Source of the DNA: Stenomitos rutilans HA7619-LM2
Lineage (GTDB): Bacteria; Cyanobacteriota; Cyanobacteriia; Leptolyngbyales; Leptolyngbyaceae
Length of the DNA: 64,000 nucleotides
Assembly: GCA_019358945.1 (NCBI GenBank)
Contig: JAHHIE010000001.1
Location: 124,001-188,000 of the forward strand
Reading direction: 5' to 3'
The notes beneath the pieces were generated by a model. That model made no database searches. It was given only the letters and a program-made list of their open reading frames with translations, and was not told the DNA's origin. Both the position numbers and the translations under genes were made by a program. Positions 1-64,000 of the stretch are shown here, piece after piece. Positions within the stretch are counted from its first letter, which is position 1, and every line of letters starts with the position of its first letter.

Positions 1-518
1 ATTTTAGCTTCTCTGGCGATCGCCTCAGGAATGGCTGACACATCAATGAGCCAGTCATTTTCAGGCTTGAGGATCAGGCTATGAATGGTTGCCCCTGCAA
101 TCAGCGGGCCTCGAAAGTGCGCCGGATAAGCAGGGCTAGGCACCAAGACTAGATCACCCGGATTCACGTAAGCCAGCGCCAGATGCGTTAAGCCTTCTTT
201 AGACCCCAACAGTGGTAGCGCTTCGCCTTCTGGGTCAAGTTTGACGTTGTAGCGGCGGTAATACCAATCGGTGATGGTGCGTCGAAAGCTAGCGGTGCCC
301 TCAAAGGGAGGATAGCCGTGATTCGCTGGATTTTGTAAGGCCGCGATCGCCGCCTCTACAACAGGCTGCGGCGTTGGCCCATCGGGATTGCCCATCCCCA
401 AGTCAATCAGGTCTAGCCCCTGTTCTCTGGCGCGTACCTTGAGTTCGTCTAACCGCGCGAAGACATAAGGCGGCAAGGAACCCAGGCGATCGGCGGGTTT
501 GATCCAGTCTGGTTTCAT
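1..518 (-). CDS. Class I/II aminotransferase (N-terminal part, cut by window edge)
   Basis: PLP-dependent fold-type I aminotransferase of the AlaC / LL-diaminopimelate aminotransferase-like group, which moves amino groups between amino acids and 2-oxoacids. About 172 N-terminal residues are visible. They include the substrate-loop stretch DLGMGNPDGPTP, the GYPPFEG segment and the GSKEGL and PAYP motifs typical of this group. The PLP lysine lies beyond the window edge. The ATG (516-518) overlaps the stop of the upstream dehydrogenase gene by four bases (ATGA), so the two are probably translated together. Substrate cannot be decided from this part; alanine, aspartate or LL-diaminopimelate are all possible. 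Confidence 0.85.
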   Translation of the reverse strand, partial: MKPDWIKPADRLGSLPPYVFARLDELKVRAREQGLDLIDLGMGNPDGPTPQPVVEAAIAALQNPANHGYPPFEGTASFRRTITDWYYRRYNVKLDPEGEALPLLGSKEGLTHLALAYVNPGDLVLVPSPAYPAHFRGPLIAGATIHSLILKPENDWLIDVSAIPEAIAREAK

Positions 519-1726
519 GCCATTACCTCATCGTTAAGGGAGTGGGGAGTGAATGCTGATCCCTGGCTTCTGCTAAAGTCATTCACACCAGCTTCTTCTC
601 GCCGTGTGCTTGCAGCCGTAGTGCTTGCAGCCGTAGTGGAAACCATTGCAGCCATCAGTTGCGCAGGTTCGACTGCAAAGGGCAGACGGTGGATATCGGA
701 CTGTTCGGCACAGGCAATGACTGCCGCTCGTTGTAAATCGGTTAGGGCTATATCTGCTAAACCCAAGTCGTTGAGACTTTTGGGTAGCCCAATATCACCA
801 TAAAACTTTAGCAACTGCTGACGGGCCGTCGCAGCCAGTTGGTTCCCCTGGACAATTTCTTCCAGACGCAATTGTACCAGAATGCCATACGCGACTTTCT
901 CACCGTGCAGTGTGCCGTGACTGTCAAGGAGATGGGTCAAACCGTTGTGCACGGCATGGGCGGCTACTGTGCGACATTGGGCACCGCCTAAACCACCAAT
1001 GACACCTGCCATCAGCACCGTAGCATCCACAACCTCTTGCCACGCTTCCCCCCCCGGTTCTTGAAGGGCGATCGCAGAGGTTTGAAACAACAGATCGCGC
1101 AACACTCGCGCTTGCTGCACGGCGGCGATGATAAGCGTTTGCTGCACATGCCCGCTGCTGACAGAGGCTTCGTACCATTTGGCAATCGCATCCCCAATGC
1201 CTGCTATCAACGTGCGGCGGGGTGCCGTTTGCACCACATCATAGTCCAGCACCAGCAAATCTGGGCAGCGTGTCAGCGCCACGTCGTACTGAAAGGCACC
1301 CTGATCTGTATACACGTTAGAAAGGGCAGTCCAAGCGGCACAGGTAGCGGCTGATGTGGGCACCGTCACAATCGGCAAATGGTGCTGATGCGCCACCAGC
1401 TTGGCAGTATCGATCGCTTTGCCACCGCCAATGCCAATGACTACATCGGCTCGGTGCAGGTCGATCGCTTGATGCAGTGTCGCTAATGTAGTCTCGCTAC
1501 AGTCCGCACCGTATGTCATCCAGGCAATCTGAAGCGGTTCATGCTCCAATACTGTCTGCAACTGCGGTCTAATTGCTGCAAGAGTCTGGTTGCCGCCAAT
1601 GACCAGCGGATGTTGCCCTAGGTGCGCGATCGCGTTCCCTACCTGATTCACTACCCCTCGACCACGCAGCACCTGTGCTGGGGCAATTGTAAGCGGTGGT
1701 TGACAAGCAATACAAGCGGTAGACAT
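515..1726 (-). CDS. Iron-containing alcohol dehydrogenase / glycerol dehydrogenase-like protein
   Basis: NAD(P)-dependent dehydrogenase of the metal-containing (type III) alcohol dehydrogenase superfamily, closest in layout to glycerol dehydrogenase. The nucleotide-binding motif GIGGGKAIDTAK and the metal-ligand segments GIGDAIAKWYEA, HAVHNGLTH and HGEKVAYG are present in the expected order. I chose the ATG at 1726 (MSTACIACQPP) over the longer reading from 1765, whose extra residues look unlike the family. The C-terminus runs about 35 residues past the last family-like helix; it includes a tandem 15-bp duplication (TTAAS twice) and ends at ATGA, overlapping the aminotransferase. Substrate is unknown. 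Confidence 0.8.
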   Translation of the reverse strand: MSTACIACQPPLTIAPAQVLRGRGVVNQVGNAIAHLGQHPLVIGGNQTLAAIRPQLQTVLEHEPLQIAWMTYGADCSETTLATLHQAIDLHRADVVIGIGGGKAIDTAKLVAHQHHLPIVTVPTSAATCAAWTALSNVYTDQGAFQYDVALTRCPDLLVLDYDVVQTAPRRTLIAGIGDAIAKWYEASVSSGHVQQTLIIAAVQQARVLRDLLFQTSAIALQEPGGEAWQEVVDATVLMAGVIGGLGGAQCRTVAAHAVHNGLTHLLDSHGTLHGEKVAYGILVQLRLEEIVQGNQLAATARQQLLKFYGDIGLPKSLNDLGLADIALTDLQRAAVIACAEQSDIHRLPFAVEPAQLMAAMVSTTAASTTAASTRREEAGVNDFSRSQGSAFTPHSLNDEVMA

Positions 1727-1825
1727 GGCGGAATCGAGTGTAAACGCTAGACAAAAAACGGGCAAGAATGCGTTTTACCAATCTAAAGCATCGTCACACA
1801 TCAGGTTGTGAGCCAATTTCTAGAC

Positions 1826-2344
1826 TCAAACCGACGGTTTGGGCAAACGCGCAAATTGTTCGCGATCGATTTCAATGATCGCTTGCTGATCGGTAGGAGA
1901 AGACAGGGAGGGCTTGATTTGTCCCAGATACACGGGTTGAGACACGCCTAGTTTGGGATGGAGCAGAGAACGAGCGCGAATGGTCATCGTCGCTTCGTCC
2001 TGAGCGAGCCGTCCCGTTGAGTACAGATCTACAGCCGCTTGACGCAGGGTGGCATCCAGTTCTGTCTCGGTGATGGTGGGCGGAACCACAATCACAACCT
2101 GAGAAGCACCAGAGTCAAAGACCCGCGTAAACTTCACAGCCCCTGGAATTTGAGGTCGATCGTGCAGGCCCAATCCCAACGCAAAGAGGCCGCCTGTCAG
2201 CACACTCATAAAACCCGTGACGCCTACCAGACGAAAGCGGATGCCCCACTTCAGCACCCAGCCTAAGATCATCAGCACAGCGCAAAAAAGAGTGAGATAT
2301 CCCGACCAGAGGGCGATCGTAACGAGTGGCAAACCAAACAACAT
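1826..2344 (-). CDS. ycf51: Ycf51 family protein (DUF2518)
   Basis: Conserved cyanobacterial and plastid protein of unknown function. The 172 residues begin with two or three hydrophobic segments (about residues 5-60), so the N-terminus is membrane-embedded. A soluble domain with a VVIVVPPTITETEL stretch follows. Length fits the family. It lies on the same strand as, and just downstream of, the TPR and IscA-like genes, in a possible operon with gaps of about 45-90 bp that are partly filled by repeats. Family recognition is from overall sequence character; no catalytic motif is visible. Confidence 0.75.
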   Translation of the reverse strand: MLFGLPLVTIALWSGYLTLFCAVLMILGWVLKWGIRFRLVGVTGFMSVLTGGLFALGLGLHDRPQIPGAVKFTRVFDSGASQVVIVVPPTITETELDATLRQAAVDLYSTGRLAQDEATMTIRARSLLHPKLGVSQPVYLGQIKPSLSSPTDQQAIIEIDREQFARLPKPSV

Positions 2345-2388
2345 GCGATTTATGAAAAAGGGGCAACAGATTTAAGCTTCAGACAACC

Positions 2389-2811
2389 TTACGCTTCGGA
2401 CAGCCAGGCTCTGACCCGCTCCAGGCTCAGCCAACCTGGTTTACGGACAAAACCATCTTCAATATTTTGGGCAACTTCCTCACGCAGTTCTGGAACTGCC
2501 ATCACAAGCTGCTGCACAATTTCGATGTGTTGCCGCACGCCTTTTTTCGAGGTTTCCAGCATTGCCAACACTAAATTCACTCGTGCTTGCGGATCTTGCG
2601 GGTTCAGCTTCACGGCCTTTTGTGCTGCCTCGTAGGCCTGGTTGGGCTTTTCGATGAGGAGATAGAGCCATGCTAAACACGTCCAGGCAGAGCTACTCTT
2701 ACGGGAGCGATCGCACACTTCTTTAAAGACTGGAATCAGCGTTTCAGGCGCTTCACCTGCCTTGTAGCGCTCAATGCCTTCATCAAAAAGTGAGTCAACA
2801 GTTTGAGTCAT
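2389..2811 (-). CDS. Small TPR protein
   Basis: A 140-residue protein with about two tetratricopeptide units: the stretch AWTCLAWLYLLIEKPNQAYEAA followed by KLNPQDPQARVNLVLAML, a classic helix-turn-helix pair with the NP-D turn. TPRs bind other proteins; no partner is known here. It sits directly downstream of the IscA-like gene on the same strand, an arrangement I recall from other cyanobacteria, so a link to Fe-S assembly is possible but inferred only from position. Confidence 0.75.
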   Translation of the reverse strand: MTQTVDSLFDEGIERYKAGEAPETLIPVFKEVCDRSRKSSSAWTCLAWLYLLIEKPNQAYEAAQKAVKLNPQDPQARVNLVLAMLETSKKGVRQHIEIVQQLVMAVPELREEVAQNIEDGFVRKPGWLSLERVRAWLSEA

Positions 2812-2900
2812 AAGGGAGAAAGAAAAAGTTGTTGGTTCTTAGTTTTTAGTTGTTAGCAAATTGGACTAAAAACTAACCACTGGCCGCTAGCAACTGTTCT

Positions 2901-3257
2901 TTACGCAGAGAACGATTTGCCACAGCCGCAGGTTTGCTCGGCATTGGGATTGGTAAATTGAAAGCCACCACCAATCAAAGCATCACTATAGTCCAGCACC
3001 AAACCATAGAGATAGAGCAAGCTTTTTGGATCGCACACAACTTTGAAGCCGTCGTAGTCATAGACTTCATCCGTTGGCTGAATATTAGCAGCATCCTCAA
3101 AGTTCATGGTGTAGGACATGCCAGAACAGCCGCCACCCCGAACACCGACACGCAGGCATAAATCCTGCCCTTGCTTCTCCCGAAGCAGTAGAACGTGCTT
3201 CAGAGCGGCATCTGTCATGAGAATGCCCTGCTGTTGCGATTGCGCTGTTTGCGTCAT
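2901..3257 (-). CDS. IscA/SufA-type iron-sulfur cluster carrier protein
   Basis: A-type Fe-S carrier of the HesB/IscA family, which holds a cluster or iron and hands it to target proteins in the cytoplasm. With the ATG at 3257 it is 118 residues, the usual length. The three conserved cysteines are visible: C44 in GGGCSGMSY and C110 and C112 in TCGCGKSF at the C-terminus. An upstream in-frame start (3314) adds 19 residues that do not look like the family. The TPR gene follows on the same strand. Confidence 0.93.
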
Positions 3258-3584
3258 TGCTCGTAAAGCTCCTTGCCAAAATCCAGTCTTAAACGTGCAG
3301 ACTTCTGCCTCCATACTATCAGGGATAAATCACACCTGGTTATCCACGTGAGAGGATAGACAACTAGCAGGGACAAGCGATTTCTTCTAACCTGGAGACT
3401 TAACGCATCGCCATCTCGTTGTTTGTACATTGACTGCAAGCAGACCTCTTTACACAAACCGATGGAACCACGATCGGCATCGGGTTAGTTAGTGTTTAAG
3501 ATGGGTATCTGTTGAACTTTATGCTGCGGCTCACTGTTGCCTACGTTTAGTCGCTCTTTCTAGCATCCACTGCTGCTAATTTTT
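3258..3584. other. Divergent intergenic region, no gene seen
   Basis: About 330 bp between the IscA-like gene (leftward) and the 543-residue gene (rightward). It must hold both promoters. I see no convincing RNA gene, terminator or repeat array, and the short reading frames across it show no family features. Confidence 0.5.
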
Positions 3585-5216
3585 ATGACTGCGCTCAACC
3601 TCTCAACTCGTCGTCGCCTGAAGCAACTACCGCAAATTGCTAGTGTTTGGGAAGGCGATCGCCGCCCATTGGTCACTGGCATGCCATCGAATAGCGACTG
3701 GACAGATGCGGGCAGCGAACCACAGCCAAATGGTGAATGTATCTTGTGGGTCGATGGATCGCAGGGCATGGTGCGGGCAATGGATGTAGTGACTCCAGAT
3801 ACGGGGCCAGAAGCGGTTGTTCGCGCCCTCCTGCGGGCAATGGAGTATCCCCATAACCCCAACAGTCCTGCGCGTCCGCAAAAAATTGTGGTCAGCGATC
3901 GCGAACTGCTGTTCTATCTGCGCGGGGTGCTGCAAGATCTGGACATTGTGCTGGACTACGTGCCATCGTTACCGCTCATTGATGAAATTTTTCGAGGTTT
4001 TCAGGAAGCGGTTAGTAGCCGTCCACCCCAACTGCCGCCACAGCATGCGGATGTCTTACCCGATCGCGCGATCGACATTTGGCACGATGCTCCTTGGGAG
4101 GTGCTGGCCGACCATCAAATTGTGGCGATCGAAATCAATCGCTGGGACTTAACCACGCTCTATGCCTCTGTGATGGGCATGTTGGGGATGGAGTTTGGGG
4201 TGTTGTTCTATCGTTCGCTCGATTCTCTCAAGCGCTTTCGGCAACGGGTGTTAACCAATGAATCACTCGAAGCAATGGAAGAGGCGTTTTTGGGACAAGA
4301 TTGTCTCTTTGTCACCTTCGAGAGCGATCGTGACGAGGAAGACGATATTGACCTCTCGACCGTGCCAATCGGCGCGATCGAACCCGTCTTTGGCAACTTG
4401 CATCCGTTGGAAGGGCTGCGATCATTCTTATATGACGAAGAAGCGGCTGCCCTACTGGTGGCGTTAGAAGCACTTCACCGCTTTCTCCGTCAACATCACA
4501 CTAAGTTCGAGCACAATGCGTTTCCAACCGTGAGTAGCCGCTACCGCATTCCGTTGCCCGACGATGAAACCGAGAAACCAACACCCGTTTCGATCAAAGT
4601 TTCCACGATGCCTGAACTTGCCGCTGAGTTGCTAGCGATGGCAGATGCTGAAGAAAGCGGCAGTACTGATGCCCCGGTTGTGCGAGATGATCTGGTGCCA
4701 GCCAATGCGTTTCTCAGCTTGGGGGTTGTGCCGTGGGATATGCTGGACGTTTTGCGATCGGGCACCGCAGAACATCACCAACTGCAAGAGGTGAAAGCGG
4801 CGGGAGATGGGTTTCCGGTTGTAATGATTCAAACCTCACGCCCCAAAGCCAAAACGTTGATTGAAGCGCTGAAAGCAGCGGGTGGACTGCAAGCTATTTG
4901 CTTTAACCCAGGGGCAGACCCGCTGGGGAGCGAACGCTACGATTTGGGGTTATTTCAAACTGGGAACGGTGACTTGCACCTGTTTGGCGAGTTTGGCGAT
5001 GGCGATCCGACCCACACGGCTGCCCGCAAAAAGTGGGATCAGCGCTGCAAGAAAACCCACGGCTGCTGCGGCCTGATCATTGCTAAAGGGCTAACCGGAG
5101 CCAGCCGAGGCAATCCCCAATTCAAGGACATGGTGGCACTCTTTGAAGCCCGATCGCTGACTGCAAAAGATCTGGGGTTGGGCACGCTCCAACTTCAGGT
5201 AGCAGATTGGCTCTAA
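3585..5216 (+). CDS. Conserved cyanobacterial protein (probably DUF6930)
   Basis: A 543-residue soluble protein with no signal peptide or membrane segment. I recognise it as a widespread cyanobacterial family, I think carrying DUF6930, but no activity is known to me. The N-terminal third has a strand-rich segment around ECILWVDGSQGMVRAMDV and QKIVVSDRELLFYLRGVLQDLDI, which resembles a small nuclease-like or regulatory fold. The middle is acidic (DRDEEDDIDLS). The C-terminus contains RKKWDQRCKKTHGCCGLIIAKG, a basic patch followed by a CC pair. It is divergent from the Fe-S genes and convergent with the TPR gene downstream. A perfect 16-bp palindrome (5232-5247) lies just after the stop. Confidence 0.6.
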   Translation: MTALNLSTRRRLKQLPQIASVWEGDRRPLVTGMPSNSDWTDAGSEPQPNGECILWVDGSQGMVRAMDVVTPDTGPEAVVRALLRAMEYPHNPNSPARPQKIVVSDRELLFYLRGVLQDLDIVLDYVPSLPLIDEIFRGFQEAVSSRPPQLPPQHADVLPDRAIDIWHDAPWEVLADHQIVAIEINRWDLTTLYASVMGMLGMEFGVLFYRSLDSLKRFRQRVLTNESLEAMEEAFLGQDCLFVTFESDRDEEDDIDLSTVPIGAIEPVFGNLHPLEGLRSFLYDEEAAALLVALEALHRFLRQHHTKFEHNAFPTVSSRYRIPLPDDETEKPTPVSIKVSTMPELAAELLAMADAEESGSTDAPVVRDDLVPANAFLSLGVVPWDMLDVLRSGTAEHHQLQEVKAAGDGFPVVMIQTSRPKAKTLIEALKAAGGLQAICFNPGADPLGSERYDLGLFQTGNGDLHLFGEFGDGDPTHTAARKKWDQRCKKTHGCCGLIIAKGLTGASRGNPQFKDMVALFEARSLTAKDLGLGTLQLQVADWL

Positions 5217-5256
5217 GGGACGATCGACGCAAAGGACGATCGTCCTTCAACGCACA

Positions 5257-6186
5257 CTATTGCCCCGCATTCACCAGGCGATTTTGCGCTCTAGTGCGTT
5301 CCTTGTCAATTTGCTTAATTAAGCCCGGTGGCAATTGCTTTCTTTTCGTCAGTGCTTTGTCAAAATATGCCAGACTACCGCGATTGTCACCCTGACGCAC
5401 AAGAATCTGGGCTTTCAAGTACAACACATCGGGGTTGTTTGGAGTAGCCTTGAGTGCGCTATCAACGGCTGCCAGGGCTTTAGCAGGTTGGTTCAAATCC
5501 CGATAGCCAAGCGCGAGGCCGCGATAGGCAAGATAGCGTGGACTTGCGTATTTATCCAATCGATTAATGGCATCCGTAGGACTGGAAAACGGCAGATTGA
5601 GAGAGACAAATAAGTCGATATAGCCCCGCAGCAAGTTTAATTCTGGGTCGCTAGGATCAACTTTTTCGGCATTATCCAGGTACTTAAAGGCTTGCTGAAT
5701 TTCGCCCAATGCTTGAGGTGTGCCCTTCACGGTGCCGTCTTTACTGAAAATATAAGCGCTTTGCAGAAAATGCCCCACTGCCTGGTAAAGATTACCGCGC
5801 AGAGGGTCTTTTGCAACTAAAGAGAGGGCTGTTTCACGCGTCTCAGTGGCATCGTCTCTAAACTGATCTAGCTGAGCGGCTTTTTGGCTATCATCCCGTT
5901 CGCCTTGCCATTTGATGAAAGCTAGAGAGGCTCTCAGAGCATAAGTTAGCGGATCGCTCGGATCTGCTTGCTGAGCGTACTTGTCGGCTGCAATGTAGTC
6001 TCCTTGTTCAAACAAGCTTTTAAACGCTGCCTCGGTGCGATTATCAATAGCTTTGGGATTCGTCGTCCGAAACGGATCTTTTGCCAGGGAAGGACCCGCC
6101 CACAGGCTTAGCGAAACGATCGCCGCACTAACAAACTGTAGGCGGCGTTTGGGGGCATGCGAATGGATAAACAACTGAGCAGGCAT
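5257..6186 (-). CDS. Sll0314/Alr1548-family TPR protein, exported
   Basis: TPR protein of the cyanobacterial Sll0314/Alr1548 family; its role is unknown. With the ATG at 6186 it has 309 residues: a signal peptide with a basic start, a hydrophobic core (FVSAAIVSLSLWAGPSLA) and likely cleavage near AKD, then helical repeats. Clear TPR units lie near the C-terminus (YLAYRGLALGYRDLNQPAKAL and PDVLYLKAQILVRQGDNRGSL). A TTG start at 6204 would add six residues and is less likely. It is probably periplasmic. It is divergent from the ABC ATPase gene, with a 430-bp gap. Confidence 0.8.
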   Translation of the reverse strand: MPAQLFIHSHAPKRRLQFVSAAIVSLSLWAGPSLAKDPFRTTNPKAIDNRTEAAFKSLFEQGDYIAADKYAQQADPSDPLTYALRASLAFIKWQGERDDSQKAAQLDQFRDDATETRETALSLVAKDPLRGNLYQAVGHFLQSAYIFSKDGTVKGTPQALGEIQQAFKYLDNAEKVDPSDPELNLLRGYIDLFVSLNLPFSSPTDAINRLDKYASPRYLAYRGLALGYRDLNQPAKALAAVDSALKATPNNPDVLYLKAQILVRQGDNRGSLAYFDKALTKRKQLPPGLIKQIDKERTRAQNRLVNAGQ

Positions 6187-6615
6187 AACGTTCCTGTTAA
6201 TCAAGTTCTAGAAACAATACATTCAAGAAAATACATTCAAGAAAGAAATGACGGCTGGGAAAGAAATCCCGTTGAGAAGTCAATAGTAACTTGGAACCAA
6301 GTTCGTTAGAGTGATAAGAACAACCCTTACTAAAGAATCTGCTGCCGCTTGAGAACACTGTGCTGAAAACACTGATTGTGCGAAGCGTTTGATGGAGTGG
6401 GTAGAGTGCCGTTCAGTCAGGTAAGGATGGTGACGCAAGTTCTGGAAACAAGTTCCAGAGGTAAGCTCCATTCGCGGCTTAGGGATTTGCGTGAAAATAA
6501 ATTCCCTCTGATGCGTTACGGTTAACACCTAACACATCCTACTGCTGGGACGTTATTAAGTATCAAATCGCTTAGCACGATCGATTGTTTCTTTATCTTT
6601 CACCAGCCAAACGGA
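6187..6615. other. Divergent intergenic region with a 19-bp dyad
   Basis: This 430-bp gap separates the leftward TPR gene and the rightward ABC ATPase gene. It holds a 14-bp tandem duplication (ATACATTCAAGAAA, 6217-6244) and an inverted repeat TCTGGAA-N5-TTCCAGA at 6441-6459 that could be an operator or a hairpin. No gene was recognised; a short leftward frame at 6280-6528 has no support. Confidence 0.4.
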
Positions 6616-7290
6616 ATGCTTCAGCTCAGAAACCTGTCCTACCATCCACCTGCAAGCCATACGGCTATTTTGAACGCTATCAACCTTCAGATTGCACCCC
6701 AGCAGTTGGGCCTGATCATTGGCCCCAGTGGGTCAGGCAAAAGTACGCTCTTAGAGATTCTGGCAGGGCTGGCAGAACGGACCAGTGGCGGCGTTTTTTG
6801 GCGTGACCAGGAACTCATTCCACTCCAGCTACAGCAGCTTAGCGGTCTGGTGTTTCAGTTCCCTGAACGCCACTTTTGCGGCAGCAGCATCCTAGAAGAA
6901 CTGCGCTTAGGGCATCCAGAACTCACGAGCGATCGCATTGAGCAAGCCCTGGCTGAAGTAGGGTTGACTCATCTTCCCCTGCGTACCTCTCCTAACGCCC
7001 TCAGTGGTGGACAACAGCGCCGCCTCGCCTTTGCCGTTCAGTTGATTCGCCAGCCTCACATCCTTTTGCTCGATGAACCTACCGCTGGCTTAGACTGGTC
7101 AATGCGGCAACAGTTGGTTGGGTTGCTGGCAAAGCTTAAAGCTCACTGGAGTCTACTTGTCGTGTCTCACGACGCAGGTGAGCTGGTAGATATTGCTGAC
7201 CAATGCTGGACGCTGAGCCACGGTGAATTGACCGCTGTGCAGCCAGAGGAGCTAAAGCAGCGCACGAAAAAGCCGCAGGTAGCGATTTAG
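6616..7290 (+). CDS. ABC transporter ATP-binding protein (ECF/cobalt-type ATPase fold)
   Basis: A single-domain ABC ATPase of 224 residues. Walker A GPSGSGKST (about residues 38-46), the Q-loop VFQFPERHF, the signature LSGGQQRR, Walker B LLLDEPTAGLD and the switch histidine (VVSHD) are all present and intact. The Q-loop FQFPE and the overall form are those of CbiO/EcfA-like energising subunits. No permease or substrate-binding gene is next to it, so the transported substrate is unknown. It is followed at 100 bp by rsmG on the same strand, and a repeat array fills that gap. Confidence 0.85.
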   Translation: MLQLRNLSYHPPASHTAILNAINLQIAPQQLGLIIGPSGSGKSTLLEILAGLAERTSGGVFWRDQELIPLQLQQLSGLVFQFPERHFCGSSILEELRLGHPELTSDRIEQALAEVGLTHLPLRTSPNALSGGQQRRLAFAVQLIRQPHILLLDEPTAGLDWSMRQQLVGLLAKLKAHWSLLVVSHDAGELVDIADQCWTLSHGELTAVQPEELKQRTKKPQVAI

Positions 7291-7309
7291 GGGAATTGGG
7301 GAGAGGGGC

Positions 7310-7358
7310 ATGAGGGAGCAAGGGGAGCAGGGGGAGCAGGGGGAGCAGGGGAGTCTTA
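7310..7358. repeat. GGGGAGCAG repeat array before rsmG
   Basis: About four units of a 9-bp G-rich repeat (GGGGAGCAG) lie just upstream of rsmG. They form an open frame with rsmG (GEQGEQGEQG), but the protein most likely starts downstream at 7391. Confidence 0.8.
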
Positions 7359-7390
7359 CACTTGATTCGCGATCGTCCCTCCTACCCAGC

Positions 7391-8266
7391 ATGGAGGCAC
7401 TGTGGCAATCGACGCTAAGTTGGCAACCCAACGAGCAGCAACAAGCGCAGTTTCAGCAGCTTTATGACCTGACGCTGGCGGGAAATCGTCAGTTCAACTT
7501 GACGCGTATTACAGAGCCAGCGGAATTTTGGGAAAAACATCTGTGGGATTCGCTGCGAGGAGTGCGACAGTTTTGGGGGCAGGAGCCAGAAGTCAGAAGT
7601 CAGAAGTCAGAAGTCAGAGAGCAAGAGGACGGTTCAACTCAAAACTCAAAACTCTCTAGCGTTCGCGTAGCGTGTCCAACGGACTCAGCGGCGCAAAGCG
7701 CTACTCAAAACTCAAAACTCAAAACTCAAAACTCTTTTAAGATCATCGATATCGGCACTGGTGCTGGCTTTCCAGGTTTGCCTGTGGCGATCGCCCAACC
7801 CAATTGGTCGGTCACGCTGCTGGATGCGACGCGCAAGAAAATCGTTTTTATCGATCAGGTCATTGCTCAGTTAGAACTTGCGAATGTCAGGACGTTAGTA
7901 GAGCGAGTCGAGCAGGTTGGACAACAAAAACACCAGCGGGAAAGCTATGATTTGGCGCTCATTCGAGCCGTAGCCGCTGCCCCTGTTTGCGCTGAATATG
8001 CACTACCCCTCTTGAAGGTTGGCGGTATAGCCGTGCTTTATCGAGGACAGTGGACAGAGGCAGAAACCATTGCTCTGGAGTCTGCGATCGCAATCTTAGG
8101 TGGCAAAATTGACACAATTGAAGCCTTTACAACTCCACTCACTCAGGGCGATCGTCACTGCATCTACGTGAAAAAGATTGCATTGACACCGAATGAATTT
8201 CCACGTGCGATCGGCATTCCAGCCCAGAAACCGCTTGGGTCGCAAGATACTACTGAGGGCGCATAA
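7391..8266 (+). CDS. rsmG: 16S rRNA (guanine527-N7)-methyltransferase RsmG with repeat-encoded insertion
   Basis: RsmG (GidB) methylates G527 of 16S rRNA using S-adenosylmethionine. The SAM-binding motif IIDIGTGAGFPGLP is intact, as are the following VTLLDATRKK and the LALIRAVA stretch. From the ATG at 7391 (MEALWQSTLSWQ, the family-like start) the protein has 291 residues, about 50 more than usual. The excess is an insertion at about residues 64-115 between HLWDSLRGVRQFW and FKIIDIG. It is encoded wholly by heptamer repeats and a short palindromic module, and stays in frame. The fold around motif I should tolerate it as a surface loop, but activity is not proven. It follows the ABC ATPase gene. 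Confidence 0.92.
   Translation: MEALWQSTLSWQPNEQQQAQFQQLYDLTLAGNRQFNLTRITEPAEFWEKHLWDSLRGVRQFWGQEPEVRSQKSEVREQEDGSTQNSKLSSVRVACPTDSAAQSATQNSKLKTQNSFKIIDIGTGAGFPGLPVAIAQPNWSVTLLDATRKKIVFIDQVIAQLELANVRTLVERVEQVGQQKHQRESYDLALIRAVAAAPVCAEYALPLLKVGGIAVLYRGQWTEAETIALESAIAILGGKIDTIEAFTTPLTQGDRHCIYVKKIALTPNEFPRAIGIPAQKPLGSQDTTEGA
7580..7735. repeat. Heptamer repeat insertion inside rsmG
   Basis: About 156 bp, in frame: four units of CAGAAGT, an ACTCAAA array, a palindromic module (CTCTAGCGTTCGCGTAGCG, then GGCGCAAAGCGCTACTC) and a second ACTCAAA array. The same ACTCAAA arrays and the GGCGCAAAGCGC module recur between genes at 15120-15170. Confidence 0.9.
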
Positions 8267-8330
8267 GTCAGTAGATGTGACCTGCTTTCTCGATCCTTTT
8301 CGTATTGCTCCAATCTCGCCGTAGATTTCT

Positions 8331-8628
8331 GTGCCGCGTAACGACATTGACCGCATTAGGGAGAAAATCAGGCTTCGTCAGTACGATATGTCAGCCCACT
8401 CAATGGAAGAAATGGCTGAGGATATGCTGACTATACTGGACGTAGAAGCGGCTATCTTGAGCGGTCAAGTTATTCGAGTTGAAAAAGATGACCCTAGGGG
8501 AACTAGATATGTGGTTGTGGGAACAGCGATCGGTTAACAAACACCTGTTGGTATCGTTGGACGGTTTGCTAGCAACGGGCGTTATCTGAATCATTACAGT
8601 TTATGAAGTCACTGAGCTTGAGATTTAA
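8331..8628 (+). pseudogene. Decayed DUF4258 protein (toxin-like partner of YgiT-type gene)
   Basis: Reading from GTG 8331 gives 68 residues ending VVVGTAIG and then TAA. In the same frame the family continues directly after that stop (QTPVGIVGRFASNGRYL). A one-base insertion near 8587-8588 then moves the frame, after which IITVYEVTELEI runs to a TAA at 8626-8628, three bases before the next ATG. So the gene carries one nonsense mutation and one frameshift. DUF4258 proteins paired with a YgiT-type zinc-finger gene resemble toxin-antitoxin pairs. The N-terminal half (DRIREKIRLRQYDMSAHSMEEM) is well preserved. Confidence 0.8.
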
Positions 8629-8631
8629 CCT

Positions 8632-8874
8632 ATGTATGGCTACAGATGTGAGTGTTGCGAAGGAACCGTTCAACCTCGCACTGTCAAGCGGGAAGCATTC
8701 AAACACAAAAATGGATTCGTCATTCTTGAAGACGTGACGATTGGGGTCTGTGATACCTGTGGCAATCGGTACTACTCGGCTGACATTCTTCATGCCGTTC
8801 ATGCGATCGCCACTGGAGCAAAAGCACCTGAACGAACCGAAGCAATTCCTGTTGCTCATTTAGAATCGGCATAG
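8632..8874 (+). CDS. YgiT-type zinc-finger protein (antitoxin-like)
   Basis: An 80-residue protein with two CxxC pairs, YRCECCEG near the start and GVCDTCGNRYY in the middle, which form the zinc site of the MqsA/YgiT N-terminal domain. There is no C-terminal helix-turn-helix, so this is the short form, usually paired with a DUF4258 protein encoded just upstream. Here the upstream partner is broken. The gene itself looks intact. The role as antitoxin is inferred from pairing. Confidence 0.8.
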   Translation: MYGYRCECCEGTVQPRTVKREAFKHKNGFVILEDVTIGVCDTCGNRYYSADILHAVHAIATGAKAPERTEAIPVAHLESA

Positions 8875-8952
8875 ATAGCGCGATCGGCATTCTGACGCAG
8901 AGACCGCTTAGTTTGCAAAGTGCCACTGAGAGTACGTAAGAGACGATCAATA

Positions 8953-8978
8953 GTAGGGTAGGCACTACCCACCCTGCT
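8953..8978. repeat. Imperfect palindrome (GTAGGGTAGGCACTACCCACCCTGC)
   Basis: A hairpin-forming sequence between the YgiT-type gene and the M48 protease gene. It is a diverged relative of the perfect palindrome at 10960-10984, which lies on the other side of the protease gene. Confidence 0.5.
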
Positions 8979-9049
8979 TCTACTTCTTGTTGCCTTATCT
9001 TCTCCTATGGGCATTTTAGAGATAAGCAACCAACGGGGGAAAATTAGTG

Positions 9050-10945
9050 ATGTTGTGGAATAGAGAGCGTTACGAAACACTCATTCAGCAATTAGAAACA
9101 CATGCCAATCGCCATCCGGCAGTCTACCGTCTGCAAGTGAGGCTACTGGCTGGGCTGGGATATGCTTATCTTTTTATCATTCTGGCAGGTTTAATTGGTC
9201 TATTAGTAGGTTTGTTATGGCTAATCGTAAGTACTCAAAACGTCGGTAGAGGTAGTATTCAAAGCATAGTCCTCTTAATTTTTCTTTTAGTTATTATTCT
9301 GCAATCGCTATGGATTAAATTTCCACGTCCTAATGGGCTTAAGTTGGAGCGATCGCATTTTCCTCATTTGTTTGGACTCATTGATGACCTTACCTGTAAG
9401 CTCCAAGTTCCAACGATCTACCATGTTTTGCTAACCGATGAGTTTAATGCATCTGTTTGTCAAGTCCCACGATTAGGCATTTTGGGTTGGTATGAAAGCT
9501 ATCTCATCCTGGGGTTGCCTTTCATGCAGGCAATTTCACCAGATCAATTTCGGGCTGTTCTTGCTCATGAATTTGGGCATTTATCTGGCAACCATTCTCG
9601 ATTTGCTGGTTGGATTTACAGAGTACGTGAATCCTGGCTAAATGTTTTAGACCGATTACAAAATGGCGGTAATCATGGCTCAACCTGGTTCTTTAAACCT
9701 TTTTTTAATTGGTACGCGCCGTTTTTCTATGCTTATTCCTTTGTGTTAGCCCGCCTGGATGAATATGAGGCAGATCGCTGTGCTGCTCAACAAACAAGCC
9801 CCCAACAAGCTGCCGAAGCACTCTTGAACATAGAACTGCAAAGTCAAAAATTACATTACTACTGGGAAAACGTTTACGAACAGGTTGAGCATCAGATTGA
9901 GGTGCCCGCAATGGTTTATTCCCAACTGTTGTCTCATTTGAAAACACCGATTGAATCGAACAATTATCAAACCTGGTTAGAAACTGCTTTCGCCCGAAAA
10001 ACAAACCTCGCAGATACGCATCCCTGTTTGCGCGATCGCCTCGCTGCACTTGGTTACCCTTCCGATTTTCCCAAACGAGTGCACCTACCTATGCCTGTTG
10101 CAATCACTGCTGCCGAGAAGCTGCTGGGCAGACAATTAGAACAATACGTAACGCAATTTGATCACAATTGGAAGCTAGCTTCAGAAGCTCCCTGGAAACA
10201 GCAACATGTCTATATTCAAGAAACTCGGCAGGCAGTTAAGCAACTCATGCAGAAATCTGAAGTGACACCGCTGACGAGCGATGAAGCATGGGAACTATCT
10301 TGTTACATCAATAAGTTAGATGGTTCCAAAGCAGCCTTGCCCTATTTTGAAGCAGTCATTAAGCTCAATAATAGCCATGTTGCAGCTAACCGAGTCTATG
10401 GAACCTTACTACTAGCTGAGGGAAATTTTACTGGTATTCAATATCTTGAAAAAGCTGCCGCTCTCAATCCGAAAATTGCTCCTGATTGCTACGAAACAAT
10501 CTATAATCAACTACATGAGCAAGGCAAACTAGAAGAGGCGAAAGCTTTCTTGCTTAAGTGGAAAAAGCACAGTAAAGTTGCTAAAACTATCGAAAGAAAG
10601 CAATTCAGTATTAGCCCTAGAGATCATTTTAAGCCTCATGGGCTAGGAGAAGAAGTTGTTAGTCATCTGTGCCAGCAAATAGCTCAATATCAACAGATCA
10701 AGGAAGCATACCTTGTTCAAAAAGTTGTCAAAGAATTGCAAGATTTACCAACGTATTTTCTAGTAATTTGGTACGAATTCACTTTTAGCCAAAACCTAAC
10801 TGGCGAACCGTCTATTGATCAAGTTCAACAAAAGCTGACGAACGAGATCAGTTTTTTAGGAGGAGAATATTTTTTGACAATCCAAATCTCCTCGCTGAGA
10901 GGCAAGCTTCGTAAGATTCCTGGCTCAAATATCTACAAGCGGTAG
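9050..10945 (+). CDS. M48-family zinc metalloprotease, membrane-anchored
   Basis: Membrane zinc endopeptidase. The active site AHEFGHLSGNH (HEFGH at about residues 173-177) and the downstream third ligand region (DEYEADRCAA) are intact. Two hydrophobic segments near the N-terminus (about residues 38-65 and 73-88) anchor it, as in the HtpX/Ste24-like group. The C-terminal half is helical with TPR-like character (YFEAVIKLNNSHVAANRVYGTLLLAEGNF). GTG 9047 precedes ATG 9050; a GGGGGA box about nine bases upstream favours the ATG. A role in membrane protein quality control is inferred from the family. Confidence 0.85.
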   Translation: MLWNRERYETLIQQLETHANRHPAVYRLQVRLLAGLGYAYLFIILAGLIGLLVGLLWLIVSTQNVGRGSIQSIVLLIFLLVIILQSLWIKFPRPNGLKLERSHFPHLFGLIDDLTCKLQVPTIYHVLLTDEFNASVCQVPRLGILGWYESYLILGLPFMQAISPDQFRAVLAHEFGHLSGNHSRFAGWIYRVRESWLNVLDRLQNGGNHGSTWFFKPFFNWYAPFFYAYSFVLARLDEYEADRCAAQQTSPQQAAEALLNIELQSQKLHYYWENVYEQVEHQIEVPAMVYSQLLSHLKTPIESNNYQTWLETAFARKTNLADTHPCLRDRLAALGYPSDFPKRVHLPMPVAITAAEKLLGRQLEQYVTQFDHNWKLASEAPWKQQHVYIQETRQAVKQLMQKSEVTPLTSDEAWELSCYINKLDGSKAALPYFEAVIKLNNSHVAANRVYGTLLLAEGNFTGIQYLEKAAALNPKIAPDCYETIYNQLHEQGKLEEAKAFLLKWKKHSKVAKTIERKQFSISPRDHFKPHGLGEEVVSHLCQQIAQYQQIKEAYLVQKVVKELQDLPTYFLVIWYEFTFSQNLTGEPSIDQVQQKLTNEISFLGGEYFLTIQISSLRGKLRKIPGSNIYKR

Positions 10946-10959
10946 TTTGAAATTAATTT

Positions 10960-10984
10960 GTAGGGTGGGCACTGCCCACCCTAC
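10960..10984. repeat. Perfect palindrome, possible terminator of M48 gene
   Basis: GTAGGGTGGGCA and its exact reverse complement are separated by one base, 15 bp after the M48 stop, and followed by TTTTAG. It can fold as a strong hairpin and could end transcription. An AACCAAC heptamer array follows at about 10996-11035. Confidence 0.6.
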
Positions 10985-11036
10985 TTTTAGATAACAACTA
11001 ACAACCAACAACCAACAACCAACAACCAACAACTAA

Positions 11037-12425
11037 TCAGTGTCTTCCACTAGGACGACGGGAAATGGGCGATCGTGCACTCGATCCACCATCCGCATGA
11101 TGTACAGTACGAGGCTTTGGAGCGGGATGGGGCGATCGAGAGGGAGCGCGATCGGGGCGTTTGCTGCGAGAGGCTTGTCCGCGCTGTCCGTTTTGGATCG
11201 GTTCTGGCTTGGCGTGGGGATTTGGCTCAAAGCCTGGAACAATTTCTCTAGGCAAGGGCTGTTTGATGAGGCGTTCAATATCGGCTAGCAACTTCAGTTC
11301 ATCGACGCAAACTAACGAAACCGCTTCGCCTTCCGCACCTGCGCGACCTGTACGACCGATGCGATGAACGTAATCTTCAGGGACATTTGGTAACTCAAAG
11401 TTGACGACGTGAGGCAAATCGCTGATGTCAATGCCGCGTGCTGCAATATCGGTAGCGACTAATACCTGCATGCTACCGTCTTTGAACTTTGCGAGGGCAC
11501 GGGTTCTAGCCGCCTGACTTTTGTTGCCGTGAATGGCTAGCGAAGGGATGCGATCTTCAGTAAGCTGTTTGACCAGGCGATCGGCTCCATGCTTGGTGCG
11601 CGTAAACACCAGGACTTGAAACCAGTTGTGTTCTTTGATGAGATGCGTGAGCAGGTGCCGCTTTTGCTCACGATCGACGGGATACACTTTTTGCGCAACG
11701 GTATCAGCCGTCAGTTGACGACGCTCGGCCTCAATGATGGTAGGGCGATCGAGCAAGGTGGAGGCAAGCGCCTTGATATCGCCAGAAAACGTGGCAGAAA
11801 ACAGCAAATTTTGCCGTTCTTTCGGCAACAGTCCCAGAATGCGACGAATATCGCGGATAAAGCCCATATCCAACATGCGATCGGCTTCATCCAGCACCAA
11901 AATTTCAATGCGCGATAAATCGACGGTTCCTTGCTGAACATGGTCTAACAACCGTCCTGGGGTCGCTACCAGAATGTCCACACCACCTTTCAAGCGTTGA
12001 ATCTGCGGATGCATCCCCACGCCGCCAAAAATGGTCATGGAGGTGAGCCGCAGATACTTGCCATACTCACGCACACTTTCTTCTACCTGGGCGGCAAGTT
12101 CACGTGTGGGCGCGAGAATGAGCGCTCGGATGGGCGATCGCTTGCGAGGTTGACTGATCTTTGCGGGCAAGCGTCCGTTGGATGAGGGGCGATCGCTCCC
12201 ACGATTGTCAGGAGAAGCTGTATAGCTGCCTTGCGACAAGAGGTGCAGAATCGGCAAGGTAAAGCCAGCGGTCTTGCCTGTACCTGTTTGAGCACCCGCC
12301 ATCAGATCACCACCCGATAGCACCGCCGGAATTGCCTGTAATTGAATGGGGGTTGGTTCGGTGTAGCCGCGCTCAGTGACAGCACGCACGATCGCATCGG
12401 ACAGACCGAGGTTTGAAAACGACAT
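11037..12425 (-). CDS. DEAD-box ATP-dependent RNA helicase (RhlE-like)
   Basis: All helicase motifs are present in order: Q motif ([13 protein letters not shown]), AQTGTGKT (residues 45-52), [30 protein letters not shown] and [10 protein letters not shown]. The 462 residues end with a basic, serine/arginine/proline-rich tail ([17 protein letters not shown]) that may bind RNA, as in cyanobacterial RhlE/CrhR-type proteins. It unwinds RNA duplexes in ribosome assembly or mRNA turnover. Whether it is the cold- and redox-controlled CrhR cannot be told from motifs alone. Confidence 0.92.
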
Positions 12426-12634
12426 AGAGCTCCAGTAGTAGCATCAGCCCCCGCCGTTTGCAGCGTCAGTCTTAGGCGGACAGAAATCAACGTTGAAGGG
12501 CTAACAAGGCAGTGACGCTAGGACTGGAAGCGAATGCCACAGCTTTGCATTCTAGCAGAGTGCCGCCACTTGCGGTTGAGCCAGTACCGAACCCCAAATA
12601 AGCCCCTCCCGTCACCGAGGTTTCCAATGTTGAA

Positions 12635-13357
12635 TCAATAGGGAACGGTGCCTTGATAGCTGGTGCCATCGGGCATGATGGCCCAATCTAACCGCGCGTT
12701 GGACAGGTTGGTGCCGTTCAAGTCGGCATCTTTGAGATTGGCGTAGCGGAGATCAGCCCCGCTCAAATCTGCGTTTTTCAAGTTGGCGTTGATAAGAATG
12801 GCACCATATAAGCTGGCATTTTGCATCTGGGCGTGCTCAACGCTGGCGTTTCTCAGATTGGCATCCCGTAATTCTGCCTGCTTTAGCGTGGCATCCTTCA
12901 AATTGGCTTGGGAGAGGCTGATGTTTAACAACTGGGCTTGGCTCAGGTTGGCCCCGCTCAAATTCGCTTGGCCTAGATCAGCCCCCTGTAAGTTGGCTGC
13001 TTTAAGGCTGGCTGCACTCAATTGCGCCCCTCGCAACGTGGCATTGATCAGCTTCGTTTGGCTCAAATTCGATCGTGCGAGGTTGGCTTGGCGAAAATTG
13101 GCTCGGCTTAAATCCATGCCGCTCAAATCGATGCCGCTTAAATTACAGCGAATGCAGGTTTTCGTTTGCAAAAGCTGGGCTGAAGTCGTCGCTGACTTAT
13201 TAGCGTTTGCAGTCGCGGGGCGATCGTTTTGCTCAACGCGATCTGACACTGATACTTCAGCAGCCACAGGAGGCTGTAGCGCTTGCCGAACTTTGACTGC
13301 GCTGAAGAGACAGGTTGTGAGTAGTGTGACAGCAATTAAGAGTGTTCTCAGATTCAT
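12635..13357 (-). CDS. Exported pentapeptide-repeat protein
   Basis: A 240-residue protein with an N-terminal signal peptide or anchor (RTLLIAVTLLTTCLFSAV), a low-complexity linker (about residues 30-68), a CIRCNLSGI segment with a CxxC pair, and then about 30 consecutive A(D/N)LXX pentapeptides (about residues 72-230). These fold into a right-handed quadrilateral beta-helix. Such proteins are abundant in cyanobacteria and mostly of unknown role. The signal suggests location in the periplasm or thylakoid lumen. Confidence 0.88.
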   Translation of the reverse strand: MNLRTLLIAVTLLTTCLFSAVKVRQALQPPVAAEVSVSDRVEQNDRPATANANKSATTSAQLLQTKTCIRCNLSGIDLSGMDLSRANFRQANLARSNLSQTKLINATLRGAQLSAASLKAANLQGADLGQANLSGANLSQAQLLNISLSQANLKDATLKQAELRDANLRNASVEHAQMQNASLYGAILINANLKNADLSGADLRYANLKDADLNGTNLSNARLDWAIMPDGTSYQGTVPY

Positions 13358-13663
13358 GAATTTTGGTCAAGCCATTGTGAAGCAATGCATCCGGTTAATA
13401 GCGGCGCGTTACTGATACTATTCGCGCTTAGCCCCCTGCACCGGGACGAGGTGCTTAAAGTTTCAGTAAATCCACGGTGAAAAGACTGTTGAAAGCTTAG
13501 CGTGCGGGTTAAGAAGTGTATGTAGCCACTGTTTCTTAGACCATTGACCTGGATGTCGCAACTGCCCATGAGTGCGTCACCCCAAATGTCTAGCCGCAGC
13601 AGAGCGAAGGTTCAGTTAATACATCGGTGCTTTAACGGACAGTTCAGGGATGATCACATTCAC
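13358..13663. other. Intergenic region without recognised content
   Basis: About 300 bp upstream of the leftward pentapeptide gene. It probably holds that gene's promoter. No RNA gene or coding sequence was recognised; the repeats that follow are listed separately. Confidence 0.4.
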
Positions 13664-13711
13664 TCTGTAGATTCACCAGTCTGTAGGTTCACTAGTCTGT
13701 AGGTTCGTCAG
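13664..13711. repeat. 16-bp tandem repeat, three copies
   Basis: Three adjacent copies of TCTGTAGRTTCAYYAG-like units (13664, 13680, 13696) with a few substitutions. They lie just before the MITE-like element. Function unknown. Confidence 0.8.
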
Positions 13712-13734
13712 TTTACGGATTTATCAGTCTTAAT

Positions 13735-13888
13735 TAGGACTTACGCAAAAGCGGTCATCCTTCGCCCCCTGGCCCCCAATTCATAGCCCTAGCGGGCATA
13801 CCCTTCGGGAAGCAAGCTACAAGAAAGGGGGGAACCGAGCCAATTAAAGCCCCCAGCATTGGGGGTTGGGGCAAATGCGTAAGTCCTA
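13735..13888. mobile_element. MITE-like element with 13-bp perfect terminal inverted repeats
   Basis: The ends are TAGGACTTACGCA and its exact reverse complement TGCGTAAGTCCTA, 154 bp apart end to end. CTTAA lies on both sides (13729-13733 and 13889-13893), a possible 5-bp target duplication, with one extra T on the left. There is no transposase inside, so it would need one supplied elsewhere. The interior includes the short motif TACCCTTCGGGAAGCAAGCTA, whose relative recurs near 30062. Confidence 0.75.
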
Positions 13889-13991
13889 CTTAAGTTTCAG
13901 AGCCGCGATCGCCTGAGCGTGATCAATTTCAAGGTTGCACTACCGCTCTCCAGCACGTTAAAGAAGCCTTTTGCCCCTTGGAGCGGTAAAG

Positions 13992-14897
13992 ATGAATAGT
14001 TCTGCCTTTGAGAAAGTTTTATTGTCCGCTATCCTCACCTCTTGTACCGTCTTCTCGGTTTCAATGGTGGCCTTTATTCCACGCCGACCACAACCCATCA
14101 CGGTTGAGCCGCCCGATCGCATCGAGTCCACTGAACAAATTAATCAACGCGATGTGGTGATTCGGCATATTGGTATGTCGATCGTGATTAGCGTTGGAAC
14201 TGGCATTACAACGGCAGAACTGCTTCGCAAGTGGGGGCGATCGCGGGAAGCTTCTCTCTCAGGTCAGCAAGGGTTTAGTGCCCAGGCCATGCTACAGGCT
14301 GTTGCCCCAAACCTCGCGCCCGATCTGGCTCTGGCAGGTGATGGGTTTACCACATCCCTGAAGAGTATGACCGAAGCAGATCACTGGTCAGTCGAGCAGC
14401 AGGAGTTGCATCAGCAAGCTGTGGCGGTGATGGCTCCTGATCGCGCTGATGGTTTAGAGCAACCAGAACTACCGCTGTTTCTCTTCCAGCCTTCTGCCGT
14501 CCCCCTGCAAAGTGAAGATGTCAACTGGTTTCAACCCTTTTTGCCTGATGTGGCTCCGCTCGACTCTGTACCCGACTCGCCATTAGAGACGATCGACGAG
14601 CAATCCACTGCATCGCGGTTGCTGTCATCACGCGAACAGTACCAGACCTGCCGGATTGCTTCACCAAATGCATCAGAACGGGTGTTAGCTATCCTGTTTG
14701 ATGAGCAATACTACCGCTTTGTTAAACTCACGAGCGATCGCACGCAGGCACTCCGCATAGCGCAACGGGTTGATCAGCGCGGCGAAGCAACGGTCATCAC
14801 GGCAATGGGCGATCGCTATGCCATCTGGTCTTTAGAGCCAGAAGCGCATCCGGCGGCGATCGACTCGGAGATGGCGCTTTCGACCTTGATGGCGTAG
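13992..14897 (+). CDS. Conserved membrane-anchored protein of unknown function
   Basis: The 301 residues from ATG 13992 start with a hydrophobic segment (KVLLSAILTSCTVFSVSMVAFI, residues 8-29) and have a second apolar stretch around HIGMSIVISVGTGITTAELL. A long, acidic, proline-rich middle follows. The C-terminal domain (about residues 215-300) has YQTCRIASPNASERVLAILFDEQYYRF and ends near YAIWSLEPEAH. I recognise no named domain. It probably sits in the membrane with the rest outside the cytoplasm. The upstream MITE-like element ends about 100 bp before the start codon. Confidence 0.6.
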   Translation: MNSSAFEKVLLSAILTSCTVFSVSMVAFIPRRPQPITVEPPDRIESTEQINQRDVVIRHIGMSIVISVGTGITTAELLRKWGRSREASLSGQQGFSAQAMLQAVAPNLAPDLALAGDGFTTSLKSMTEADHWSVEQQELHQQAVAVMAPDRADGLEQPELPLFLFQPSAVPLQSEDVNWFQPFLPDVAPLDSVPDSPLETIDEQSTASRLLSSREQYQTCRIASPNASERVLAILFDEQYYRFVKLTSDRTQALRIAQRVDQRGEATVITAMGDRYAIWSLEPEAHPAAIDSEMALSTLMA

Positions 14898-15321
14898 AAG
14901 GACTGCGGGTAGCGGGTAGGTGAGCGCAGTTTCGCGATCATTTTTCCTTCACACATCGTTAACAAGAGGCGATTGCATAGGACAAAACATGCCATCAGGC
15001 GACTGATTCGGTTAAGCGAGCGGAATCTATACCCTTTGGCAGGCAACGGATATACCATTTCCCTTTCATTGAGCTACAGATGAGGTACTCCAACCAGCGA
15101 TGCTACGCAGGTTCGGTCGCTCAAAACTCTCTAGCTTGTCGGCGCAAAGCGCTACTCAAAACTCAAAACTGGTGTTACTGGGGCAGATGACAACCTCAGG
15201 CTCGATTGTCGCGCTAATATCGCCGCCCAAGGGAAAATACCCCCAACGGGTACCATCAACTTTTTGGGAGGTCGTTTAGGCTGTCTTCGTAGCCAAACTA
15301 GAGTTCTTTCTAGAGGAAATT
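14898..15321. other. Intergenic region with a composite repeat
   Basis: A 420-bp gap ahead of the peroxidase gene. At 15120-15170 it carries ACTCAAA heptamers on both sides of GGCGCAAAGCGCTACTC, the same composite found inside rsmG. GAGGAAAT just before 15322 is a good ribosome binding site for the peroxidase. No further gene was seen. Confidence 0.6.
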
Positions 15322-16884
15322 ATGTCATCACCACAACACGGCTTTAGCGTTCGTAACGGAGACAACACGCCTCAGGGCGCTTTTGCAGAGACAGGCAAAT
15401 TCGGCAGGATGTTCCCGGAACTACCCGCCTTTACACCGTCGATCGACAGCCTGGTAGCGCTGGGCAATGCCATGATCGACGATCGCACCGATCCGACTGA
15501 GCCACAGAGAGACCATCCCGATGGCGATAATCGCAATGTGCCAGCCGGGTTTACATATTTGGGGCAGTTTGTTGATCATGACCTGACCTTTGACCCCACC
15601 TCATTAAAAGAGAAGCGGGTTGATCCGCAAGCCGTCGTCAACTTCCGCACGCCTGCGCTGGATCTGGATAGCGTTTACGGGTCAGGCCCAGATGATCAAC
15701 CTTACCTGTATCAGCTCAAGGACAAAGAGAAGTTCCTCATTGGTAAAAACGAGGCCAGTAATGATGCTAACGGTCCGCTGAATGTCAAAGGCGACCATGA
15801 TATTCCTCGCGCCCCCAGCACGATCGCCTTGTTAGGCGATCCGCGCAATGACGAGAACCTGTTGGTAGCGCAGACCCATCTGGCGATCCTGAAGTTCCAC
15901 AACAAGATTGTCGATGGACTCAGAGATGGCTCGATTCCCCGGAAAGCTGCGATCAGCAAGACCATCTTTGAAGAAGCCAGACAGCTAGTAGTTTGGCACT
16001 ATCAATGGATTGTGGTATTTGACTTCCTCGATCGCATTCTTGACCCCAACCAGGTCAACAAAGTGCTGAATGAGGGGCGCAAGTTCTATAAGTTCAACAC
16101 CTTTCCGTTTATCCCCGTGGAGTTCTCGGTGGCAGCGTACCGTTTGGGTCACAGCATGATCCGTAGTTCCTACGACTACAACCGTGTCTTTACCTTCAAG
16201 GATATCTCTCCCAACAGCTTCGTCCCAGCCTCGCTCGGTTTGCTGTTTAACTTTACGGGCAAATCCAGACGCATACCGCCCCAAGGTCCAGGATTGGAAA
16301 CCCTCTTGCCCACTAACTGGATTGTGGATTGGCGACGCTTCTTTGACATTGATCCAGCCGTGCCAGTGAACCACTCTCGCAAGCTTGATCCCTTCCTCGT
16401 CAATCCGCTGAAGGATATTCCCAATCTCCCGAACGTGCCAAACCTTCAGCCTCCTACATCGCTTGCGGTGAGAAACCTGCTGCGGGGACGTAGTATGGGG
16501 CTACCGTCTGGTCAGAGTGTGGCACGCTTCATGAATCTCAAGCCCCTGAGCGCGAGTGAGATTGCGTCGGGTTCAGATGGCGCAGTGGCAGCACGGTTTG
16601 GCTTTGATAAGGAAACACCCCTCTGGTACTACATCCTTAAAGAGGCACACGTACAGCAAAAGGGCTTGCGCCTGGGTGAGGTGGGTAGCCGCATTGTGGC
16701 CGAGGTCTTTTTGGGTCTCTTTGAGGGCGATAGCGATTCATTCTTTGTGCGCAATCGTCAATGGAAGCCCACGCTGCCTGCTAAGGTGCCAGGAACGTTT
16801 ACAATGGCTGACTTGATCCGGTTTACGGGAGAGATTAGCGCGATCGATGGTCTCGAAGCTCCTGTCCCCCCTCCTGCTCCCTAA
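15322..16884 (+). CDS. Animal-type haem peroxidase
   Basis: A 520-residue member of the peroxidase-cyclooxygenase superfamily, which oxidises halides or organic substrates with H2O2. The distal histidine lies in YLGQFVDHDLTFD (H86), in the usual distal segment, which also supplies the calcium-site aspartate. The proximal histidine is in AYRLGHSMIR (near residue 277), with the RSSYDYNRVF stretch after it. There is no signal peptide, which is common in bacterial forms. A strong hairpin terminator follows the stop at 40 bp, so this is probably a single-gene transcript. Physiological substrate unknown. Confidence 0.9.
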   Translation: MSSPQHGFSVRNGDNTPQGAFAETGKFGRMFPELPAFTPSIDSLVALGNAMIDDRTDPTEPQRDHPDGDNRNVPAGFTYLGQFVDHDLTFDPTSLKEKRVDPQAVVNFRTPALDLDSVYGSGPDDQPYLYQLKDKEKFLIGKNEASNDANGPLNVKGDHDIPRAPSTIALLGDPRNDENLLVAQTHLAILKFHNKIVDGLRDGSIPRKAAISKTIFEEARQLVVWHYQWIVVFDFLDRILDPNQVNKVLNEGRKFYKFNTFPFIPVEFSVAAYRLGHSMIRSSYDYNRVFTFKDISPNSFVPASLGLLFNFTGKSRRIPPQGPGLETLLPTNWIVDWRRFFDIDPAVPVNHSRKLDPFLVNPLKDIPNLPNVPNLQPPTSLAVRNLLRGRSMGLPSGQSVARFMNLKPLSASEIASGSDGAVAARFGFDKETPLWYYILKEAHVQQKGLRLGEVGSRIVAEVFLGLFEGDSDSFFVRNRQWKPTLPAKVPGTFTMADLIRFTGEISAIDGLEAPVPPPAP

Positions 16885-16922
16885 CATCACGATCGCAACG
16901 GTGATTGTGTAATGAGATAACC

Positions 16923-16964
16923 GTGAAGCGGACTGGAGTCACCTCTGGTCTGCTTCGCGTTTTT
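16923..16964 (+). terminator. Rho-independent terminator of the peroxidase gene
   Basis: A 14-bp stem (GAAGCGGACTGGAG pairing with CTCTGGTCTGCTTC, with some G-T pairs), a four-base loop and then GCGTTTTT. It lies 39 bp after the peroxidase stop codon. Confidence 0.85.
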
Positions 16965-17302
16965 GGGAAGCAGAAGGTGGGAATCAGAAGTCAGGAGTTC
17001 AGGAGCCAGTAGCAGTATACATTCTGATTCCTAACTTTCCAAGCCTGCTGTGTGCTGCCTTTGAAAATCAAGTTGGTCTCGTATCAAACGCTCAGATGAC
17101 ATGTGGCATAGCAGTATTGTTCGCATCGGCACACCACAATGCTTGCGAAAGGTCAAAGCGGCTTCTGGCTGTAAAAACCAGCAGCAGCAAAATTCCATGC
17201 CATCATGCAGAAAGACGATCGCAAGGCAATGTCTGGTGAATGATCATGTTGAGCCTGCAAAGGATGCAGCCGTTTTAGGCAAGCGTAACAGGGTGGCTGA
17301 AA
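16965..17302. other. Intergenic region with short repeats, no gene seen
   Basis: Contains a short CAGAAGT/CAGGAGT heptamer stretch (about 16985-17010). The rest shows no RNA gene, terminator or convincing coding sequence. Confidence 0.4.
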
Positions 17303-18235
17303 ATGCTTGTTGTGTTGGGCGGTATGGAGGGATTGCAGCAACGCCTGACGCATGCATCAATTGAGGATAAGTTACGCGCGATCGCTGAGGCAGACGCTTA
17401 CGGGGATGATGGCCTAGCCTTGCTGCTGCCACTGCTGGAGCATGACTCTGTACGCTTAGCGGCGGCAGCGTATGACGTGCTGCGTGAAGCAGACTCGCCT
17501 GACCTGCAAAGCCAGCTTGTGGCACACATCCCCTATGAAATGTTTGAGTGCCTGCACAAACTGCCCGTCCAGTCTTCCGCAAAAACACATCTCTTCATCA
17601 GTCCAGACAGCCAGAAACTGATTTTTGTCTTTGAACACGGCAACATACAGGTGTTTGATCTGCATTCTGGCAAGCAACATTCAGACTTACAGGGCGACTG
17701 GAACGTAAAGGAGACCATTACGGCGGCGGCCCTCAGCCCAGACGGCACGATCGTGTATGTGGGCGGCAGCAACGGCAGCTTTCGAGCGATCGCACTGACA
17801 ACTGGAAGGGTGGTGCGATCGTTTCCGACTCAAATCCCCGCGTTTGGCAGTCTTTCCATCAGTCAAGCAGGACGCATTCTCGTGGCCTCGGTTGCCCAAG
17901 GCTACGGTCAATGCTTTGAACTGTGGGATGTGCAAACCGGAGAACGGCTGCAAACCTGCCAGGAGGCGTATCCCATTTCCAACATGTATCCCACCGAAGA
18001 AGCGCTGGTGCGTAATTTTTTGAAGGGCGGAGCACGCAATGGCTATCAGTTCTCAGTTGAGGATGTTCGTCGTCGAGTTGTCTTTACGGAAGGGGGCAAT
18101 CATTATTACTACCAGCTTGGCGATCGACGTGCTACGCATGACACAGAGCACGCTAAACCTCTACCGCCACTCAACATGGAGCGTCCTGATATTGATGTAT
18201 ATCAGACAGGTCAGCTTGTGCGATCGATGGATTGA
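17303..18235 (+). CDS. HEAT-repeat plus beta-propeller (WD40-like) protein
   Basis: A 310-residue protein with two parts. Residues about 10-75 look like HEAT/armadillo helices (DGLALLLPLLEHDSVRLAAAAYDVLREADSP). Residues about 90-220 hold at least three propeller-like blades (FISPDSQKLIFVFEHGNIQVFDLHSG, ALSPDGTIVYVGGSNGSFRAI, LWDVQTGERLQT). Such combinations act as scaffolds, often on repair or assembly of other proteins. No signal peptide. ATG 17303 and ATG 17324 are both possible starts. I know no named family. Confidence 0.6.
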   Translation: MLVVLGGMEGLQQRLTHASIEDKLRAIAEADAYGDDGLALLLPLLEHDSVRLAAAAYDVLREADSPDLQSQLVAHIPYEMFECLHKLPVQSSAKTHLFISPDSQKLIFVFEHGNIQVFDLHSGKQHSDLQGDWNVKETITAAALSPDGTIVYVGGSNGSFRAIALTTGRVVRSFPTQIPAFGSLSISQAGRILVASVAQGYGQCFELWDVQTGERLQTCQEAYPISNMYPTEEALVRNFLKGGARNGYQFSVEDVRRRVVFTEGGNHYYYQLGDRRATHDTEHAKPLPPLNMERPDIDVYQTGQLVRSMD

Positions 18236-18353
18236 GTGCGATCGCCGCTCGTGCCGTGTTGTGGGAGGTCAAGCTTTACTACAGCCATGCTTTAGGCGCT
18301 GAAATGTTATCCTTTGCACAGCATTCCTCACCCGCACGTTGCACGGCAAAACT

Positions 18354-19004
18354 ATGAGCACTCCGAACCAGATTTTGATTTTGTTTGCTCACCCAGCCCT
18401 CGAAAAGTCGCGGGTGAATCGGCGTTTGGTTCAAGCCGTGGATGGGCTAGATGCGGTGATGGTGCATGACCTGTATGAAACCTATCCCGACTTTCATATC
18501 AACGTGAAGGCAGAGCAAGACCTGCTTTTAGCACACGACATTATTGTGTTTCACCATCCGTTTTACTGGTATAGCAGTCCAGCCATGCTGAAAGAGTGGC
18601 AAGATCTGGTGCTGGAGCATGGTTTTGCGTATGGGCAGGGCGGCACGGCGTTACGGGGCAAAAAATGTTTGACTGCCATTACCACTGGGGGCGACAAAGA
18701 AGCTTACTGCCAGAAGGGCTATAACCGTTTCACGATTCGGGAATTGCTGGTGCCCTTTGAGCAGACCGCCGCTCTCTGTGGCATGGAGTATTTGCCGCCG
18801 TTTGTAGTGCAGGGAACGCATCGCCTGCAAGAGCGCCATCAAGTTGATCAGCACGCAGAGGATTACCGCGCGGTGATTACGGCATTACGAGACGACACGA
18901 TCGCCTGGGATGAGTTACGGCAAGCAAAACATTTCAATTACAGCCTTGATCGCATCCTGGTAGCACCAGAGACACCACAACCAGAGGCTGCGCAACATGC
19001 ATGA
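18354..19004 (+). CDS. KefF-like NAD(P)H oxidoreductase (potassium-efflux ancillary protein)
   Basis: A flavodoxin-fold quinone reductase of the NQO/KefF family. The stretches ILILFAHPALEKSRVNR (FMN phosphate loop), FHHPFYWYSSPAMLKEW and LTAITTGGDKEAY match. In enterobacteria KefF binds the KefC antiporter and is needed for full activity. Here the stop lies eight bases inside the following KefC-like gene, which supports the same partnership. The start ATG at 18354 (MSTPNQILIL) fits the family better than the upstream one at 18339. Confidence 0.88.
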   Translation: MSTPNQILILFAHPALEKSRVNRRLVQAVDGLDAVMVHDLYETYPDFHINVKAEQDLLLAHDIIVFHHPFYWYSSPAMLKEWQDLVLEHGFAYGQGGTALRGKKCLTAITTGGDKEAYCQKGYNRFTIRELLVPFEQTAALCGMEYLPPFVVQGTHRLQERHQVDQHAEDYRAVITALRDDTIAWDELRQAKHFNYSLDRILVAPETPQPEAAQHA

Positions 19005-20886
19005 CAATTTGTTGTTTCAAGCGTTTGTCTATTTGGTCGCGGCCGTGGCTTCGGTGCCGATCGCCAAGCGGCTGGGGCTGGGGTCTGTGCTGGGCTATCT
19101 CATTGCTGGGGTGATCATTGGGCCGTTTGTCCTGAAGTTTGTAGGCGGTGGTGAAGAGAGCGATGTCATGCACTTCGCTGAGTTTGGCGTCGTCATGATG
19201 CTCTTCCTGGTGGGGTTAGAACTGCAACCGTCGTTGCTCTGGCGCTTACGCGTGCCGATTTTGGGTTTGGGTGGCTTGCAGGTCTTAGTGACAGGGAGCG
19301 TGATCGCCGCGATCGGCATACTGCTCGGACTCCCCTGGCAAACCGCGCTGGCAGTCGGCTTGATTCTGGCCCAGTCTTCTACGGCGATCGTGCTGCAAAC
19401 CCTGAATGAAAAAGGCTTGACGAAGACAGAAGCCGGACAGTCCGCGTTCTCAGTGCTCCTGTTTCAGGATATTGCAGTCATTCCCATCCTGGCGTTTCTG
19501 CCGCTGCTGGCGATGCCGATCGCCTCAGCGATGTCAACCAACGAGGTAGTTTTAGTGGCCGCCGAAACGGCAGAGCATGGCACTGCTTTACCCCCGTGGC
19601 TGCAAGCGCTGCTGGTCATTGGCACCGTGGGCGGCATTATTTTGGGCGGACGCTTTCTCACCCGCCCCATCTTTCGCTTTATTGCCACCACAGGACAGCG
19701 AGAGATTTTTACCGCAACCGCCTTGCTCCTCGTGATTGGCATCGCGCTGGCAATGGAGCAAGTGGGACTGTCCCCTGCACTCGGCACCTTTGTTGCAGGT
19801 GTCGTGCTGGCAGAGAATGAATACCGTCACGAGCTAGAAAGTGACATCGAACCCTTTAAGGGCTTGTTGCTGGGACTGTTCTTTATCTCCGTAGGAGCCA
19901 GCATTAACTTTAGCCTGCTGCTAGAGCAACCGTGGTTGATTTTGGGCTTAGTGCTGGCGCTAGCGATCGCTAAGTTTGCCGTACTGGTTGGTCTGGGGCG
20001 CTTCTTTCGGATGGAACTGAGCCAAAGCTTGCTGTTTGGCTGTGCACTGGCCCAAGGCGGCGAGTTTTGCTTCGTCCTGCTGTCCTTTGCAACCCAAAAC
20101 AAGGTACTGGCTGAAAACGTCGCTGGCCCTCTGGTCGTAGTGGTTGCCCTCTCAATGGCGCTGACCCCGCTCATTATGATCCTCAACGACAAGGTGATCC
20201 AACCCCGCTTTATGGCTACCGAAGTGGAACGCGAAGCCGACGAAATTGACGACGGTGAAACGCCAGTGATCATCGCTGGCTTTGGGCGCTTTGGGCAGAT
20301 TGTCGGTCGCCTGCTGATTGCCAACGGCTTTGAAGCGACCGTCCTCGATCACAGTCCGACCCAAATTGATCTACTGCGCCGCTTTGGGTTCACAGTGTTT
20401 TACGGCGATGCGTCCCGTCTGGATCTCCTCCATGCCGCTGGGGCAAAGGAGGCGCGGCTGTTTGTGGTGGCGATCGACGATCGCGATCGTGCCCTGCAAA
20501 TCACCGATCTGGTGAAGAAGCATTTTCCCCATCTGCGCATTCTGGCCCGCGCCATCGATCGACGCCATGCCTATGAATTCATTCAGCGCGGAGTCGAAGT
20601 CGTCCAGCGTGAAACCTTCGACTCTGCCTTAGAAACGGGCGAGAAAGCCCTGAAGCTACTAGGCTTTCGTGCGTACAGAGCGCATCGCGCCGCCCGCATC
20701 TTTAAAGAACACGACGAACAAGCTCTGTGGGAAGCTGCAATGATCGATGACGACAAGGGAAGGGTTGCGCGCACCCAACAGCTCCAGCGAGATCTGGAAC
20801 GAGTGCTGCAATCAGACAACCAAGAAATGCCTCGCGACGACATCGAGCGGGCGTGGGATATATCTGCGCTGCGGAAGGGAGAGTAG
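18997..20886 (+). CDS. KefB/KefC-like monovalent cation:proton antiporter (CPA2) with RCK domain
   Basis: A 629-residue membrane protein with about 12-13 hydrophobic segments up to about residue 385, then a TrkA-N/RCK domain (VIIAGFGRFGQIVGRLL with the GxGxxG nucleotide loop, from about residue 424). The CPA2 signature regions are present (LGYLIAGVIIGPF, FGVVMMLFLVGLEL, SSTAIVLQTL). It should exchange K+ or Na+ for H+ at the cytoplasmic or thylakoid membrane and be gated by nucleotide or thiol state through the RCK domain. It overlaps the kefF-like gene by 8 bp. Confidence 0.92.
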   Translation: MHDNLLFQAFVYLVAAVASVPIAKRLGLGSVLGYLIAGVIIGPFVLKFVGGGEESDVMHFAEFGVVMMLFLVGLELQPSLLWRLRVPILGLGGLQVLVTGSVIAAIGILLGLPWQTALAVGLILAQSSTAIVLQTLNEKGLTKTEAGQSAFSVLLFQDIAVIPILAFLPLLAMPIASAMSTNEVVLVAAETAEHGTALPPWLQALLVIGTVGGIILGGRFLTRPIFRFIATTGQREIFTATALLLVIGIALAMEQVGLSPALGTFVAGVVLAENEYRHELESDIEPFKGLLLGLFFISVGASINFSLLLEQPWLILGLVLALAIAKFAVLVGLGRFFRMELSQSLLFGCALAQGGEFCFVLLSFATQNKVLAENVAGPLVVVVALSMALTPLIMILNDKVIQPRFMATEVEREADEIDDGETPVIIAGFGRFGQIVGRLLIANGFEATVLDHSPTQIDLLRRFGFTVFYGDASRLDLLHAAGAKEARLFVVAIDDRDRALQITDLVKKHFPHLRILARAIDRRHAYEFIQRGVEVVQRETFDSALETGEKALKLLGFRAYRAHRAARIFKEHDEQALWEAAMIDDDKGRVARTQQLQRDLERVLQSDNQEMPRDDIERAWDISALRKGE

Positions 20887-20966
20887 GAGGGATGAGGGAT
20901 GAAAAAGTTTTGAGTTGCTTCCCCTACTCCCTTTGCTTCCTCTACCTCCCCCACTCCCTTGCTCCC

Positions 20967-21947
20967 CTACTCCCTTCGCTCTACCTCCCTACTCCCCATC
21001 CCCCTCTCCCGTCCCAACAGTGCCACGCTTAACGTCACGATCGCTACTCCCGTAATCTGCACTACGTTCAGCGTTTCCTGAATCGTGAGCCATGCCAGCA
21101 CGACGGTCAGGGCAGGATTGCTGGCACCGATCATGGAGGCTGTTGTGGCACCAATCAGGCGGATGCCAATGTTATTGAGTAAGTGACCTGCAAAGGTGAC
21201 GATCGCAGAAAATAATCCGCCAATCCATAAGGGGGGCCAGGGTAAGGGTGCACCTTGCTCATGCCAAACCTGTTCATGCCAGAGCAAAAGGCTCACGCCC
21301 GACAAAATCAATGTGGTCAAAAAGCTGATCCAGGTGAAGGGCACCGGATGCAGGGTTTCAAAGCTTTTTTGGGCAACGACAGTGTATAAGGCGTATGCGA
21401 TACCTGACGCAATACCCATCATGATGCCAATCACGCTGGTATGGCTCATCGCAGGGTTGACGTGCGGCAACGTGAGGGTGCTGCCCAGCAGAACAAGCCC
21501 CATCACGCTCCAGCGAAACACGGTGGGACGATCGCCAAAGAAACGCCACGAAAAGAGCGCGGTGAAAACGGGGTAGGAAAAAAACAGCGTGATCGCAATG
21601 CCCACTGGAATCAGTCCCATCGACACATAGAGCAGCGCTAGGTAGAGAAACATCAGCCCACCACCCGCGATCGCCCGTTGTAAGAGGGGATATTTCGCTG
21701 GCTCACGCAATTGCCCAATAGCTTTCCAGGTCGGTGGGTACAGCTTGCCTGCTAACGCTGCCATCAACGGGACGACGAGCAGCATTCGCATGAACATCAG
21801 CAGAAACGAGTTGGGTAAAGTCGGCGCAACAAACCCACCTGTGTGGAACACGCTCAAAACCGTCTGCTCATGAAAGAGCGTTCTCACAATAACGTTTTGA
21901 AAGCAGAAAAAGAACGAAGCCAGTAAAACCGTCAGAAAACCAACCAC
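20967..21947 (-). CDS. EamA/DMT-family transporter
   Basis: The 326 residues form ten hydrophobic segments in two EamA repeats, the layout of drug/metabolite transporters that export amino acids or other small molecules. It starts with GTG at 21947 (MVGFLTVLLASFFFCFQN). The C-terminus, GRERGMGSREVERRE, runs into a heptamer repeat array, which seems to have replaced the native end. It is convergent with the KefC-like gene across an 80-bp repeat array. Substrate unknown. Confidence 0.85.
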   Translation of the reverse strand: MVGFLTVLLASFFFCFQNVIVRTLFHEQTVLSVFHTGGFVAPTLPNSFLLMFMRMLLVVPLMAALAGKLYPPTWKAIGQLREPAKYPLLQRAIAGGGLMFLYLALLYVSMGLIPVGIAITLFFSYPVFTALFSWRFFGDRPTVFRWSVMGLVLLGSTLTLPHVNPAMSHTSVIGIMMGIASGIAYALYTVVAQKSFETLHPVPFTWISFLTTLILSGVSLLLWHEQVWHEQGAPLPWPPLWIGGLFSAIVTFAGHLLNNIGIRLIGATTASMIGASNPALTVVLAWLTIQETLNVVQITGVAIVTLSVALLGRERGMGSREVERRE

Positions 21948-22071
21948 TGCGAACCATCATGAAGGATAGCTTGATCCTACTCAGCAAATTGGCTCAAGCG
22001 GCTGCACGCATCGCTTGTCTAACGTCGAGTTTTCCATCGAGTAGCATGGTACAAGAGTATCGTTAGGTGTG

Positions 22072-24669
22072 ATGATCGCTACCCTGTCACCAATGCCTGT
22101 CTCTGATACTGCTTCATGGCACGTTCACCCGATCGCCCCACTGCCAGACTGGTTTGTTCAGGCAGTCCAACAGCATGCGCCAAATGTGCCAGGGCAGTAT
22201 GCTGCCCAACTGTTGTGGCAACGAGGTCTCCGCGATCGAGAAACGCTGGCAGGCTTTCTGGATGCCAATCAGTATCAACCCGCTAGCCCCTTCGACTTTG
22301 GGCCGGAGATGCAGCGGGCGATCGATCGCTTGCAGCAGGCATACACCAACCAGGAGACGATCGCCATTTGGGGCGACTTTGATGCCGATGGTGTAACCGC
22401 AACCGCTGTGCTGTGGGACGGATTGGGACAGTTCTTTACCCAACAGCAAACCCTGTTCTACTACATCCCCAATCGGTTAACGGAGTCGCACGGGTTATCG
22501 CAACAGGGGCTTGATAGCCTGCACGCCAAACACTGTCGCCTCATCATCACCTGCGACACGGGCAGCACCAATCTGGCAGAAATTGACCATGCCCGCAGCC
22601 TGGGAATGGATGTGATTGTGACCGATCATCACACCCTACCAGAAGCGCGTCCGCCCGTCACTGCCATCGTTAATCCCCGCTACTTGTCGATCGACCATCC
22701 CCTAGCCACCTTGTCGGGTGTAGCGGTCGCTTACAAGCTGGTAGAAGCGCTTTACGAGACCTTACCGACCGTGCCACAAGAGCCACTGGAGAACCTGTTG
22801 GATTTAGTGGCGATCGGTCTGATTGCCGACCTGGTTGAACTTAAAGGCGACTGTCGCTATCTTGCTCAGCGAGGCATTGAGCAATTACAAAAGCAGTCTG
22901 ATCCCACAACCGCAACACGACCGGGACTGGCTAAACTGCTGGCATTGTGTAAACGCAGCGGCGATCGGCCTACCGATATCTCCTTTGGTCTGGGGCCGCG
23001 CATCAATGCTGTGAGCCGCATTCAAGGAGACGCGCACTTTTGCGTTGAGCTTCTCACCAGCCAGGATGTCACTCTCTGCAACCACCTGGCAGAAGCCACA
23101 GAACTGGCAAACACCCGCCGCAAAGCCCTCCAGAAGGATGTAATGCAGCAAGTTAAGGCCCGACTGACCCAGATCGATCTTTCTACCACAAGCGTCATTG
23201 TGTTGGCAGATGAGCAATGGCAAGTTGGCGTTCTGGGCCTGGTCGCGGGGCAAATCGCGCAGGAGTATGGGCGACCGACGATTTTGTTGCAGACGGAGTT
23301 GGCAGGGAGCGGGGAGTGGGGAGTAGGGAGTAGGGCAGAGGGAACAGGGGGAGCAGAGGGCGTAGGGGAAGCAGGGGAGGCAGAGGGAGTAGGGGGAGCA
23401 GAGGGCGTAGGGGAAGCAACTCAAAACTCAAAACTCAAAACTCAAAACTTTTTCATCCCTCACCCCTCATCCCTCATCTCTTCATCCCTCCCTCCTCTCG
23501 CTCGTGGTTCTGCCCGATCGGTCAACAACATTGACCTGTACCAACTGGTGAAAGACCAGGCGCATTTATTGCATCGGTTTGGTGGGCATCCGTATGCAGC
23601 AGGATTGAGTCTGCCTGTAGAGAATGTGCCGCTGTTTACTGAGGCGCTGAATCAGCAAGCGCGACAGGTGGCTGAGTTAGGCCGTTCTGCAATACAGGCT
23701 GGCTTAACCGTGATGGTGGCTGATCTGGGGAAAGAGCTGTTTCAAGCGTTAAAACTGCTGGAACCTTGTGGGATGGGCAATCCAGTTCCCAGACTTTTCT
23801 TACAAAATTGCTGGTTTGAGAATGTTAGCAACAAGAATATTAAGGACTGGAGGGGGGGCAAAGTTCGTTATATCAAAACTGAGTTTGAGTTGCGGGATGA
23901 CTCAGTTCTGAAGGGCTTTCCGGGTCTGTGGTGGGAGCATTACCAGGATGAGGTGCCGAAGGGCAGATGTGATGCGATCGTTGAGCTGGATTTCAACACT
24001 TACCAGAAACGCTACGAACTTCGCCTTGTCGTCGTCCGTTCTTGTAAAGCAGACGTAACTTCTCGACGCGCTGATGGAGCATGGATTTTGGACTGGCGGG
24101 GGTTGAATCATACAGCAGGGGGGATGGGGGCACCACAGAGACGCGGAGACGCGGAGAACATCCAGACCTCACACCCCGACCCCTACACTCCGACCCCTAC
24201 ACCCCTCATTCTCTCCCGGTGTCCGACGAGTTGGGCTGAATTGCAGAGGTGGTTTCGCCGTGCGGTTCAGGAGCAACGATCGCTAGCGATCGCCTATGCT
24301 GCTCCATCTCGCACTACGCCGCATGACATCTGGCAAACCCTGGTTGGCATTGCTAAATACCTGAGCCGCACTGGGCAGACAGCGACTCGTACCCAGCTAT
24401 TAGACAAGTTGGAAATCGGCGATCGTGCCCTAAGGCTGGGGTTTCAGTCGTTGGCATACTTGGGCTTCACCCTCCGCTATGCTGACAATGCGTTTCAAGT
24501 CACGTGGCAAGAGCAAATGTCGCACACAAGTGCCAATGCCGCACTGGTGGCAGCCGTAGAGCAGTTTACGATCGCGATCAACGAAGAGCAGTTTCGTCGT
24601 CAATACTTCTATCAAGTGCCGCTTGCCACCATTCAGGCGATCGCCGCTCAAACTACAGCAAGCGAATAA
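22072..24669 (+). CDS. recJ: Single-stranded-DNA-specific exonuclease RecJ with two repeat-encoded insertions
   Basis: RecJ degrades single-stranded DNA 5'-3' in recombination and repair. DHH-superfamily motifs are intact: GDFDADGVTA (DFDAD at about 102-106), CDTGS, VTDHHTLPEA (about 183) and, in the DHHA1 part, RFGGHPYAAGLSL. The protein is 865 residues long. Two stretches are foreign: about residues 411-475, glycine/glutamate-rich then SKLKTQN and HPSSLISS, placed between PTILLQTE and ARGSARSVN; and about 682-713 (PQRRGDAENIQ and proline/threonine-rich), before CPTSWAELQ. Both are encoded by repeat arrays and remain in frame. ATG 22072 follows GTG 22069. Confidence 0.92.
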   Translation: MIATLSPMPVSDTASWHVHPIAPLPDWFVQAVQQHAPNVPGQYAAQLLWQRGLRDRETLAGFLDANQYQPASPFDFGPEMQRAIDRLQQAYTNQETIAIWGDFDADGVTATAVLWDGLGQFFTQQQTLFYYIPNRLTESHGLSQQGLDSLHAKHCRLIITCDTGSTNLAEIDHARSLGMDVIVTDHHTLPEARPPVTAIVNPRYLSIDHPLATLSGVAVAYKLVEALYETLPTVPQEPLENLLDLVAIGLIADLVELKGDCRYLAQRGIEQLQKQSDPTTATRPGLAKLLALCKRSGDRPTDISFGLGPRINAVSRIQGDAHFCVELLTSQDVTLCNHLAEATELANTRRKALQKDVMQQVKARLTQIDLSTTSVIVLADEQWQVGVLGLVAGQIAQEYGRPTILLQTELAGSGEWGVGSRAEGTGGAEGVGEAGEAEGVGGAEGVGEATQNSKLKTQNFFIPHPSSLISSSLPPLARGSARSVNNIDLYQLVKDQAHLLHRFGGHPYAAGLSLPVENVPLFTEALNQQARQVAELGRSAIQAGLTVMVADLGKELFQALKLLEPCGMGNPVPRLFLQNCWFENVSNKNIKDWRGGKVRYIKTEFELRDDSVLKGFPGLWWEHYQDEVPKGRCDAIVELDFNTYQKRYELRLVVVRSCKADVTSRRADGAWILDWRGLNHTAGGMGAPQRRGDAENIQTSHPDPYTPTPTPLILSRCPTSWAELQRWFRRAVQEQRSLAIAYAAPSRTTPHDIWQTLVGIAKYLSRTGQTATRTQLLDKLEIGDRALRLGFQSLAYLGFTLRYADNAFQVTWQEQMSHTSANAALVAAVEQFTIAINEEQFRRQYFYQVPLATIQAIAAQTTASE
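23304..23495. repeat. Repeat insertion 1 inside recJ
   Basis: GGGGAGCAGAGGG-type G-rich repeats, then an ACTCAAA array, then a CATCCCT array, all in frame with recJ. The same three repeat families occur in the gaps between genes. Confidence 0.9.
24118..24210. repeat. Repeat insertion 2 inside recJ
   Basis: Contains two ACGCGGAG units in tandem and CCGACCCCTACA-type repeats, in frame. This 8-bp repeat class is not seen elsewhere in the window. Confidence 0.75.
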
Positions 24670-24742
24670 GTTAAAACGTTGCAGTGCCAAACATCGAAAG
24701 TAATGGCAAGATGGCTTCACGCTCACCAATAGGCTTCGGACA

Positions 24743-25447
24743 ATGAATGAGATTGTAGTAACGCCCGGTCGGATCAGGAAGAAGCAGGGGACGGGGGATA
24801 GGGGACGGGAGACGGGGTTTTGTAGACCTGTGGTGCAATCCCTTGTACCCAAAACGCTGCGATCGACTCGGCGGTTCTTCACGGTAGGATTAAGTCTTGC
24901 TCTCGGCTTGTTAGCAGGGCGTGTAGAAGCACTGCCAGGGCAAACACCCAGTGAAGCTGTGGTGTGGATTCAGGCGAACCCGACGTTGCGGCCTGTTCGT
25001 GGCGAAAAGCTTTTGGTGCGTAAAAGCGACACACCTGCTCAACGCTTTACGTTTTCGGCGACTCCGTTGCAAGTAGGCAGAGCTTCGTCGGGTGCAACGG
25101 GCGGCATTATCCGTACCGAGGAAATTTCGTTTTTCGATATCCAAAATGGCGTGACCCGCGATCGCTTGCAAGAAGCCCTCCGCGCGATCTATGGCCCAAC
25201 TGTTTATCAGGATTACACTCAGGCCAGAACGCTTTACGCCTATCCCACCCAAAAAACGCTTGACCAATCAATCAATCGAGATGCACCGTTGCTTGCCGCT
25301 TTGCAGGGAGAAGTCCGCGAAGGCGATCGCTACGCCTATTGGCTCGAAATTGCTCGACAAAAAAACAGCTTTGCTTACACTGGCAAAATCACTGTTTTCC
25401 TGAGAGATGACTTACCAAAGCTAGAAGCTGAACTGCGCAATCGGTGA
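24743..25447 (+). CDS. Exported protein of unknown function
   Basis: A 234-residue protein. Residues 13-27 (KKQGTGDRGRETG) are encoded by G-rich repeats. A hydrophobic signal segment follows (RRFFTVGLSLALGLLAGRVEA) and then a soluble domain with GGIIRTEEISFFDIQNGVTRDRLQEALRAIYG and a C-terminal KITVFLRDDLPKLEAELR. I recognise it as a cyanobacterial hypothetical type but no named domain. It follows recJ on the same strand by about 75 bp. The repeat-coded part makes the true N-terminus uncertain. Confidence 0.6.
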   Translation: MNEIVVTPGRIRKKQGTGDRGRETGFCRPVVQSLVPKTLRSTRRFFTVGLSLALGLLAGRVEALPGQTPSEAVVWIQANPTLRPVRGEKLLVRKSDTPAQRFTFSATPLQVGRASSGATGGIIRTEEISFFDIQNGVTRDRLQEALRAIYGPTVYQDYTQARTLYAYPTQKTLDQSINRDAPLLAALQGEVREGDRYAYWLEIARQKNSFAYTGKITVFLRDDLPKLEAELRNR

Positions 25448-25539
25448 AAGAAAAGAATACGGGTTAAGTTGGCTTCGCGTCACGGGACAAAAGGCAGAGT
25501 TTTCTCTTCCCCTCTTTCCCCTCTGCTTCCCTTCCCCCT

Positions 25540-25881
25540 CTACCCCTGCCACACGCCGATAAAAATACTCTTCACCGCTGCGGCAATCCGGCTGAGGTCT
25601 TCATCCAGCAAAGGAGGCCAATCGACTCCTGCTTGCTGCCCACTTTCAAACGCTTGCCGACTCTCTGTCGCTAAAACATGCAAAGAACAGGCCAGTTCTC
25701 GCTCAAAGTTTGGGCTTTCCTGAAGCGACTCAAACACCACTTTTAGCGCCAGCAGAAGGGACGTAACCTGACCAGGAATGGGAGGATACCCTTGTTTCAG
25801 ACGTGTCAGGAGCGCGTCTGGATTGTGGTCTGCCGCTGTTCCTTGGTTGACCAGCAGACTCCGAGCGGTTTGGTAATCCAC
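25540..25881 (-). CDS. Small conserved cyanobacterial protein
   Basis: 113 residues, helical, soluble. The sequence DYQTARSLLVNQGTAADHNPDALLTRLKQGYPPIPGQVTSLLLALKVVF looks like a conserved cyanobacterial family of unknown function. It lies downstream of aroF on the same strand, separated by about 110 bp. No motif gives a role. Confidence 0.6.
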   Translation of the reverse strand: MDYQTARSLLVNQGTAADHNPDALLTRLKQGYPPIPGQVTSLLLALKVVFESLQESPNFERELACSLHVLATESRQAFESGQQAGVDWPPLLDEDLSRIAAAVKSIFIGVWQG

Positions 25882-25988
25882 AGGTAAATAGTGAACGATA
25901 GAAGTGCTCTCTGACTGTACCGCAGCAAGACCATGAATGAGCTTGCTGAGACAAAGTTAGGGCTATGGGTTAGTGAATGCGACGTAAA

Positions 25989-27050
25989 CTAAACAGCGAT
26001 CGTCGCAGGTTCTTCAGTCCATCGCCCCACAGCTTTGCCAATCACCGACAGCTCTTGCATCAGACGATCGAACCGCTCTGGTGTCAGCGATTGAGGTCCA
26101 TCAGACAGGGCTTTCTTCGGGTTGGGATGGACTTCAATCATCAAAGAATCTGTCCCTGCCGCGATCGCCGCCATTGCCATCGATGGCACATATTCCGATC
26201 GCCCGGTACCGTGACTGGGATCGATCATGATTGGCAAATGTGTCAGCGATCGCAGCACTGGAATGACCGAAAGGTCCAGCGTATTCCGCGCATACTTGTT
26301 GTCAAACGTGCGAATGCCACGCTCACAAAAAATCACGTTCGGGTTTCCGGCAGCAAGGATATATTCAGCCGCCATCAGCCATTCCTCGATCGTGGCAGAC
26401 ATGCCGCGCTTTAGCAGCACAGGTTTATCTTGCGCCCCGACCTTCTTTAGCAGGGAAAAGTTGTGCATGTTGCGAGCGCCAATCTGGATGACATCCGCGA
26501 CCTCGCCCACAAGCTCCAGGTCTGCTGCATCCATCAATTCGGTAATGATGCCTAACCCTGTTGCTTCGCGTGCGGCGGCTAGCAACTCCAGCGCACTTTC
26601 GCCATGTCCCTGAAAGGCATAGGGTGATGTACGAGGCTTAAACGCGCCACCCCGTAGAAACTGTGCGCCTGCTGCCTTGACGCGCCGTGCCGTTTCAACG
26701 ATCATTTCTTCGTTTTCGACAGAGCACGGACCTGCTACAACGACCAGCGGATGATGCTCACCAAAGGCGATCGCGCCATTCGGTGTAGGGACAATCACCT
26801 CACTCGATTCACCATGATGGTATTCACGGCTGGTGCGCTTGTACGGCTTTTCTACGCGCAAAACCTGCTCAATCCAGGGGCTAGACTCCTGAATCTGGAG
26901 GGGATCCATATCCACAGTATCGCCCACCAAGCCAATGACGACTTTGTGCTTCCCAACAATCTTTTCTGGATTCAAGTTCCAGCTAGAAAATTCGTCGGTA
27001 AGACGAGTAATTTCGGCTTCTGGAGAGCCAATTTTCATGACTACGATCAT
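25989..27050 (-). CDS. aroF: 3-deoxy-7-phosphoheptulonate (DAHP) synthase, type I beta
   Basis: First enzyme of the shikimate pathway: it condenses phosphoenolpyruvate and erythrose 4-phosphate. Residues about 1-70 form the N-terminal ferredoxin-like regulatory domain seen in AroAI-beta enzymes. The catalytic barrel carries VVAGPCSVEN, RGGAFKPRTSPYAFQG, QIGARNMHNF, LLKRGM, FCERGIRTF and IDPSHGTGR, with the metal-binding cysteine, histidine, glutamate and aspartate. Length (353) is normal and the sequence intact. Confidence 0.95.
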   Translation of the reverse strand: MIVVMKIGSPEAEITRLTDEFSSWNLNPEKIVGKHKVVIGLVGDTVDMDPLQIQESSPWIEQVLRVEKPYKRTSREYHHGESSEVIVPTPNGAIAFGEHHPLVVVAGPCSVENEEMIVETARRVKAAGAQFLRGGAFKPRTSPYAFQGHGESALELLAAAREATGLGIITELMDAADLELVGEVADVIQIGARNMHNFSLLKKVGAQDKPVLLKRGMSATIEEWLMAAEYILAAGNPNVIFCERGIRTFDNKYARNTLDLSVIPVLRSLTHLPIMIDPSHGTGRSEYVPSMAMAAIAAGTDSLMIEVHPNPKKALSDGPQSLTPERFDRLMQELSVIGKAVGRWTEEPATIAV

Positions 27051-27104
27051 GGGGTTTGTCCCTCCTTGTGCGTAAATTAATCGGGCTAGAATGACGGGTG
27101 TAAA

Positions 27105-27632
27105 TCAATCAGAAGAATTGTCGTTGGCCGCCTTGGCCGTACGCCAGGATTCCCGGAGCCGCCCAAAATTCAGTTTGAATTCGTCAAAGCCTAGCGCGTT
27201 TCCCAAACGCTCTTCATCCCATGACGCGGAAAGAGGGCCGTAGCTTAAGCCCAACACCCCTAAGCCAAAGAAGCCCAAACTGACTAGCAAGACGGCTACC
27301 GTCGGGGGCTTAAAGAGATCGTTGGCGATCGCAAAATAGCTCACCACAAACGTCAGGATGGCACAAGCCGTCGGCAGGCCACAAAAAAAGGCCGCACGCT
27401 TCACCATCCGGCGGTTGACGACCTCTGGAATATTGGAGTTGCTAGGCATCCCCTTAAGCGACTGCTTACCCTTAGCCATAGTCGGCTGATTACTTGGACT
27501 TGGCTTCGCTGAGGCAGCAGTCGTCGGTTGTGGTTGCTTTTGGCGAACAGGCTCAAAGGGCAGGGAACTAGATGCCGCTTCTTTTTGCGTTGAAGCGGTA
27601 TTCCCTTGAGCTTTTTTCTTTTTCGCAGTCAT
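27105..27632 (-). CDS. PAM68-family protein (photosystem II assembly)
   Basis: 175 residues. A lysine/glutamine/serine-rich, disordered N-terminus (to about residue 70) is followed by two membrane segments (FFCGLPTACAILTFVVSYFAI and AVLLVSLGFFGLGVLGLSYG) and a short tail ending SWDEERLGNALGFDEFKLN. This matches the PAM68 (DUF3464) family, whose members help photosystem II assembly at the thylakoid membrane. I set the start at ATG 27632; a TTG two codons earlier is also open. It is directly downstream of rpsO (30-bp gap), probably co-transcribed, as I recall from other cyanobacteria. Confidence 0.88.
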   Translation of the reverse strand: MTAKKKKAQGNTASTQKEAASSSLPFEPVRQKQPQPTTAASAKPSPSNQPTMAKGKQSLKGMPSNSNIPEVVNRRMVKRAAFFCGLPTACAILTFVVSYFAIANDLFKPPTVAVLLVSLGFFGLGVLGLSYGPLSASWDEERLGNALGFDEFKLNFGRLRESWRTAKAANDNSSD

Positions 27633-27667
27633 AGACAAACCAGTCCTTATTTAGCCGCGAACACTCG

Positions 27668-27937
27668 TCAACCGCGAATCCCTAGTCGAGTGATGAGTGC
27701 ACGGTAGCGAGCGTTGTCCTGCTTTTGAATATAAGACAAAAGGCGCTTTCTCAAGCCAATCATCCGCAACAGCCCTTTACGGGAAGCGTGATCTTTTTTG
27801 TTGGTCTTGAGGTGTTCGCTCAGGCGATTAATCCGCTCGGTCAGCATGGCGACCTGAACATCCGCAGAACCAGTGTCCGTTTCGTGAACCTGGTAATCAG
27901 AAATGAGTTCTTGTTTGCGCTGTTGCAGCAGAGGCAT
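27668..27937 (-). CDS. rpsO: 30S ribosomal protein S15
   Basis: The 89 residues match S15 along their length: DTGSADVQVAMLTERINRLSEHLK, then KKDHASRKGLLRMIGLRKRLLSYI. S15 binds the central domain of 16S rRNA early in 30S assembly. Full length and intact. Confidence 0.97.
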   Translation of the reverse strand: MPLLQQRKQELISDYQVHETDTGSADVQVAMLTERINRLSEHLKTNKKDHASRKGLLRMIGLRKRLLSYIQKQDNARYRALITRLGIRG

Positions 27938-28161
27938 GTCTCGTAAGTCTTCCTGGTTGGTATATAGTCGCAGTCTATTATCTTACCACAGCCTAATCGG
28001 AGATCGAGTAAGTTTGTTGAGCCACATTGAGCTTTGGCGTTGTGAGAAAGCAGGGGAAGCAAGGGGGGCAGGGGAGGCAGAAGAAGGCAATTCAACTCAA
28101 GACGTTTTACCGCCGCCTAAAAGGTTGCCTTCTCATTCCTCATCTATCTCGTATCTTTAGC

Positions 28162-29823
28162 TTAAGCTTGCCAGACTAGAACTTTCGCTTCAAAGGGGCC
28201 GATGTCGATCGCCAGACTGCGATCGTGGGCTTCGACATCGTAGTTGCCTGTCCATTCATGCCAGGTGCCATCTGCAGGAAAATCTGTGACCGTGTAGCCG
28301 CCTAAAAATTGATCGGAGAAGTTGGCAATGACTACGACGCGAGAGCCTTCATCGTTCCAACGTGTGTAGGCAAGCACTTTGCCTTCGGAGTTCTCATGAA
28401 AGAATTCGATGTTTTCGGTGTAGAGAGCGTGGTTTTCCTTGCGGAGATGAATTAGACCTTTGTAGTACTCAAACAGACCCTGGTTTAGATCGCCACCCAG
28501 CAGCGTCCAATCAATTTTTGCCTGGTCGATCGTCTTGTACTTGTACTCGCCAAACTCTTCGCCCATCCAAATTAAGGGAACGCCCACTGCGGTCATGAGC
28601 AGATCGGCACCCAACCTCGCCCGACGGAAGGCTTCGTCGTCAAGGATGCCACGATCGCCCAGTTCTGCCATCACGTGATTGTGGTCGTGGTTGGTCAGAT
28701 AGTTTACGACATTCGTAGCACCCATAAAGCCCTGACGCTTAGAATCCAGCACATCTTTCAACCGCTCCAGGTCGAAGGTGTCGCCGCAAATGTGCTCCAG
28801 GATGCAGTGGTAAAAGCTGTCGTGCCAGCAACCATCCATCGGGCCATCCACGTTGGTAATGCTGGGAGTCTCAGGAATGTGTTCTGCAATGGCGTAAAAG
28901 GGTTTGGCACCTGCTGCTTGTTTCGCTTCCTGGACGACCCAATGCATGAAATCATAGTTGGCGATTTGCCGTGCGGCATCAAATCGGATGCCATCAATGT
29001 GATATTCCTCAACCCAATAGCGGACAGCATCGCCCGAAAAGCGACGGGCGGGATAGGTTTCTAAGTTCTCGTCGTAGTGTTCGTAGTTAAACTCTGGCCC
29101 CCAGTTGTTATCAGGATCACGGGGTTCGTGATGGTACCAATAATCGTGATCAATTTGGGTAAGCGGGCAGGATGATTCAGAGTGATTGTAAATGCCATCC
29201 ATAATGATGCGAATGCCTCTAGCATGACAAGCATCAATGAGTTTCTTTAAATCTCTACTTGAGCCATAGCTTGTTTCCGCTGCAAAGAAATGACGAGGAT
29301 TGTAGCCCCAACTATAACTACCTGGATATTCTTTGATGGGCATGAGTTCGATCGCATTAATCCCCAGATCGCACAGGTAATCGAGTTTATCAACTACATG
29401 TTTGTATTGTCCCCGTGCCTTTTTATCGTCTTCTCCTCCCGAAAAATCGGCAACGTGCAGCTCGTAAATCACCAGCTCATGATCAGCGGGCAGAGGCTTG
29501 TTATCATGCTGCCAAACATACGTATCGACAATGCGTTGACCACCTTTGATGCGAACAATGCCGTTTTCTTCGCTACTATTACCATCCACATCGGTTGCAT
29601 AGGGATCAGTCACGTCAACCCATTGATCGGGTTCAAAAAACCAGCTTTTCGATCGCACCCGAAACTTATATTGATAAACACCATCGTCTAAATCAACGCT
29701 GACTTTGAAAACGCCATCCTTTCCCTTCTTCATGGGCAATGCTTCCCACTCCGAGAAAGAGCCAATCAGCGCGACTTCCTTGTTATAAGGTGCAAACAAA
29801 CTAAACTCAATAGCACTTGCCAT
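28162..29823 (-). CDS. CBM48-GH13 alpha-glucan-active enzyme
   Basis: 553 residues. The N-terminal CBM48 early-set domain (about 1-95; FSLFAPYNKEVALIGSFSEW) is followed by a GH13 barrel. The catalytic triad is visible: nucleophile D282 in DGIRFDAAR, acid/base E314 in AIAEHIPE and the third acid D380 in LTNHDHNH. The domain layout resembles branching enzyme or maltooligosyl-trehalose hydrolase, but the length and motif context suit neither exactly. It most likely acts on glycogen or maltodextrins in the cytoplasm. No signal peptide. Confidence 0.88.
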   Translation of the reverse strand: MASAIEFSLFAPYNKEVALIGSFSEWEALPMKKGKDGVFKVSVDLDDGVYQYKFRVRSKSWFFEPDQWVDVTDPYATDVDGNSSEENGIVRIKGGQRIVDTYVWQHDNKPLPADHELVIYELHVADFSGGEDDKKARGQYKHVVDKLDYLCDLGINAIELMPIKEYPGSYSWGYNPRHFFAAETSYGSSRDLKKLIDACHARGIRIIMDGIYNHSESSCPLTQIDHDYWYHHEPRDPDNNWGPEFNYEHYDENLETYPARRFSGDAVRYWVEEYHIDGIRFDAARQIANYDFMHWVVQEAKQAAGAKPFYAIAEHIPETPSITNVDGPMDGCWHDSFYHCILEHICGDTFDLERLKDVLDSKRQGFMGATNVVNYLTNHDHNHVMAELGDRGILDDEAFRRARLGADLLMTAVGVPLIWMGEEFGEYKYKTIDQAKIDWTLLGGDLNQGLFEYYKGLIHLRKENHALYTENIEFFHENSEGKVLAYTRWNDEGSRVVVIANFSDQFLGGYTVTDFPADGTWHEWTGNYDVEAHDRSLAIDIGPFEAKVLVWQA

Positions 29824-29934
29824 AATGCTCCTTTAAGATGCGGCAGCACCAAAAAATAATATGGCAGCATCTTCTACTGAGCGATCGCAAAGCCGCATCT
29901 GACGCAGGGTATAAGTCTTAAAAAAGCATCTATC

Positions 29935-30120
29935 AGCGGTCAACGATCAGCCGTCAGCGTAGAAGTTTTGAGTTTTGCGTTAAAGAGCTATTAGCGGTCA
30001 GCGTAGAAGTTTTGAGTTTTGAATTAAAGAGCTATCAGCGGTCAGCAGTCAGCGGTCAGCCTACCTTTCGGAAAGCAAGCTACAGCCTTTAGCCTTCATC
30101 CCTCATCCCTCATCCTTCTC
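29935..30120. repeat. Composite heptamer repeat block
   Basis: Two near-identical copies of a module of about 58 bp made of GCGGTCAGCG, TAGAAGTTTTGAGTTTTG and TTAAAGAGCTATCAGC, then a GTCAGCG array, the motif CTACCTTTCGGAAAGCAAGCTA and a CATCCCT array. The rest of this 350-bp gap (29824-30172) shows nothing else besides the promoters of the flanking genes. Confidence 0.85.
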
Positions 30121-30172
30121 CCGTCCGATCGTATACTAGCCCTGTGGAAGCTGTTTGCTAGGGACATTGAGA

Positions 30173-30592
30173 ATGCAGAGAATTTGGAAAGGACTGTGGG
30201 CAATGGTTTTCGTTGTCTTGCTAACAGCTTGTAGCTTACCGATCAATGCACCGGGCCGCCATTTGGTCGAACAGGCGATCGTGCAACAACTGCATGAAAC
30301 CCAGGCAGTGCTCAATCAGCAGCTTCGGCTTACGGTTCAGCCCACTGACCTCACCATTAAGCGAGTTTTGATCAAAGAAGAAACGCCACTCACGATCGAA
30401 GGACTGAGCGCTTACCGGATACAAGGCACCTACAATGCCACAATCAAACTACCAACACGACAGGTTACGGAGCAGCAGAATCCGTTTGATGTCTATCTTC
30501 AGCGGCAGAAAGAGGGTAAGACTTGGCGCTTGGCACGGTTATCAACGGATGATGAGGGTGAGCCAATTTGGATCACACAGCGCCTTCAGTAA
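30173..30592 (+). CDS. Small lipoprotein
   Basis: 139 residues with a lipoprotein signal: hydrophobic core WAMVFVVLLTAC and lipobox LLTAC, with lipidated cysteine at residue 22. The mature part is strand-rich and polar (RLTVQPTDLTIKRVLIKEETPLTIEGLSAYRIQGTYN), typical of small cyanobacterial envelope lipoproteins of unknown role. I used ATG 30173; another ATG lies six codons upstream. Confidence 0.75.
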   Translation: MQRIWKGLWAMVFVVLLTACSLPINAPGRHLVEQAIVQQLHETQAVLNQQLRLTVQPTDLTIKRVLIKEETPLTIEGLSAYRIQGTYNATIKLPTRQVTEQQNPFDVYLQRQKEGKTWRLARLSTDDEGEPIWITQRLQ

Positions 30593-30714
30593 GCTTGGTA
30601 AACCTGATTGATAGCACTTCTTAACCAGTTGCAGGCATCAACATCAAGCTTTCAGCTAGCAGCAGTCAGCCAATCCTGTGGGACGTAAACTACAGCTTTC
30701 TGTGCCTTTTGCCA

Positions 30715-30755
30715 CACAAGAAAGGGCTTCATGAGTTTGCAACCTCACGAAGCCC
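30715..30755 (-). terminator. Rho-independent terminator of the WXXGXW gene
   Basis: On the minus strand a stem GGGCTTCGTGAG / CTCATGAAGCCC (one A-C mismatch), an eight-base loop and then TTTCTTGTG, 39 bp after the stop of the small exported protein gene. Confidence 0.7.
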
Positions 30756-30793
30756 ACCACTCAGCTCGCTGTATGTTTCACAGACTACGATCT

Positions 30794-31036
30794 TTAACGA
30801 CGATATTCGTAGTGACCGGGAATCCAATGGCGCTGGCGGTTTGAATAGTCCCAACGCCCAGCGACCCAAACGCGACGCTCAGCGCGACGGGGTGCTTGTA
30901 CAACAACTGGGGCACGACGTACAACTACGGGTCTGCGAATGACAACTTCGGCAGAGGCTGGCTGTAATACCAGGGCTGTACCCGCGATCGGAAGTGCCAT
31001 GATTGCCGCAGCAATCACTCCTTTAATTCCTTGCAT
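30794..31036 (-). CDS. Small exported WXXGXW-repeat protein
   Basis: 80 residues: a signal peptide (GVIAAAIMALPIAGTALVLQPASA), an arginine/valine-rich linker and a tyrosine/tryptophan tail WVAGRWDYSNRQRHWIPGHYEY, which holds two units of the WXXGXW (YXWGXW) motif of small bacterial envelope proteins. An AGGAG box seven bases upstream of ATG 31036 supports that start over a TTG two codons earlier. Its own terminator follows. Function unknown. Confidence 0.8.
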   Translation of the reverse strand: MQGIKGVIAAAIMALPIAGTALVLQPASAEVVIRRPVVVRRAPVVVQAPRRAERRVWVAGRWDYSNRQRHWIPGHYEYRR

Positions 31037-31316
31037 GTTCAAATCTCCTTGTGTCTAGAGTTTTAGACGAAGACAGCTTGTCTTCAGGTGATGCACCATC
31101 ACTGAAGCGTTAGAGAGACCGTAAACTAAGCTTTGCGAGACCTTCATTGGGGTCATCTTCAGATGAATGGTTAAACCAGCCAGACCACAGCGGTTACCCG
31201 TATTGGTTGGTTTACGTAGCTTAAGACTGAGTGGCATGCTGACTGGTTCAACTGAACCGATGGATCTCTCTAGAGAGGTAGCAATTGAATGTCACCGTCT
31301 GTACTCGATGAATGCG

Positions 31317-32177
31317 CTACCGCTTGTAGACAAGGAAGCCCGCGATCGCATCCAGCAAAGCTTCAGGTTCATCCGCACGAATAGAATGACCACTATTTTC
31401 AAAAATTCGCAAATCGGCATTGGAAATCGCGCTGGCAATTTCTTCTGAAAATTCAGGCGGGCAAATCCAATCATGCCGTGCGCCGATAACTAGCGTGGGA
31501 GCGGTGATTTTGGGTAACTCACTGCGAATATCGTAAGTCCGCAAAAAGCCTCCAAAGGCAACATTGATGGCATCGGGCGAAAGGATGGCACGATCCCACG
31601 CTTTGGGCGGCGAGTCTGGATCGGCAGTGATGGAATAGAGCGATCGCGTGACGGTGAAATACTCCCGCAACTGGTCTTCATTCTCAAAGTTGCCATCCCA
31701 TAAGCGCTGGGCGATCGCTTTCTGCTCCTCAGTACCCCGTTCTGCCAGGATTTCCTTGGCTCTTTCTAAGAAACGGTAGTCGGGCACGGTGACGATCGCG
31801 ATCAGGTGCGATACGTTTTGCGGATAGCGACTGGCATAAGTCAATGCCACCATACCGCCATACGATGCCCCGATCACTACAATCTGCTCTAAGCCAAGAT
31901 GTTGACGGAGGGCTTCCATATCCTCCACGTTATTGTCCAAGGTGTAAGTTTCTTTCGCCCCACGTGCCGATCGACCCTGACCGCGATGATCAAAATAAAC
32001 CAGTTGCATTTTCTGGCTCAATGGCGACAAAGTTGGCTTAAACGACGTATGATCGGCTCCCGGCCCTCCGTGAATCAGGAACGCCACAGGCTTTTCCCGC
32101 ATCCGCTTGCCATCCGGCACCAGACCCGCACCTTCAATATCAAAGTAGATTTCGGTATCGCGTAACTTGGCTCGCAT
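31317..32177 (-). CDS. Alpha/beta hydrolase (proline iminopeptidase-like)
   Basis: 286 residues of alpha/beta hydrolase fold: oxyanion loop LIHGGPGADHTSF, FDHRGQGRS, nucleophile elbow GASYGG with the catalytic serine, an aspartate in VIGARHDWICPP and a histidine in NSGHSIRADEP. The HGGPG and DHRGQGRS motifs are those of proline iminopeptidases, but related esterases share them. Cytoplasmic, as no signal is seen. Confidence 0.88.
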   Translation of the reverse strand: MRAKLRDTEIYFDIEGAGLVPDGKRMREKPVAFLIHGGPGADHTSFKPTLSPLSQKMQLVYFDHRGQGRSARGAKETYTLDNNVEDMEALRQHLGLEQIVVIGASYGGMVALTYASRYPQNVSHLIAIVTVPDYRFLERAKEILAERGTEEQKAIAQRLWDGNFENEDQLREYFTVTRSLYSITADPDSPPKAWDRAILSPDAINVAFGGFLRTYDIRSELPKITAPTLVIGARHDWICPPEFSEEIASAISNADLRIFENSGHSIRADEPEALLDAIAGFLVYKR

Positions 32178-32284
32178 GGAAAATCCTAAGAATGCAGTGA
32201 TTAGCGGTTATGCAGGAGCCAGGAGTCAGGAGTCAGAAGTCAGCTTTTTAGCCTTTAGCCTTCATCCTTTGCCCTCTGCCTCTC

Positions 32285-33706
32285 TCACGAATATCCCTTT
32301 ATCTGCGCTGGCAAGCTCATGACCGATCGATAGTGGGCTTCTACTTCCGCAATCTTGGTGGATTGGCGGTTGGTGATCCACTGGCTGCGATCGAACAAAT
32401 TCTGCCGCAAGTCATCTACATTGATCGTGGTGACGTTGCCATTGGCGACAATGCGATTGCCCCGCACCCAGACGCTATCAACCGCTTGAGTAGGACGACC
32501 GAGTACCAATAGCCCAATTGGATCGGTACGCGGCAAGAGGGAGAGATTTTTCAGGTCATACAGTACCAGGTCTGCTTGCTTGCCAATGCTGAGTGATCCA
32601 ATTTCATCAGCCATCCCCAGTCCTGTAGCACCGCCGATCGCAGCGACTTCAACGGCTTCGCGGGGTGTCATCCAGTGGCGATAGTCAAAATCAGTGATGT
32701 TATGCAGAATCGAGCCGATCTTAATGGCTTCCAGTAGGTCTTGCCCATCGTTACTCGCAGAGCCATCGCAGCCAAAGGCCACATTCACGCCTGCCCGCAA
32801 ATATTTGAGAATCGGCGCAATCCCGCTGCCCAGACGCAGGTTGCTGAGAGGGTTATGCACAACGGTGGCCTGCGTTTCGGCGAGGATGGCAATGTCGGCA
32901 TCGTCTAACCAGACGCAGTGTGCCAGAGAGGTACGATCGCTCAAGAAACCAAGTTCTTTCAAATGTGCAACCGCGCTACAGCCATATTTTTCGTGGGCTA
33001 ACATCTGCTGCGCTTTGGTTTCCAACAGATGAGTATGGAGTGGTAGGGTGTAGCGATCGCTTAACTCAATAAAGCCTTCAAAAAGGGCATCGGAGCTTAA
33101 CTGCAACCCTGTTGGGGCAGGCAAAATCGTGATTCCTTCCTCTGGCTCATGAAACTGGAGGATGGCTTCCTGAAGCACCGCGATCGATTCCTCCGTTGTC
33201 CGCTGATAGGGAATATGTTCGCGCTCAATTCCCCCTGATGGAATGCTGGCGGTCAACGGCTCATCCTGCATCAACGGGCCAATAAACGCACGAATGCCCA
33301 CTTCACGGTAGGCCCGTACAGTAGCGGCGATCGACTCCAGTTCGCGCCCCGGAATCATCACGAGATGATCCACAACGCTGGTGCCGCCTGTGAGCAAGGT
33401 TTCGACGGCTGTACCCAAGGCACTCAGATACAACTGCTCTGGGTCGAGTGGCTCAAACTCATACAGCTCGGCAATCCACAATTCCAGCGGTGTGGGCGGA
33501 ATGATGCCCCGTTGCCACATCTCTGGTGAATGGGTATGAGCATTCACAAAGCCAGGTAGCAGCAGCTTATCGCGCCCATCCACAGCGGTTCCGACTACTT
33601 CCAGGTTGGGTGCGATCGCCGCAATCCGCCCCTCTACAATCTGCACATCAACCGTTTCGTACCCCTGCTCAGCGGAAATGATCGCACTCTGAATGGTGAA
33701 ATCCAC
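32285..33706 (-). CDS. Amidohydrolase (TrzA/AtzA and SAH/MTA deaminase-like)
   Basis: 473 residues of the metal-dependent amidohydrolase superfamily. Ligands are visible in order: NAHTHSPE (HxH), HTHLLET, SLAHCVWL and GCDGSASNDG. This is the mononuclear-metal set of deaminases and chlorohydrolases acting on nucleosides or s-triazines. It starts with GTG 33706 after an AAGGA box. The substrate is not fixed by sequence; since rut genes lie 7 kb away, a purine or pyrimidine substrate is a reasonable guess only. Intact. Confidence 0.85.
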   Translation of the reverse strand: MDFTIQSAIISAEQGYETVDVQIVEGRIAAIAPNLEVVGTAVDGRDKLLLPGFVNAHTHSPEMWQRGIIPPTPLELWIAELYEFEPLDPEQLYLSALGTAVETLLTGGTSVVDHLVMIPGRELESIAATVRAYREVGIRAFIGPLMQDEPLTASIPSGGIEREHIPYQRTTEESIAVLQEAILQFHEPEEGITILPAPTGLQLSSDALFEGFIELSDRYTLPLHTHLLETKAQQMLAHEKYGCSAVAHLKELGFLSDRTSLAHCVWLDDADIAILAETQATVVHNPLSNLRLGSGIAPILKYLRAGVNVAFGCDGSASNDGQDLLEAIKIGSILHNITDFDYRHWMTPREAVEVAAIGGATGLGMADEIGSLSIGKQADLVLYDLKNLSLLPRTDPIGLLVLGRPTQAVDSVWVRGNRIVANGNVTTINVDDLRQNLFDRSQWITNRQSTKIAEVEAHYRSVMSLPAQIKGYS

Positions 33707-33883
33707 GCACTTAAATCCTTTCTAAAATGAGAAATTGATCACCAAAGAGAGCTTTTACCCGTCCATCTCTCTTAGTTGTTGATACTGTGTTTCATTGTTT
33801 GAAGTCAAGCGTCGAGGACTTTGCAGCCGCTAGAGTTGAATTAAGCGATGGTGGGGAATCCTATCTACAAAATGAGGATTATG

Positions 33884-34177
33884 ATGCAACCAATGCGACA
33901 GGGGGATGTCATTTTGCTCCCCAGCAAGACGATCGAAGGGAAACCTTTACCTCATCTCACGCTGGCAGAAGGCGAAGTCACGGGACACAAGCACCACATC
34001 AGCGATGGGCAGGCAGCACTATACGAAAAAGATGGCACTCTCTATCTCAAAGTGCTTTCAGAAACGGCAACGTTGACGCACGAGGAACATAAGCCGATCG
34101 ACATTCCCAAAGGCACCTGGATGATCCGCATTCAGCGCGAATATGAGCCAGAAGGATGGCGGTATGTGGCGGATTGA
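33884..34177 (+). CDS. Small conserved protein of unknown function
   Basis: About 97 residues, strand-rich: MRQGDVILLPSKTIEGKP, TLAEGEVTGHKHHISDGQAALYEKDGTLYLKV and a C-terminal TWMIRIQREYEPEGWRYVAD. I recall the same protein from other cyanobacteria but no function. Of several in-frame ATGs, 33884 follows an AGGA box by five bases. The HKHHI cluster might bind metal; this is only a suggestion. Confidence 0.65.
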   Translation: MQPMRQGDVILLPSKTIEGKPLPHLTLAEGEVTGHKHHISDGQAALYEKDGTLYLKVLSETATLTHEEHKPIDIPKGTWMIRIQREYEPEGWRYVAD

Positions 34178-34303
34178 GGAGGCAGTGGGCAGGAGTCAGG
34201 AGCCAGGAGTCAGAAGTAGAATGGAGATTGAAACTGAAAGCGAAGTTTTTGATTTCTGTGTAAATTTGAGGTGTGCGATCGTCCCTTTCTTAAAACGACT
34301 CCC

Positions 34304-34639
34304 ATGATTAAACCCGTTATTGCTGAACACATTGAAATGACTCCCGGTGTGTGTGGCGGCAAGCCTCGCATTGCAGGTCATCGCATTCGCGTTGAAGATA
34401 TTGTGATTCTGCACGATCTCATGGGCATGTCACCCGACGAAATTTTGCTGCACTATCCCACGATTACCTTGTCCGATGTGTATGCAGCCCTAGCTTACTA
34501 TCATGATCACCTTGAAGAAATTCGACAAGAAATTCGTGATGGAGAGGCTTTGGCAGCAGAAATGCAAGCGCAAACACCTTCTAAAGTTCAACAGAAACTA
34601 AGAGGCAGGCATGGCGCAAACGATTCGATTTCACCTTGA
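34304..34639 (+). CDS. DUF433 protein (antitoxin-like)
   Basis: 111 residues of DUF433, a short helix-turn-helix-like fold: PGVCGGKPRIAGHRIRVEDIVILHDLMGMSPDEILLHYPTITLSDVYAALAYYHDH. It overlaps the DUF5615 gene by 29 bp. DUF433/DUF5615 pairs are widespread in cyanobacteria and are seen as toxin-antitoxin-like. ATG 34304 is chosen because family members begin close to this point. Confidence 0.85.
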   Translation: MIKPVIAEHIEMTPGVCGGKPRIAGHRIRVEDIVILHDLMGMSPDEILLHYPTITLSDVYAALAYYHDHLEEIRQEIRDGEALAAEMQAQTPSKVQQKLRGRHGANDSISP

Positions 34640-34946
34640 CGAAAGTGTAAGTGGTGCGATCGCAGTTGGGTTGCGGCGGCGTGGAATCGATGTCACTACA
34701 ACACCAGAAGTTGGTTTGCTCTCCGCATCGGATGAAACACAGCTAAGCTTTGCAATCAGTCAAAACCGCGTCATTGTAACTCATGATGACGATTTCTTGG
34801 TGATTCATCGACAAGGAACCCCGCACTCAGGTATTGCATACTGCAAAGCAAATCGTCGCTCAATTGGTGAGATTGTGCAAAACCTCACTTTCCTTTGGGA
34901 AGTTCTCGACCCAGAGGATATGCATAACCATATCGAATTTCTCTAG
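34611..34946 (+). CDS. DUF5615 PIN-like protein (toxin-like)
   Basis: 111 residues of the PIN-like DUF5615 family. Acidic residues of the PIN active site are present: FHLDESVSGAIAVGLRRRG at the start and RVIVTHDDDFLVIHR in the middle. It is probably a ribonuclease held in check by the upstream DUF433 protein. The two genes overlap by 29 bp, in keeping with coupled translation. Looks intact, unlike other toxin-antitoxin-like genes in this window. Confidence 0.85.
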   Translation: MAQTIRFHLDESVSGAIAVGLRRRGIDVTTTPEVGLLSASDETQLSFAISQNRVIVTHDDDFLVIHRQGTPHSGIAYCKANRRSIGEIVQNLTFLWEVLDPEDMHNHIEFL

Positions 34947-34954
34947 AGATTACG

Positions 34955-35998
34955 ATGACTCAAATGATTAACCAACTCACGCCGGACCAAGAAGCGCTGA
35001 TTCCGGTTTATCAGGAGAAGTGGCGAAAGATTGCGCTTTCGACGGAGAGAATCGATCAACAAAAAGCTGCTGAAGCAGTCAAAATAGCTTACACAGTTAT
35101 TGATGAAAGAGAACCTGAGATCATCTTTGTAGAAAGTCCTTATGCAGCTCTAGCTCTTATTACTAGCAAAACAAGAGAAGGACTTAAAAGTAAGTTGGAA
35201 TCTGAGATCAAACAGAAGCTGAGATTTCCAATACTACATGAATTATCAAATCAACTACTATTCAAGATAGGACATGGATTGAGTAATTTGTTGTGGAATC
35301 GAGTTGATGAATCACAACAAAGTCCAATCTGGATTCAGCTTCGAGATCAAATTCCAATCAAGCAACGAAAGCAGTTTTTCAGCGAGTGTATGCCAATTGA
35401 AACATGGGTTTCCTGGGGTAGTTACTTTGATTTTAACTTTTCAGTTTTAAAGTTGCCTCACACTCAGGATAAGTGGTTAGCGTTTCAAGCTCTGGTTACT
35501 GAGTGCGGTTGGATTTTTCCTTATAAACAGCTTTGCATAGTTTGCGATCGTCCTACAGTTTTCTCGTTTGATTTAGAGAACCGTCTTCATGCCGAAGGCC
35601 TTCCTGCTATTCAATTCACCGATGAATTTAGTGTTTATTCATATTGCGGATTAAGACTGCCCTTTAAATATAGGAAGATGCATCCAAATCAATGGAAGCC
35701 TTGCTGGATTCTAGAGGAAAAGAACGTTGAGCTTCGCCGAGCGTTAATTCAAGGCATTGGTTATGAACGAATCTGCAAGGAGCTTTATGCTGCGGAGTTA
35801 GATTCCTGGCAGGGATACACTCTGCTGGAAGTCGATGAGGATATTGATATTGAGCCAATTCGATTGCTGAAAATGATCTGCCCTAGTATTAGTTTGATTT
35901 ACATCATTCGAGTTCCGCCTGATATTCAATCTGCTAGAGAAGCGATTCGGTGGGTCAACTGGGATGTTGATCCAGAGGCGTTTGCGGTGCAGACGTGA
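34955..35998 (+). CDS. DUF6745-type protein of unknown function
   Basis: 347 residues starting LTPDQEALIPVYQEKWRKIALSTERID and ending in a conserved RVPPDIQSAREAIRWVNWDVDPEAF. These ends match, in my memory, the large cyanobacterial and actinobacterial family now called DUF6745, often present in many copies per genome. It lies nine bases after the PIN-like gene, probably in one transcript. The AT content is higher than that of its neighbours, which suggests transfer. No catalytic motif was recognised. Confidence 0.65.
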   Translation: MTQMINQLTPDQEALIPVYQEKWRKIALSTERIDQQKAAEAVKIAYTVIDEREPEIIFVESPYAALALITSKTREGLKSKLESEIKQKLRFPILHELSNQLLFKIGHGLSNLLWNRVDESQQSPIWIQLRDQIPIKQRKQFFSECMPIETWVSWGSYFDFNFSVLKLPHTQDKWLAFQALVTECGWIFPYKQLCIVCDRPTVFSFDLENRLHAEGLPAIQFTDEFSVYSYCGLRLPFKYRKMHPNQWKPCWILEEKNVELRRALIQGIGYERICKELYAAELDSWQGYTLLEVDEDIDIEPIRLLKMICPSISLIYIIRVPPDIQSAREAIRWVNWDVDPEAFAVQT

Positions 35999-36041
35999 AA
36001 CGTTAAACCCAAAGGGTGTCTCACTCCATCCAAGGTCGTTT

Positions 36042-36289
36042 ATGACGGGACTTGAAGCGTTACAGTCTGTGCAGTTTGTCATCGTGAAGGGCAAGCGTCT
36101 TGCTGTTCTTGATGCCGAAGATTGGGATACGTTGATTGAGTGGGTGGAAACATTAGAGGATACGTGGATCGCTCAGTCGGCGGTTGCCGAGCTAAAAGGG
36201 CAGGGGGCGATCGCGATCGGGTTGGCTGGTTGAAGTAGGATGACGTGGAGGTTGAACTGATCGCACAGCCTAGTAGGATGGATGGGTGA
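36042..36289 (+). pseudogene. Antitoxin-like gene with frameshift and nonsense mutation
   Basis: From ATG 36042 the frame reads MTGLEALQSVQFVIVKGKRL and AVLDAEDWDTLIEWVETLED, like small prevent-host-death-type antitoxins, then ends at a TGA after a meaningless GAIAIGLAG. One base appears to be missing at about 36198-36203. In the shifted frame the sequence is AGGDRDRVGWLK, a TAG where I would expect tryptophan, and DDVEVELIAQ. That matches the tail I recall for this family. No toxin gene follows; sat begins 38 bp later. Confidence 0.65.
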
Positions 36290-36327
36290 GCAAAACTGCG
36301 ATCGACATCCTGCCATTCTCAACTCCC

Positions 36328-37512
36328 ATGACTCAGCCAGACAGCATTGCGCCTCACGGTGGGCAACTCATCAACCGCATCGCCACGCCCGAACAGCGCG
36401 CCGAATTTCTCGACAAAGCCGACTTTTTGCCTAGAGTGAAGCTAGAAGCGCGGGCAGTTTCAGATCTGGAGATGATTGCGATCGGTGGCTTTAGTCCCCT
36501 CACTGGTTTTATGAACGAGGCTGATTACCAGGGGGTTGTCAATGAGATGCACCTGGCGAACGGGTTGCCCTGGTCAATTCCCATCACGCTCCCTGTATCG
36601 GAAGAGGTAGCGGCACCGTTGAAAGAAGGAAGTTTGATTCGTCTGGACAATCCCTACGGTACGTTTGTCGGTGTGTTGCAACTGGCGGAGAAGTATCGCT
36701 ACGACAAGCGTCACGAAGCGCTGCTGGTCTATCGCACCAATGAAGAAAAGCATCCCGGTGTCTCAGTGGTCTACAAGCAGGGTGCTGTGAATTTGGCGGG
36801 TGAGGTCTGGTTGCTAGAGCGCAATCCGCATACTCTCTTCCCGACCTATCAGATTGATCCACAGGAATCACGATCGCTCTTTCGAGGCAAAGGTTGGAAG
36901 TCGATCGTGGGCTTCCAAACTCGCAACCCGATCCATCGCGCTCATGAGTACATCATCAAATGTGCACTGGAAACTGTGGATGGACTGTTTCTGCATCCCC
37001 TTGTGGGTGCCACCAAAGAAGATGATATTCCCGCCGATGTGCGGATGCGCTGCTACGAGATTATGCTGGAACACTATTTCCCTAGAGAACGGGTGATTCT
37101 CGCAATCAACCCTGCTGCCATGCGCTACGCTGGCCCTCGTGAAGCTATTTTCCACGCGCTGGTGCGGAAAAACTACGGCTGCACTCACTTCATCGTTGGT
37201 CGAGATCATGCGGGTGTAGGCGACTACTACGGCACTTACGACGCACAATACATCTTTGATGAATTTCAACCCGATGAACTGGGCATCACGCCGATGAAGT
37301 TTGAACACGCCTTTTACTGCTTGCGAACTCAGTCGATGGCAACGACCAAAACCAGCCCCAGTACCCGCGAAGAGCGTATCCACCTATCAGGAACGAAAGT
37401 GCGGGAACTGCTCCGTAAAGGCGAACTGCCACCACCAGAGTTCTCTCGCCCCGAAGTGGCGGCTGAGTTGTCGAGAGCGATGCAGGCTCCAGAGATTTCG
37501 TATGAAATTTAG
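36328..37512 (+). CDS. sat: Sulfate adenylyltransferase (ATP sulfurylase)
   Basis: Makes adenosine 5'-phosphosulfate from ATP and sulfate, the first step of assimilatory sulfate reduction. The 394 residues from ATG 36328 ([12 protein letters not shown]) are full length. Motifs: [13 protein letters not shown] with the HxxH nucleotide loop, [13 protein letters not shown] and [16 protein letters not shown] at 36286 would add 14 atypical residues. A G-rich/heptamer array follows the stop. Confidence 0.96.
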
Positions 37513-37700
37513 GGATAGGGGATGAGGGATGAGGGCAGGAGGCAGGGGAAGCAGGGGGCAGAAGGAGATGAAGACTTTTGCTTCCTTCGCTGGTGGCAAA
37601 GCGCCCTCTTGTTTTCCCTATTTCCCTGGCTTCCTCTGCTTCCCTGGTTTCCTCCGCTTCCCCTACTCTCTATACCTCCACCTCTCTTCAACCCTGATAC
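37513..37700. repeat. Repeat array between sat and the pseudo-caspase gene
   Basis: GGGATGA units, then GCAGGGG-type units, then the reverse-oriented CTTCCCT/CTTCCTCTG units. The two orientations face each other and could fold into a long imperfect hairpin. Confidence 0.8.
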
Positions 37701-37725
37701 GCTAGTAGCTGACGGCTAAGCGCTG

Positions 37726-40041
37726 ATGGCTCAAATGAAGCGGCGGGATTTTCTACAACGATCGGGTTTAACGCTGGCGGCTTTAGGAGTTAGTGACTTG
37801 TCGCTAACGTCGATCGCGCAACGGTATCAGCAGGCACTCGCAGCCCCAACGCCGCGCAAACTGGCTTTGTTAGTTGGCATCAATCAGTATCGTTCGATGC
37901 CGCTCTATGGCTGTGTGACGGATGTGGAGTTGCAGCGAGAGTTACTGCGCTATCGCTTCGGCTTTCAGCCCAGTGATATCCTCACGTTAACTGACCAGCA
38001 AGCAACGCGGGAGGCGATCGCGAATGCGTTTGTTGAGCATTTGATCGAGCAAGCGCGACCCGGCGACGTGGTTGTGTTTCACTTCAGTGGTTATGGTGGC
38101 AGGGTGGCGCTGAGTAGTGCGCCCGGTGCCGTGCAGTCCGGCTCGATCATACAGCCGAGTTTGGTAATGGTCGATGAGCCATCCACCCAAAGTGATGGGG
38201 TGGTAAATGATTTATTGGCGGATACGCTGCTGTTGCTGTTGCGATCGCTCCCGACCGATCAAGTCACCACAATTCTAGATATCAGCCATACCGCGCCTGA
38301 CAAACCACTGCAAGGGAACCTTCGTCTTCGTAGTCGCCCCGATATGGTGCCTGCTCAACCCAGTGAGGTGGAGTTGGCATTTCAGGCGTCGCTGTTAAAT
38401 CAAACGAATATCGATCGCGCACGCCTAGCGGTTCAGCGACAGTCTGGGCAGATGCCAGGAGTGGTACTGTCTGCGGCAGGAACCGAGCAGTGGGCAGCCG
38501 AAGCAAAGTGGAGCGGCTTCAGTGCGGGACTGTTTACTTACGCACTCACGCAGCAACTCTGGCAGGCAACTCCCGCAATGGCTCTACGGCTTAGTTTGCG
38601 ACGAGCGACCGAACAGGTATATCAACTGGGCAATGCGATGCAACAGCCCCAACTAAGCGGACAGAAAAGCCAGGAACGACCACTAACGCCTTACCACGCG
38701 CAGCCATTGCCACCTTGGGGTGCGGATGGGGTTGTGGTGAACCTTGAGGATGGTGGTGCCACAGCGCAACTGTGGCTCGGTGGACTAACGGCTGCGGTGC
38801 TGGAGCAGGTTGAGCCAAATGCATTGTTGCGCCTGGTCGATCAATCTGCTCCCGATCGCCCCTCCACGGCTCTAACGTATCTGCAACTGGTATCGCGCAA
38901 CGGGTTAATGGCAAAGGCAAAGGTGTATCCAGGTGCAACAGAGTCTACGCTTCAGGTGGGGCAGTTTGTCCGCGAACAGGTCAGAATGGTGCCTCATACC
39001 GTTGGGCTGACGATCGCCCTCGATACCAACCTGGCACGCATTGAGCGAGTGGATGCCGTCAGTGCCATTTCCGCCATACAGAGGGTGTCTGTGACGATCG
39101 CGGGCGAGCAAGCTGCCGATTACGTGTTCAGCAAAACCCAGACAGTGCAACCTACGCAGATTGCCGCTTTACCTACGACGACGCTGCCTGACGTACTTCC
39201 TACAAAGGCTGCTGTGCAAAGCAGCTACGCACTTTTTTCTCCCGGTCACAGCCCGGTGCCGCATACAACAGGCGATGGGGGTGAAGCCGTCAAAGTTGCA
39301 GTGAAGCGACTGGTGCCCAAACTGCAAACGCTGCTGGCTGCAAAGCTGCTGAACCTGACCGTTAACGAGGGGGCTTCTCAACTAGCGGTACGAGCCACGC
39401 TGTCTGTGCTAACCCCTCCGGCGCGAGGACTTATGCAGCGTGAAACTGCCACGATCGCGCAGCAAACACCAATCCCAAAAATGCTGCCAACCATCCTCAC
39501 GCCTGAAACCTCAAAACTGGTTAGCATTTCTACAGGTAGCCATATTCAGTACCAGCTCGAAAATCACAGCAAGATCCCACTCCATTTTTTGTTGTTGCAT
39601 CTAGACAGCAACGGTGATTTGGTCTTGCTACGTGCGCCCCTTGTTCATACGCCTCCCCTCTCGCCAGAGCCGCCAGCGACAGATGCTCAGCCCGTAAGTG
39701 ATCGCTCACTCAACACGATCGCGCCCGCAGAAACGCTCACACTGCCTCAACCATCTGCCTCCTTTCAGTGGTTAGTCACGGGCTCAGCTGGGTTGGTGAC
39801 GACGTATCTACTCTGTAGCCGTGCCCCCTTTAGCCAAACGATGACGCTACTGGGTGCGCGATCGTCAGATGCGTCCTCTCTTCAAACGTTGTCTAAACCG
39901 CTAGACTTAGTGCAGGCGATCTTTCAAGATTTGCATGATGCGGGCGATCGCTCCACTCTGCCTCCTGGCAATCTTGCCGATAGTTTTGTCCTGGATATGA
40001 GCGCTTGGGCAAGTCTCCGCTTTATCTATCAAATTGCTTGA
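37726..40041 (+). CDS. Tat-exported pseudo-orthocaspase (YS type)
   Basis: 771 residues. A twin-arginine signal (MKRRDFLQRSGLTLAALG) is followed by a caspase-like p20 domain (about residues 44-290; KLALLVGINQY, DVVVFHFSGYGG, TTILDISHTA). The catalytic histidine of HFSGHG is replaced by Y123, and the catalytic cysteine of the DxCHSG motif is S187. Protease activity of the usual kind should therefore be lost. Such YS pseudo-orthocaspases are known mainly from photosynthetic bacteria. The C-terminal 480 residues hold strand-rich domains of unknown role. The start may instead be M4 (37735). Confidence 0.88.
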   Translation: MAQMKRRDFLQRSGLTLAALGVSDLSLTSIAQRYQQALAAPTPRKLALLVGINQYRSMPLYGCVTDVELQRELLRYRFGFQPSDILTLTDQQATREAIANAFVEHLIEQARPGDVVVFHFSGYGGRVALSSAPGAVQSGSIIQPSLVMVDEPSTQSDGVVNDLLADTLLLLLRSLPTDQVTTILDISHTAPDKPLQGNLRLRSRPDMVPAQPSEVELAFQASLLNQTNIDRARLAVQRQSGQMPGVVLSAAGTEQWAAEAKWSGFSAGLFTYALTQQLWQATPAMALRLSLRRATEQVYQLGNAMQQPQLSGQKSQERPLTPYHAQPLPPWGADGVVVNLEDGGATAQLWLGGLTAAVLEQVEPNALLRLVDQSAPDRPSTALTYLQLVSRNGLMAKAKVYPGATESTLQVGQFVREQVRMVPHTVGLTIALDTNLARIERVDAVSAISAIQRVSVTIAGEQAADYVFSKTQTVQPTQIAALPTTTLPDVLPTKAAVQSSYALFSPGHSPVPHTTGDGGEAVKVAVKRLVPKLQTLLAAKLLNLTVNEGASQLAVRATLSVLTPPARGLMQRETATIAQQTPIPKMLPTILTPETSKLVSISTGSHIQYQLENHSKIPLHFLLLHLDSNGDLVLLRAPLVHTPPLSPEPPATDAQPVSDRSLNTIAPAETLTLPQPSASFQWLVTGSAGLVTTYLLCSRAPFSQTMTLLGARSSDASSLQTLSKPLDLVQAIFQDLHDAGDRSTLPPGNLADSFVLDMSAWASLRFIYQIA

Positions 40042-40195
40042 TGAGGCACATCGTTTGATGAGACCGTATTGCAGTCAATGTCAGACAGTCCTTTTGTAGT
40101 CTCTGCGTCATTTCCAAAGCGACTGATCTTCGTACAATGACACCGAATCATCATGCTGGTCACTGAAAAAGCAGCATGAGTGCGAACAGGCTGTC

Positions 40196-41257
40196 ATGAA
40201 TTATTTGGATTTTGGCATTTTTATTCCGATTGCCAACAACGGTTGGATTATATCCAAAGCATCGCAGTACATGCCATCGTTTGATCTCAACAAAGAGATT
40301 ACCTTACGAGCCGAAAAGTATGGCTTTGATTTTGCGTTTTCAATGGTGAAATGGCGCGGCTATGGCGGTGAAATTGAGCATTGGGACTATGCGTTGGAAT
40401 CGTTTAACTTGATGGCAGGCTTGGCGGCTGTCACTAGCACGATCGACCTCTACGCGTCTATAGCCATTCCCACGATTCATCCGGCTGTTGTGGCGAAGAT
40501 GGTCGTCACGATCGACGATATTAGCAAAGGTAGATTTGGCATCAATATTGTCTCCGGCTGGAACAAACTTGAATATGCTCAAATGGGTTTATTAGCGGAT
40601 CATTCCTATTTGTCTTACCGCTATGAATATGCCACTGAATATGTGCAAATTCTCAAAAAGCTGTGGGCAGAAGGTCGCGTTACTTACAAAGGAAAATTCT
40701 TTGAATTAACGGATTGTCTCTGTCAGCCAAAACCCTCCCGCGAGATTCCCATTGTCTGCGCGGGACAGTCCGATCGCGGTATTCAATTCACCGCTGAGTT
40801 GGGGCATTACAACTTTGTCTTAGGCGAACTGGAAACCATCAGCGACATCAATCTGCGCCTCAAACAGAAAGCGAAGGATTGCCAGCGACAGGTAGGTACC
40901 TACGCCCTTTTTACCGTCGTTGCTGCGCCCACCGATGCCGCCGCCGAAGCACGCGTGCAGGAACTGGCCGAAAACGCCGACATTGCTGCTATCCAAGCCT
41001 GGGGCGGCGCTTTAGCTACCGACAAAGACGGCGGCATGTCCAAAGCCATGCAGGCAGAAATGTTCATGGGCATCCCCACGATCGTCGGCTCCTACACCAC
41101 CGTTGCTGCCAAACTCGATCGACTGGCAACCGAAACCACGATCGACGGCATCCTGTTCACCTTCCCTAACTTCGTCGATGACATCACCACCTTTGGCGAA
41201 GCCGTCATGCCCTTGCTGCAATGCCGTCAGAAGGTAAAGTCGGCGATCGCGGCGTGA
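40196..41257 (+). CDS. rutA: Pyrimidine monooxygenase RutA
   Basis: FMN-dependent, luciferase-fold monooxygenase that opens the uracil ring between N3 and C4. The 353 residues align with the E. coli enzyme as I recall it: FGIFIPIANNGWIISKASQYMPSF, FAFSMVKWRGYGG, ESFNLMAGLAAVTS, GRFGINIVSGW and, near the C-terminus, VGSYTTVAAKLD and ETFG-like TFGEAVMPLLQCR. RutA needs reduced FMN from a reductase (RutF), which is not encoded in this window. rutC and rutB follow on the same strand. Confidence 0.9.
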   Translation: MNYLDFGIFIPIANNGWIISKASQYMPSFDLNKEITLRAEKYGFDFAFSMVKWRGYGGEIEHWDYALESFNLMAGLAAVTSTIDLYASIAIPTIHPAVVAKMVVTIDDISKGRFGINIVSGWNKLEYAQMGLLADHSYLSYRYEYATEYVQILKKLWAEGRVTYKGKFFELTDCLCQPKPSREIPIVCAGQSDRGIQFTAELGHYNFVLGELETISDINLRLKQKAKDCQRQVGTYALFTVVAAPTDAAAEARVQELAENADIAAIQAWGGALATDKDGGMSKAMQAEMFMGIPTIVGSYTTVAAKLDRLATETTIDGILFTFPNFVDDITTFGEAVMPLLQCRQKVKSAIAA

Positions 41258-41367
41258 ACAGAAAGGAGGCAAAAGGATGAGGGATGAAGGATAAAAAGCT
41301 GACCGCTGACTGCTAACCGCCGAACTCAAAATTTAGAACTCAAAACTCAAAACTCTCCCCCTCCCTC

Positions 41368-41757
41368 ATGCCTGGAACCCCTATCACCCCTGAAGGCTCT
41401 CCCCCTCCCCTTGCCCCTTACTCGCCCGGAATGCTGGCAGCGGGCGAAGCACTCTACGTCTCTGGTACGCTGTCACTGGATGCGGATGGCAAGCTAGTGG
41501 GTGAGGGCGATGCGACGGCGCAAACTCGTCAGGTGTTGGAATCGATCAAGAGCGTGATTGCGGCAGCAGGGGGCACAATGGCGGATGTCACCTTCAACAT
41601 GATTTTTCTGAAGGATTTTGCCGACTATCCCAAAATGAATGCAGTATACACCGAGTATTTTCCCAGTCCATGCCCTGCCCGCTATTGCATTCGCGCTGAT
41701 CTGGTCAAGCCAGAATTTTTGGTCGAAATTGCGTCGATCGCGCACATTGTTCGGTGA
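41368..41757 (+). CDS. rutC: RutC, RidA-family aminoacrylate deaminase
   Basis: 129 residues of the YjgF/YER057c/RidA family. [22 protein letters not shown] and the C-terminal [26 protein letters not shown] match RutC rather than general RidA. In the Rut pathway it acts on 3-aminoacrylate. It lies between rutA and rutB, with repeat arrays in both gaps (41290-41360 and 41759-41920). Confidence 0.88.
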
Positions 41758-41956
41758 GGCAGAAGGCAGAAGGTAAAAGGCAGAAGAAGTTGTTGGTTGT
41801 TAGAAGAAAGATGACGGCTGACGGCTGATAGCTCTTTAACTCAAAACTTCTACGCTGACTGCTTAAACATGAAAGGCAGAGGACAGAAGTCAGGAGTTAG
41901 GAGTCAGGAGTTGGAGAAACGCGGAAAGCTCATACCATTACCTTCATAGGGCTAAA

Positions 41957-42673
41957 ATGTCATCACTAATTACCATTCCGGCTAAACCAGAGGCGATCGC
42001 CATCAATCCCCGTGAAACGGCGGTGATCGTGGTTGATATGCAAAATGCCTATGCGTCAAAGGGCGGCTATTTAGACATCCTGGGCGTTGATCTATCGGGT
42101 GTGGCAGCGGTGGTGGAGGCGATTCAGGGGACGATCGTGGCTTCTCGTCGTGCGGGGATGCAAATTGTGTTTCTGCAAAATGGATGGAGCGCCAGTTTGC
42201 ATGAAGCGGGTTCGCCTGCTTCGCCCCACTGGCACAAGTCTAATGCGATGCGGCTGATGCGCGAGAATCCCGATTTGCAAGGCAAACTCACCATCAAAGG
42301 CACCTGGGACTACGACTTTATCGATGCCATTCAGCCGCAGCCGGAGGATTACATTTTGCAGAAACCCCGTTACAGCGGTTTTTTTGGCACCAATCTGGAT
42401 ATGCTTTTGCGCGGCAACGGCATTCGCAATTTAGTCTTTGCGGGTGTGGCAACCAACGTCTGTGTCGAATCAACGCTACGGGATGCGTTCTTTTTGGAGT
42501 ACTTTGCGATCGTCCTTGCCGACGCGACTCACCACATCGGTTCCTCAGCCATTCAGGAAGCAACCCTTTTCAATATTGAAAAATTCTTTGGCTGGGTGAC
42601 AACGACGCAGGATTATTTAGGCGCACTCAACAACCTGGCAGGCGAAAGCCTCCAGCCGCAAGTCATTACCTGA
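41957..42673 (+). CDS. rutB: Ureidoacrylate amidohydrolase RutB
   Basis: Isochorismatase-fold cysteine hydrolase of 238 residues that splits (peroxy)ureidoacrylate to aminoacrylate and carbamate. The catalytic triad is visible: D27 in VVDMQNAY, K136 in LQKPRYSGFF and C169 in GVATNVCVEST. The LDILGVDLSG stretch near the start is RutB-like. Together with rutA and rutC it gives the three core steps of uracil breakdown to 3-hydroxypropionate precursors and nitrogen. Confidence 0.9.
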   Translation: MSSLITIPAKPEAIAINPRETAVIVVDMQNAYASKGGYLDILGVDLSGVAAVVEAIQGTIVASRRAGMQIVFLQNGWSASLHEAGSPASPHWHKSNAMRLMRENPDLQGKLTIKGTWDYDFIDAIQPQPEDYILQKPRYSGFFGTNLDMLLRGNGIRNLVFAGVATNVCVESTLRDAFFLEYFAIVLADATHHIGSSAIQEATLFNIEKFFGWVTTTQDYLGALNNLAGESLQPQVIT

Positions 42674-42733
42674 GAGGGCAAAACTATTTATCCTTCTGCC
42701 CTAATATCTCAATCCATCCCAACCCAAATGAGA

Positions 42734-43717
42734 CTACGCTCCCAACCAGCGAGCGGCATCCTTGGCATGATAGGTCAGAATCATATCGGCTCCAGCCCGC
42801 TTGAAGCCCGTTAAGGTTTCCAGAACGACACGCTGTTCGTCAATCCAATCATTAAGGGCAGCAGCTTTGACCATAGAGTATTCGCCAGAGACGTTGTAGG
42901 CGGCCACGGGTAGGTTGGTCGCTTCTTTGACGCGCCAGATGATATCCATGTACGCCAGAGCGGGCTTCACCATCAGCATGTCTGCCCCTTCGGCGATGTC
43001 CAGCTCAATCTCTTTAATGGCTTCACGAGCGTTGCCAGGATCCATCTGGTAGGTGCGCCGATCGCCAAACTGAGGAGCAGAATCGGCAGCATCGCGGAAG
43101 GGTCCATAGTACGCTGAGGCATACTTCGCCGCGTAGGACATGATGGGCGTATCTTCAAAGCCTGCCTCATCCAGCCCTGTCCGAATCGCCTGCACAAAGC
43201 CATCCATCATGCCAGACGGTGCGATGATATCGGCTCCTGCTTGCGCCTGAGAAACGGCTGTTTTCTTGAGGAGTTCCAGGGTAGGATCGTTCAGCACCCG
43301 CCCAGTCAAGTCGCCCACTTCCAGATAGCCGCAGTGACCATGAGAGGTGTATTCGCAAAGGCAGGTATCCGCCATCACGATCAAGTCGGGAACCGCTTGT
43401 TTAACCGCTGTTGCTGCTTTCTGCACAATGCCGTGATCGTGCCATGCTCCCGTCGCGTCCATATCTTTATCGGCTGGGATGCCAAACAGAATGATCGCGG
43501 GAATGCCCAGGTCGTAGACTTCCTTCGCTTCTTCCACAATTTTGTCGATCGACAACTGAAAGACTCCCGGCATCGATCGCACTTCTTTGGCAAACCCATC
43601 ACCCGGTACCGCAAAGAGGGGATAGATGAGATCGCTTGTAGTCAACACGGTTTCGCGCACCATCCGACGAAGCTGAGGGTGGTTGCGGAGACGACGGGGA
43701 CGCTGGTTTGGAAACAT
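42734..43717 (-). CDS. hemB: Delta-aminolevulinic acid dehydratase (porphobilinogen synthase)
   Basis: Joins two 5-aminolevulinate molecules to porphobilinogen in haem, chlorophyll and bilin synthesis. 327 residues, full length. Schiff-base lysines K198 ([14 protein letters not shown]) and K251 ([12 protein letters not shown]) are present. The metal loop [14 protein letters not shown] carries three cysteines (C119, C121, C129), as in zinc-type enzymes. It is convergent with rutB (60-bp gap). Confidence 0.96.
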
Positions 43718-44039
43718 AGGAGTGATGCGGCGAGAGGACGGTATGAATAGCGATCAGCGATCAGCAGCGAATGTTTGAATATGAAGTGGGTCGCTGAGGG
43801 TTCAATGATGTGCCAAAAGCGTATGAAACTCAAAGTGGATGAAACTCAAGCTGAACGCTGACGGCTTTAAAAGTCTAAAACGTTCTGTGGCCCCTTACTC
43901 ACGTCTTTCGTTACGTTGTGTTGCAAATGTCAGTTGGTAATGAGGAAGCGGTTTAGGTTCTGTTTTATGTAGCAGGCGTTAAGAAGCTTGGAAATTTCCT
44001 TGCTTCCCCTACTCCCCACTCCCTACTTCCTCCCATCGC
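43718..44039. other. Intergenic region with degenerate repeats
   Basis: A 320-bp region upstream of hemB (leftward). It holds GATCAGCGATCAGC-type heptamer remnants at about 43750-43765, AACTCAAG/AACTCAAAG remnants near 43825-43855 and CTTCCCCTACTCCCC units near 44003. No gene was seen. Confidence 0.5.
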
Positions 44040-44423
44040 ATGACTCCAGAACAAGCGGTGCTTGCTGCCAATGAGACGTTTTATCGATCGTTTGAGAAGA
44101 AAGATCTTGAGGCGATGACGGCTGTGTGGTCGCAGGGGACGAGTAGCGTGTGCATTCACCCAGGACGAAAGGCGATTTGTGGATGGGACGGGATTCGATC
44201 GTCGTGGGAAACAATTTTTCGCAATACCAGCTATCTGGAAATTGAGACCGAGATTGTGCGTATTGAGGTGAACGGCGATCTTGCTTACGTGGTGCTGGTG
44301 GAAACGGTGCTGCAAGTGACAGGTAAGCGCCAGAACAAAGCACAATCAGTGGCTACGAACATCTTTGAACGCCTGGGGCAGAAATGGTATTTGGTGCACC
44401 ATCACGGTAGTCCGTTGATATAG
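44040..44423 (+). CDS. SnoaL/NTF2-like protein
   Basis: 127 residues with the cone-shaped alpha+beta barrel pattern of the SnoaL-like/nuclear transport factor 2 family (DUF4440 type): ETFYRSFEKKDLEAMTAVWSQG, IRSSWETIFRNT and a final WYLVHHHGSPL. Small members of this family are common in cyanobacteria without known substrate. Intact. Confidence 0.85.
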   Translation: MTPEQAVLAANETFYRSFEKKDLEAMTAVWSQGTSSVCIHPGRKAICGWDGIRSSWETIFRNTSYLEIETEIVRIEVNGDLAYVVLVETVLQVTGKRQNKAQSVATNIFERLGQKWYLVHHHGSPLI

Positions 44424-44488
44424 GGTAGCTATCAGCGTTCAGCGTTCAGCGTTAAAGTCTTAGGCTGACGGCTGACCGCTCTCTTACC

Positions 44489-45202
44489 TCAAAACTCTCT
44501 CACCGATGGCTTACCGTCCTTCACTTCACCGACCATGATCAGGCTGGCGACACCGACAAATAAACCATTTTCGAGTACGCCAGGAATATTGTTGAGGGTT
44601 TTCTCCAGTGCGGCGGGATTGTCGATGCCACTGTCAAATTTCACGTCGATGACAAAGTTGCCCTGATCGGTGATGACAGGCCCAGCTTTCTTCACGCCCA
44701 TGCGGAGTTGGGGTTTGCCGCCTAAAGCCACGATCGCCTTCATCACAGGACTCATTGCCATTGGAATCACTTCTACAGGCAACAGAAAAGTGGTGCCCAG
44801 CTTATCGACTAATTTGCCGCTATCAACTACCACAATGAACTGATCGGCAAATCCATCCACGATCTTTTCCTGCGTATGCGCCGCACCACCGCCTTTAATC
44901 AAATTCTTTTGTGGATCGACTTCATCAGCACCATCGATCGCCACATCAATGCGATCGATTTCATCCAGCGTTGTGAGGGGAATGCCATTTTCTTTCGCCA
45001 GCACGATCGCCTGAAACGATGTTGTCACGCCTTTAATGTCCTTCAGGTCGCCACGCTTGAGCCGATCGCCTAACGCTTGAATGGCAAAGGCTGTCGTTGA
45101 CCCAGTTCCCAGTCCTACAATGGAACCAGACTGCACTCGCGCTGCGGCAGCTTCGCCAACCTGCTTTTTTGATAATGTTGTCGGGTCAAGTTCGGTACTC
45201 AT
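44489..45202 (-). CDS. rpiA: Ribose-5-phosphate isomerase A
   Basis: Interconverts ribose 5-phosphate and ribulose 5-phosphate in the Calvin cycle and pentose phosphate pathway. 237 residues; [29 protein letters not shown] and the catalytic region are intact. The last residues REF and the stop TGA are read from GAGTTTTGA, a unit of the ACTCAAA heptamer array that begins right here, so the repeat has replaced the native end of the gene. Confidence 0.95.
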
Positions 45203-45426
45203 AACGGCATTGTGGAAGGGGGTAGTTGTTAGAAAGGCTAAGGGCTAAAGGATGAAGGCTAAAGGATGAAGGCTAAAAATTGAATGAGTGCGGAAGCTAG
45301 GATGCAGAAGCCATCGTTAGAATTCAAAACTCAGAACTCAAAACTAATCCTTTAGCCTTTGTCCCTTATCCTTTTATCCTCTCCCCTCACCTCCAAGCAA
45401 GTCTACTATCGATGGGCGATCTTCCT

Positions 45427-46425
45427 ATGAGTTGGCACGAAGATTTTTCTGAGGCAGACTATCAGTACTACTGGCATCTGCCACCCGAAGCACGCAGCGA
45501 GATGCTGGCGGATGAGCAGATTGGCGAATCTCTCAAGGCGTTGTTGCTTTACCAGCAGGGACGACAGGCGTTAGAGAGCAATGATGTGAACACTGCGATC
45601 GCCTGCTTTGTGGAGGTGCTAGCGCTCAAGCCGGGTTGGCACGATGGCTGGGCAGGACATGCTGCCGCGCTCATCAAAGCAGGTGAACACGAAGGCGCGA
45701 TCGCCAGTTGCACGCGGGCTTTGGAATTAGCACCAGAGCATGCAGAAGCCTGGAGTCTGCAAGGTATAGCGCTCTCTCGCCTGGGACGGTACGAAGCATC
45801 AGCGAACAGTTGCGATCGCGCCTTGGAGCTACAGCCCGACGACCAGCAAGCCTGGAGTACGCTCAGCGATGCGTTGAATCATCAAGGACGCTACACCGAA
45901 GCCGTCGTTAGCTATGACAAAGCGTTGGCACTAAGCTCGGATGCCCCTTTTCTTTGGGGACATCGGGGCACAGCACTGCAAAAGTTGGGTCGTTACGAGG
46001 AAGCGATCGCCAGCTACGACAAGCTCTTACAGGCAGAGCCAACCCGCTACAAGCTCTGGCATCTGCGTGGTCTGGCAATGCGAAAGCTACGTCGCTTTGA
46101 TGCTGCGATCGCCAGCTTTGACGAAGCACTCACCCATCAACCAGATTTCTACCCAGCAATCCGCAGCAAGCTATTTACCTTGTTCCAAGCAGGGCAATTA
46201 TGGCGCTATGTTATGGGCGACAAAACACTCGCTGAACGGGGCAACTTGATGAACGACCTACGGCATGTGCTGGATTCTGTCGTCAAAACGAAACTACCAA
46301 CGCTCGTGGTCATCGCACTGGTTGTGCTTTCCAGTACCCATAGTCGGGTTACAGCGCTAGCGATCGCAGGCGTGTTTCTGCTCATTGCCGCGATCGGCGA
46401 TCTCATCGCTGAGTCACAGAGGTAG
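45427..46425 (+). CDS. TPR protein with C-terminal membrane segments
   Basis: 332 residues from ATG 45427 (an upstream ATG at 45412 is possible). About six consecutive TPR units occupy residues 45-255, with canonical GRYEEAIASYDKLLQAEPTRYKLWHLRG-type repeats. The C-terminus has two hydrophobic helices (LPTLVVIALVVLSS and VTALAIAGVFLLIAAIGDLI), so the TPR domain is probably tethered to a membrane on the cytoplasmic side. Protein partner unknown. Confidence 0.8.
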   Translation: MSWHEDFSEADYQYYWHLPPEARSEMLADEQIGESLKALLLYQQGRQALESNDVNTAIACFVEVLALKPGWHDGWAGHAAALIKAGEHEGAIASCTRALELAPEHAEAWSLQGIALSRLGRYEASANSCDRALELQPDDQQAWSTLSDALNHQGRYTEAVVSYDKALALSSDAPFLWGHRGTALQKLGRYEEAIASYDKLLQAEPTRYKLWHLRGLAMRKLRRFDAAIASFDEALTHQPDFYPAIRSKLFTLFQAGQLWRYVMGDKTLAERGNLMNDLRHVLDSVVKTKLPTLVVIALVVLSSTHSRVTALAIAGVFLLIAAIGDLIAESQR

Positions 46426-46435
46426 CGGTTTTTGA

Positions 46436-46653
46436 AGGCAGAGGGCAGAAGGTAGAGGGCACAGAAGGGGCAGGGGAAGCAGAGGAAGCAAGGGAAGCGG
46501 AGGGAGCAGCACTAACTCAAAACTTCTACGCTGACCGCTGATAGCTGATAGCTCTTTCGCTCAAAACTCAAAACTTCTACACCCACCGCTGACGGCTCTT
46601 TCACTCAAAACTCAAAACTCAAAACTTCTACACCGACCGCTGCTCGCTGAAAA
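46436..46653. repeat. Repeat array with composite modules
   Basis: GCAGAAG and GGGGAAGCAG units, then three rounds of [CTCAAAACTTCTACRC-CGACCGCTGATAGCTCTTT]-like modules and ACTCAAA arrays. The same module recurs at 29935-30060 (opposite strand) and 41819-41865. Confidence 0.85.
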
Positions 46654-46660
46654 TTTAACG

Positions 46661-47983
46661 TTAAGAGTCAGGAGGTTGCTTCGGTGCTTTGTCCTCTTGC
46701 GATCGTGCGTTGGGGTGCGTGGCGAGACTGACTCCTTTTTCTACCAAAACCCTGGGATACTTGCTGAGACCAATGCGCTGAGCGCGGTAGATGCCTGCAT
46801 GACCCGAAAAGATGTAGCTCACGACACAGGCAATGCCAGCGAAGGCTCCGGCAGGCAGCCCAAACAGCTCCATTGCCATAATCGTTGAAGCCAGTGGGGT
46901 ATTGGCAGCGGCCCCAAATACGGCGACAAAGCCCATGCCTGCAAGTAAAGACGTGGGCAGTGGCAGAACGATCGACAGCGCATTGCCTAACGTGGCACCG
47001 ATGTAAAACAATGGGGTGACTTCGCCGCCCTTAAACCCAGCGCCTAAAGTGAGTGCCGTAAAGGCGAGCTTGGCAGCAAAATCCCAGGGTGGGAGTTGCG
47101 TCTGAAACGCTTCCACAATGGTAGGAATGCCGAGACCAATATATTTTGTCGTGCCCACTGCCCAAACTGCGATCGCCACCATGCTGCCACCAATCAGAGG
47201 ACGCAACGGTGGATATGCAATTTTAGACTTAAAGATCTGCCCAATTGTGTGGGTCGCTTCGGCAAACAGAAGTGCTACTAGACCAAACACGGCACCCGCA
47301 AGCACCGCTGACAAGAGAGCGGCAGAGCCATCGGAAAAATCTCCCAGGCTGAGTAAGGGGATGCTTGTCAGGCGATAGTCCGTATGGTGAATGCCCCACT
47401 TCAGGGTGACGTAATCGCCCACGATCGCCGCCACCGTGCAGGGAAACAACCCGTCGTAGCGAAGCTTGCCGATCGTCAGCACTTCTAGCCCAAAAACGGC
47501 CCCAGCTAGCGGTGTGCCAAAGACGGACGCAAACCCTCCACTTAGCCCTGTCATCAAAAGGATGCGGCGATCGGCCCCCTTGAGTTGCAACAGCTTGGTG
47601 AGTTGATCCGCCAGGGATGCCCCCATCTGTAATGCGGTGCCTTCTCGCCCTGCAGAGCCACCAAACAAGTGGGTCATGACCGTCCCTAAAAGCACTAGGG
47701 GAGCCATGCGGAGGGAAATGGTCTCCCTGGGATTGTGGATCTCCTCCAGTAAGAGGTTGTTGCCCGCTTCGACCGATCGACCAAAGTAGTAATAGATCAA
47801 GCCACTCAGTAGCCCACCCAACGGCAGCAAGGCAATAACCCAGTGATGCGCTTCTCGCCAATCGGTGGCCCATTCTAATGAAGCTAACAGTGCCGCCGAG
47901 GCCGTTCCGCAAAGGACACCTGCTACTGTGGCGATGGCTAGCCATTTTGCAGTTTGCGGTAGGGCAAAAACTTGTTCGATCAT
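46661..47983 (-). CDS. CLC-type fluoride/proton antiporter (CLC-F)
   Basis: 440 residues, about ten or more membrane segments, CLC family. The classic GSGIP anion motif is replaced by AGNNLLLEEIH (about residues 73-83), and GSAGREGTALQMG with the gating glutamate (E114) is present; both are features I associate with the fluoride-exporting CLC-F branch. GAGFKGGEVTPLFYIG is the second anion-site region. The upstream leader forms a fluoride riboswitch, which supports this strongly. ATG 47983 follows GGAGAG; a TTG at 48007 is less likely. Confidence 0.88.
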   Translation of the reverse strand: MIEQVFALPQTAKWLAIATVAGVLCGTASAALLASLEWATDWREAHHWVIALLPLGGLLSGLIYYYFGRSVEAGNNLLLEEIHNPRETISLRMAPLVLLGTVMTHLFGGSAGREGTALQMGASLADQLTKLLQLKGADRRILLMTGLSGGFASVFGTPLAGAVFGLEVLTIGKLRYDGLFPCTVAAIVGDYVTLKWGIHHTDYRLTSIPLLSLGDFSDGSAALLSAVLAGAVFGLVALLFAEATHTIGQIFKSKIAYPPLRPLIGGSMVAIAVWAVGTTKYIGLGIPTIVEAFQTQLPPWDFAAKLAFTALTLGAGFKGGEVTPLFYIGATLGNALSIVLPLPTSLLAGMGFVAVFGAAANTPLASTIMAMELFGLPAGAFAGIACVVSYIFSGHAGIYRAQRIGLSKYPRVLVEKGVSLATHPNARSQEDKAPKQPPDS

Positions 47984-48023
47984 CCGCACTGCTCTCCAAA
48001 AATCCAATAGTCAACACTTCACA

Positions 48024-48044
48024 GATGCTTTTTAACAAAGCATC
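48024..48044 (-). promoter_or_regulatory. Hairpin in riboswitch expression platform
   Basis: An 8-bp stem (GATGCTTT/AAAGCATC) with a five-base loop between the riboswitch and the CLC-F start codon. CTTCA before it and TGAAG after it can extend the pairing. No U-run follows, so control of translation or antitermination is more likely than simple termination. Confidence 0.55.
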
Positions 48045-48055
48045 GATCGAACGAT

Positions 48056-48140
48056 GAAGTAGAAACTATCAGCCTTGAAGGCAGTTCTCTGACTGTGCTA
48101 AAAGGAAGCCTGTGTCAGAAGGCGAGTTCCATCGCCCTGA
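48056..48140 (-). ncRNA. Fluoride riboswitch (crcB RNA)
   Basis: On the minus strand, GGGCGATGG-AACTCGCC (48137-48121) is followed, after a variable arm closed by CTGAC/GTCAG, by AACTGCC (48086-48080), a short loop and GGCTGATAGTTTCTACT (48074-48058). These are the conserved blocks and order of fluoride aptamers, including the pseudoknot strands. It lies about 70 bp upstream of the CLC-F gene, as known for fluoride-resistance genes. Fluoride binding should turn expression on. Confidence 0.88.
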
Positions 48141-48262
48141 GGTGAAATATAGCAAGACCTGTAGGCTTTTACAAGCAAAAAACTTCTTGATTAGGAGGCA
48201 GGGGGTAAAAGGTAAAAGGCAGAAGGTAAAAAGTAGAAGGCGGTAACTGAGTAGCCGTTGTG

Positions 48263-48490
48263 TTAGAGAGACTCAAATTGAGCGGTAAAGCCTTCTAGCG
48301 TCATGCACTCATCTTGAAAGGCTTCAGCATCGCTCACATCGTCTAACTCAAACGTCATGATGCGCCGTTCATCGTCTTTCATCTTTTTAGTCGAAAGCGG
48401 TTTTACGGCATACTTCGCCACGATCGCGTTAAACGCAGTCGCCGCCTTGCGCCAGCTTTCGGCAGAACAATAAACCGTTACAAGCCACAT
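48263..48490 (-). CDS. Small conserved protein
   Basis: 75 residues: WLVTVYCSAESWRKAATAFNAIVAKYAVKP, then a charged KKMKDDERR turn and FELDDVSDAEAFQDECM. Predicted as a small alpha-beta fold. No known family name. It lies upstream of the fluoride riboswitch on the same strand but is likely a separate transcript. Repeats of the GCAGAAG type lie downstream (48200-48245). Confidence 0.6.
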   Translation of the reverse strand: MWLVTVYCSAESWRKAATAFNAIVAKYAVKPLSTKKMKDDERRIMTFELDDVSDAEAFQDECMTLEGFTAQFESL

Positions 48491-48589
48491 GATGAGTCAG
48501 CCTCCTGCATACATTCGTCATCGTAGGCGATTCAGGTCGCCACTTGATACACAGTGCGCGCTTTTCTTGCTTCTACTCAGCAGCCACGT

Positions 48590-49015
48590 TTACGGTAAAG
48601 GTTGCAAATCTGGCTCAACCCAATCTGTGCGCGCTTCCCACGACATCAAGCGATCGCGGCTGTAGTAGTGGAGCGGCAACTGTGGATCACTGCATCGCTG
48701 GATGAACTGATTGACCTCATCCAACGCCAGGGCAGAGATGCGCTGCTCTGCGAGGTACCACAGCCCAATCCAAAGCCAGAAGAGGGTAATGGTTTCGTGA
48801 TAGCCGCTGTTTTTTGTTTGCTGTATGCCCATTGCCGCGTTATACCGCTGAATGCCTTCGCGCATGCAGTCGATCGCCTGTGAAGGCTTGTGATGCACCA
48901 AATACCACAGAGCAAGGGTGAGATGTGCGGTATGAGTCCAGCACGATCGAGGCAACGTACAGCTCTCGAAGGCTGCCACTAACGCTTCAATCTCGTCGAT
49001 TGTTCGATACGTCAT
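48590..49015 (-). CDS. Conserved helical protein of unknown function
   Basis: 141 residues from ATG 49015 (TYRTIDEIEALVAAFESCTLPRSCWTHTAHLTLALWYL). All-helical with many aromatic residues and a conserved-looking WTHTAHL motif. I recall this family from many bacteria as hypothetical. The longer frame to 49108 overlaps the neighbouring gene and is unlikely. It follows the alr0857-like gene on the same strand. Confidence 0.65.
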   Translation of the reverse strand: MTYRTIDEIEALVAAFESCTLPRSCWTHTAHLTLALWYLVHHKPSQAIDCMREGIQRYNAAMGIQQTKNSGYHETITLFWLWIGLWYLAEQRISALALDEVNQFIQRCSDPQLPLHYYSRDRLMSWEARTDWVEPDLQPLP

Positions 49016-49094
49016 AAGGCTCGATTCAATAAAGCTTTGACAGGAAGGAAAGCGTGGGCGATCGACAGCGAGGACTGCTCGGATCACCCACGTT

Positions 49095-49496
49095 TTAGCG
49101 TCCATCACCGATGGCTAAGGACGATGCATGTACTTGCGTTGCCTGCCAGAGCTTGTGGACAAAGAATTCGGCGCGATCGGAGAAAGCCGTCAGAAACATG
49201 CCTTCGTGCGCGTCTACACCCTCTGCCAACCAGCTACCCTGCAAGCTCACTTCTACAAAGGCATCATCAACAGGGGCTACGGTGATGTTTTGGACACGAT
49301 CGCGCTTCAGCGTCAGCTCTAAATAGCTCAAACCGAAGGCGTCCGCAGGCAGCAAAAAGGCCGCTTTGCTCGGTTCAACGTAGAGTTTTTGCCCAGCACG
49401 CAATGCCAGCAGTACGCGTTGTGCAATCAGCACTTCCAGGGGAGCCGCCATCCGCTCCAGGTGTAACCCGTCCTCAATATAGGTCAGCTTCAACAT
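49095..49496 (-). CDS. alr0857-like cyanobacterial protein
   Basis: 133 residues starting MLKLTYIEDGLHLERMAAPLE and containing LLALRAGQKLYVEPSKAAFLLPAD and a late DRAEFFVHKLWQATQ. It fits my memory of the cyanobacterial alr0857 family; no function is known. A GGAGG box lies just upstream of the ATG. The terminator immediately before it (49511-49550) isolates it from the small upstream transcript. Confidence 0.7.
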   Translation of the reverse strand: MLKLTYIEDGLHLERMAAPLEVLIAQRVLLALRAGQKLYVEPSKAAFLLPADAFGLSYLELTLKRDRVQNITVAPVDDAFVEVSLQGSWLAEGVDAHEGMFLTAFSDRAEFFVHKLWQATQVHASSLAIGDGR

Positions 49497-49510
49497 CCTG
49501 CTTGCCTCCT

Positions 49511-49550
49511 AAAAAACAACCCCCGCTTCTGATACTCAGGAGCGGGGGTT
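49511..49550 (-). terminator. Strong Rho-independent terminator
   Basis: Minus strand: AACCCCCGCT and AGCGGGGGTT pair over 10 bp, with an inner CTGA/TCAG pairing, followed by GTTTTTT. It ends the small transcript that carries the 49576-49824 frame. Confidence 0.9.
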
Positions 49551-49575
49551 AACAGCTTCAGTCCTTACTGGCGCT

Positions 49576-49824
49576 TTATGTTGGTGCAAGACCGCGCCTG
49601 CACCACCCGCTTTGTGTTGGTCGATCAATAATCTGTAGCTCTGCAAGGGTTTTCGTCATACCTGTGACCAAAACTCCTGTATGAAGCGCATTGCCTTGAA
49701 GCAGATTGCCTCTAAAGCGTGCAGACACACCTTTAGCCCCAAACAGCGCTATTGCCAACGACCACTCGCTGTGGGGTCGCTGCTGCGGCGCGCTATATGA
49801 GGTGAGTAAAGGTGTGCAAATCAT
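49576..49824 (-). CDS. Short open frame of an isolated transcription unit
   Basis: 82 codons (ICTPLLTSYSAPQQRPHSEW at the start, RPTQSGWCRRGLAPT at the end). I recognise no family and see no clear ribosome binding site. Support comes from context: a promoter with an internal dyad lies about 27 bp upstream and a strong terminator 26 bp downstream, so a transcript of about 330 nt is likely. The product may be this peptide or the RNA itself. Confidence 0.4.
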   Translation of the reverse strand: MICTPLLTSYSAPQQRPHSEWSLAIALFGAKGVSARFRGNLLQGNALHTGVLVTGMTKTLAELQIIDRPTQSGWCRRGLAPT

Positions 49825-49850
49825 GGGATGGCTCTAACAAAAACTCGCTT

Positions 49851-49878
49851 TGTATATGCTACACGTGTAGTATGTCTA
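49851..49878 (-). promoter_or_regulatory. Promoter with operator dyad in the spacer
   Basis: Minus strand: TAGACA (-35-like), a 16-base spacer TACTACACGTGTAGCA and TATACA (-10-like). The spacer holds the perfect palindrome CTACACGTGTAG, whose core TACACGTGTA fits the TACANNTGTA boxes of CopY/BlaI-type repressors. A repressor sitting there would block RNA polymerase directly. Confidence 0.6.
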
Positions 49879-49984
49879 ATGTCTACTCTTTTGAGTGAGA
49901 ATTTTTCAGACAGAATTGTCCGAAGGATGGATACATTTAAGACGAGGGGGATTGCGGAAACGTTAAAGAGAATTTTGGTGGAGG

Positions 49985-50060
49985 GGGAGGCAGAGGGCAG
50001 AAGAAGGCAAAAGGCAAAAGAAGGCAGAAGGCTGACCGCTGCTAGCCGTCCCCCGTCCCC
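49985..50060. repeat. GCAGAAG and GCTGACC repeat array
   Basis: AGGCAGA, AAGGCAAA and AAGGCAGA heptamers, then GCTGACCGCTGC and CCGTCCCC units, next to the end of coaR. Any frame across it is repeat-coded. Confidence 0.8.
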
Positions 50061-50072
50061 TAAAGTTTTCTC

Positions 50073-51183
50073 TCACGCTTTGCTTAGATAGCAGTGGCAG
50101 TTGGGCTTTTCAATAGTGGAAGCTACGATCGCGTTCAGAGCGACAGCAGCGAGTAAGCCGCCCCCGATCGTGCCATCTAGAGTAATGAAGGGAACGTCAG
50201 ACTGCATTAACTGGCGCTTCGCTGCTGGGGCATGGCTAAAGCCGATCGGCATGCCAATGACCAGGGCTGGATGAAGATGGTGTTGTGCGATCGCGTCACA
50301 GACGGCCAACAACGCGGATGGAGCATAACCCACGACTACGATGCAGTTTTTGGGTAAGTGGTGTAGCTGCGCTTTCCACGCTGAATCTTGCCAGAATGCC
50401 TGTTCTGCTTCGGCAACGCTGGTGATGTGGCGATCGTCCATCAAGATTTCTGTAGCACAGCCTAAATGTGCTAGGCGAGTGTGGTCAAGTGCGGCATGAA
50501 TCAGCGGGACATCGGTTACTACGTGACAGCCTGCCTTGAGCGCAGCACGACTGGCTGCGATCGCCCCTTTTCCCACATGGACGAATGGCACCAAGCTCAC
50601 ATCCCCACAGGCCAGCACTAGCTTTGAGAGCAGATCGACTTCAATTTCGGAGCGATCGGAGAGGTCGGGCAACAACCATTGCAACGATTCTTGAAACGCT
50701 TCAGGATGGTCATGAACGACCGCATCTAAACCGCTCCACAGTTTTTCTAGCCCGCCCAACTGGGTTTGCGTTTCTACATCCAACAGCTTGAGTTGCGCGA
50801 TCGCTTCTGCTTGCACACGCTGACAATCGCCATCCCTCCCCAGCAAACTTTCCAGTGCTGATGCCGTTTGTCGAGGTGTGCGATTTGCTGAATGATCGAT
50901 CGATACTGCTGCTGAAACTGCACCACGAGCGTTTCTGACCGATCGACATCTGGTTCACTGTCCAGTAGCTTATGAATATGGGAAAGCTGAAAACCCTGTT
51001 GCTTGAGCGCCACAATGCGCTGGAGTCGCTGCACATCGCGCTGGCTGTAAAGGCGATAGTTCCCGCGCGATCGGGCAGGCTGCGGCAGCAGCCCAACTGA
51101 TGATAATGCCGCACCATGCGAGGCGAAATGCCACCCCCAACGGCATCTGTAAGTTCTTTAATCGTCAATGATTGTTCAACCAT
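50073..51183 (-). pseudogene. coaR: Frameshifted coaR (MerR-type cobalt sensor fused to precorrin isomerase)
   Basis: CoaR activates the cobalt-exporting ATPase gene coaT. Three frames together give the whole protein. MVEQSLTIKELTDAVGGGIS... HYHQLG is the MerR helix-turn-helix. After a lost base near 51091-51094 the next frame gives LLPQPARSRGNYRLYSQRDV and the dimerisation helix to DKRH. After a second lost base near 50857-50863 it reads ALESLLGRDGD and a precorrin-8X methylmutase (CobH/CbiC)-like domain. The C-terminal Cys-His-Cys (PNCHCYLSKA) needed for cobalt sensing in Synechocystis is kept. Divergent from coaT. Confidence 0.88.
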
Positions 51184-51503
51184 GATGGAGTCTCAGCGGT
51201 TAGCGGTCAGCAGTCAGCGGTCAGCGATCGACAAGCAGTGAACAGTCGTCAGTCGCTAGTGAATAGTGAATTGTTGCCGCTCAATGACGAATTGCCATCA
51301 GTCAACGGTGCATTAGCTACCACTCAGCAGTAAATTGACACCATTCAACAGTGCGTAGCCATTAGTGAACAATGCATTGTCATCGTTCAGCAGTGAATAT
51401 TTGCTATTCAACAGTCAATAGTTGCTACTCAACAGTGAATTGCTACTACTCAACAGTGAATTGCTACTACTCAACAGCGAATTGCTACTACTCAACAGTC
51501 AAT
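51184..51503. repeat. Degenerate tandem array between coaR and coaT
   Basis: It starts with GTCAGCG heptamers, then carries about 20-bp degenerate units, and ends with four clear 21-bp units of the type CTACTCAACAGTGAATTGCTA (about 51424-51500). The period of 21 is three heptamers. Confidence 0.8.
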
Positions 51504-51603
51504 CGACGTTAAAAAACTGATGACTGATCATGGTTAACGGCCTTCTACCTTCTGCCTTTTGCCTTCTGCCTTCTCTACACCCAACTTCCCGTTTCCAACT
51601 TCC

Positions 51604-51635
51604 TTGACATTAACACCAATGTCAACGTTTAGCGT
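51604..51635 (+). promoter_or_regulatory. coaT promoter with MerR-type operator
   Basis: TTGACATT-AACACC-AATGTCAA is a perfect dyad (51604-51625). TTGACA serves as the -35 box and TAGCGT (51630-51635) as a weak -10 with a 20-bp spacer, the over-long spacing used by MerR activators such as CoaR. It is intact although both genes it serves are broken. Confidence 0.8.
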
Positions 51636-51661
51636 GGAGGGGTGTTTCAACCGCGATCGCG

Positions 51662-52585
51662 ATGCTGTATCCGTCTCGCTTTACCCAACTGACCAAAGAC
51701 CACTCTGATGTGGCGGCGGCTATTCTCTGCGGCATTTTGCTGCTGCTGGGGTGGCTGACACTGCATTGGGGATGGATAGAGCTGTCGTTGTTGTTATTGC
51801 CTGCTGCCTATGTGATTGGTGGCTATGAAAGTGCTCGCGAAGGGCTGACGACCCTCTTCCAGGAAAAGGAACTGGATGTGGATTTGTTGATGATTGTGGC
51901 AGCGCTGGGGGCAGCAGGACTGGGACTGTGGCGGCGTGAATACTTTTTTATTGTGGATGGGGCAACGCTGATTCTCATCTTTGCAGTGAGCGGTGCGCTG
52001 GAAGGATATGCGATGCGTTGTACAGAGCGCAGTATTCGCGGCTTGATGAGCTTGACAACTGATACCGCGAGAGTGGTGCGTCATGGTCAGGAAACTCTGG
52101 TGCCTGTAAGTGAGTTACAGGTAGGCGATCGTATTCTCGTCAAGCCTGGAGAACTGATTCCAACCGATGGCCTCATTTACGAAGGCTACAGCACGCTCAA
52201 CCAGGCGGCGATCACAGGTGAATCCATGCCTGTGGAGAAAGCGGCTGGAGATGTAGTATTTGCGGGCACCGTGAATGGGAATGGTGCGCTACAACTCACT
52301 GTGCATCAACCACCCGAAAGCAGTTTGATTCAGCGGGTGATCCGTCTAGTGAAACAGGCACAAACCGAAACGCCACCATCGCAGCAATTCATCGAGCGGT
52401 TTGAACGTAGCTACGCCAAATTGATTGTGGTGTGTGGCATGCTTTTAGCGCTGCTGCCGCCCGTTCTCCTGCATTGGAGTTGAGAAACAACCATTTATCG
52501 AGCGCTGATTTTTTTAGTAGTGGCGTCTCCCTGTGCGTTGATGGCAGCCACCATGCCAACGCTGTTGTCTATTGGGGGGAATTAG
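51662..52585 (+). pseudogene. coaT: Truncated coaT (cobalt-exporting P-type ATPase)
   Basis: The intact frame gives 273 residues: membrane helices, the actuator motif ITGESMPVEKAAGD, and an end at HWS-TGA (52481-52483), where the family has tryptophan. Beyond the stop, the same frame continues ETTIYRALIFLVVASPCALM AATMPTLLS to a TAG at 52583-52585. The SPC motif of this helix is the mark of CoaT-type cobalt ATPases. The phosphorylation (DKTG) and nucleotide domains are absent: the sequence passes directly into a hairpin repeat. So the gene has a nonsense mutation plus loss of more than half. Confidence 0.88.
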
Positions 52586-52624
52586 GACCCCACATAGCGG
52601 GGGACCGGGGGGAAGTCCCCCGGA
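52586..52624. repeat. Hairpin-rich repeat at the coaT break point
   Basis: GGACCCC...GGGGGACC is followed by CCGGGGG-GAAGT-CCCCCGG (52605-52623), two nested or neighbouring stems. Such G/C hairpins recur in cyanobacterial gaps; here one sits where coaT is cut off. Confidence 0.65.
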
Positions 52625-52689
52625 CAAAGGTTCCCAGCGAAGCCCAAATTTACGTCCACGATAAACTCCGCAGAGATTACACAATCAAA

Positions 52690-54267
52690 TTAAGCAATCA
52701 TAATCGACTCAAAATCCTGTAAACGACTTGCTTCCAGCGCATAACTTTGCCCATAAATGCGAGGCAGCTTTCCAGTCGTTGCTAGAGCCTGTCTGACCTC
52801 AGCATTCATAATTGACGCTAATGTGCGATCGCTCGACAGCGCAATCCCAGCCGCAATCCCTACCCCATTGCCCACCGCCGTATTAAACTCCACAATTCTA
52901 CCTGCCGCACAGGCATACCCATCAAACCCAGAAGCCGGACTCACCACCGCCAAATTTGGCACGGACTGTATGAGCGCATGGCGAATCCCCACATTAAATA
53001 GCGGCGGATGGTGAAAAGAAATGCTGCTCATGCCCTTCGCTGCTGCCTTTTTACCCAGCCCCGCAATACCACCTCGTACATCCAGATAATAGCCAAACGT
53101 TGCGATCGCATTCGCCTCAGAGACTCCTCCCATGAGCATCTGAGCACCACTCAAAGGTTCCACTGCGCCTTGAATATTGCCTGCATGTCGAATGTACAGT
53201 TCCGATGCTGCTTTGACAGCCGTTGCGCCAAAACTCTTCAGCCATTTCGTCACAAAGCCCATTTCATCCACCATTGCAGGTGTGGGCTTCGCGGCTCCCC
53301 GTGCCAGTGCTTCAGCCTGTGCACCCGTCACGTAGAACATGAGTGCATTCCAGGAAAGCCGATTGGCCCCTAAGACAGCAATATTTGCCTGATCGAGCAG
53401 CACGCCACTGTCTGCCAAAGACATCATCTTGCCCCGGAAGGCGTGATACGTCACCGATAACGCCTGACTACGCACATCGATGTGGTCTTGCCCGACGTAC
53501 ATCGTTCTTAGATTGCCATGTTCGTCTACAAAGCTTTTGCAAATCTTGTCCATCAAGGTTGGATCAGAGCCAGCGGCGATCGCAATGTAGTGTTGTGCTT
53601 CCGCATCGTTGGGATTTGTAAAGCGCTTGAGGTAGTTCAGCTCAATCTCTTTCAGACGTTGAATGCTCAGCCCCTGGCTTTCAAACACCAGCGTTACGGG
53701 CAGTTCAGAATCTGGTAACCCAAACGTGCCAAAGCCCTGAAGCTTTTTTACACCCGTTGTTTGAGCCAGTTCCGCATTGACGCTAGAGTCAATAAATTGT
53801 TTACCTAAAAAGACACTGCCAGTCGTAAGCTGAATGCCCTTTAGCTTAGCCCCATCGCGCAGCACCGACTGAATTTGCACACGACTAATGATATCTGCTC
53901 CAACCTCGCTTAACATGGCGCGCAACGCTGCATCTGCCTTGCGTGGATCGAGGGCAATTTGGGCAACGCCTGCCCGATGCAAAAACTCTTGATAAATAGC
54001 AGATGGCTCACCAAACGTCGGTAACCCATACGATTGACGGATCTCGGCAGGTAGCGAGCAGCGATCGAGGTACGCCAGCCCTCCTCGCACCAAATGCCCA
54101 CCAACCCCCTCCTGAGAATTGCCCTTAAACATCAGCAGCATTCGCAGCGCTTTACTTGTGCGACGGCGATACTCCCTGGCCGCACTGACCAGCGCCAGCA
54201 CTCCGGGAACTTCATCCCCAAACCCAATGACATCGTAGGAGCGTGGCGGTTGTGTAGCGGCGGTCAT
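52690..54267 (-). CDS. FAD-dependent oxidoreductase
   Basis: 525 residues resembling the FAD-dependent oxidoreductase family PF12831. The N-terminal nucleotide-binding strand is SYDVIGFGDEVPGVLALVSAAREYRR, with GFGDEVPG in place of the plain GxGxxG. KGNSQEGVGGHLVRGGLAYLD and a C-terminal GFDGYACAAGRIVEFNTAVGNGVGIAAGIAL are FAD-contact regions. Substrate unknown. Intact and on the opposite strand to the coaT remnant. Confidence 0.75.
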   Translation of the reverse strand: MTAATQPPRSYDVIGFGDEVPGVLALVSAAREYRRRTSKALRMLLMFKGNSQEGVGGHLVRGGLAYLDRCSLPAEIRQSYGLPTFGEPSAIYQEFLHRAGVAQIALDPRKADAALRAMLSEVGADIISRVQIQSVLRDGAKLKGIQLTTGSVFLGKQFIDSSVNAELAQTTGVKKLQGFGTFGLPDSELPVTLVFESQGLSIQRLKEIELNYLKRFTNPNDAEAQHYIAIAAGSDPTLMDKICKSFVDEHGNLRTMYVGQDHIDVRSQALSVTYHAFRGKMMSLADSGVLLDQANIAVLGANRLSWNALMFYVTGAQAEALARGAAKPTPAMVDEMGFVTKWLKSFGATAVKAASELYIRHAGNIQGAVEPLSGAQMLMGGVSEANAIATFGYYLDVRGGIAGLGKKAAAKGMSSISFHHPPLFNVGIRHALIQSVPNLAVVSPASGFDGYACAAGRIVEFNTAVGNGVGIAAGIALSSDRTLASIMNAEVRQALATTGKLPRIYGQSYALEASRLQDFESIMIA

Positions 54268-54430
54268 AGTCGTATTAGAAGAGACATTACTTCAAGACAC
54301 ACAGAATAACCGATGCGTTTCGGAAGCGGTGAATTTCTCTTCATTTTCTTCCGTGGGGAGTGGGAGGGGGGAAGCTGAGGGGGCAGAGGGAGCAGGGGGA
54401 GCAAGGAAAATTCTGACTTCTGACTTCTGA

Positions 54431-54530
54431 TACCGATTTAAAGAATGACGGCTACAGATCAATCGGTGGGTAGGGGCAAGGCAATGCCTTGTCCCTACAG
54501 GATGTGTCGCATTTTCAATTCAAATTGGTA
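54431..54530. mobile_element. 100-bp MITE, copy 1
   Basis: The ends TACCGATTTAAA and TTCAAATTGGTA are imperfect inverted repeats. TGA flanks both sides (target duplication). The centre folds as TAGGGGCAAGGCA/TGCCTTGTCCCTA. About 89 of 100 bases match copy 2 at 62398. It is inserted inside a TGACTTC heptamer array. Confidence 0.85.
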
Positions 54531-54563
54531 TGACTTCTGACGCCTGACGCTTAGCTCCTGAAC

Positions 54564-54989
54564 TCAAAACTCGATGTATTGCAGCGCTTCAGGAGGTACC
54601 AGGCGTAGTTCACCGGACTGAAAACGATCGCGTTCAATCCACTGAGCCGTGTAGGTTTGATCGCTATCTGAGAACAGGATTTCTTCTCGCTGGTAAAAGG
54701 TTCGATCAGCGAAATCACAGCGATACAGTTGAACCAGCTCATGCCCTGGCTTGCCGTCATAGGTGAACAGGTTTTCCAGGCAGCCGAGATAGCGAATATT
54801 CATCAATTCTGCCTGGAGTTCTTCGTGAAATTCTCGCTTCAGTGCCTCTAGGCTCGTTTCGCCAAACTCAATGCCACCCCCCAGCGCCCGATAGAAATAA
54901 TTCTGCTTGACCGGATCGAATCCCTCCGAAACCAACAAGCGCGAATCCTGTTGAATCATTCCCAACACGATCACTCGAATCCTTGGCAT
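54564..54989 (-). CDS. NUDIX hydrolase
   Basis: 141 residues with an intact Nudix box GGGIEFGETSLEALKREFHEEL (the GX5EX7REUXEEXGU pattern, last glycine replaced), which binds Mg2+ and cleaves nucleoside diphosphates linked to other groups. Substrate unknown. The final residues IEF and stop TGA come from GAGTTTTGA of an ACTCAAA heptamer unit, as in rpiA. Confidence 0.88.
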   Translation of the reverse strand: MPRIRVIVLGMIQQDSRLLVSEGFDPVKQNYFYRALGGGIEFGETSLEALKREFHEELQAELMNIRYLGCLENLFTYDGKPGHELVQLYRCDFADRTFYQREEILFSDSDQTYTAQWIERDRFQSGELRLVPPEALQYIEF

Positions 54990-55085
54990 CTTAATCTTCT
55001 GCCTTTTACCCTTATGTTTTGAGTCATCAGCAGTCAGCGGTCAGCCTTCTGCCTTTTACCTTTTGCCTTTTTTCCTCACTTCTCA

Positions 55086-55547
55086 CTAATTCATCTCACT
55101 ATCCGCAAACGTGTCCGATCGATAGCGACTTTCCCCAGTCGGCCAATCATCGTTTTCGCCGCCGATAATTAGGCTATCCAAAACCACATAATCTTTGCTG
55201 AACTGTCGCAGCGCCATGATGAGCACATCCAACGCGATCGCATCACTGGTACCCAGGTCAAACCAGCAACGTCCCCAGTTGCCCTCATATTCGACTTCTC
55301 CTATGTTGTGCATAAGTGCAACCAGGCTTTCATCAGCAGCATCGTTGTCATACTCCATGTAGCTGATGTCCAGTCCCACGTCCTGCACTTGGAGGTTCTC
55401 AGCATTAAAACCGCCCAATTTGCCCAAAAAGAACCACGAATTGAAGACTTCCTCAACGTATTGCTTTTCCATCTCTGAGGGGACAGTATTAAATTCAATC
55501 CAGATCCAGACGCTAAACGGGTCAAATTCCCGAAACTGCACGTCCAT
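55086..55547 (-). CDS. DUF3531 family protein
   Basis: 153 residues from ATG 55547: MDVQFREFDPFSVWIWIEFN, then FNSWFFLGKLGGFNAENLQVQD and GRCWFDLGTSDAIALDVLIMALRQFS. This fits the cyanobacterial and plant DUF3531 family, of unknown function. It starts 25 bp after the hpnB stop, so the two are probably one operon. The longer frame (55601) overlaps hpnB and is unlikely. Confidence 0.8.
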   Translation of the reverse strand: MDVQFREFDPFSVWIWIEFNTVPSEMEKQYVEEVFNSWFFLGKLGGFNAENLQVQDVGLDISYMEYDNDAADESLVALMHNIGEVEYEGNWGRCWFDLGTSDAIALDVLIMALRQFSKDYVVLDSLIIGGENDDWPTGESRYRSDTFADSEMN

Positions 55548-55572
55548 AGTGATACTCCTGTGTGTTCGTGGA

Positions 55573-56937
55573 TTAGTAGACGCGTCCTTTCCAAGCTCCA
55601 CCCTGACCGCGCCAGTGACGCAGAGCCGAATCGAGCGTCATCAGGGTGTAAAGAAAGGCGATCGCAGGTAGCCCAAAGGCCAGCAGTGGAGGGCATTGGT
55701 AGAGCAATAGGGTTGGCAAATAGGCGATCGCCAGCAGCAGCCAGGTTGCCAGCCCAAGGAAGGCAATCAGCCAATGTCCGGTGATGAGTCCAGCGATCGT
55801 GCTAATTGGTGGCACTAGATAAATTACCGTCATTCCCACCAGCGTCCCCAGCAGCAGTAGAGGCGAATAGTACAACTGGGTATACGCTGTGCGAGCCACC
55901 ATATCCCAAATCGTTTTGAGCGATGGGTAGGGACGCAGGCTGTGAGTTTCGCGGGTAAGACCCAGCCAGATTTTGCCGGAGGGGTTTGGGGAGAAGGAGT
56001 TATGAGTTATGAGTTTTGAGTTTTGAGGTGGAAGAAGAAAAGATAAAGGATGAAGGATGAAAGATAAAAAGTTTTTCGTTTTGAGTTCAGAAGATTGCTC
56101 TTTTACTTCCCCTATCTTCTGCCCTCTGCCTTCTGCCTTCTGCCTCCTCCCCAACCCCTTCACCGCTTGCGCCAACGAGCAATCATCAATCAACGCCTGA
56201 CGCAGAATTTGGAGTCCTCCAATTTGCTCCAGCGCTTCACGACGAATGAGAATACAGCCTCCCGCCGCCGCCGCAAGTTTGCGTTTGGGATCGTTTGCCC
56301 AACGGAAGGGGTAGAGCTTTTGGAAGAAGAAGACGAAGGCAGGAATCAGCAGTTTTTCCCAGGTACTCTTGCAGCGCAGCAGCACCATCAGCGACACCAG
56401 ATCGAGATCATCCGCCAGTGCTTTCGCAACCAGTTGTTGCAGCTTTTCGGGATGATGTTCAATATCGGCATCGGTTAGCAAAAAATAGTCAGGTTGGATT
56501 GACAGCGTTTGCGTGTAGCGAATGCCCTGCTCCATTGCCCATAGTTTGCCCGTCCAGCCAGTTGGGAGTGGCTCAGCCGTAATCGCCGTCAGCTTTGAGG
56601 CTCGATCGCACGTCTGAGCGGTCTGCCGTGCTACATCAGCCGTGCCATCGGTACTGTGGTCATCCACCAGCACAATCTGAACGTTGGGATAGCTTTGGGT
56701 GAGGAGCGATCGCAGCGTCACAGGCAGCAAATCGGCTTCGTTGCGAGCGGGAATGATGGCGCAGATGGAGGGATGGGGGATGAGGGATGAGGGATGAAGT
56801 AAATTATTTTCATCCCTCATCCCTCCGCCCTCATCCTTTAGAAACTGATCCGATCGCCAAAACTGCCCGCGTCCGAACAGCAGCACCAGCCAGATGATGA
56901 GTGACAGTGCTGTGATTCCTAACCCGATTTCAGCCAT
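55573..56937 (-). CDS. hpnB: Hopene-associated glycosyltransferase HpnB with two repeat-encoded insertions
   Basis: Family 2 glycosyltransferase of 454 residues: CAIIPARNEADLLP, LVDDHSTDGT, LLTDADIEH (DxD-like metal site) and LIDDCSLAQAVK, with a hydrophobic N-terminal anchor and three or four C-terminal membrane segments. Assignment as HpnB rests on this layout and on the divergent squalene-hopene cyclase gene next door. Two stretches are repeat-encoded: about residues 34-59 (DEGGGMRDENN ... HPSS) and about 262-318 (RRQKAEGRGQK ... NSKLITHN). Both keep the frame, and lie outside the core motifs. Confidence 0.85.
   Translation of the reverse strand: MAEIGLGITALSLIIWLVLLFGRGQFWRSDQFLKDEGGGMRDENNLLHPSSLIPHPSICAIIPARNEADLLPVTLRSLLTQSYPNVQIVLVDDHSTDGTADVARQTAQTCDRASKLTAITAEPLPTGWTGKLWAMEQGIRYTQTLSIQPDYFLLTDADIEHHPEKLQQLVAKALADDLDLVSLMVLLRCKSTWEKLLIPAFVFFFQKLYPFRWANDPKRKLAAAAGGCILIRREALEQIGGLQILRQALIDDCSLAQAVKGLGRRQKAEGRGQKIGEVKEQSSELKTKNFLSFILHPLSFLLPPQNSKLITHNSFSPNPSGKIWLGLTRETHSLRPYPSLKTIWDMVARTAYTQLYYSPLLLLGTLVGMTVIYLVPPISTIAGLITGHWLIAFLGLATWLLLAIAYLPTLLLYQCPPLLAFGLPAIAFLYTLMTLDSALRHWRGQGGAWKGRVY
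55990..56158. repeat. Repeat insertion inside hpnB (C-terminal half)
   Basis: Contains GAGTTATGAGTTTTGAGTTTTGA (ACTCAAA family), GATAAAGGATGAAGGATGA, and CTTCTGCCTTCTGCC heptamers, in frame, about 57 codons. Confidence 0.9.
56763..56840. repeat. Repeat insertion inside hpnB (N-terminal part)
   Basis: GGGATGAGGGATGA and its reverse form CATCCCTCATCCCT face each other, so this stretch can fold as a hairpin. In frame, about 26 codons. Confidence 0.9.
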
Positions 56938-57059
56938 TTCTCACCCGTTACTAATTGCCAAGACTCTGCACTAAGAGGCAAAATACAACATCTGCTAATT
57001 GTAACGATAGGTGTATCGATAGGATTGGCTGGATTGGTGTGTTGAGAGTGAATGACGCT

Positions 57060-59099
57060 ATGCAGACTCAAGAGCAGGGTGCAATTAATAGCCCAGAGGT
57101 TTCACGTGCACAGGTAGAGGACGCGATCGCTCGCAGTCAGAATTACCTTCTATCGCTTCAGTATCCAGAGGGTCACTGGTGGGCAGAACTGGAATCGAAC
57201 GTCACCATTACGGCAGAAGTAGTGCTGCTGCACAAGCTTTGGGGTACGGACAAAACGCGCCCTATGCACAAGGTAGAAGTGTATTTGCGATCGCAGCAGC
57301 GCGAGCATGGCGGTTGGGAACTGTTTTACGGCGATGGTGGCGAACTGAGTACCTCTGTGGAAGCGTACATGGCACTGCGGTTGCTGGGAGTGCCTGCGAA
57401 CGATCCGGCATTAGAGAAGGCGCGATCGTTCATCTTGAAGCGGGGCGGCATTAGCAAAACCCGCATTTTTACCAAATTTCATCTGGGGCTGATTGGCTGC
57501 TACGACTGGCGAGGACTCCCCTCCATTCCCTCCTGGGTCATGCTGCTGCCAGATGCGTTTCCGGTGAATATCTACGAGTTGTCGAGTTGGGCGCGGGGAA
57601 GCACGGTGCCGTTGCTGATTGTGTTCGATCGCAAGCCTGTTTACATCACCGATCCAGCCATTAACCTGGACGAACTGTATGCTGAGGGACGCAGCAACGT
57701 GCGTTTTGAGCTACCACGCCAGGGCGACTGGACAGATCTGTTTGTGCATCTGGATAGTGCGTTCAAACTGGCAGAGAACCTGAATCTGGTGCCGTTTCGT
57801 CAAGAAGGCATCGACGCGGCGGAAAAGTGGGTGCTGGAACGCCAGGAAGTCACTGGCGATTGGGGTGGCATCATTCCCGCCATGCTGAACTCCTTACTGG
57901 CTTTACGAGCGCTTGACTATGACGTGGCTGACCCAATCGTCGATCGCGGCCTCAAAGCCGTTGATAACTTTGCGCTGGAAACCGATGAGCACTACTGGAT
58001 TCAGCCCTGCATTTCGCCCGTGTGGGATACCGCGTTGGTGATGCGATCGCTCGTCGATTCTGGCCTTGCTCCCGATCATCCTGCCCTGGTGCGCGGGGGT
58101 GAGTGGCTGCTAGAAAAGCAAATCTTCGACTATGGCGACTGGGCCGTCAAAAACCGCAACGGCAAGCCCGGAGCCTGGGCGTTTGAGTTTGATAACCGCT
58201 TTTACCCGGATGTGGATGATTCGGCGGTCGTCGTCATGGCGCTGTGTGCCGTCCAGTTACCCAATGAGCCGTTGAAGCAAGCCGCGATCGCCCGTGCCGT
58301 AGACTGGATTGCCACCATGCAGTGCACCCCTGGCGGTTGGGCCGCCTTCGACATCAACAACGATCAAGACTGGCTCAACGCCATTCCCTACGGCGACCTC
58401 AAAGCCATGATCGACCCCAACACAGCAGATGTAACCGCGAGAGTGCTGGAGATGGTGGGGAAGTTGGAAGGCAGTCAGCGGTCAGCGGTCAGCGGTCAGC
58501 CATCAGCTTCCACTCAAAGCTTAGAACTCAAAACTCAAAACTTAGAACTCAAGACTCATTACTCTCCCCCCACTCCCCACTCCCTACTCCCCACTCCCGC
58601 TCTCGATCGCGCCCTCTCCTACCTCCGCGCCGAGCAAGAACCCGAAGGCTGCTGGTTTGGTCGTTGGGGTGTGAATTACATTTACGGGACGAGCGGGGTG
58701 TTAGCAGCGTTGTCGTTGGTGGCACCGAAGACGCATCAGCGAGAAATTGAGCGGGGTGCACGTTGGTTAGCCGGATGCCAAAATGCGGATGGTGGCTGGG
58801 GCGAAACCTGCTTTAGCTACAACGATCCGTCGCTGAAAGGGCAGGGAGACAGTACCGCATCGCAAACGGCCTGGGCGCTGCTTGGGTTGATGGCAGCAGG
58901 TGATGCCGTTGGGACGTATGCAATGGAGGCGATCGATCGCGGCATTCAATACCTCCTGCAAACCCAGCGACCCGATGGTACTTGGGATGAAGACTACTTC
59001 ACAGGTACGGGCTTTCCCTGCCACTTTTACCTGAAGTACCACCTCTATCAACAGCACTTTTCACTGACGGCGATCGGTCGCTACCGACTCATCAAATAG
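57060..59099 (+). CDS. shc: Squalene-hopene cyclase with repeat-encoded insertion
   Basis: Cyclises squalene to hopene/hopanol at the membrane. 679 residues from ATG 57060. The catalytic DXDD motif is DVDD (residues 384-387), and many QW motifs are visible (QEHGGWELFYG, QNADGGWGETCFSY, QRPDGTWDEDYFTG). Without its insertion the protein would be about 632 residues, the normal length. The insertion, at about residues 470-514 between EMVGKLEG and ALDRALSYLR, is serine/threonine-rich and encoded by heptamer arrays. Divergent from hpnB. Confidence 0.94.
   Translation: MQTQEQGAINSPEVSRAQVEDAIARSQNYLLSLQYPEGHWWAELESNVTITAEVVLLHKLWGTDKTRPMHKVEVYLRSQQREHGGWELFYGDGGELSTSVEAYMALRLLGVPANDPALEKARSFILKRGGISKTRIFTKFHLGLIGCYDWRGLPSIPSWVMLLPDAFPVNIYELSSWARGSTVPLLIVFDRKPVYITDPAINLDELYAEGRSNVRFELPRQGDWTDLFVHLDSAFKLAENLNLVPFRQEGIDAAEKWVLERQEVTGDWGGIIPAMLNSLLALRALDYDVADPIVDRGLKAVDNFALETDEHYWIQPCISPVWDTALVMRSLVDSGLAPDHPALVRGGEWLLEKQIFDYGDWAVKNRNGKPGAWAFEFDNRFYPDVDDSAVVVMALCAVQLPNEPLKQAAIARAVDWIATMQCTPGGWAAFDINNDQDWLNAIPYGDLKAMIDPNTADVTARVLEMVGKLEGSQRSAVSGQPSASTQSLELKTQNLELKTHYSPPTPHSLLPTPALDRALSYLRAEQEPEGCWFGRWGVNYIYGTSGVLAALSLVAPKTHQREIERGARWLAGCQNADGGWGETCFSYNDPSLKGQGDSTASQTAWALLGLMAAGDAVGTYAMEAIDRGIQYLLQTQRPDGTWDEDYFTGTGFPCHFYLKYHLYQQHFSLTAIGRYRLIK
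58470..58600. repeat. Repeat insertion inside shc
   Basis: GTCAGCG array, ACTCAAA/ACTTAGA array and CCCACTC units, in frame, about 44 codons. Confidence 0.9.
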
Positions 59100-59124
59100 G
59101 AAATGTTCGACTATCACAGCATTC

Positions 59125-59174
59125 AAGGTTGACAATAACAGCGTAAGGTTGACAATAAGGAGTGATAAGGTTGA
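59125..59174 (+). promoter_or_regulatory. Three direct repeats AAGGTTGAC upstream of the regulator pseudogene
   Basis: AAGGTTGACAATAA at 59125 and 59145, and AAGGTTGAC at 59166, spaced 20 and 21 bp, about two helical turns, so they face the same side of the DNA. Probably binding sites for a regulator, perhaps the HTH protein itself. The first repeat begins 26 bp after the shc stop. Confidence 0.5.
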
Positions 59175-59196
59175 CGCTGTGGGTGGGTAAACGCTA

Positions 59197-60223
59197 ATGG
59201 TCAAGGTTCGTCAACGAGGGGAGCAGATTCGTCAGTTTATCTTGACGAACCTAGAAGAGCATCCAAACGACGTTGCTACGTTGACTGCTCAAATGTTCGG
59301 CATTAGCAGGCAAGCCGTTAGTAAGCACATTCAACGTTTAGTTGAACAAAAAGCGATTGCGGCTGAAGGGTCTACGAAAAGTAGAATCTAAAAACTACAT
59401 CCATTAATTGAATGGATGCAGACATATCAGCTAAATAGCAAGCTCGAAGAAGATGTTGTTTGGGATTCCGATATCAAACCTTTAGTATCCGATCTACTTG
59501 ATAACGTCAAAGAAGTCTGGGTGTATGGCTTTACTGAGATGTTGAATAACGCTATCGATCATTCATCTGGTACCAAGGTCATCATTCAAGTTGAGAGAAC
59601 AGCAGTCGATACTGGGATTTTTATCGTTGATGACGGAGAAGGAATTTTTAAGAAAATCCAGAGAGTTGTGCCTTGATGATGAGCGTCATGCAGTGCTTGA
59701 ACTAGCGAAGGGTAAGCTTACAACTGATCCAGATCGTCATAGTGGTCAGGGTATCTTTTTTACATCGCGTATGTTCGACGAATTTGTCATCCGCTCTGGA
59801 AATGTCTACTTCTCGCACGAGTTCAATGATTCAGAAGACTGGATTGTAGAAGAAAATCGGTTTCAAACTGGAACACTGGTTTGCATGAAGCTCAACAACA
59901 ATACATCGAGAACTTCTAAACAAGTTTTCGATCAGTTTTCCTCAGATGATGACTATGCTTCTACGAAGACAGTGGTGCCAGTTCGTCTTGCTTAATATGG
60001 CGATGAGCGCTTAGTGTCACGTTCTCAAGCAAAACGGCTACTTGCTGGAGTTGATAACTTCAAAGTAGTTGTCTTTGACTTTTTGGGTATAGAAGCGATC
60101 GGTCAAGCATTTGCAGATGAAGTTTTTCGCGTTTTCAAAAAGCAACACCCAGAGATGGAACTGACGAGTCTAAATGCTAGTAAAGAGGTTTCACAGATGA
60201 TTCGTAGGGCACAGAGCCTTTGA
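59197..60223 (+). pseudogene. Broken HTH - HATPase - STAS-like (DUF4325) regulator
   Basis: Four reading pieces make one protein. 59197: a winged-helix HTH (FGISRQAVSKHIQRLVEQKA), ending in a TAA at 59389-59391. The same frame continues KLHPLIEWMQTYQ and an ATPase domain of the histidine-kinase/anti-sigma type (FTEMLNNAIDHS, VDDGEGIFKK). A one-base shift near 59660 leads to ELCLDDERHAVLELAKGKLT and HSGQGIFFTSRMF (glycine-rich ATP lid). A TAA at 59993-59995 follows, and the frame goes on YGDERLVSRSQAKRLLAGV and a STAS-like domain (FDFLGIEAIGQAFADEVFRVF) to 60223. Two nonsense codons and one frameshift. Confidence 0.85.
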
Positions 60224-60413
60224 TACCGACCAGACCGCCATGCCGCTATACCTGTGAAATCTTCAGCAACGATTTTGATGTAATGACACAGTAGAAGCCC
60301 GTCTTGCAAATTTGTAGGTACATAGAGCGATGAACTTTTAACGATCGTCCCCTTTGACGTAACATTTGCATCAGTAGTATCTCTATCTTTTCCCCATTTA
60401 GTGTTTGGTCAAG

Positions 60414-61640
60414 TCAGAACTTGACGGGAAGGGCTTTTACGCCACGGGTAATCAGGCTCGAATGCCAGCGCAACTGTTCAGGCGGAACGGCGAGTCGGAG
60501 CTTGGGCAACTGCTCAAAAAGTACCTGAAACGCAATGCTGGCTTCCAGTCGTGCGAGGGGCGCACCCAGGCAGTAGTGTATACCTGAGCCAAAACCAACG
60601 TGCTGATTGTTGGGTCGATCGAGCATAAGGGTTTCTGGATCTTCAAATTTTGATTCGTCGTAATTCGCTGATCCCAATGCCGCCAGCACCATCTCGCCTT
60701 TGGGAATCTGAGTACCCGCGATCGTCAGATCTTCACGGGCATAGCGAGAGGTGGCAAACAAGACAGGAGGGCTGTAGCGCATCAGTTCTTCGATCGCAGC
60801 TTTCATCAGGGTGGGGTCAGCGCGAAGGCGATCGCGGTCTGCTGGGTGCGTCAGCAAGGCCAACACTCCGTTCCCAATTAAGTTGACGGTTGTTTCGTGA
60901 CCCGCGCTGAGCAAAATCCCCACCATCCCAATGAGTTCGTCTTCGGCTAATTGCGAGCCTTCAGCTTCGGCTTGCAGCAGGGCGCTCGTTAAATCATCCT
61001 GTGGGTTAAGGCGGTGTTCGTGGAACAATCGGCGCAGAAACCGCACGAGTTGGTACAAGTTGGGGATTGCCAGCACACCGTCAAGGGGTTTAGTCACGCT
61101 CACCGCAACATTTGACCAACGGTGAAAAGCGGCCCGATCGCGTTCAGCCACGCCAAACATTTCGCTGATCACAACCATTGGGATGGGCAAGGCAAAGTCA
61201 TTGATCAAATCCATCTCGCCGTTCGCTTGAACGTGACCAATCAGTTCATGAGCCAGGAGGTGAATGCGGGCTTGCATCTTTGCGATTAGTCGTGGCATAA
61301 ACGCTTGATGCACTAAAGACCGCAGACGTGTGTGGTCGGGTGGGTCAGTCTCCAGCATGTTGTGCTGGAGGGGTCTGATGAATCCCGGTAGCCACACCTC
61401 TCGGTGCTTTTTGGTTGGATCTCGAACATTACGGCGATCTTTGACGAGGCGATCGTCTGTGAGCGCAGCCATTACATCGTCATAGCGAGTAACAATCCAG
61501 GCACGTTCCCCAAACGCTCGAACGGGCACAACAGGCCGGGATGCTCGCCAGCGTTTGAAGGTTGGAAACGGATTGGCTCTGAAACTAGGTGCTGTAATAT
61601 CTACCGGGTCGAGGTGGATGCTCGGATGTGTTGCCGTCAT
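60414..61640 (-). CDS. Cytochrome P450
   Basis: 408-residue soluble bacterial P450 (CYP107-like in form). Oxygen-binding I-helix AGHETT (246-251), K-helix ExxR E285-R288 (EELMRYSPP) and the haem loop GFGSGIHYCLGAPLA with C357 are intact. It needs ferredoxin-type electron donors, none encoded nearby. It shares an 18-bp operator with the TetR gene 120 bp upstream on the same strand, so it is probably controlled by that regulator and induced by its ligand. Substrate unknown. Confidence 0.93.
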   Translation of the reverse strand: MTATHPSIHLDPVDITAPSFRANPFPTFKRWRASRPVVPVRAFGERAWIVTRYDDVMAALTDDRLVKDRRNVRDPTKKHREVWLPGFIRPLQHNMLETDPPDHTRLRSLVHQAFMPRLIAKMQARIHLLAHELIGHVQANGEMDLINDFALPIPMVVISEMFGVAERDRAAFHRWSNVAVSVTKPLDGVLAIPNLYQLVRFLRRLFHEHRLNPQDDLTSALLQAEAEGSQLAEDELIGMVGILLSAGHETTVNLIGNGVLALLTHPADRDRLRADPTLMKAAIEELMRYSPPVLFATSRYAREDLTIAGTQIPKGEMVLAALGSANYDESKFEDPETLMLDRPNNQHVGFGSGIHYCLGAPLARLEASIAFQVLFEQLPKLRLAVPPEQLRWHSSLITRGVKALPVKF

Positions 61641-61716
61641 GGTGCTTAGTCCTTCGTCTTGATGAGCAGAGGGTCAGTGAGCGCTTGAAAGCGTTTATGG
61701 AAAAGGTGAATTTATA

Positions 61717-61734
61717 AGTAATTGATTAGTTATT
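61717..61734 (-). promoter_or_regulatory. Operator in front of the P450 gene
   Basis: AGTAATTGATTAGTTATT matches 16 of 18 bases of the site before the TetR gene (62351-62368). It lies about 75 bp upstream of the P450 ATG. Confidence 0.7.
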
Positions 61735-61760
61735 TTTGAATCGAAAAAAGCTTGCGAGGT

Positions 61761-62342
61761 CTATTCGTTGGGGTCGAGTCCGCGCCAGAGGAGATTGACA
61801 AAATCCTCCAGAAAACGGCTTGTATCAAGGTGAACTGCCGTGCTTTGCAGGGTTTGGCTCATCACAAATCCCACAACCGTATGGAATAACGTGAGCGCTG
61901 GAATAGTTGGATCGCCCCGTGCAATGCGTCCAAGTGCCATCTCACGCGCGAGGTAGGCAGTCAGCGCGGCAAAATCAGACTCAACATCAGGCGGCATGAC
62001 GATTTCACCGGGTTGTCGCACCGACCAGGCCAGCATCATGCGTGGCAGCATTACTTCTGTGTAAGCCGCAGTCTGCAAGGCGATTTTGAGTAGATCTGAT
62101 CGCGGATCACCCTGTCCAATGTCAGCTTCGAGTGCGTTTGTCCAAAGACGATCGCGGCTCGTGTCTGACATTGACGCAAAGAACAGCGCTTCTTTAGTGG
62201 GGAAGTGCTTAAAAATACTGGCACTGGAAATACCCGCACGCTTTGCCACATCTACCGTTGTCGCGTTGAAGCCTTGTTCTAAAAAGACGGCGCGAGCGGC
62301 CTCCAGAATCTGAGCCTGGGTAATGGTTGGAGTTCTAGCCAT
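61761..62342 (-). CDS. TetR/AcrR family repressor
   Basis: 193 residues from ATG 62342. The DNA-binding domain covers residues 8-55 (ITQAQILEAARAVFLEQGFNATTVDVAKRAGISSASIFKHFPTKEALF, typical TetR helix-turn-helix). The C-terminal ligand and dimer domain resembles the QacR/AcrR group. Divides the P450 promoter from its own by 640 bp; both carry the same dyad, so it probably represses itself and the P450. Ligand unknown. Confidence 0.9.
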   Translation of the reverse strand: MARTPTITQAQILEAARAVFLEQGFNATTVDVAKRAGISSASIFKHFPTKEALFFASMSDTSRDRLWTNALEADIGQGDPRSDLLKIALQTAAYTEVMLPRMMLAWSVRQPGEIVMPPDVESDFAALTAYLAREMALGRIARGDPTIPALTLFHTVVGFVMSQTLQSTAVHLDTSRFLEDFVNLLWRGLDPNE

Positions 62343-62350
62343 GAACAAAT

Positions 62351-62368
62351 AGTAACTGATGAGTTATT
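62351..62368 (-). promoter_or_regulatory. Operator in front of the TetR gene
   Basis: AGTAACTGATGAGTTATT, an imperfect palindrome (AxTAACTxATxAGTTAxT), nine bases before the TetR ATG. A repressor bound here would cover the ribosome binding region. Confidence 0.7.
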
Positions 62369-62397
62369 TATTCGTCAAGGCGATGACATTCAGGTTA

Positions 62398-62497
62398 TAC
62401 CGATTTAAAGAATGATGACTACAGATCCATTGCTGGGTAGGGTCAAGGCAATGCCTTGACCCTACAGGGTGTGCCGCATTTTCAATTTAATTTGGTA
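62398..62497. mobile_element. 100-bp MITE, copy 2
   Basis: Same element and length as 54431-54530, with TTA on both sides. Where copy 1 has a G-T pair in the central stem, copy 2 has T-A, so the hairpin is preserved. Confidence 0.85.
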
Positions 62498-62607
62498 TTA
62501 TCTGCATCAGCAGCACGTTCTGTTGACTGGGCTTGACCAATATCAACTTGTCCAGTTGTATTAAACCGCCACTAAAGCTGGAATTGATCAGCGAAAAATC
62601 TCAAAAC

Positions 62608-63411
62608 TTAGCGCCCAATGCAGTCTTGTAGTTGAATGGTATTCACGTTGCGGTCAAACCTTTGAAACCGCCCCACTAAAGTTGCACGCTGATTGGTCTG
62701 CAACGCGGCGACTGCAGCATCCTGGTTTTTAGCCATCGTACACAAAACCGTCGTTCGATTCGTCTTGTCTGTGGAGACCTTACTTGGTGCGGTTTGGCTG
62801 CTGTCAAACGATACTGTATAAGAGCCAGCACTCTCTGCAATGTCGAGCACTTTGCCGTTTACCCGAAACGTTTTGCCAGTAAAATTCAAGCGCAGACGGG
62901 CAGGGTTGTCTGCCGATTCTTTGACTTGTTTCGCGAGAGTTGCGGCATCGACTTCAATCGCCGTAGCATCATCCTTCACTGGCACAGCCGACACTGTATC
63001 GTCTTTGGGCAGCAATTGGTTAAGCGCACTACATAGGTGATCTCTAACGGTCTCTCGACGAGCGCCCACCCCACTCGGAAGGGTAAAGACCATTTCGACG
63101 TTGAGCAGAGTGCCGTCCACAGTGGCATAGACATCGATCGGCAAGGCACGCTGAAAGGCTGTAGCGGGATTTTCGGCTTTCATCACGCCCATGCTGGTAT
63201 CAGTGCTGATCGTCTTGATGCCATCGCGGGCCAGAATGGGACGCAACTGGGAAAACGTTTTCTCGACAGTGCCTCCCTCAATCTGAACTCGTGCAGCAAA
63301 GGCGCTGCCGTTGAAAAAATCACCTTTTTTCTGAAAGCTTTCTTCGCATGTAGCGGACAGAGCAGGACTGGCTATACCCACAAGTACTAGAGTCAAAATA
63401 ATGGATCGCAT
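62608..63411 (-). CDS. Exported protein with a C-terminal OB-fold-like (tRNA_anti-like) domain
   Basis: 267 residues with a clean signal peptide (RSIILTLVLVGIASPALSATC). The N-terminal domain is about residues 21-130. The C-terminal part (EVDAATLAKQVKESADNPARLRLNFTGKTFRVNGKVLDIAE ... LVGRFQRFDRNVNTIQLQDCIGR) has the pattern of the tRNA_anti-like OB-fold family. Its composition looks somewhat proteobacterial, so transfer is possible. Periplasmic; function unknown. Confidence 0.65.
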   Translation of the reverse strand: MRSIILTLVLVGIASPALSATCEESFQKKGDFFNGSAFAARVQIEGGTVEKTFSQLRPILARDGIKTISTDTSMGVMKAENPATAFQRALPIDVYATVDGTLLNVEMVFTLPSGVGARRETVRDHLCSALNQLLPKDDTVSAVPVKDDATAIEVDAATLAKQVKESADNPARLRLNFTGKTFRVNGKVLDIAESAGSYTVSFDSSQTAPSKVSTDKTNRTTVLCTMAKNQDAAVAALQTNQRATLVGRFQRFDRNVNTIQLQDCIGR

Positions 63412-63634
63412 ATTTGCTACGTCAGGAGAATGAACGGGTCATCTAGCCCAGCATGAACCAGCAAACTGTGGACGGCAAGAGATTTCAGGATGGACTTGAT
63501 TGAAACTTTAAATTGCTCTAGCGACAAAGAGCTCTCGCGATCGCACTCCAGATCTTGAGCAATCTGCCTTGGGGAGGTGTATTTGACCCGACTCAGCTTT
63601 AACAATCAAGCGTAGGCAATGGGGATCGCCTGTT

Positions 63635-64000
63635 ATGGCACGATCGCTGACACTCTGGTTGATTTGGCTTGGTTTCATTCTTTATGTGCTGTTTTTGGCT
63701 CCGCCCTTACAGCCTGATACGTTTCAACCCCTGCAAGCGCTATTAACAGGACACCTTCCGTCGATTAATCCAGTGATTCTGTCGCTGTTTAGCCTGGTGG
63801 GTATTTGGCTCTTGATCTACAGTTGCCTCATTTTTGCCGATGGCAGAATGCAGTCCTTATCGGCGTGGATGTTTATGCTGGCCTCGATCGTCACTGGCGT
63901 GATTGCGCTCATTCCCTACCTGGCGTTGCGTCAGCCCAATCAATCCTTTGCGGGTGAAAAAGATCCCTGGCTGGCTGTACTAGATTCGCAAAAGACTGGC
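63635..64000 (+). CDS. Membrane protein (N-terminal part, cut by window edge)
   Basis: 122 codons from ATG 63635: three hydrophobic segments (LTLWLIWLGFILYVLFLA, NPVILSLFSLVGIWLLIYSCLIF, WMFMLASIVTGVIALIPYLAL). It resembles conserved cyanobacterial membrane proteins of unknown function. The end lies beyond the window. Confidence 0.7.
   Translation, partial: MARSLTLWLIWLGFILYVLFLAPPLQPDTFQPLQALLTGHLPSINPVILSLFSLVGIWLLIYSCLIFADGRMQSLSAWMFMLASIVTGVIALIPYLALRQPNQSFAGEKDPWLAVLDSQKTG

Follow-up and report, generated by a model that had tools for sequence, protein, structure and literature searches.

A predicted fluoride riboswitch with an extra arm upstream of a probable CLC-type fluoride exporter gene in the cyanobacterium Stenomitos rutilans

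The fluoride riboswitches of the Bacillus cereus and Thermotoga petrophila type (crcB motif, RF01734) are the closest described relatives of the switch reported here, which shares with them the order of the core elements, the pseudoknot, the position upstream of a gene for fluoride export and, as would be expected, the ON logic. Unlike these, it carries one further hairpin, which separates P1 from the AACNG strand. In addition, the B. cereus and T. petrophila switches exchange six pseudoknot nucleotides, as stated in a section of a 2026 survey (PMC13273304), whereas the alternative pairing predicted here takes the second stem together with the pseudoknot strand. The same section already reports that certain switching hairpins reach into the second stem (PMC13273304). 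The functional variants switching through stem P3 that it describes (PMC13273304) are similar to our case in that here, too, the predicted hairpin extends into both pseudoknot and second stem, but those variants act in a transcription assay whereas the helix described here ends on the ribosome-binding site. Control of translation is presumed for some fluoride riboswitches, according to an excerpt of PMC8814607, and for those of Burkholderia and Pseudomonas syringae the survey, in the part cited here, reports no fluoride-dependent termination in vitro (PMC13273304). By analogy with these translational switches, rather than from sequences set side by side, control at the level of the ribosome would be expected in S. 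rutilans as well.

To find a CLC-F gene preceded by a fluoride riboswitch is nothing unusual, and the arrangement is a known kind of fluoride defence. Each element of the locus is already known, and what is added here is the combination with the arm and an output that apparently changes from one close relative to another. The titles and the opening lines of the abstracts in the fluoride-riboswitch literature surveyed, a scope that does not extend to the original papers (Baker 2012, Ren 2012, Stockbridge 2012), do not mention an extra arm.

The aptamer and the gene that it precedes

In the window, i.e., the whole stretch of 64,000 nucleotides of S. rutilans DNA that was analyzed, the covariance model RF01734 has a sole match at gathering (34 bits), with an E-value of 2.5e-7 and spanning the complete model (positions 1-64 of 64; Table 1). 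This search confirms the initial annotation, which had placed a fluoride aptamer with its conserved blocks in order in the minus-strand leader of the gene, and the variable arm that had been proposed in addition is borne out by an insertion of 31 nt relative to the RF01734 consensus, containing the arm stem. The spacing proposed then agrees with the 69 nt that separate the end of the aptamer from the ATG at 47983 (45 nt in the case of the alternative TTG at 48007), a leader position as is usual for fluoride riboswitches, whereas its limits had to be revised, as the aptamer reaches 48145, beyond 48140, and the open reading frame probably starts at 47983. Six pairs, one of them G-U, can form between the P1 loop and the 3' strand (GGAACT/AGTTTC). 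A promoter-like site ends one base before the aptamer match and would have the transcript begin close to the aptamer's 5' end. This is suggestive only, as the consensus scan of 46400-48600 found one such site with 1.3 expected by chance and a loose version of the pattern fits 14 of 34 arm-less leaders; by eye, a TG-N-TA- or TGGCATAAT-type element is seen, with variations, at a similar distance before P1 in the ten arm-bearing loci considered below. No match was found when the leader was searched against plasmids. Short tandem repeats, with 7-nt units GGTAAAA and ACTCAAA and a 51-nt unit, flank the clcF unit (48196-48241 and 46434-46650).

Table 1. Features of the clcF locus of S. rutilans (positions are those of the window)
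Feature	Position	Strand	Basis
Promoter-like site TTGTAA-17 nt-TATATT, TG ahead of second hexamer	48146..48174	-	Consensus scan
Fluoride riboswitch aptamer	48053..48145	-	RF01734 covariance model, 39.2 bits
P1 hairpin GGCG/CGCC, with pseudoknot 5' strand GGAACT (48130-48125) in loop	48121..48136	-	RF01734 match and pair count by element
Extra arm between P1 and AACTG strand, stem TCTGAC/GTCAGA (48119-48114 with 48093-48088)	48088..48119	-	Insertion relative to Rfam consensus
Second aptamer stem GCC/GGC (P3 or P2, naming varies among papers)	48072..48082	-	RF01734 match and pair count
Pseudoknot 3' strand AGTTTC	48062..48067	-	Pairing capacity with 48130-48125, one G-U
Apical hairpin GATGCTTT/AAAGCATC inside alternative hairpin	48024..48044	-	Predicted fold
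Switching strand, predicted to pair with aptamer 3' half 48085-48064 (22 pairs); contains Shine-Dalgarno	47988..48012	-	Duplex and lowest-energy fold
Shine-Dalgarno GGAGAG, 8 nt before ATG 47983	47992..47997	-	Sequence and modelled ensemble
clcF, probable CLC-type fluoride/proton antiporter, 440 aa	46661..47983	-	PF00654, 228.4 bits; PDB 6d0j, 187.9 bits

The ATG at 47983 looks the better start of clcF because GGAGAG lies 8 nt upstream of it, in preference to the TTG at 48007 given in the list of open reading frames. In Pfam the protein belongs to the general chloride-channel family (Voltage_CLC), and its matches to two chloride-named NCBIfam models remain far under their cut-offs (89.3 versus 482 bits and 53.3 versus 350). 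The best relative of solved structure is the CLC-type F-/H+ antiporter 6d0j, with 187.9 bits as compared to 39.4 bits for the best ClcA entry, in an alignment covering residues 17-404. GREG contains the external gating glutamate of CLC proteins, the glutamate of GGEV counts as a criterion for CLC-F, and the serine of GSGIP coordinates chloride in canonical chloride CLCs, a place at which GNNLL has an asparagine. As in the CLC-F F-/H+ antiporters (6d0j family, EriC-F), GREG and GGEV are kept in the window protein (here GGEVTP), whereas the anion motif differs between GMNLV with a methionine in 6d0j and GNNLL with an asparagine here. GNNLL, singled out by the initial annotation as a departure from chloride channels, was found again, also in three of three clcF relatives aligned. 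By itself this motif would say little about the ion, and it is the overall similarity of the protein, together with the riboswitch, that supports the earlier assignment of fluoride as the physiological ion, which we regard as a strong inference from sequence. The annotation would then likely move from "voltage-gated chloride channel" to fluoride exporter.

A genome search identified four other CLC genes in S. rutilans. L066 gives 176.7 bits to Sll0855, which we take to be a chloride-type CLC, and 58.7 to 6d0j, L067 gives 144.7 bits to 1kpl and 50.1 to 6d0j, L069 gives 44.7 bits to ClcA and, at a small margin, 41.5 to 6d0j, and L070 matches Sll0855 only. No match for CrcB/FluC was found in the genome, which is 99.9% complete, and the riboswitch and clcF are likely a fluoride defence of a cyanobacterium in which CrcB/FluC was not found. 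The search of the genome with RF01734, in which 150 of 961 first-look candidates were scored and weak ones may be missed, returned two matches, the one described above alone being over the cut-off. The other (L002:1501-1592, 25 bits) was rejected as a working riboswitch, as its P1 loop does not, by eye, pair with the 3' strand; the same-strand open reading frames of at least 25 aa starting at 1590-2000 downstream of it are of 42 and 31 aa only, so that no long gene follows on this strand.

Aptamers that carry the arm

Ten arm-bearing aptamers were compared, i.e., the one of the window and those of loci L003, L046, L103, L104, L004, L005, L007, L123, and L125, with L105 and L106 excluded as repeats of L003 and L046. 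The number of independent cases is below ten, given that L046 has nearly the same aptamer as L103, that L123 closely resembles L125, and that L004, L005, and L007 are alike. Pairs were tallied by element, with five arm pairs and the sixth one of the window (C-G) uncounted; MAFFT misplaces the long arm of the window. The pairs of P1, the second stem, and the pseudoknot are canonical in all ten (G-U counted), pair 3 of P1 varying between C-G, U-G, and U-A. Arm pairs 1-4 are canonical in 10/10, with A-U instead of G-C at pair 4 in the near-identical L046 and L103, and pair 5 is A-C in two of the ten. The pseudoknot 3' strand AGTTTC is identical in all of them, as the pattern employed for collecting them requires; since this pattern fixes much of the base of the arm as well, the constancy of both is partly a matter of choice. 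By eye, arm-less clcF-linked aptamers mostly have GGAGCT/GGCTCC for the pseudoknot and arm-bearing ones mostly GAAACT/AGTTTC, i.e., the pairing is preserved with different letters in the two groups.

An arm and the strand AGTTTC are also present in L064, which is of the same family and lies outside the pattern. In L092 (G057), of another family, an insertion of 27 nt at the junction between P1 and the AACNG strand is accompanied by the strand ACTCC and a different pseudoknot sequence, and its arm might perhaps be an independent gain. Since arm-less relatives mostly have GGCTCC, L064 again AGTTTC, and L092 ACTCC, arm and AGTTTC together look like a subfamily of the fluoride aptamer. When 77 aptamers were surveyed for the length inserted at the arm junction (3 unparsed; L058 and L090 arm-less by eye, L095 wrongly cut), six had at least 8 nt, among them L064 and L092 from outside the set of ten. 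The arm pattern is present in 7 of 388 genomes of the class, the own genome included, and lies within an aptamer in five of them (G000, G025, G116, G209, and G215), matches L121 (G122) and L122 (G160) having been dropped, the former as it is not aptamer-like and the latter with identical matched letters. L104 (G113) and L064 (G025) bear an arm yet escape the pattern.

Alternative pairing of the 3' half and its predicted output

At its lowest energy, the leader is predicted to fold into a single long hairpin that pairs the aptamer's 3' half with the stretch of the ribosome-binding site (z -2.66, 2 of 200 shuffles as good), and an apical hairpin similar to that of the window is seen by eye in L003, L046, L103, and L104. 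With the 105 nt downstream, the 3' half forms a predicted duplex of -22.6 kcal/mol, a stability reached by 3 dinucleotide shuffles in a run of 500 and by 4 in a run of 1000, versus 519 of 1000 for the upstream control duplex. In the other arm-bearing leaders, the shuffles as good per 1000 amount to 12 (L103), 1 (L004), 3 (L005), 0 (L007), 44 (L123), 59 (L003), 62 (L046), 124 (L125), and 592 (L104). At 5%, six of the ten pass, L125 and L104 fail, and L003 and L046, at about 6%, are counted just outside after 19 and 27 in a run of 500 shuffles and the values above in the repeat with 1000. The control with upstream DNA passes in one of the ten, L104 (5/1000), which pairs better with this control than downstream and whose protein is 83% identical to that of the window. 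Among 34 distinct arm-less clcF-linked leaders (35 minus one with identical downstream DNA), pairing of the 3' half with downstream DNA above that of shuffles was found in none, whether all of the 3' half or a length-matched portion of 27 nt was used, and the upstream control passes in 1/34 (whole 3' half). With six of ten arm-bearing leaders passing as compared to none of the arm-less ones, the wide pairing appears to be a trait of the arm-bearing group, although some of its members lack it. Evidence for the alternative helix is this shuffle test; changes on both sides of the helix (7 of 27 columns) were not used, as the duplex program reports canonical pairs only and such changes arise partly by construction.

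In the modelled free ensemble, the bases of GGAGAG are unpaired with probabilities of 0, 0, 0, 0, 1, and 0, i.e., the ribosome-binding site is predicted to be paired in a fold that is exclusive with the aptamer. With the aptamer imposed, the values become 0.16, 0.17, 0.93, 0.96, 0.14, and 0.05, four of the six bases staying mostly paired, as does the final base of the AUG, so that release is only partial in the model. In a calculation that leaves out pseudoknot, Mg2+, and fluoride, the fold constrained to contain the aptamer is less stable than the free one by 13 kcal/mol. Since the imposed aptamer has this cost before those contributions, the choice between the folds must, according to the model, be made during transcription, and such a choice has been studied for other fluoride riboswitches, as outlined in part of PMC11077080. 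In the presence of bound fluoride and Mg2+, the RNA would adopt P1, the pseudoknot, and the second stem, with the aptamer's 3' half occupied. Without fluoride, this half would pair with the switching strand and bury GGAGAG in the long hairpin, with translation off. Fluoride would turn translation on and the exporter would remove the fluoride.

Just past the helix, the window reads CGGATG in place of the U-run of an intrinsic terminator. A U-run follows the matching helix in L046, L103, L004, L005, and L007, in L005 after four A. In L123 and L125 (before a Usp gene), the matching helix, not above chance in L125, covers AAGGAGG just ahead of ACGATG, in L003 it covers a TTG aligned with the start of the window gene, and in L104 neither a U-run nor masking of the start region is seen after the helix. 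To judge from these predicted helices, some arm-bearing members probably act by termination and others by hiding the start region, the window being among the latter.

Could the same riboswitch and exporter in S. rutilans work by premature termination of transcription through the alternative hairpin? The U-runs of the five loci named above would favour this, as would the statement, in an extract of Weinberg 2010 (PMC2864571), that terminators overlap many crcB motifs. We nevertheless consider it unlikely, as the window helix runs into CGGATG, the only terminator-like site in the leader is a stem of 5 pairs (48056-48041) with the tail CTTTGTTAAA, and a terminator scan of 46400-48600 found 4 sites as compared to 2.5 expected by chance. 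Very improbable is a leader that is a decayed aptamer no longer binding fluoride, with the gene constitutive or otherwise controlled. Its 39.2 bits are low for a clcF-linked aptamer, 34 of the 35 arm-less ones reaching 44.1-58.5 and the remaining one (L042) 39.9, and G038 has a clcF without any RF01734 match, but the pairs of P1, second stem, and pseudoknot are all kept and other arm-bearing members score equally low (34.7-38.1 in L004, L005, L007, and L046), so that the low score may reflect the subfamily. Slightly less probable still would be a chloride CLC, transporting chloride, that lies by chance downstream of a fluoride aptamer. The general chloride-channel family in Pfam and the chloride-named models in NCBIfam, the latter matched far below cut-off, would be in line with it, whereas the much higher score to the F-/H+ antiporter than to ClcA, the different behaviour of the four paralogues from the own genome, and the asparagine of GNNLL in place of the GSG serine of canonical chloride CLCs, which paralogue L066 has (GSGVP), argue for fluoride.

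The explanation that we prefer, a fluoride riboswitch controlling a single CLC-type F-/H+ antiporter gene as a translational ON switch by means of an alternative hairpin, seems very likely as a whole. Regarding its parts, we are nearly certain of the aptamer together with a CLC-F, the ON direction in response to fluoride appears highly probable, and a translational rather than a transcriptional output is favoured with fair confidence. More tentatively, and with somewhat more doubt than conviction, we propose a distinct subclass of fluoride riboswitches that would combine an extra hairpin between P1 and AACNG, the pseudoknot strand AGUUUC, and the swapping of most of the 3' half into a long hairpin. 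Among close relatives, this same hairpin would have turned from an intrinsic terminator (L046, L103, L004, L005, and L007) into a mask of the ribosome-binding site or start codon (the window, L123, and more weakly L003 and L125). If true, the subclass would form a natural series in which a shift in riboswitch output can be followed, made up of closely related switches with a common aptamer that differ in acting by termination or on translation, and the discussion of the 2026 survey, as far as it is cited here, points to the comparison of outputs among related switches as useful (PMC13273304).

Related clcF loci and their neighbours

Among 51 related clcF loci from named genomes, which were picked with peptide patterns derived from the window protein, a choice biased to close relatives, 39 have RF01734 at gathering within 2.5 kb upstream (19/20, 13/20, and 7/11 in three batches, the third of which comprised, besides the 11 counted, 9 loci selected for their aptamer). 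The loci that lack it are L003, L026, L032, L033, L038-L041, L043, L045, L049, and L050; L003 carries the aptamer by pattern, the same stretch in G116 scoring 32.5 bits, just under the cut-off, and for L049 no upstream DNA was available. In the 388 genomes, RF01734 is found at E<=0.001 in 87 and over the cut-off in 69, with weak matches lost to the filters, and clcF at E 1e-100 or better in 20. L102, from G038 of the same genus, encodes a CLC-F 88% identical to that of the window and shows no RF01734 match upstream in searches that score part of the candidates. By eye, fragments resembling CGCCAAACCG and GGCTGA are present about 130 nt ahead of its ATG, and its switch may have decayed or been lost.

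In some loci more than 250 nt separate the aptamer from the clcF match, and several have an exchanger-like open reading frame there; that of L008, the one among them that was scanned with Pfam, is a Na+/H+ exchanger with a Usp domain between aptamer and clcF. In another genome, of the same genus as the window, the aptamer of L058 lies directly before such a Na+/H+ exchanger with a Usp domain. In G209, CrcB, clcF, and Usp genes are found together within 14 kb, clcF and the Usp gene each having its own aptamer in front. In Enterobacter cloacae, a Usp gene has been reported in an operon under a fluoride riboswitch, according to a portion of PMC5533749. Exchanger, Usp, and CrcB neighbours are ordinary members of fluoride regulons. 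Fluoride islands are seen in L129 (G025), where Pfam confirms two CrcB and DUF190, and in L130 (G209), where it confirms CrcB, clcF, and Usp, and in G025 transposase-like open reading frames follow one aptamer where G209 has clcF. Finally, L042, L043, and L045 from Burkholderiales encode CLC-F proteins 56-59% identical to the window protein, L042 also possessing the riboswitch, and this occurrence of CLC-F and riboswitch in Burkholderiales may be due to transfer between phyla.
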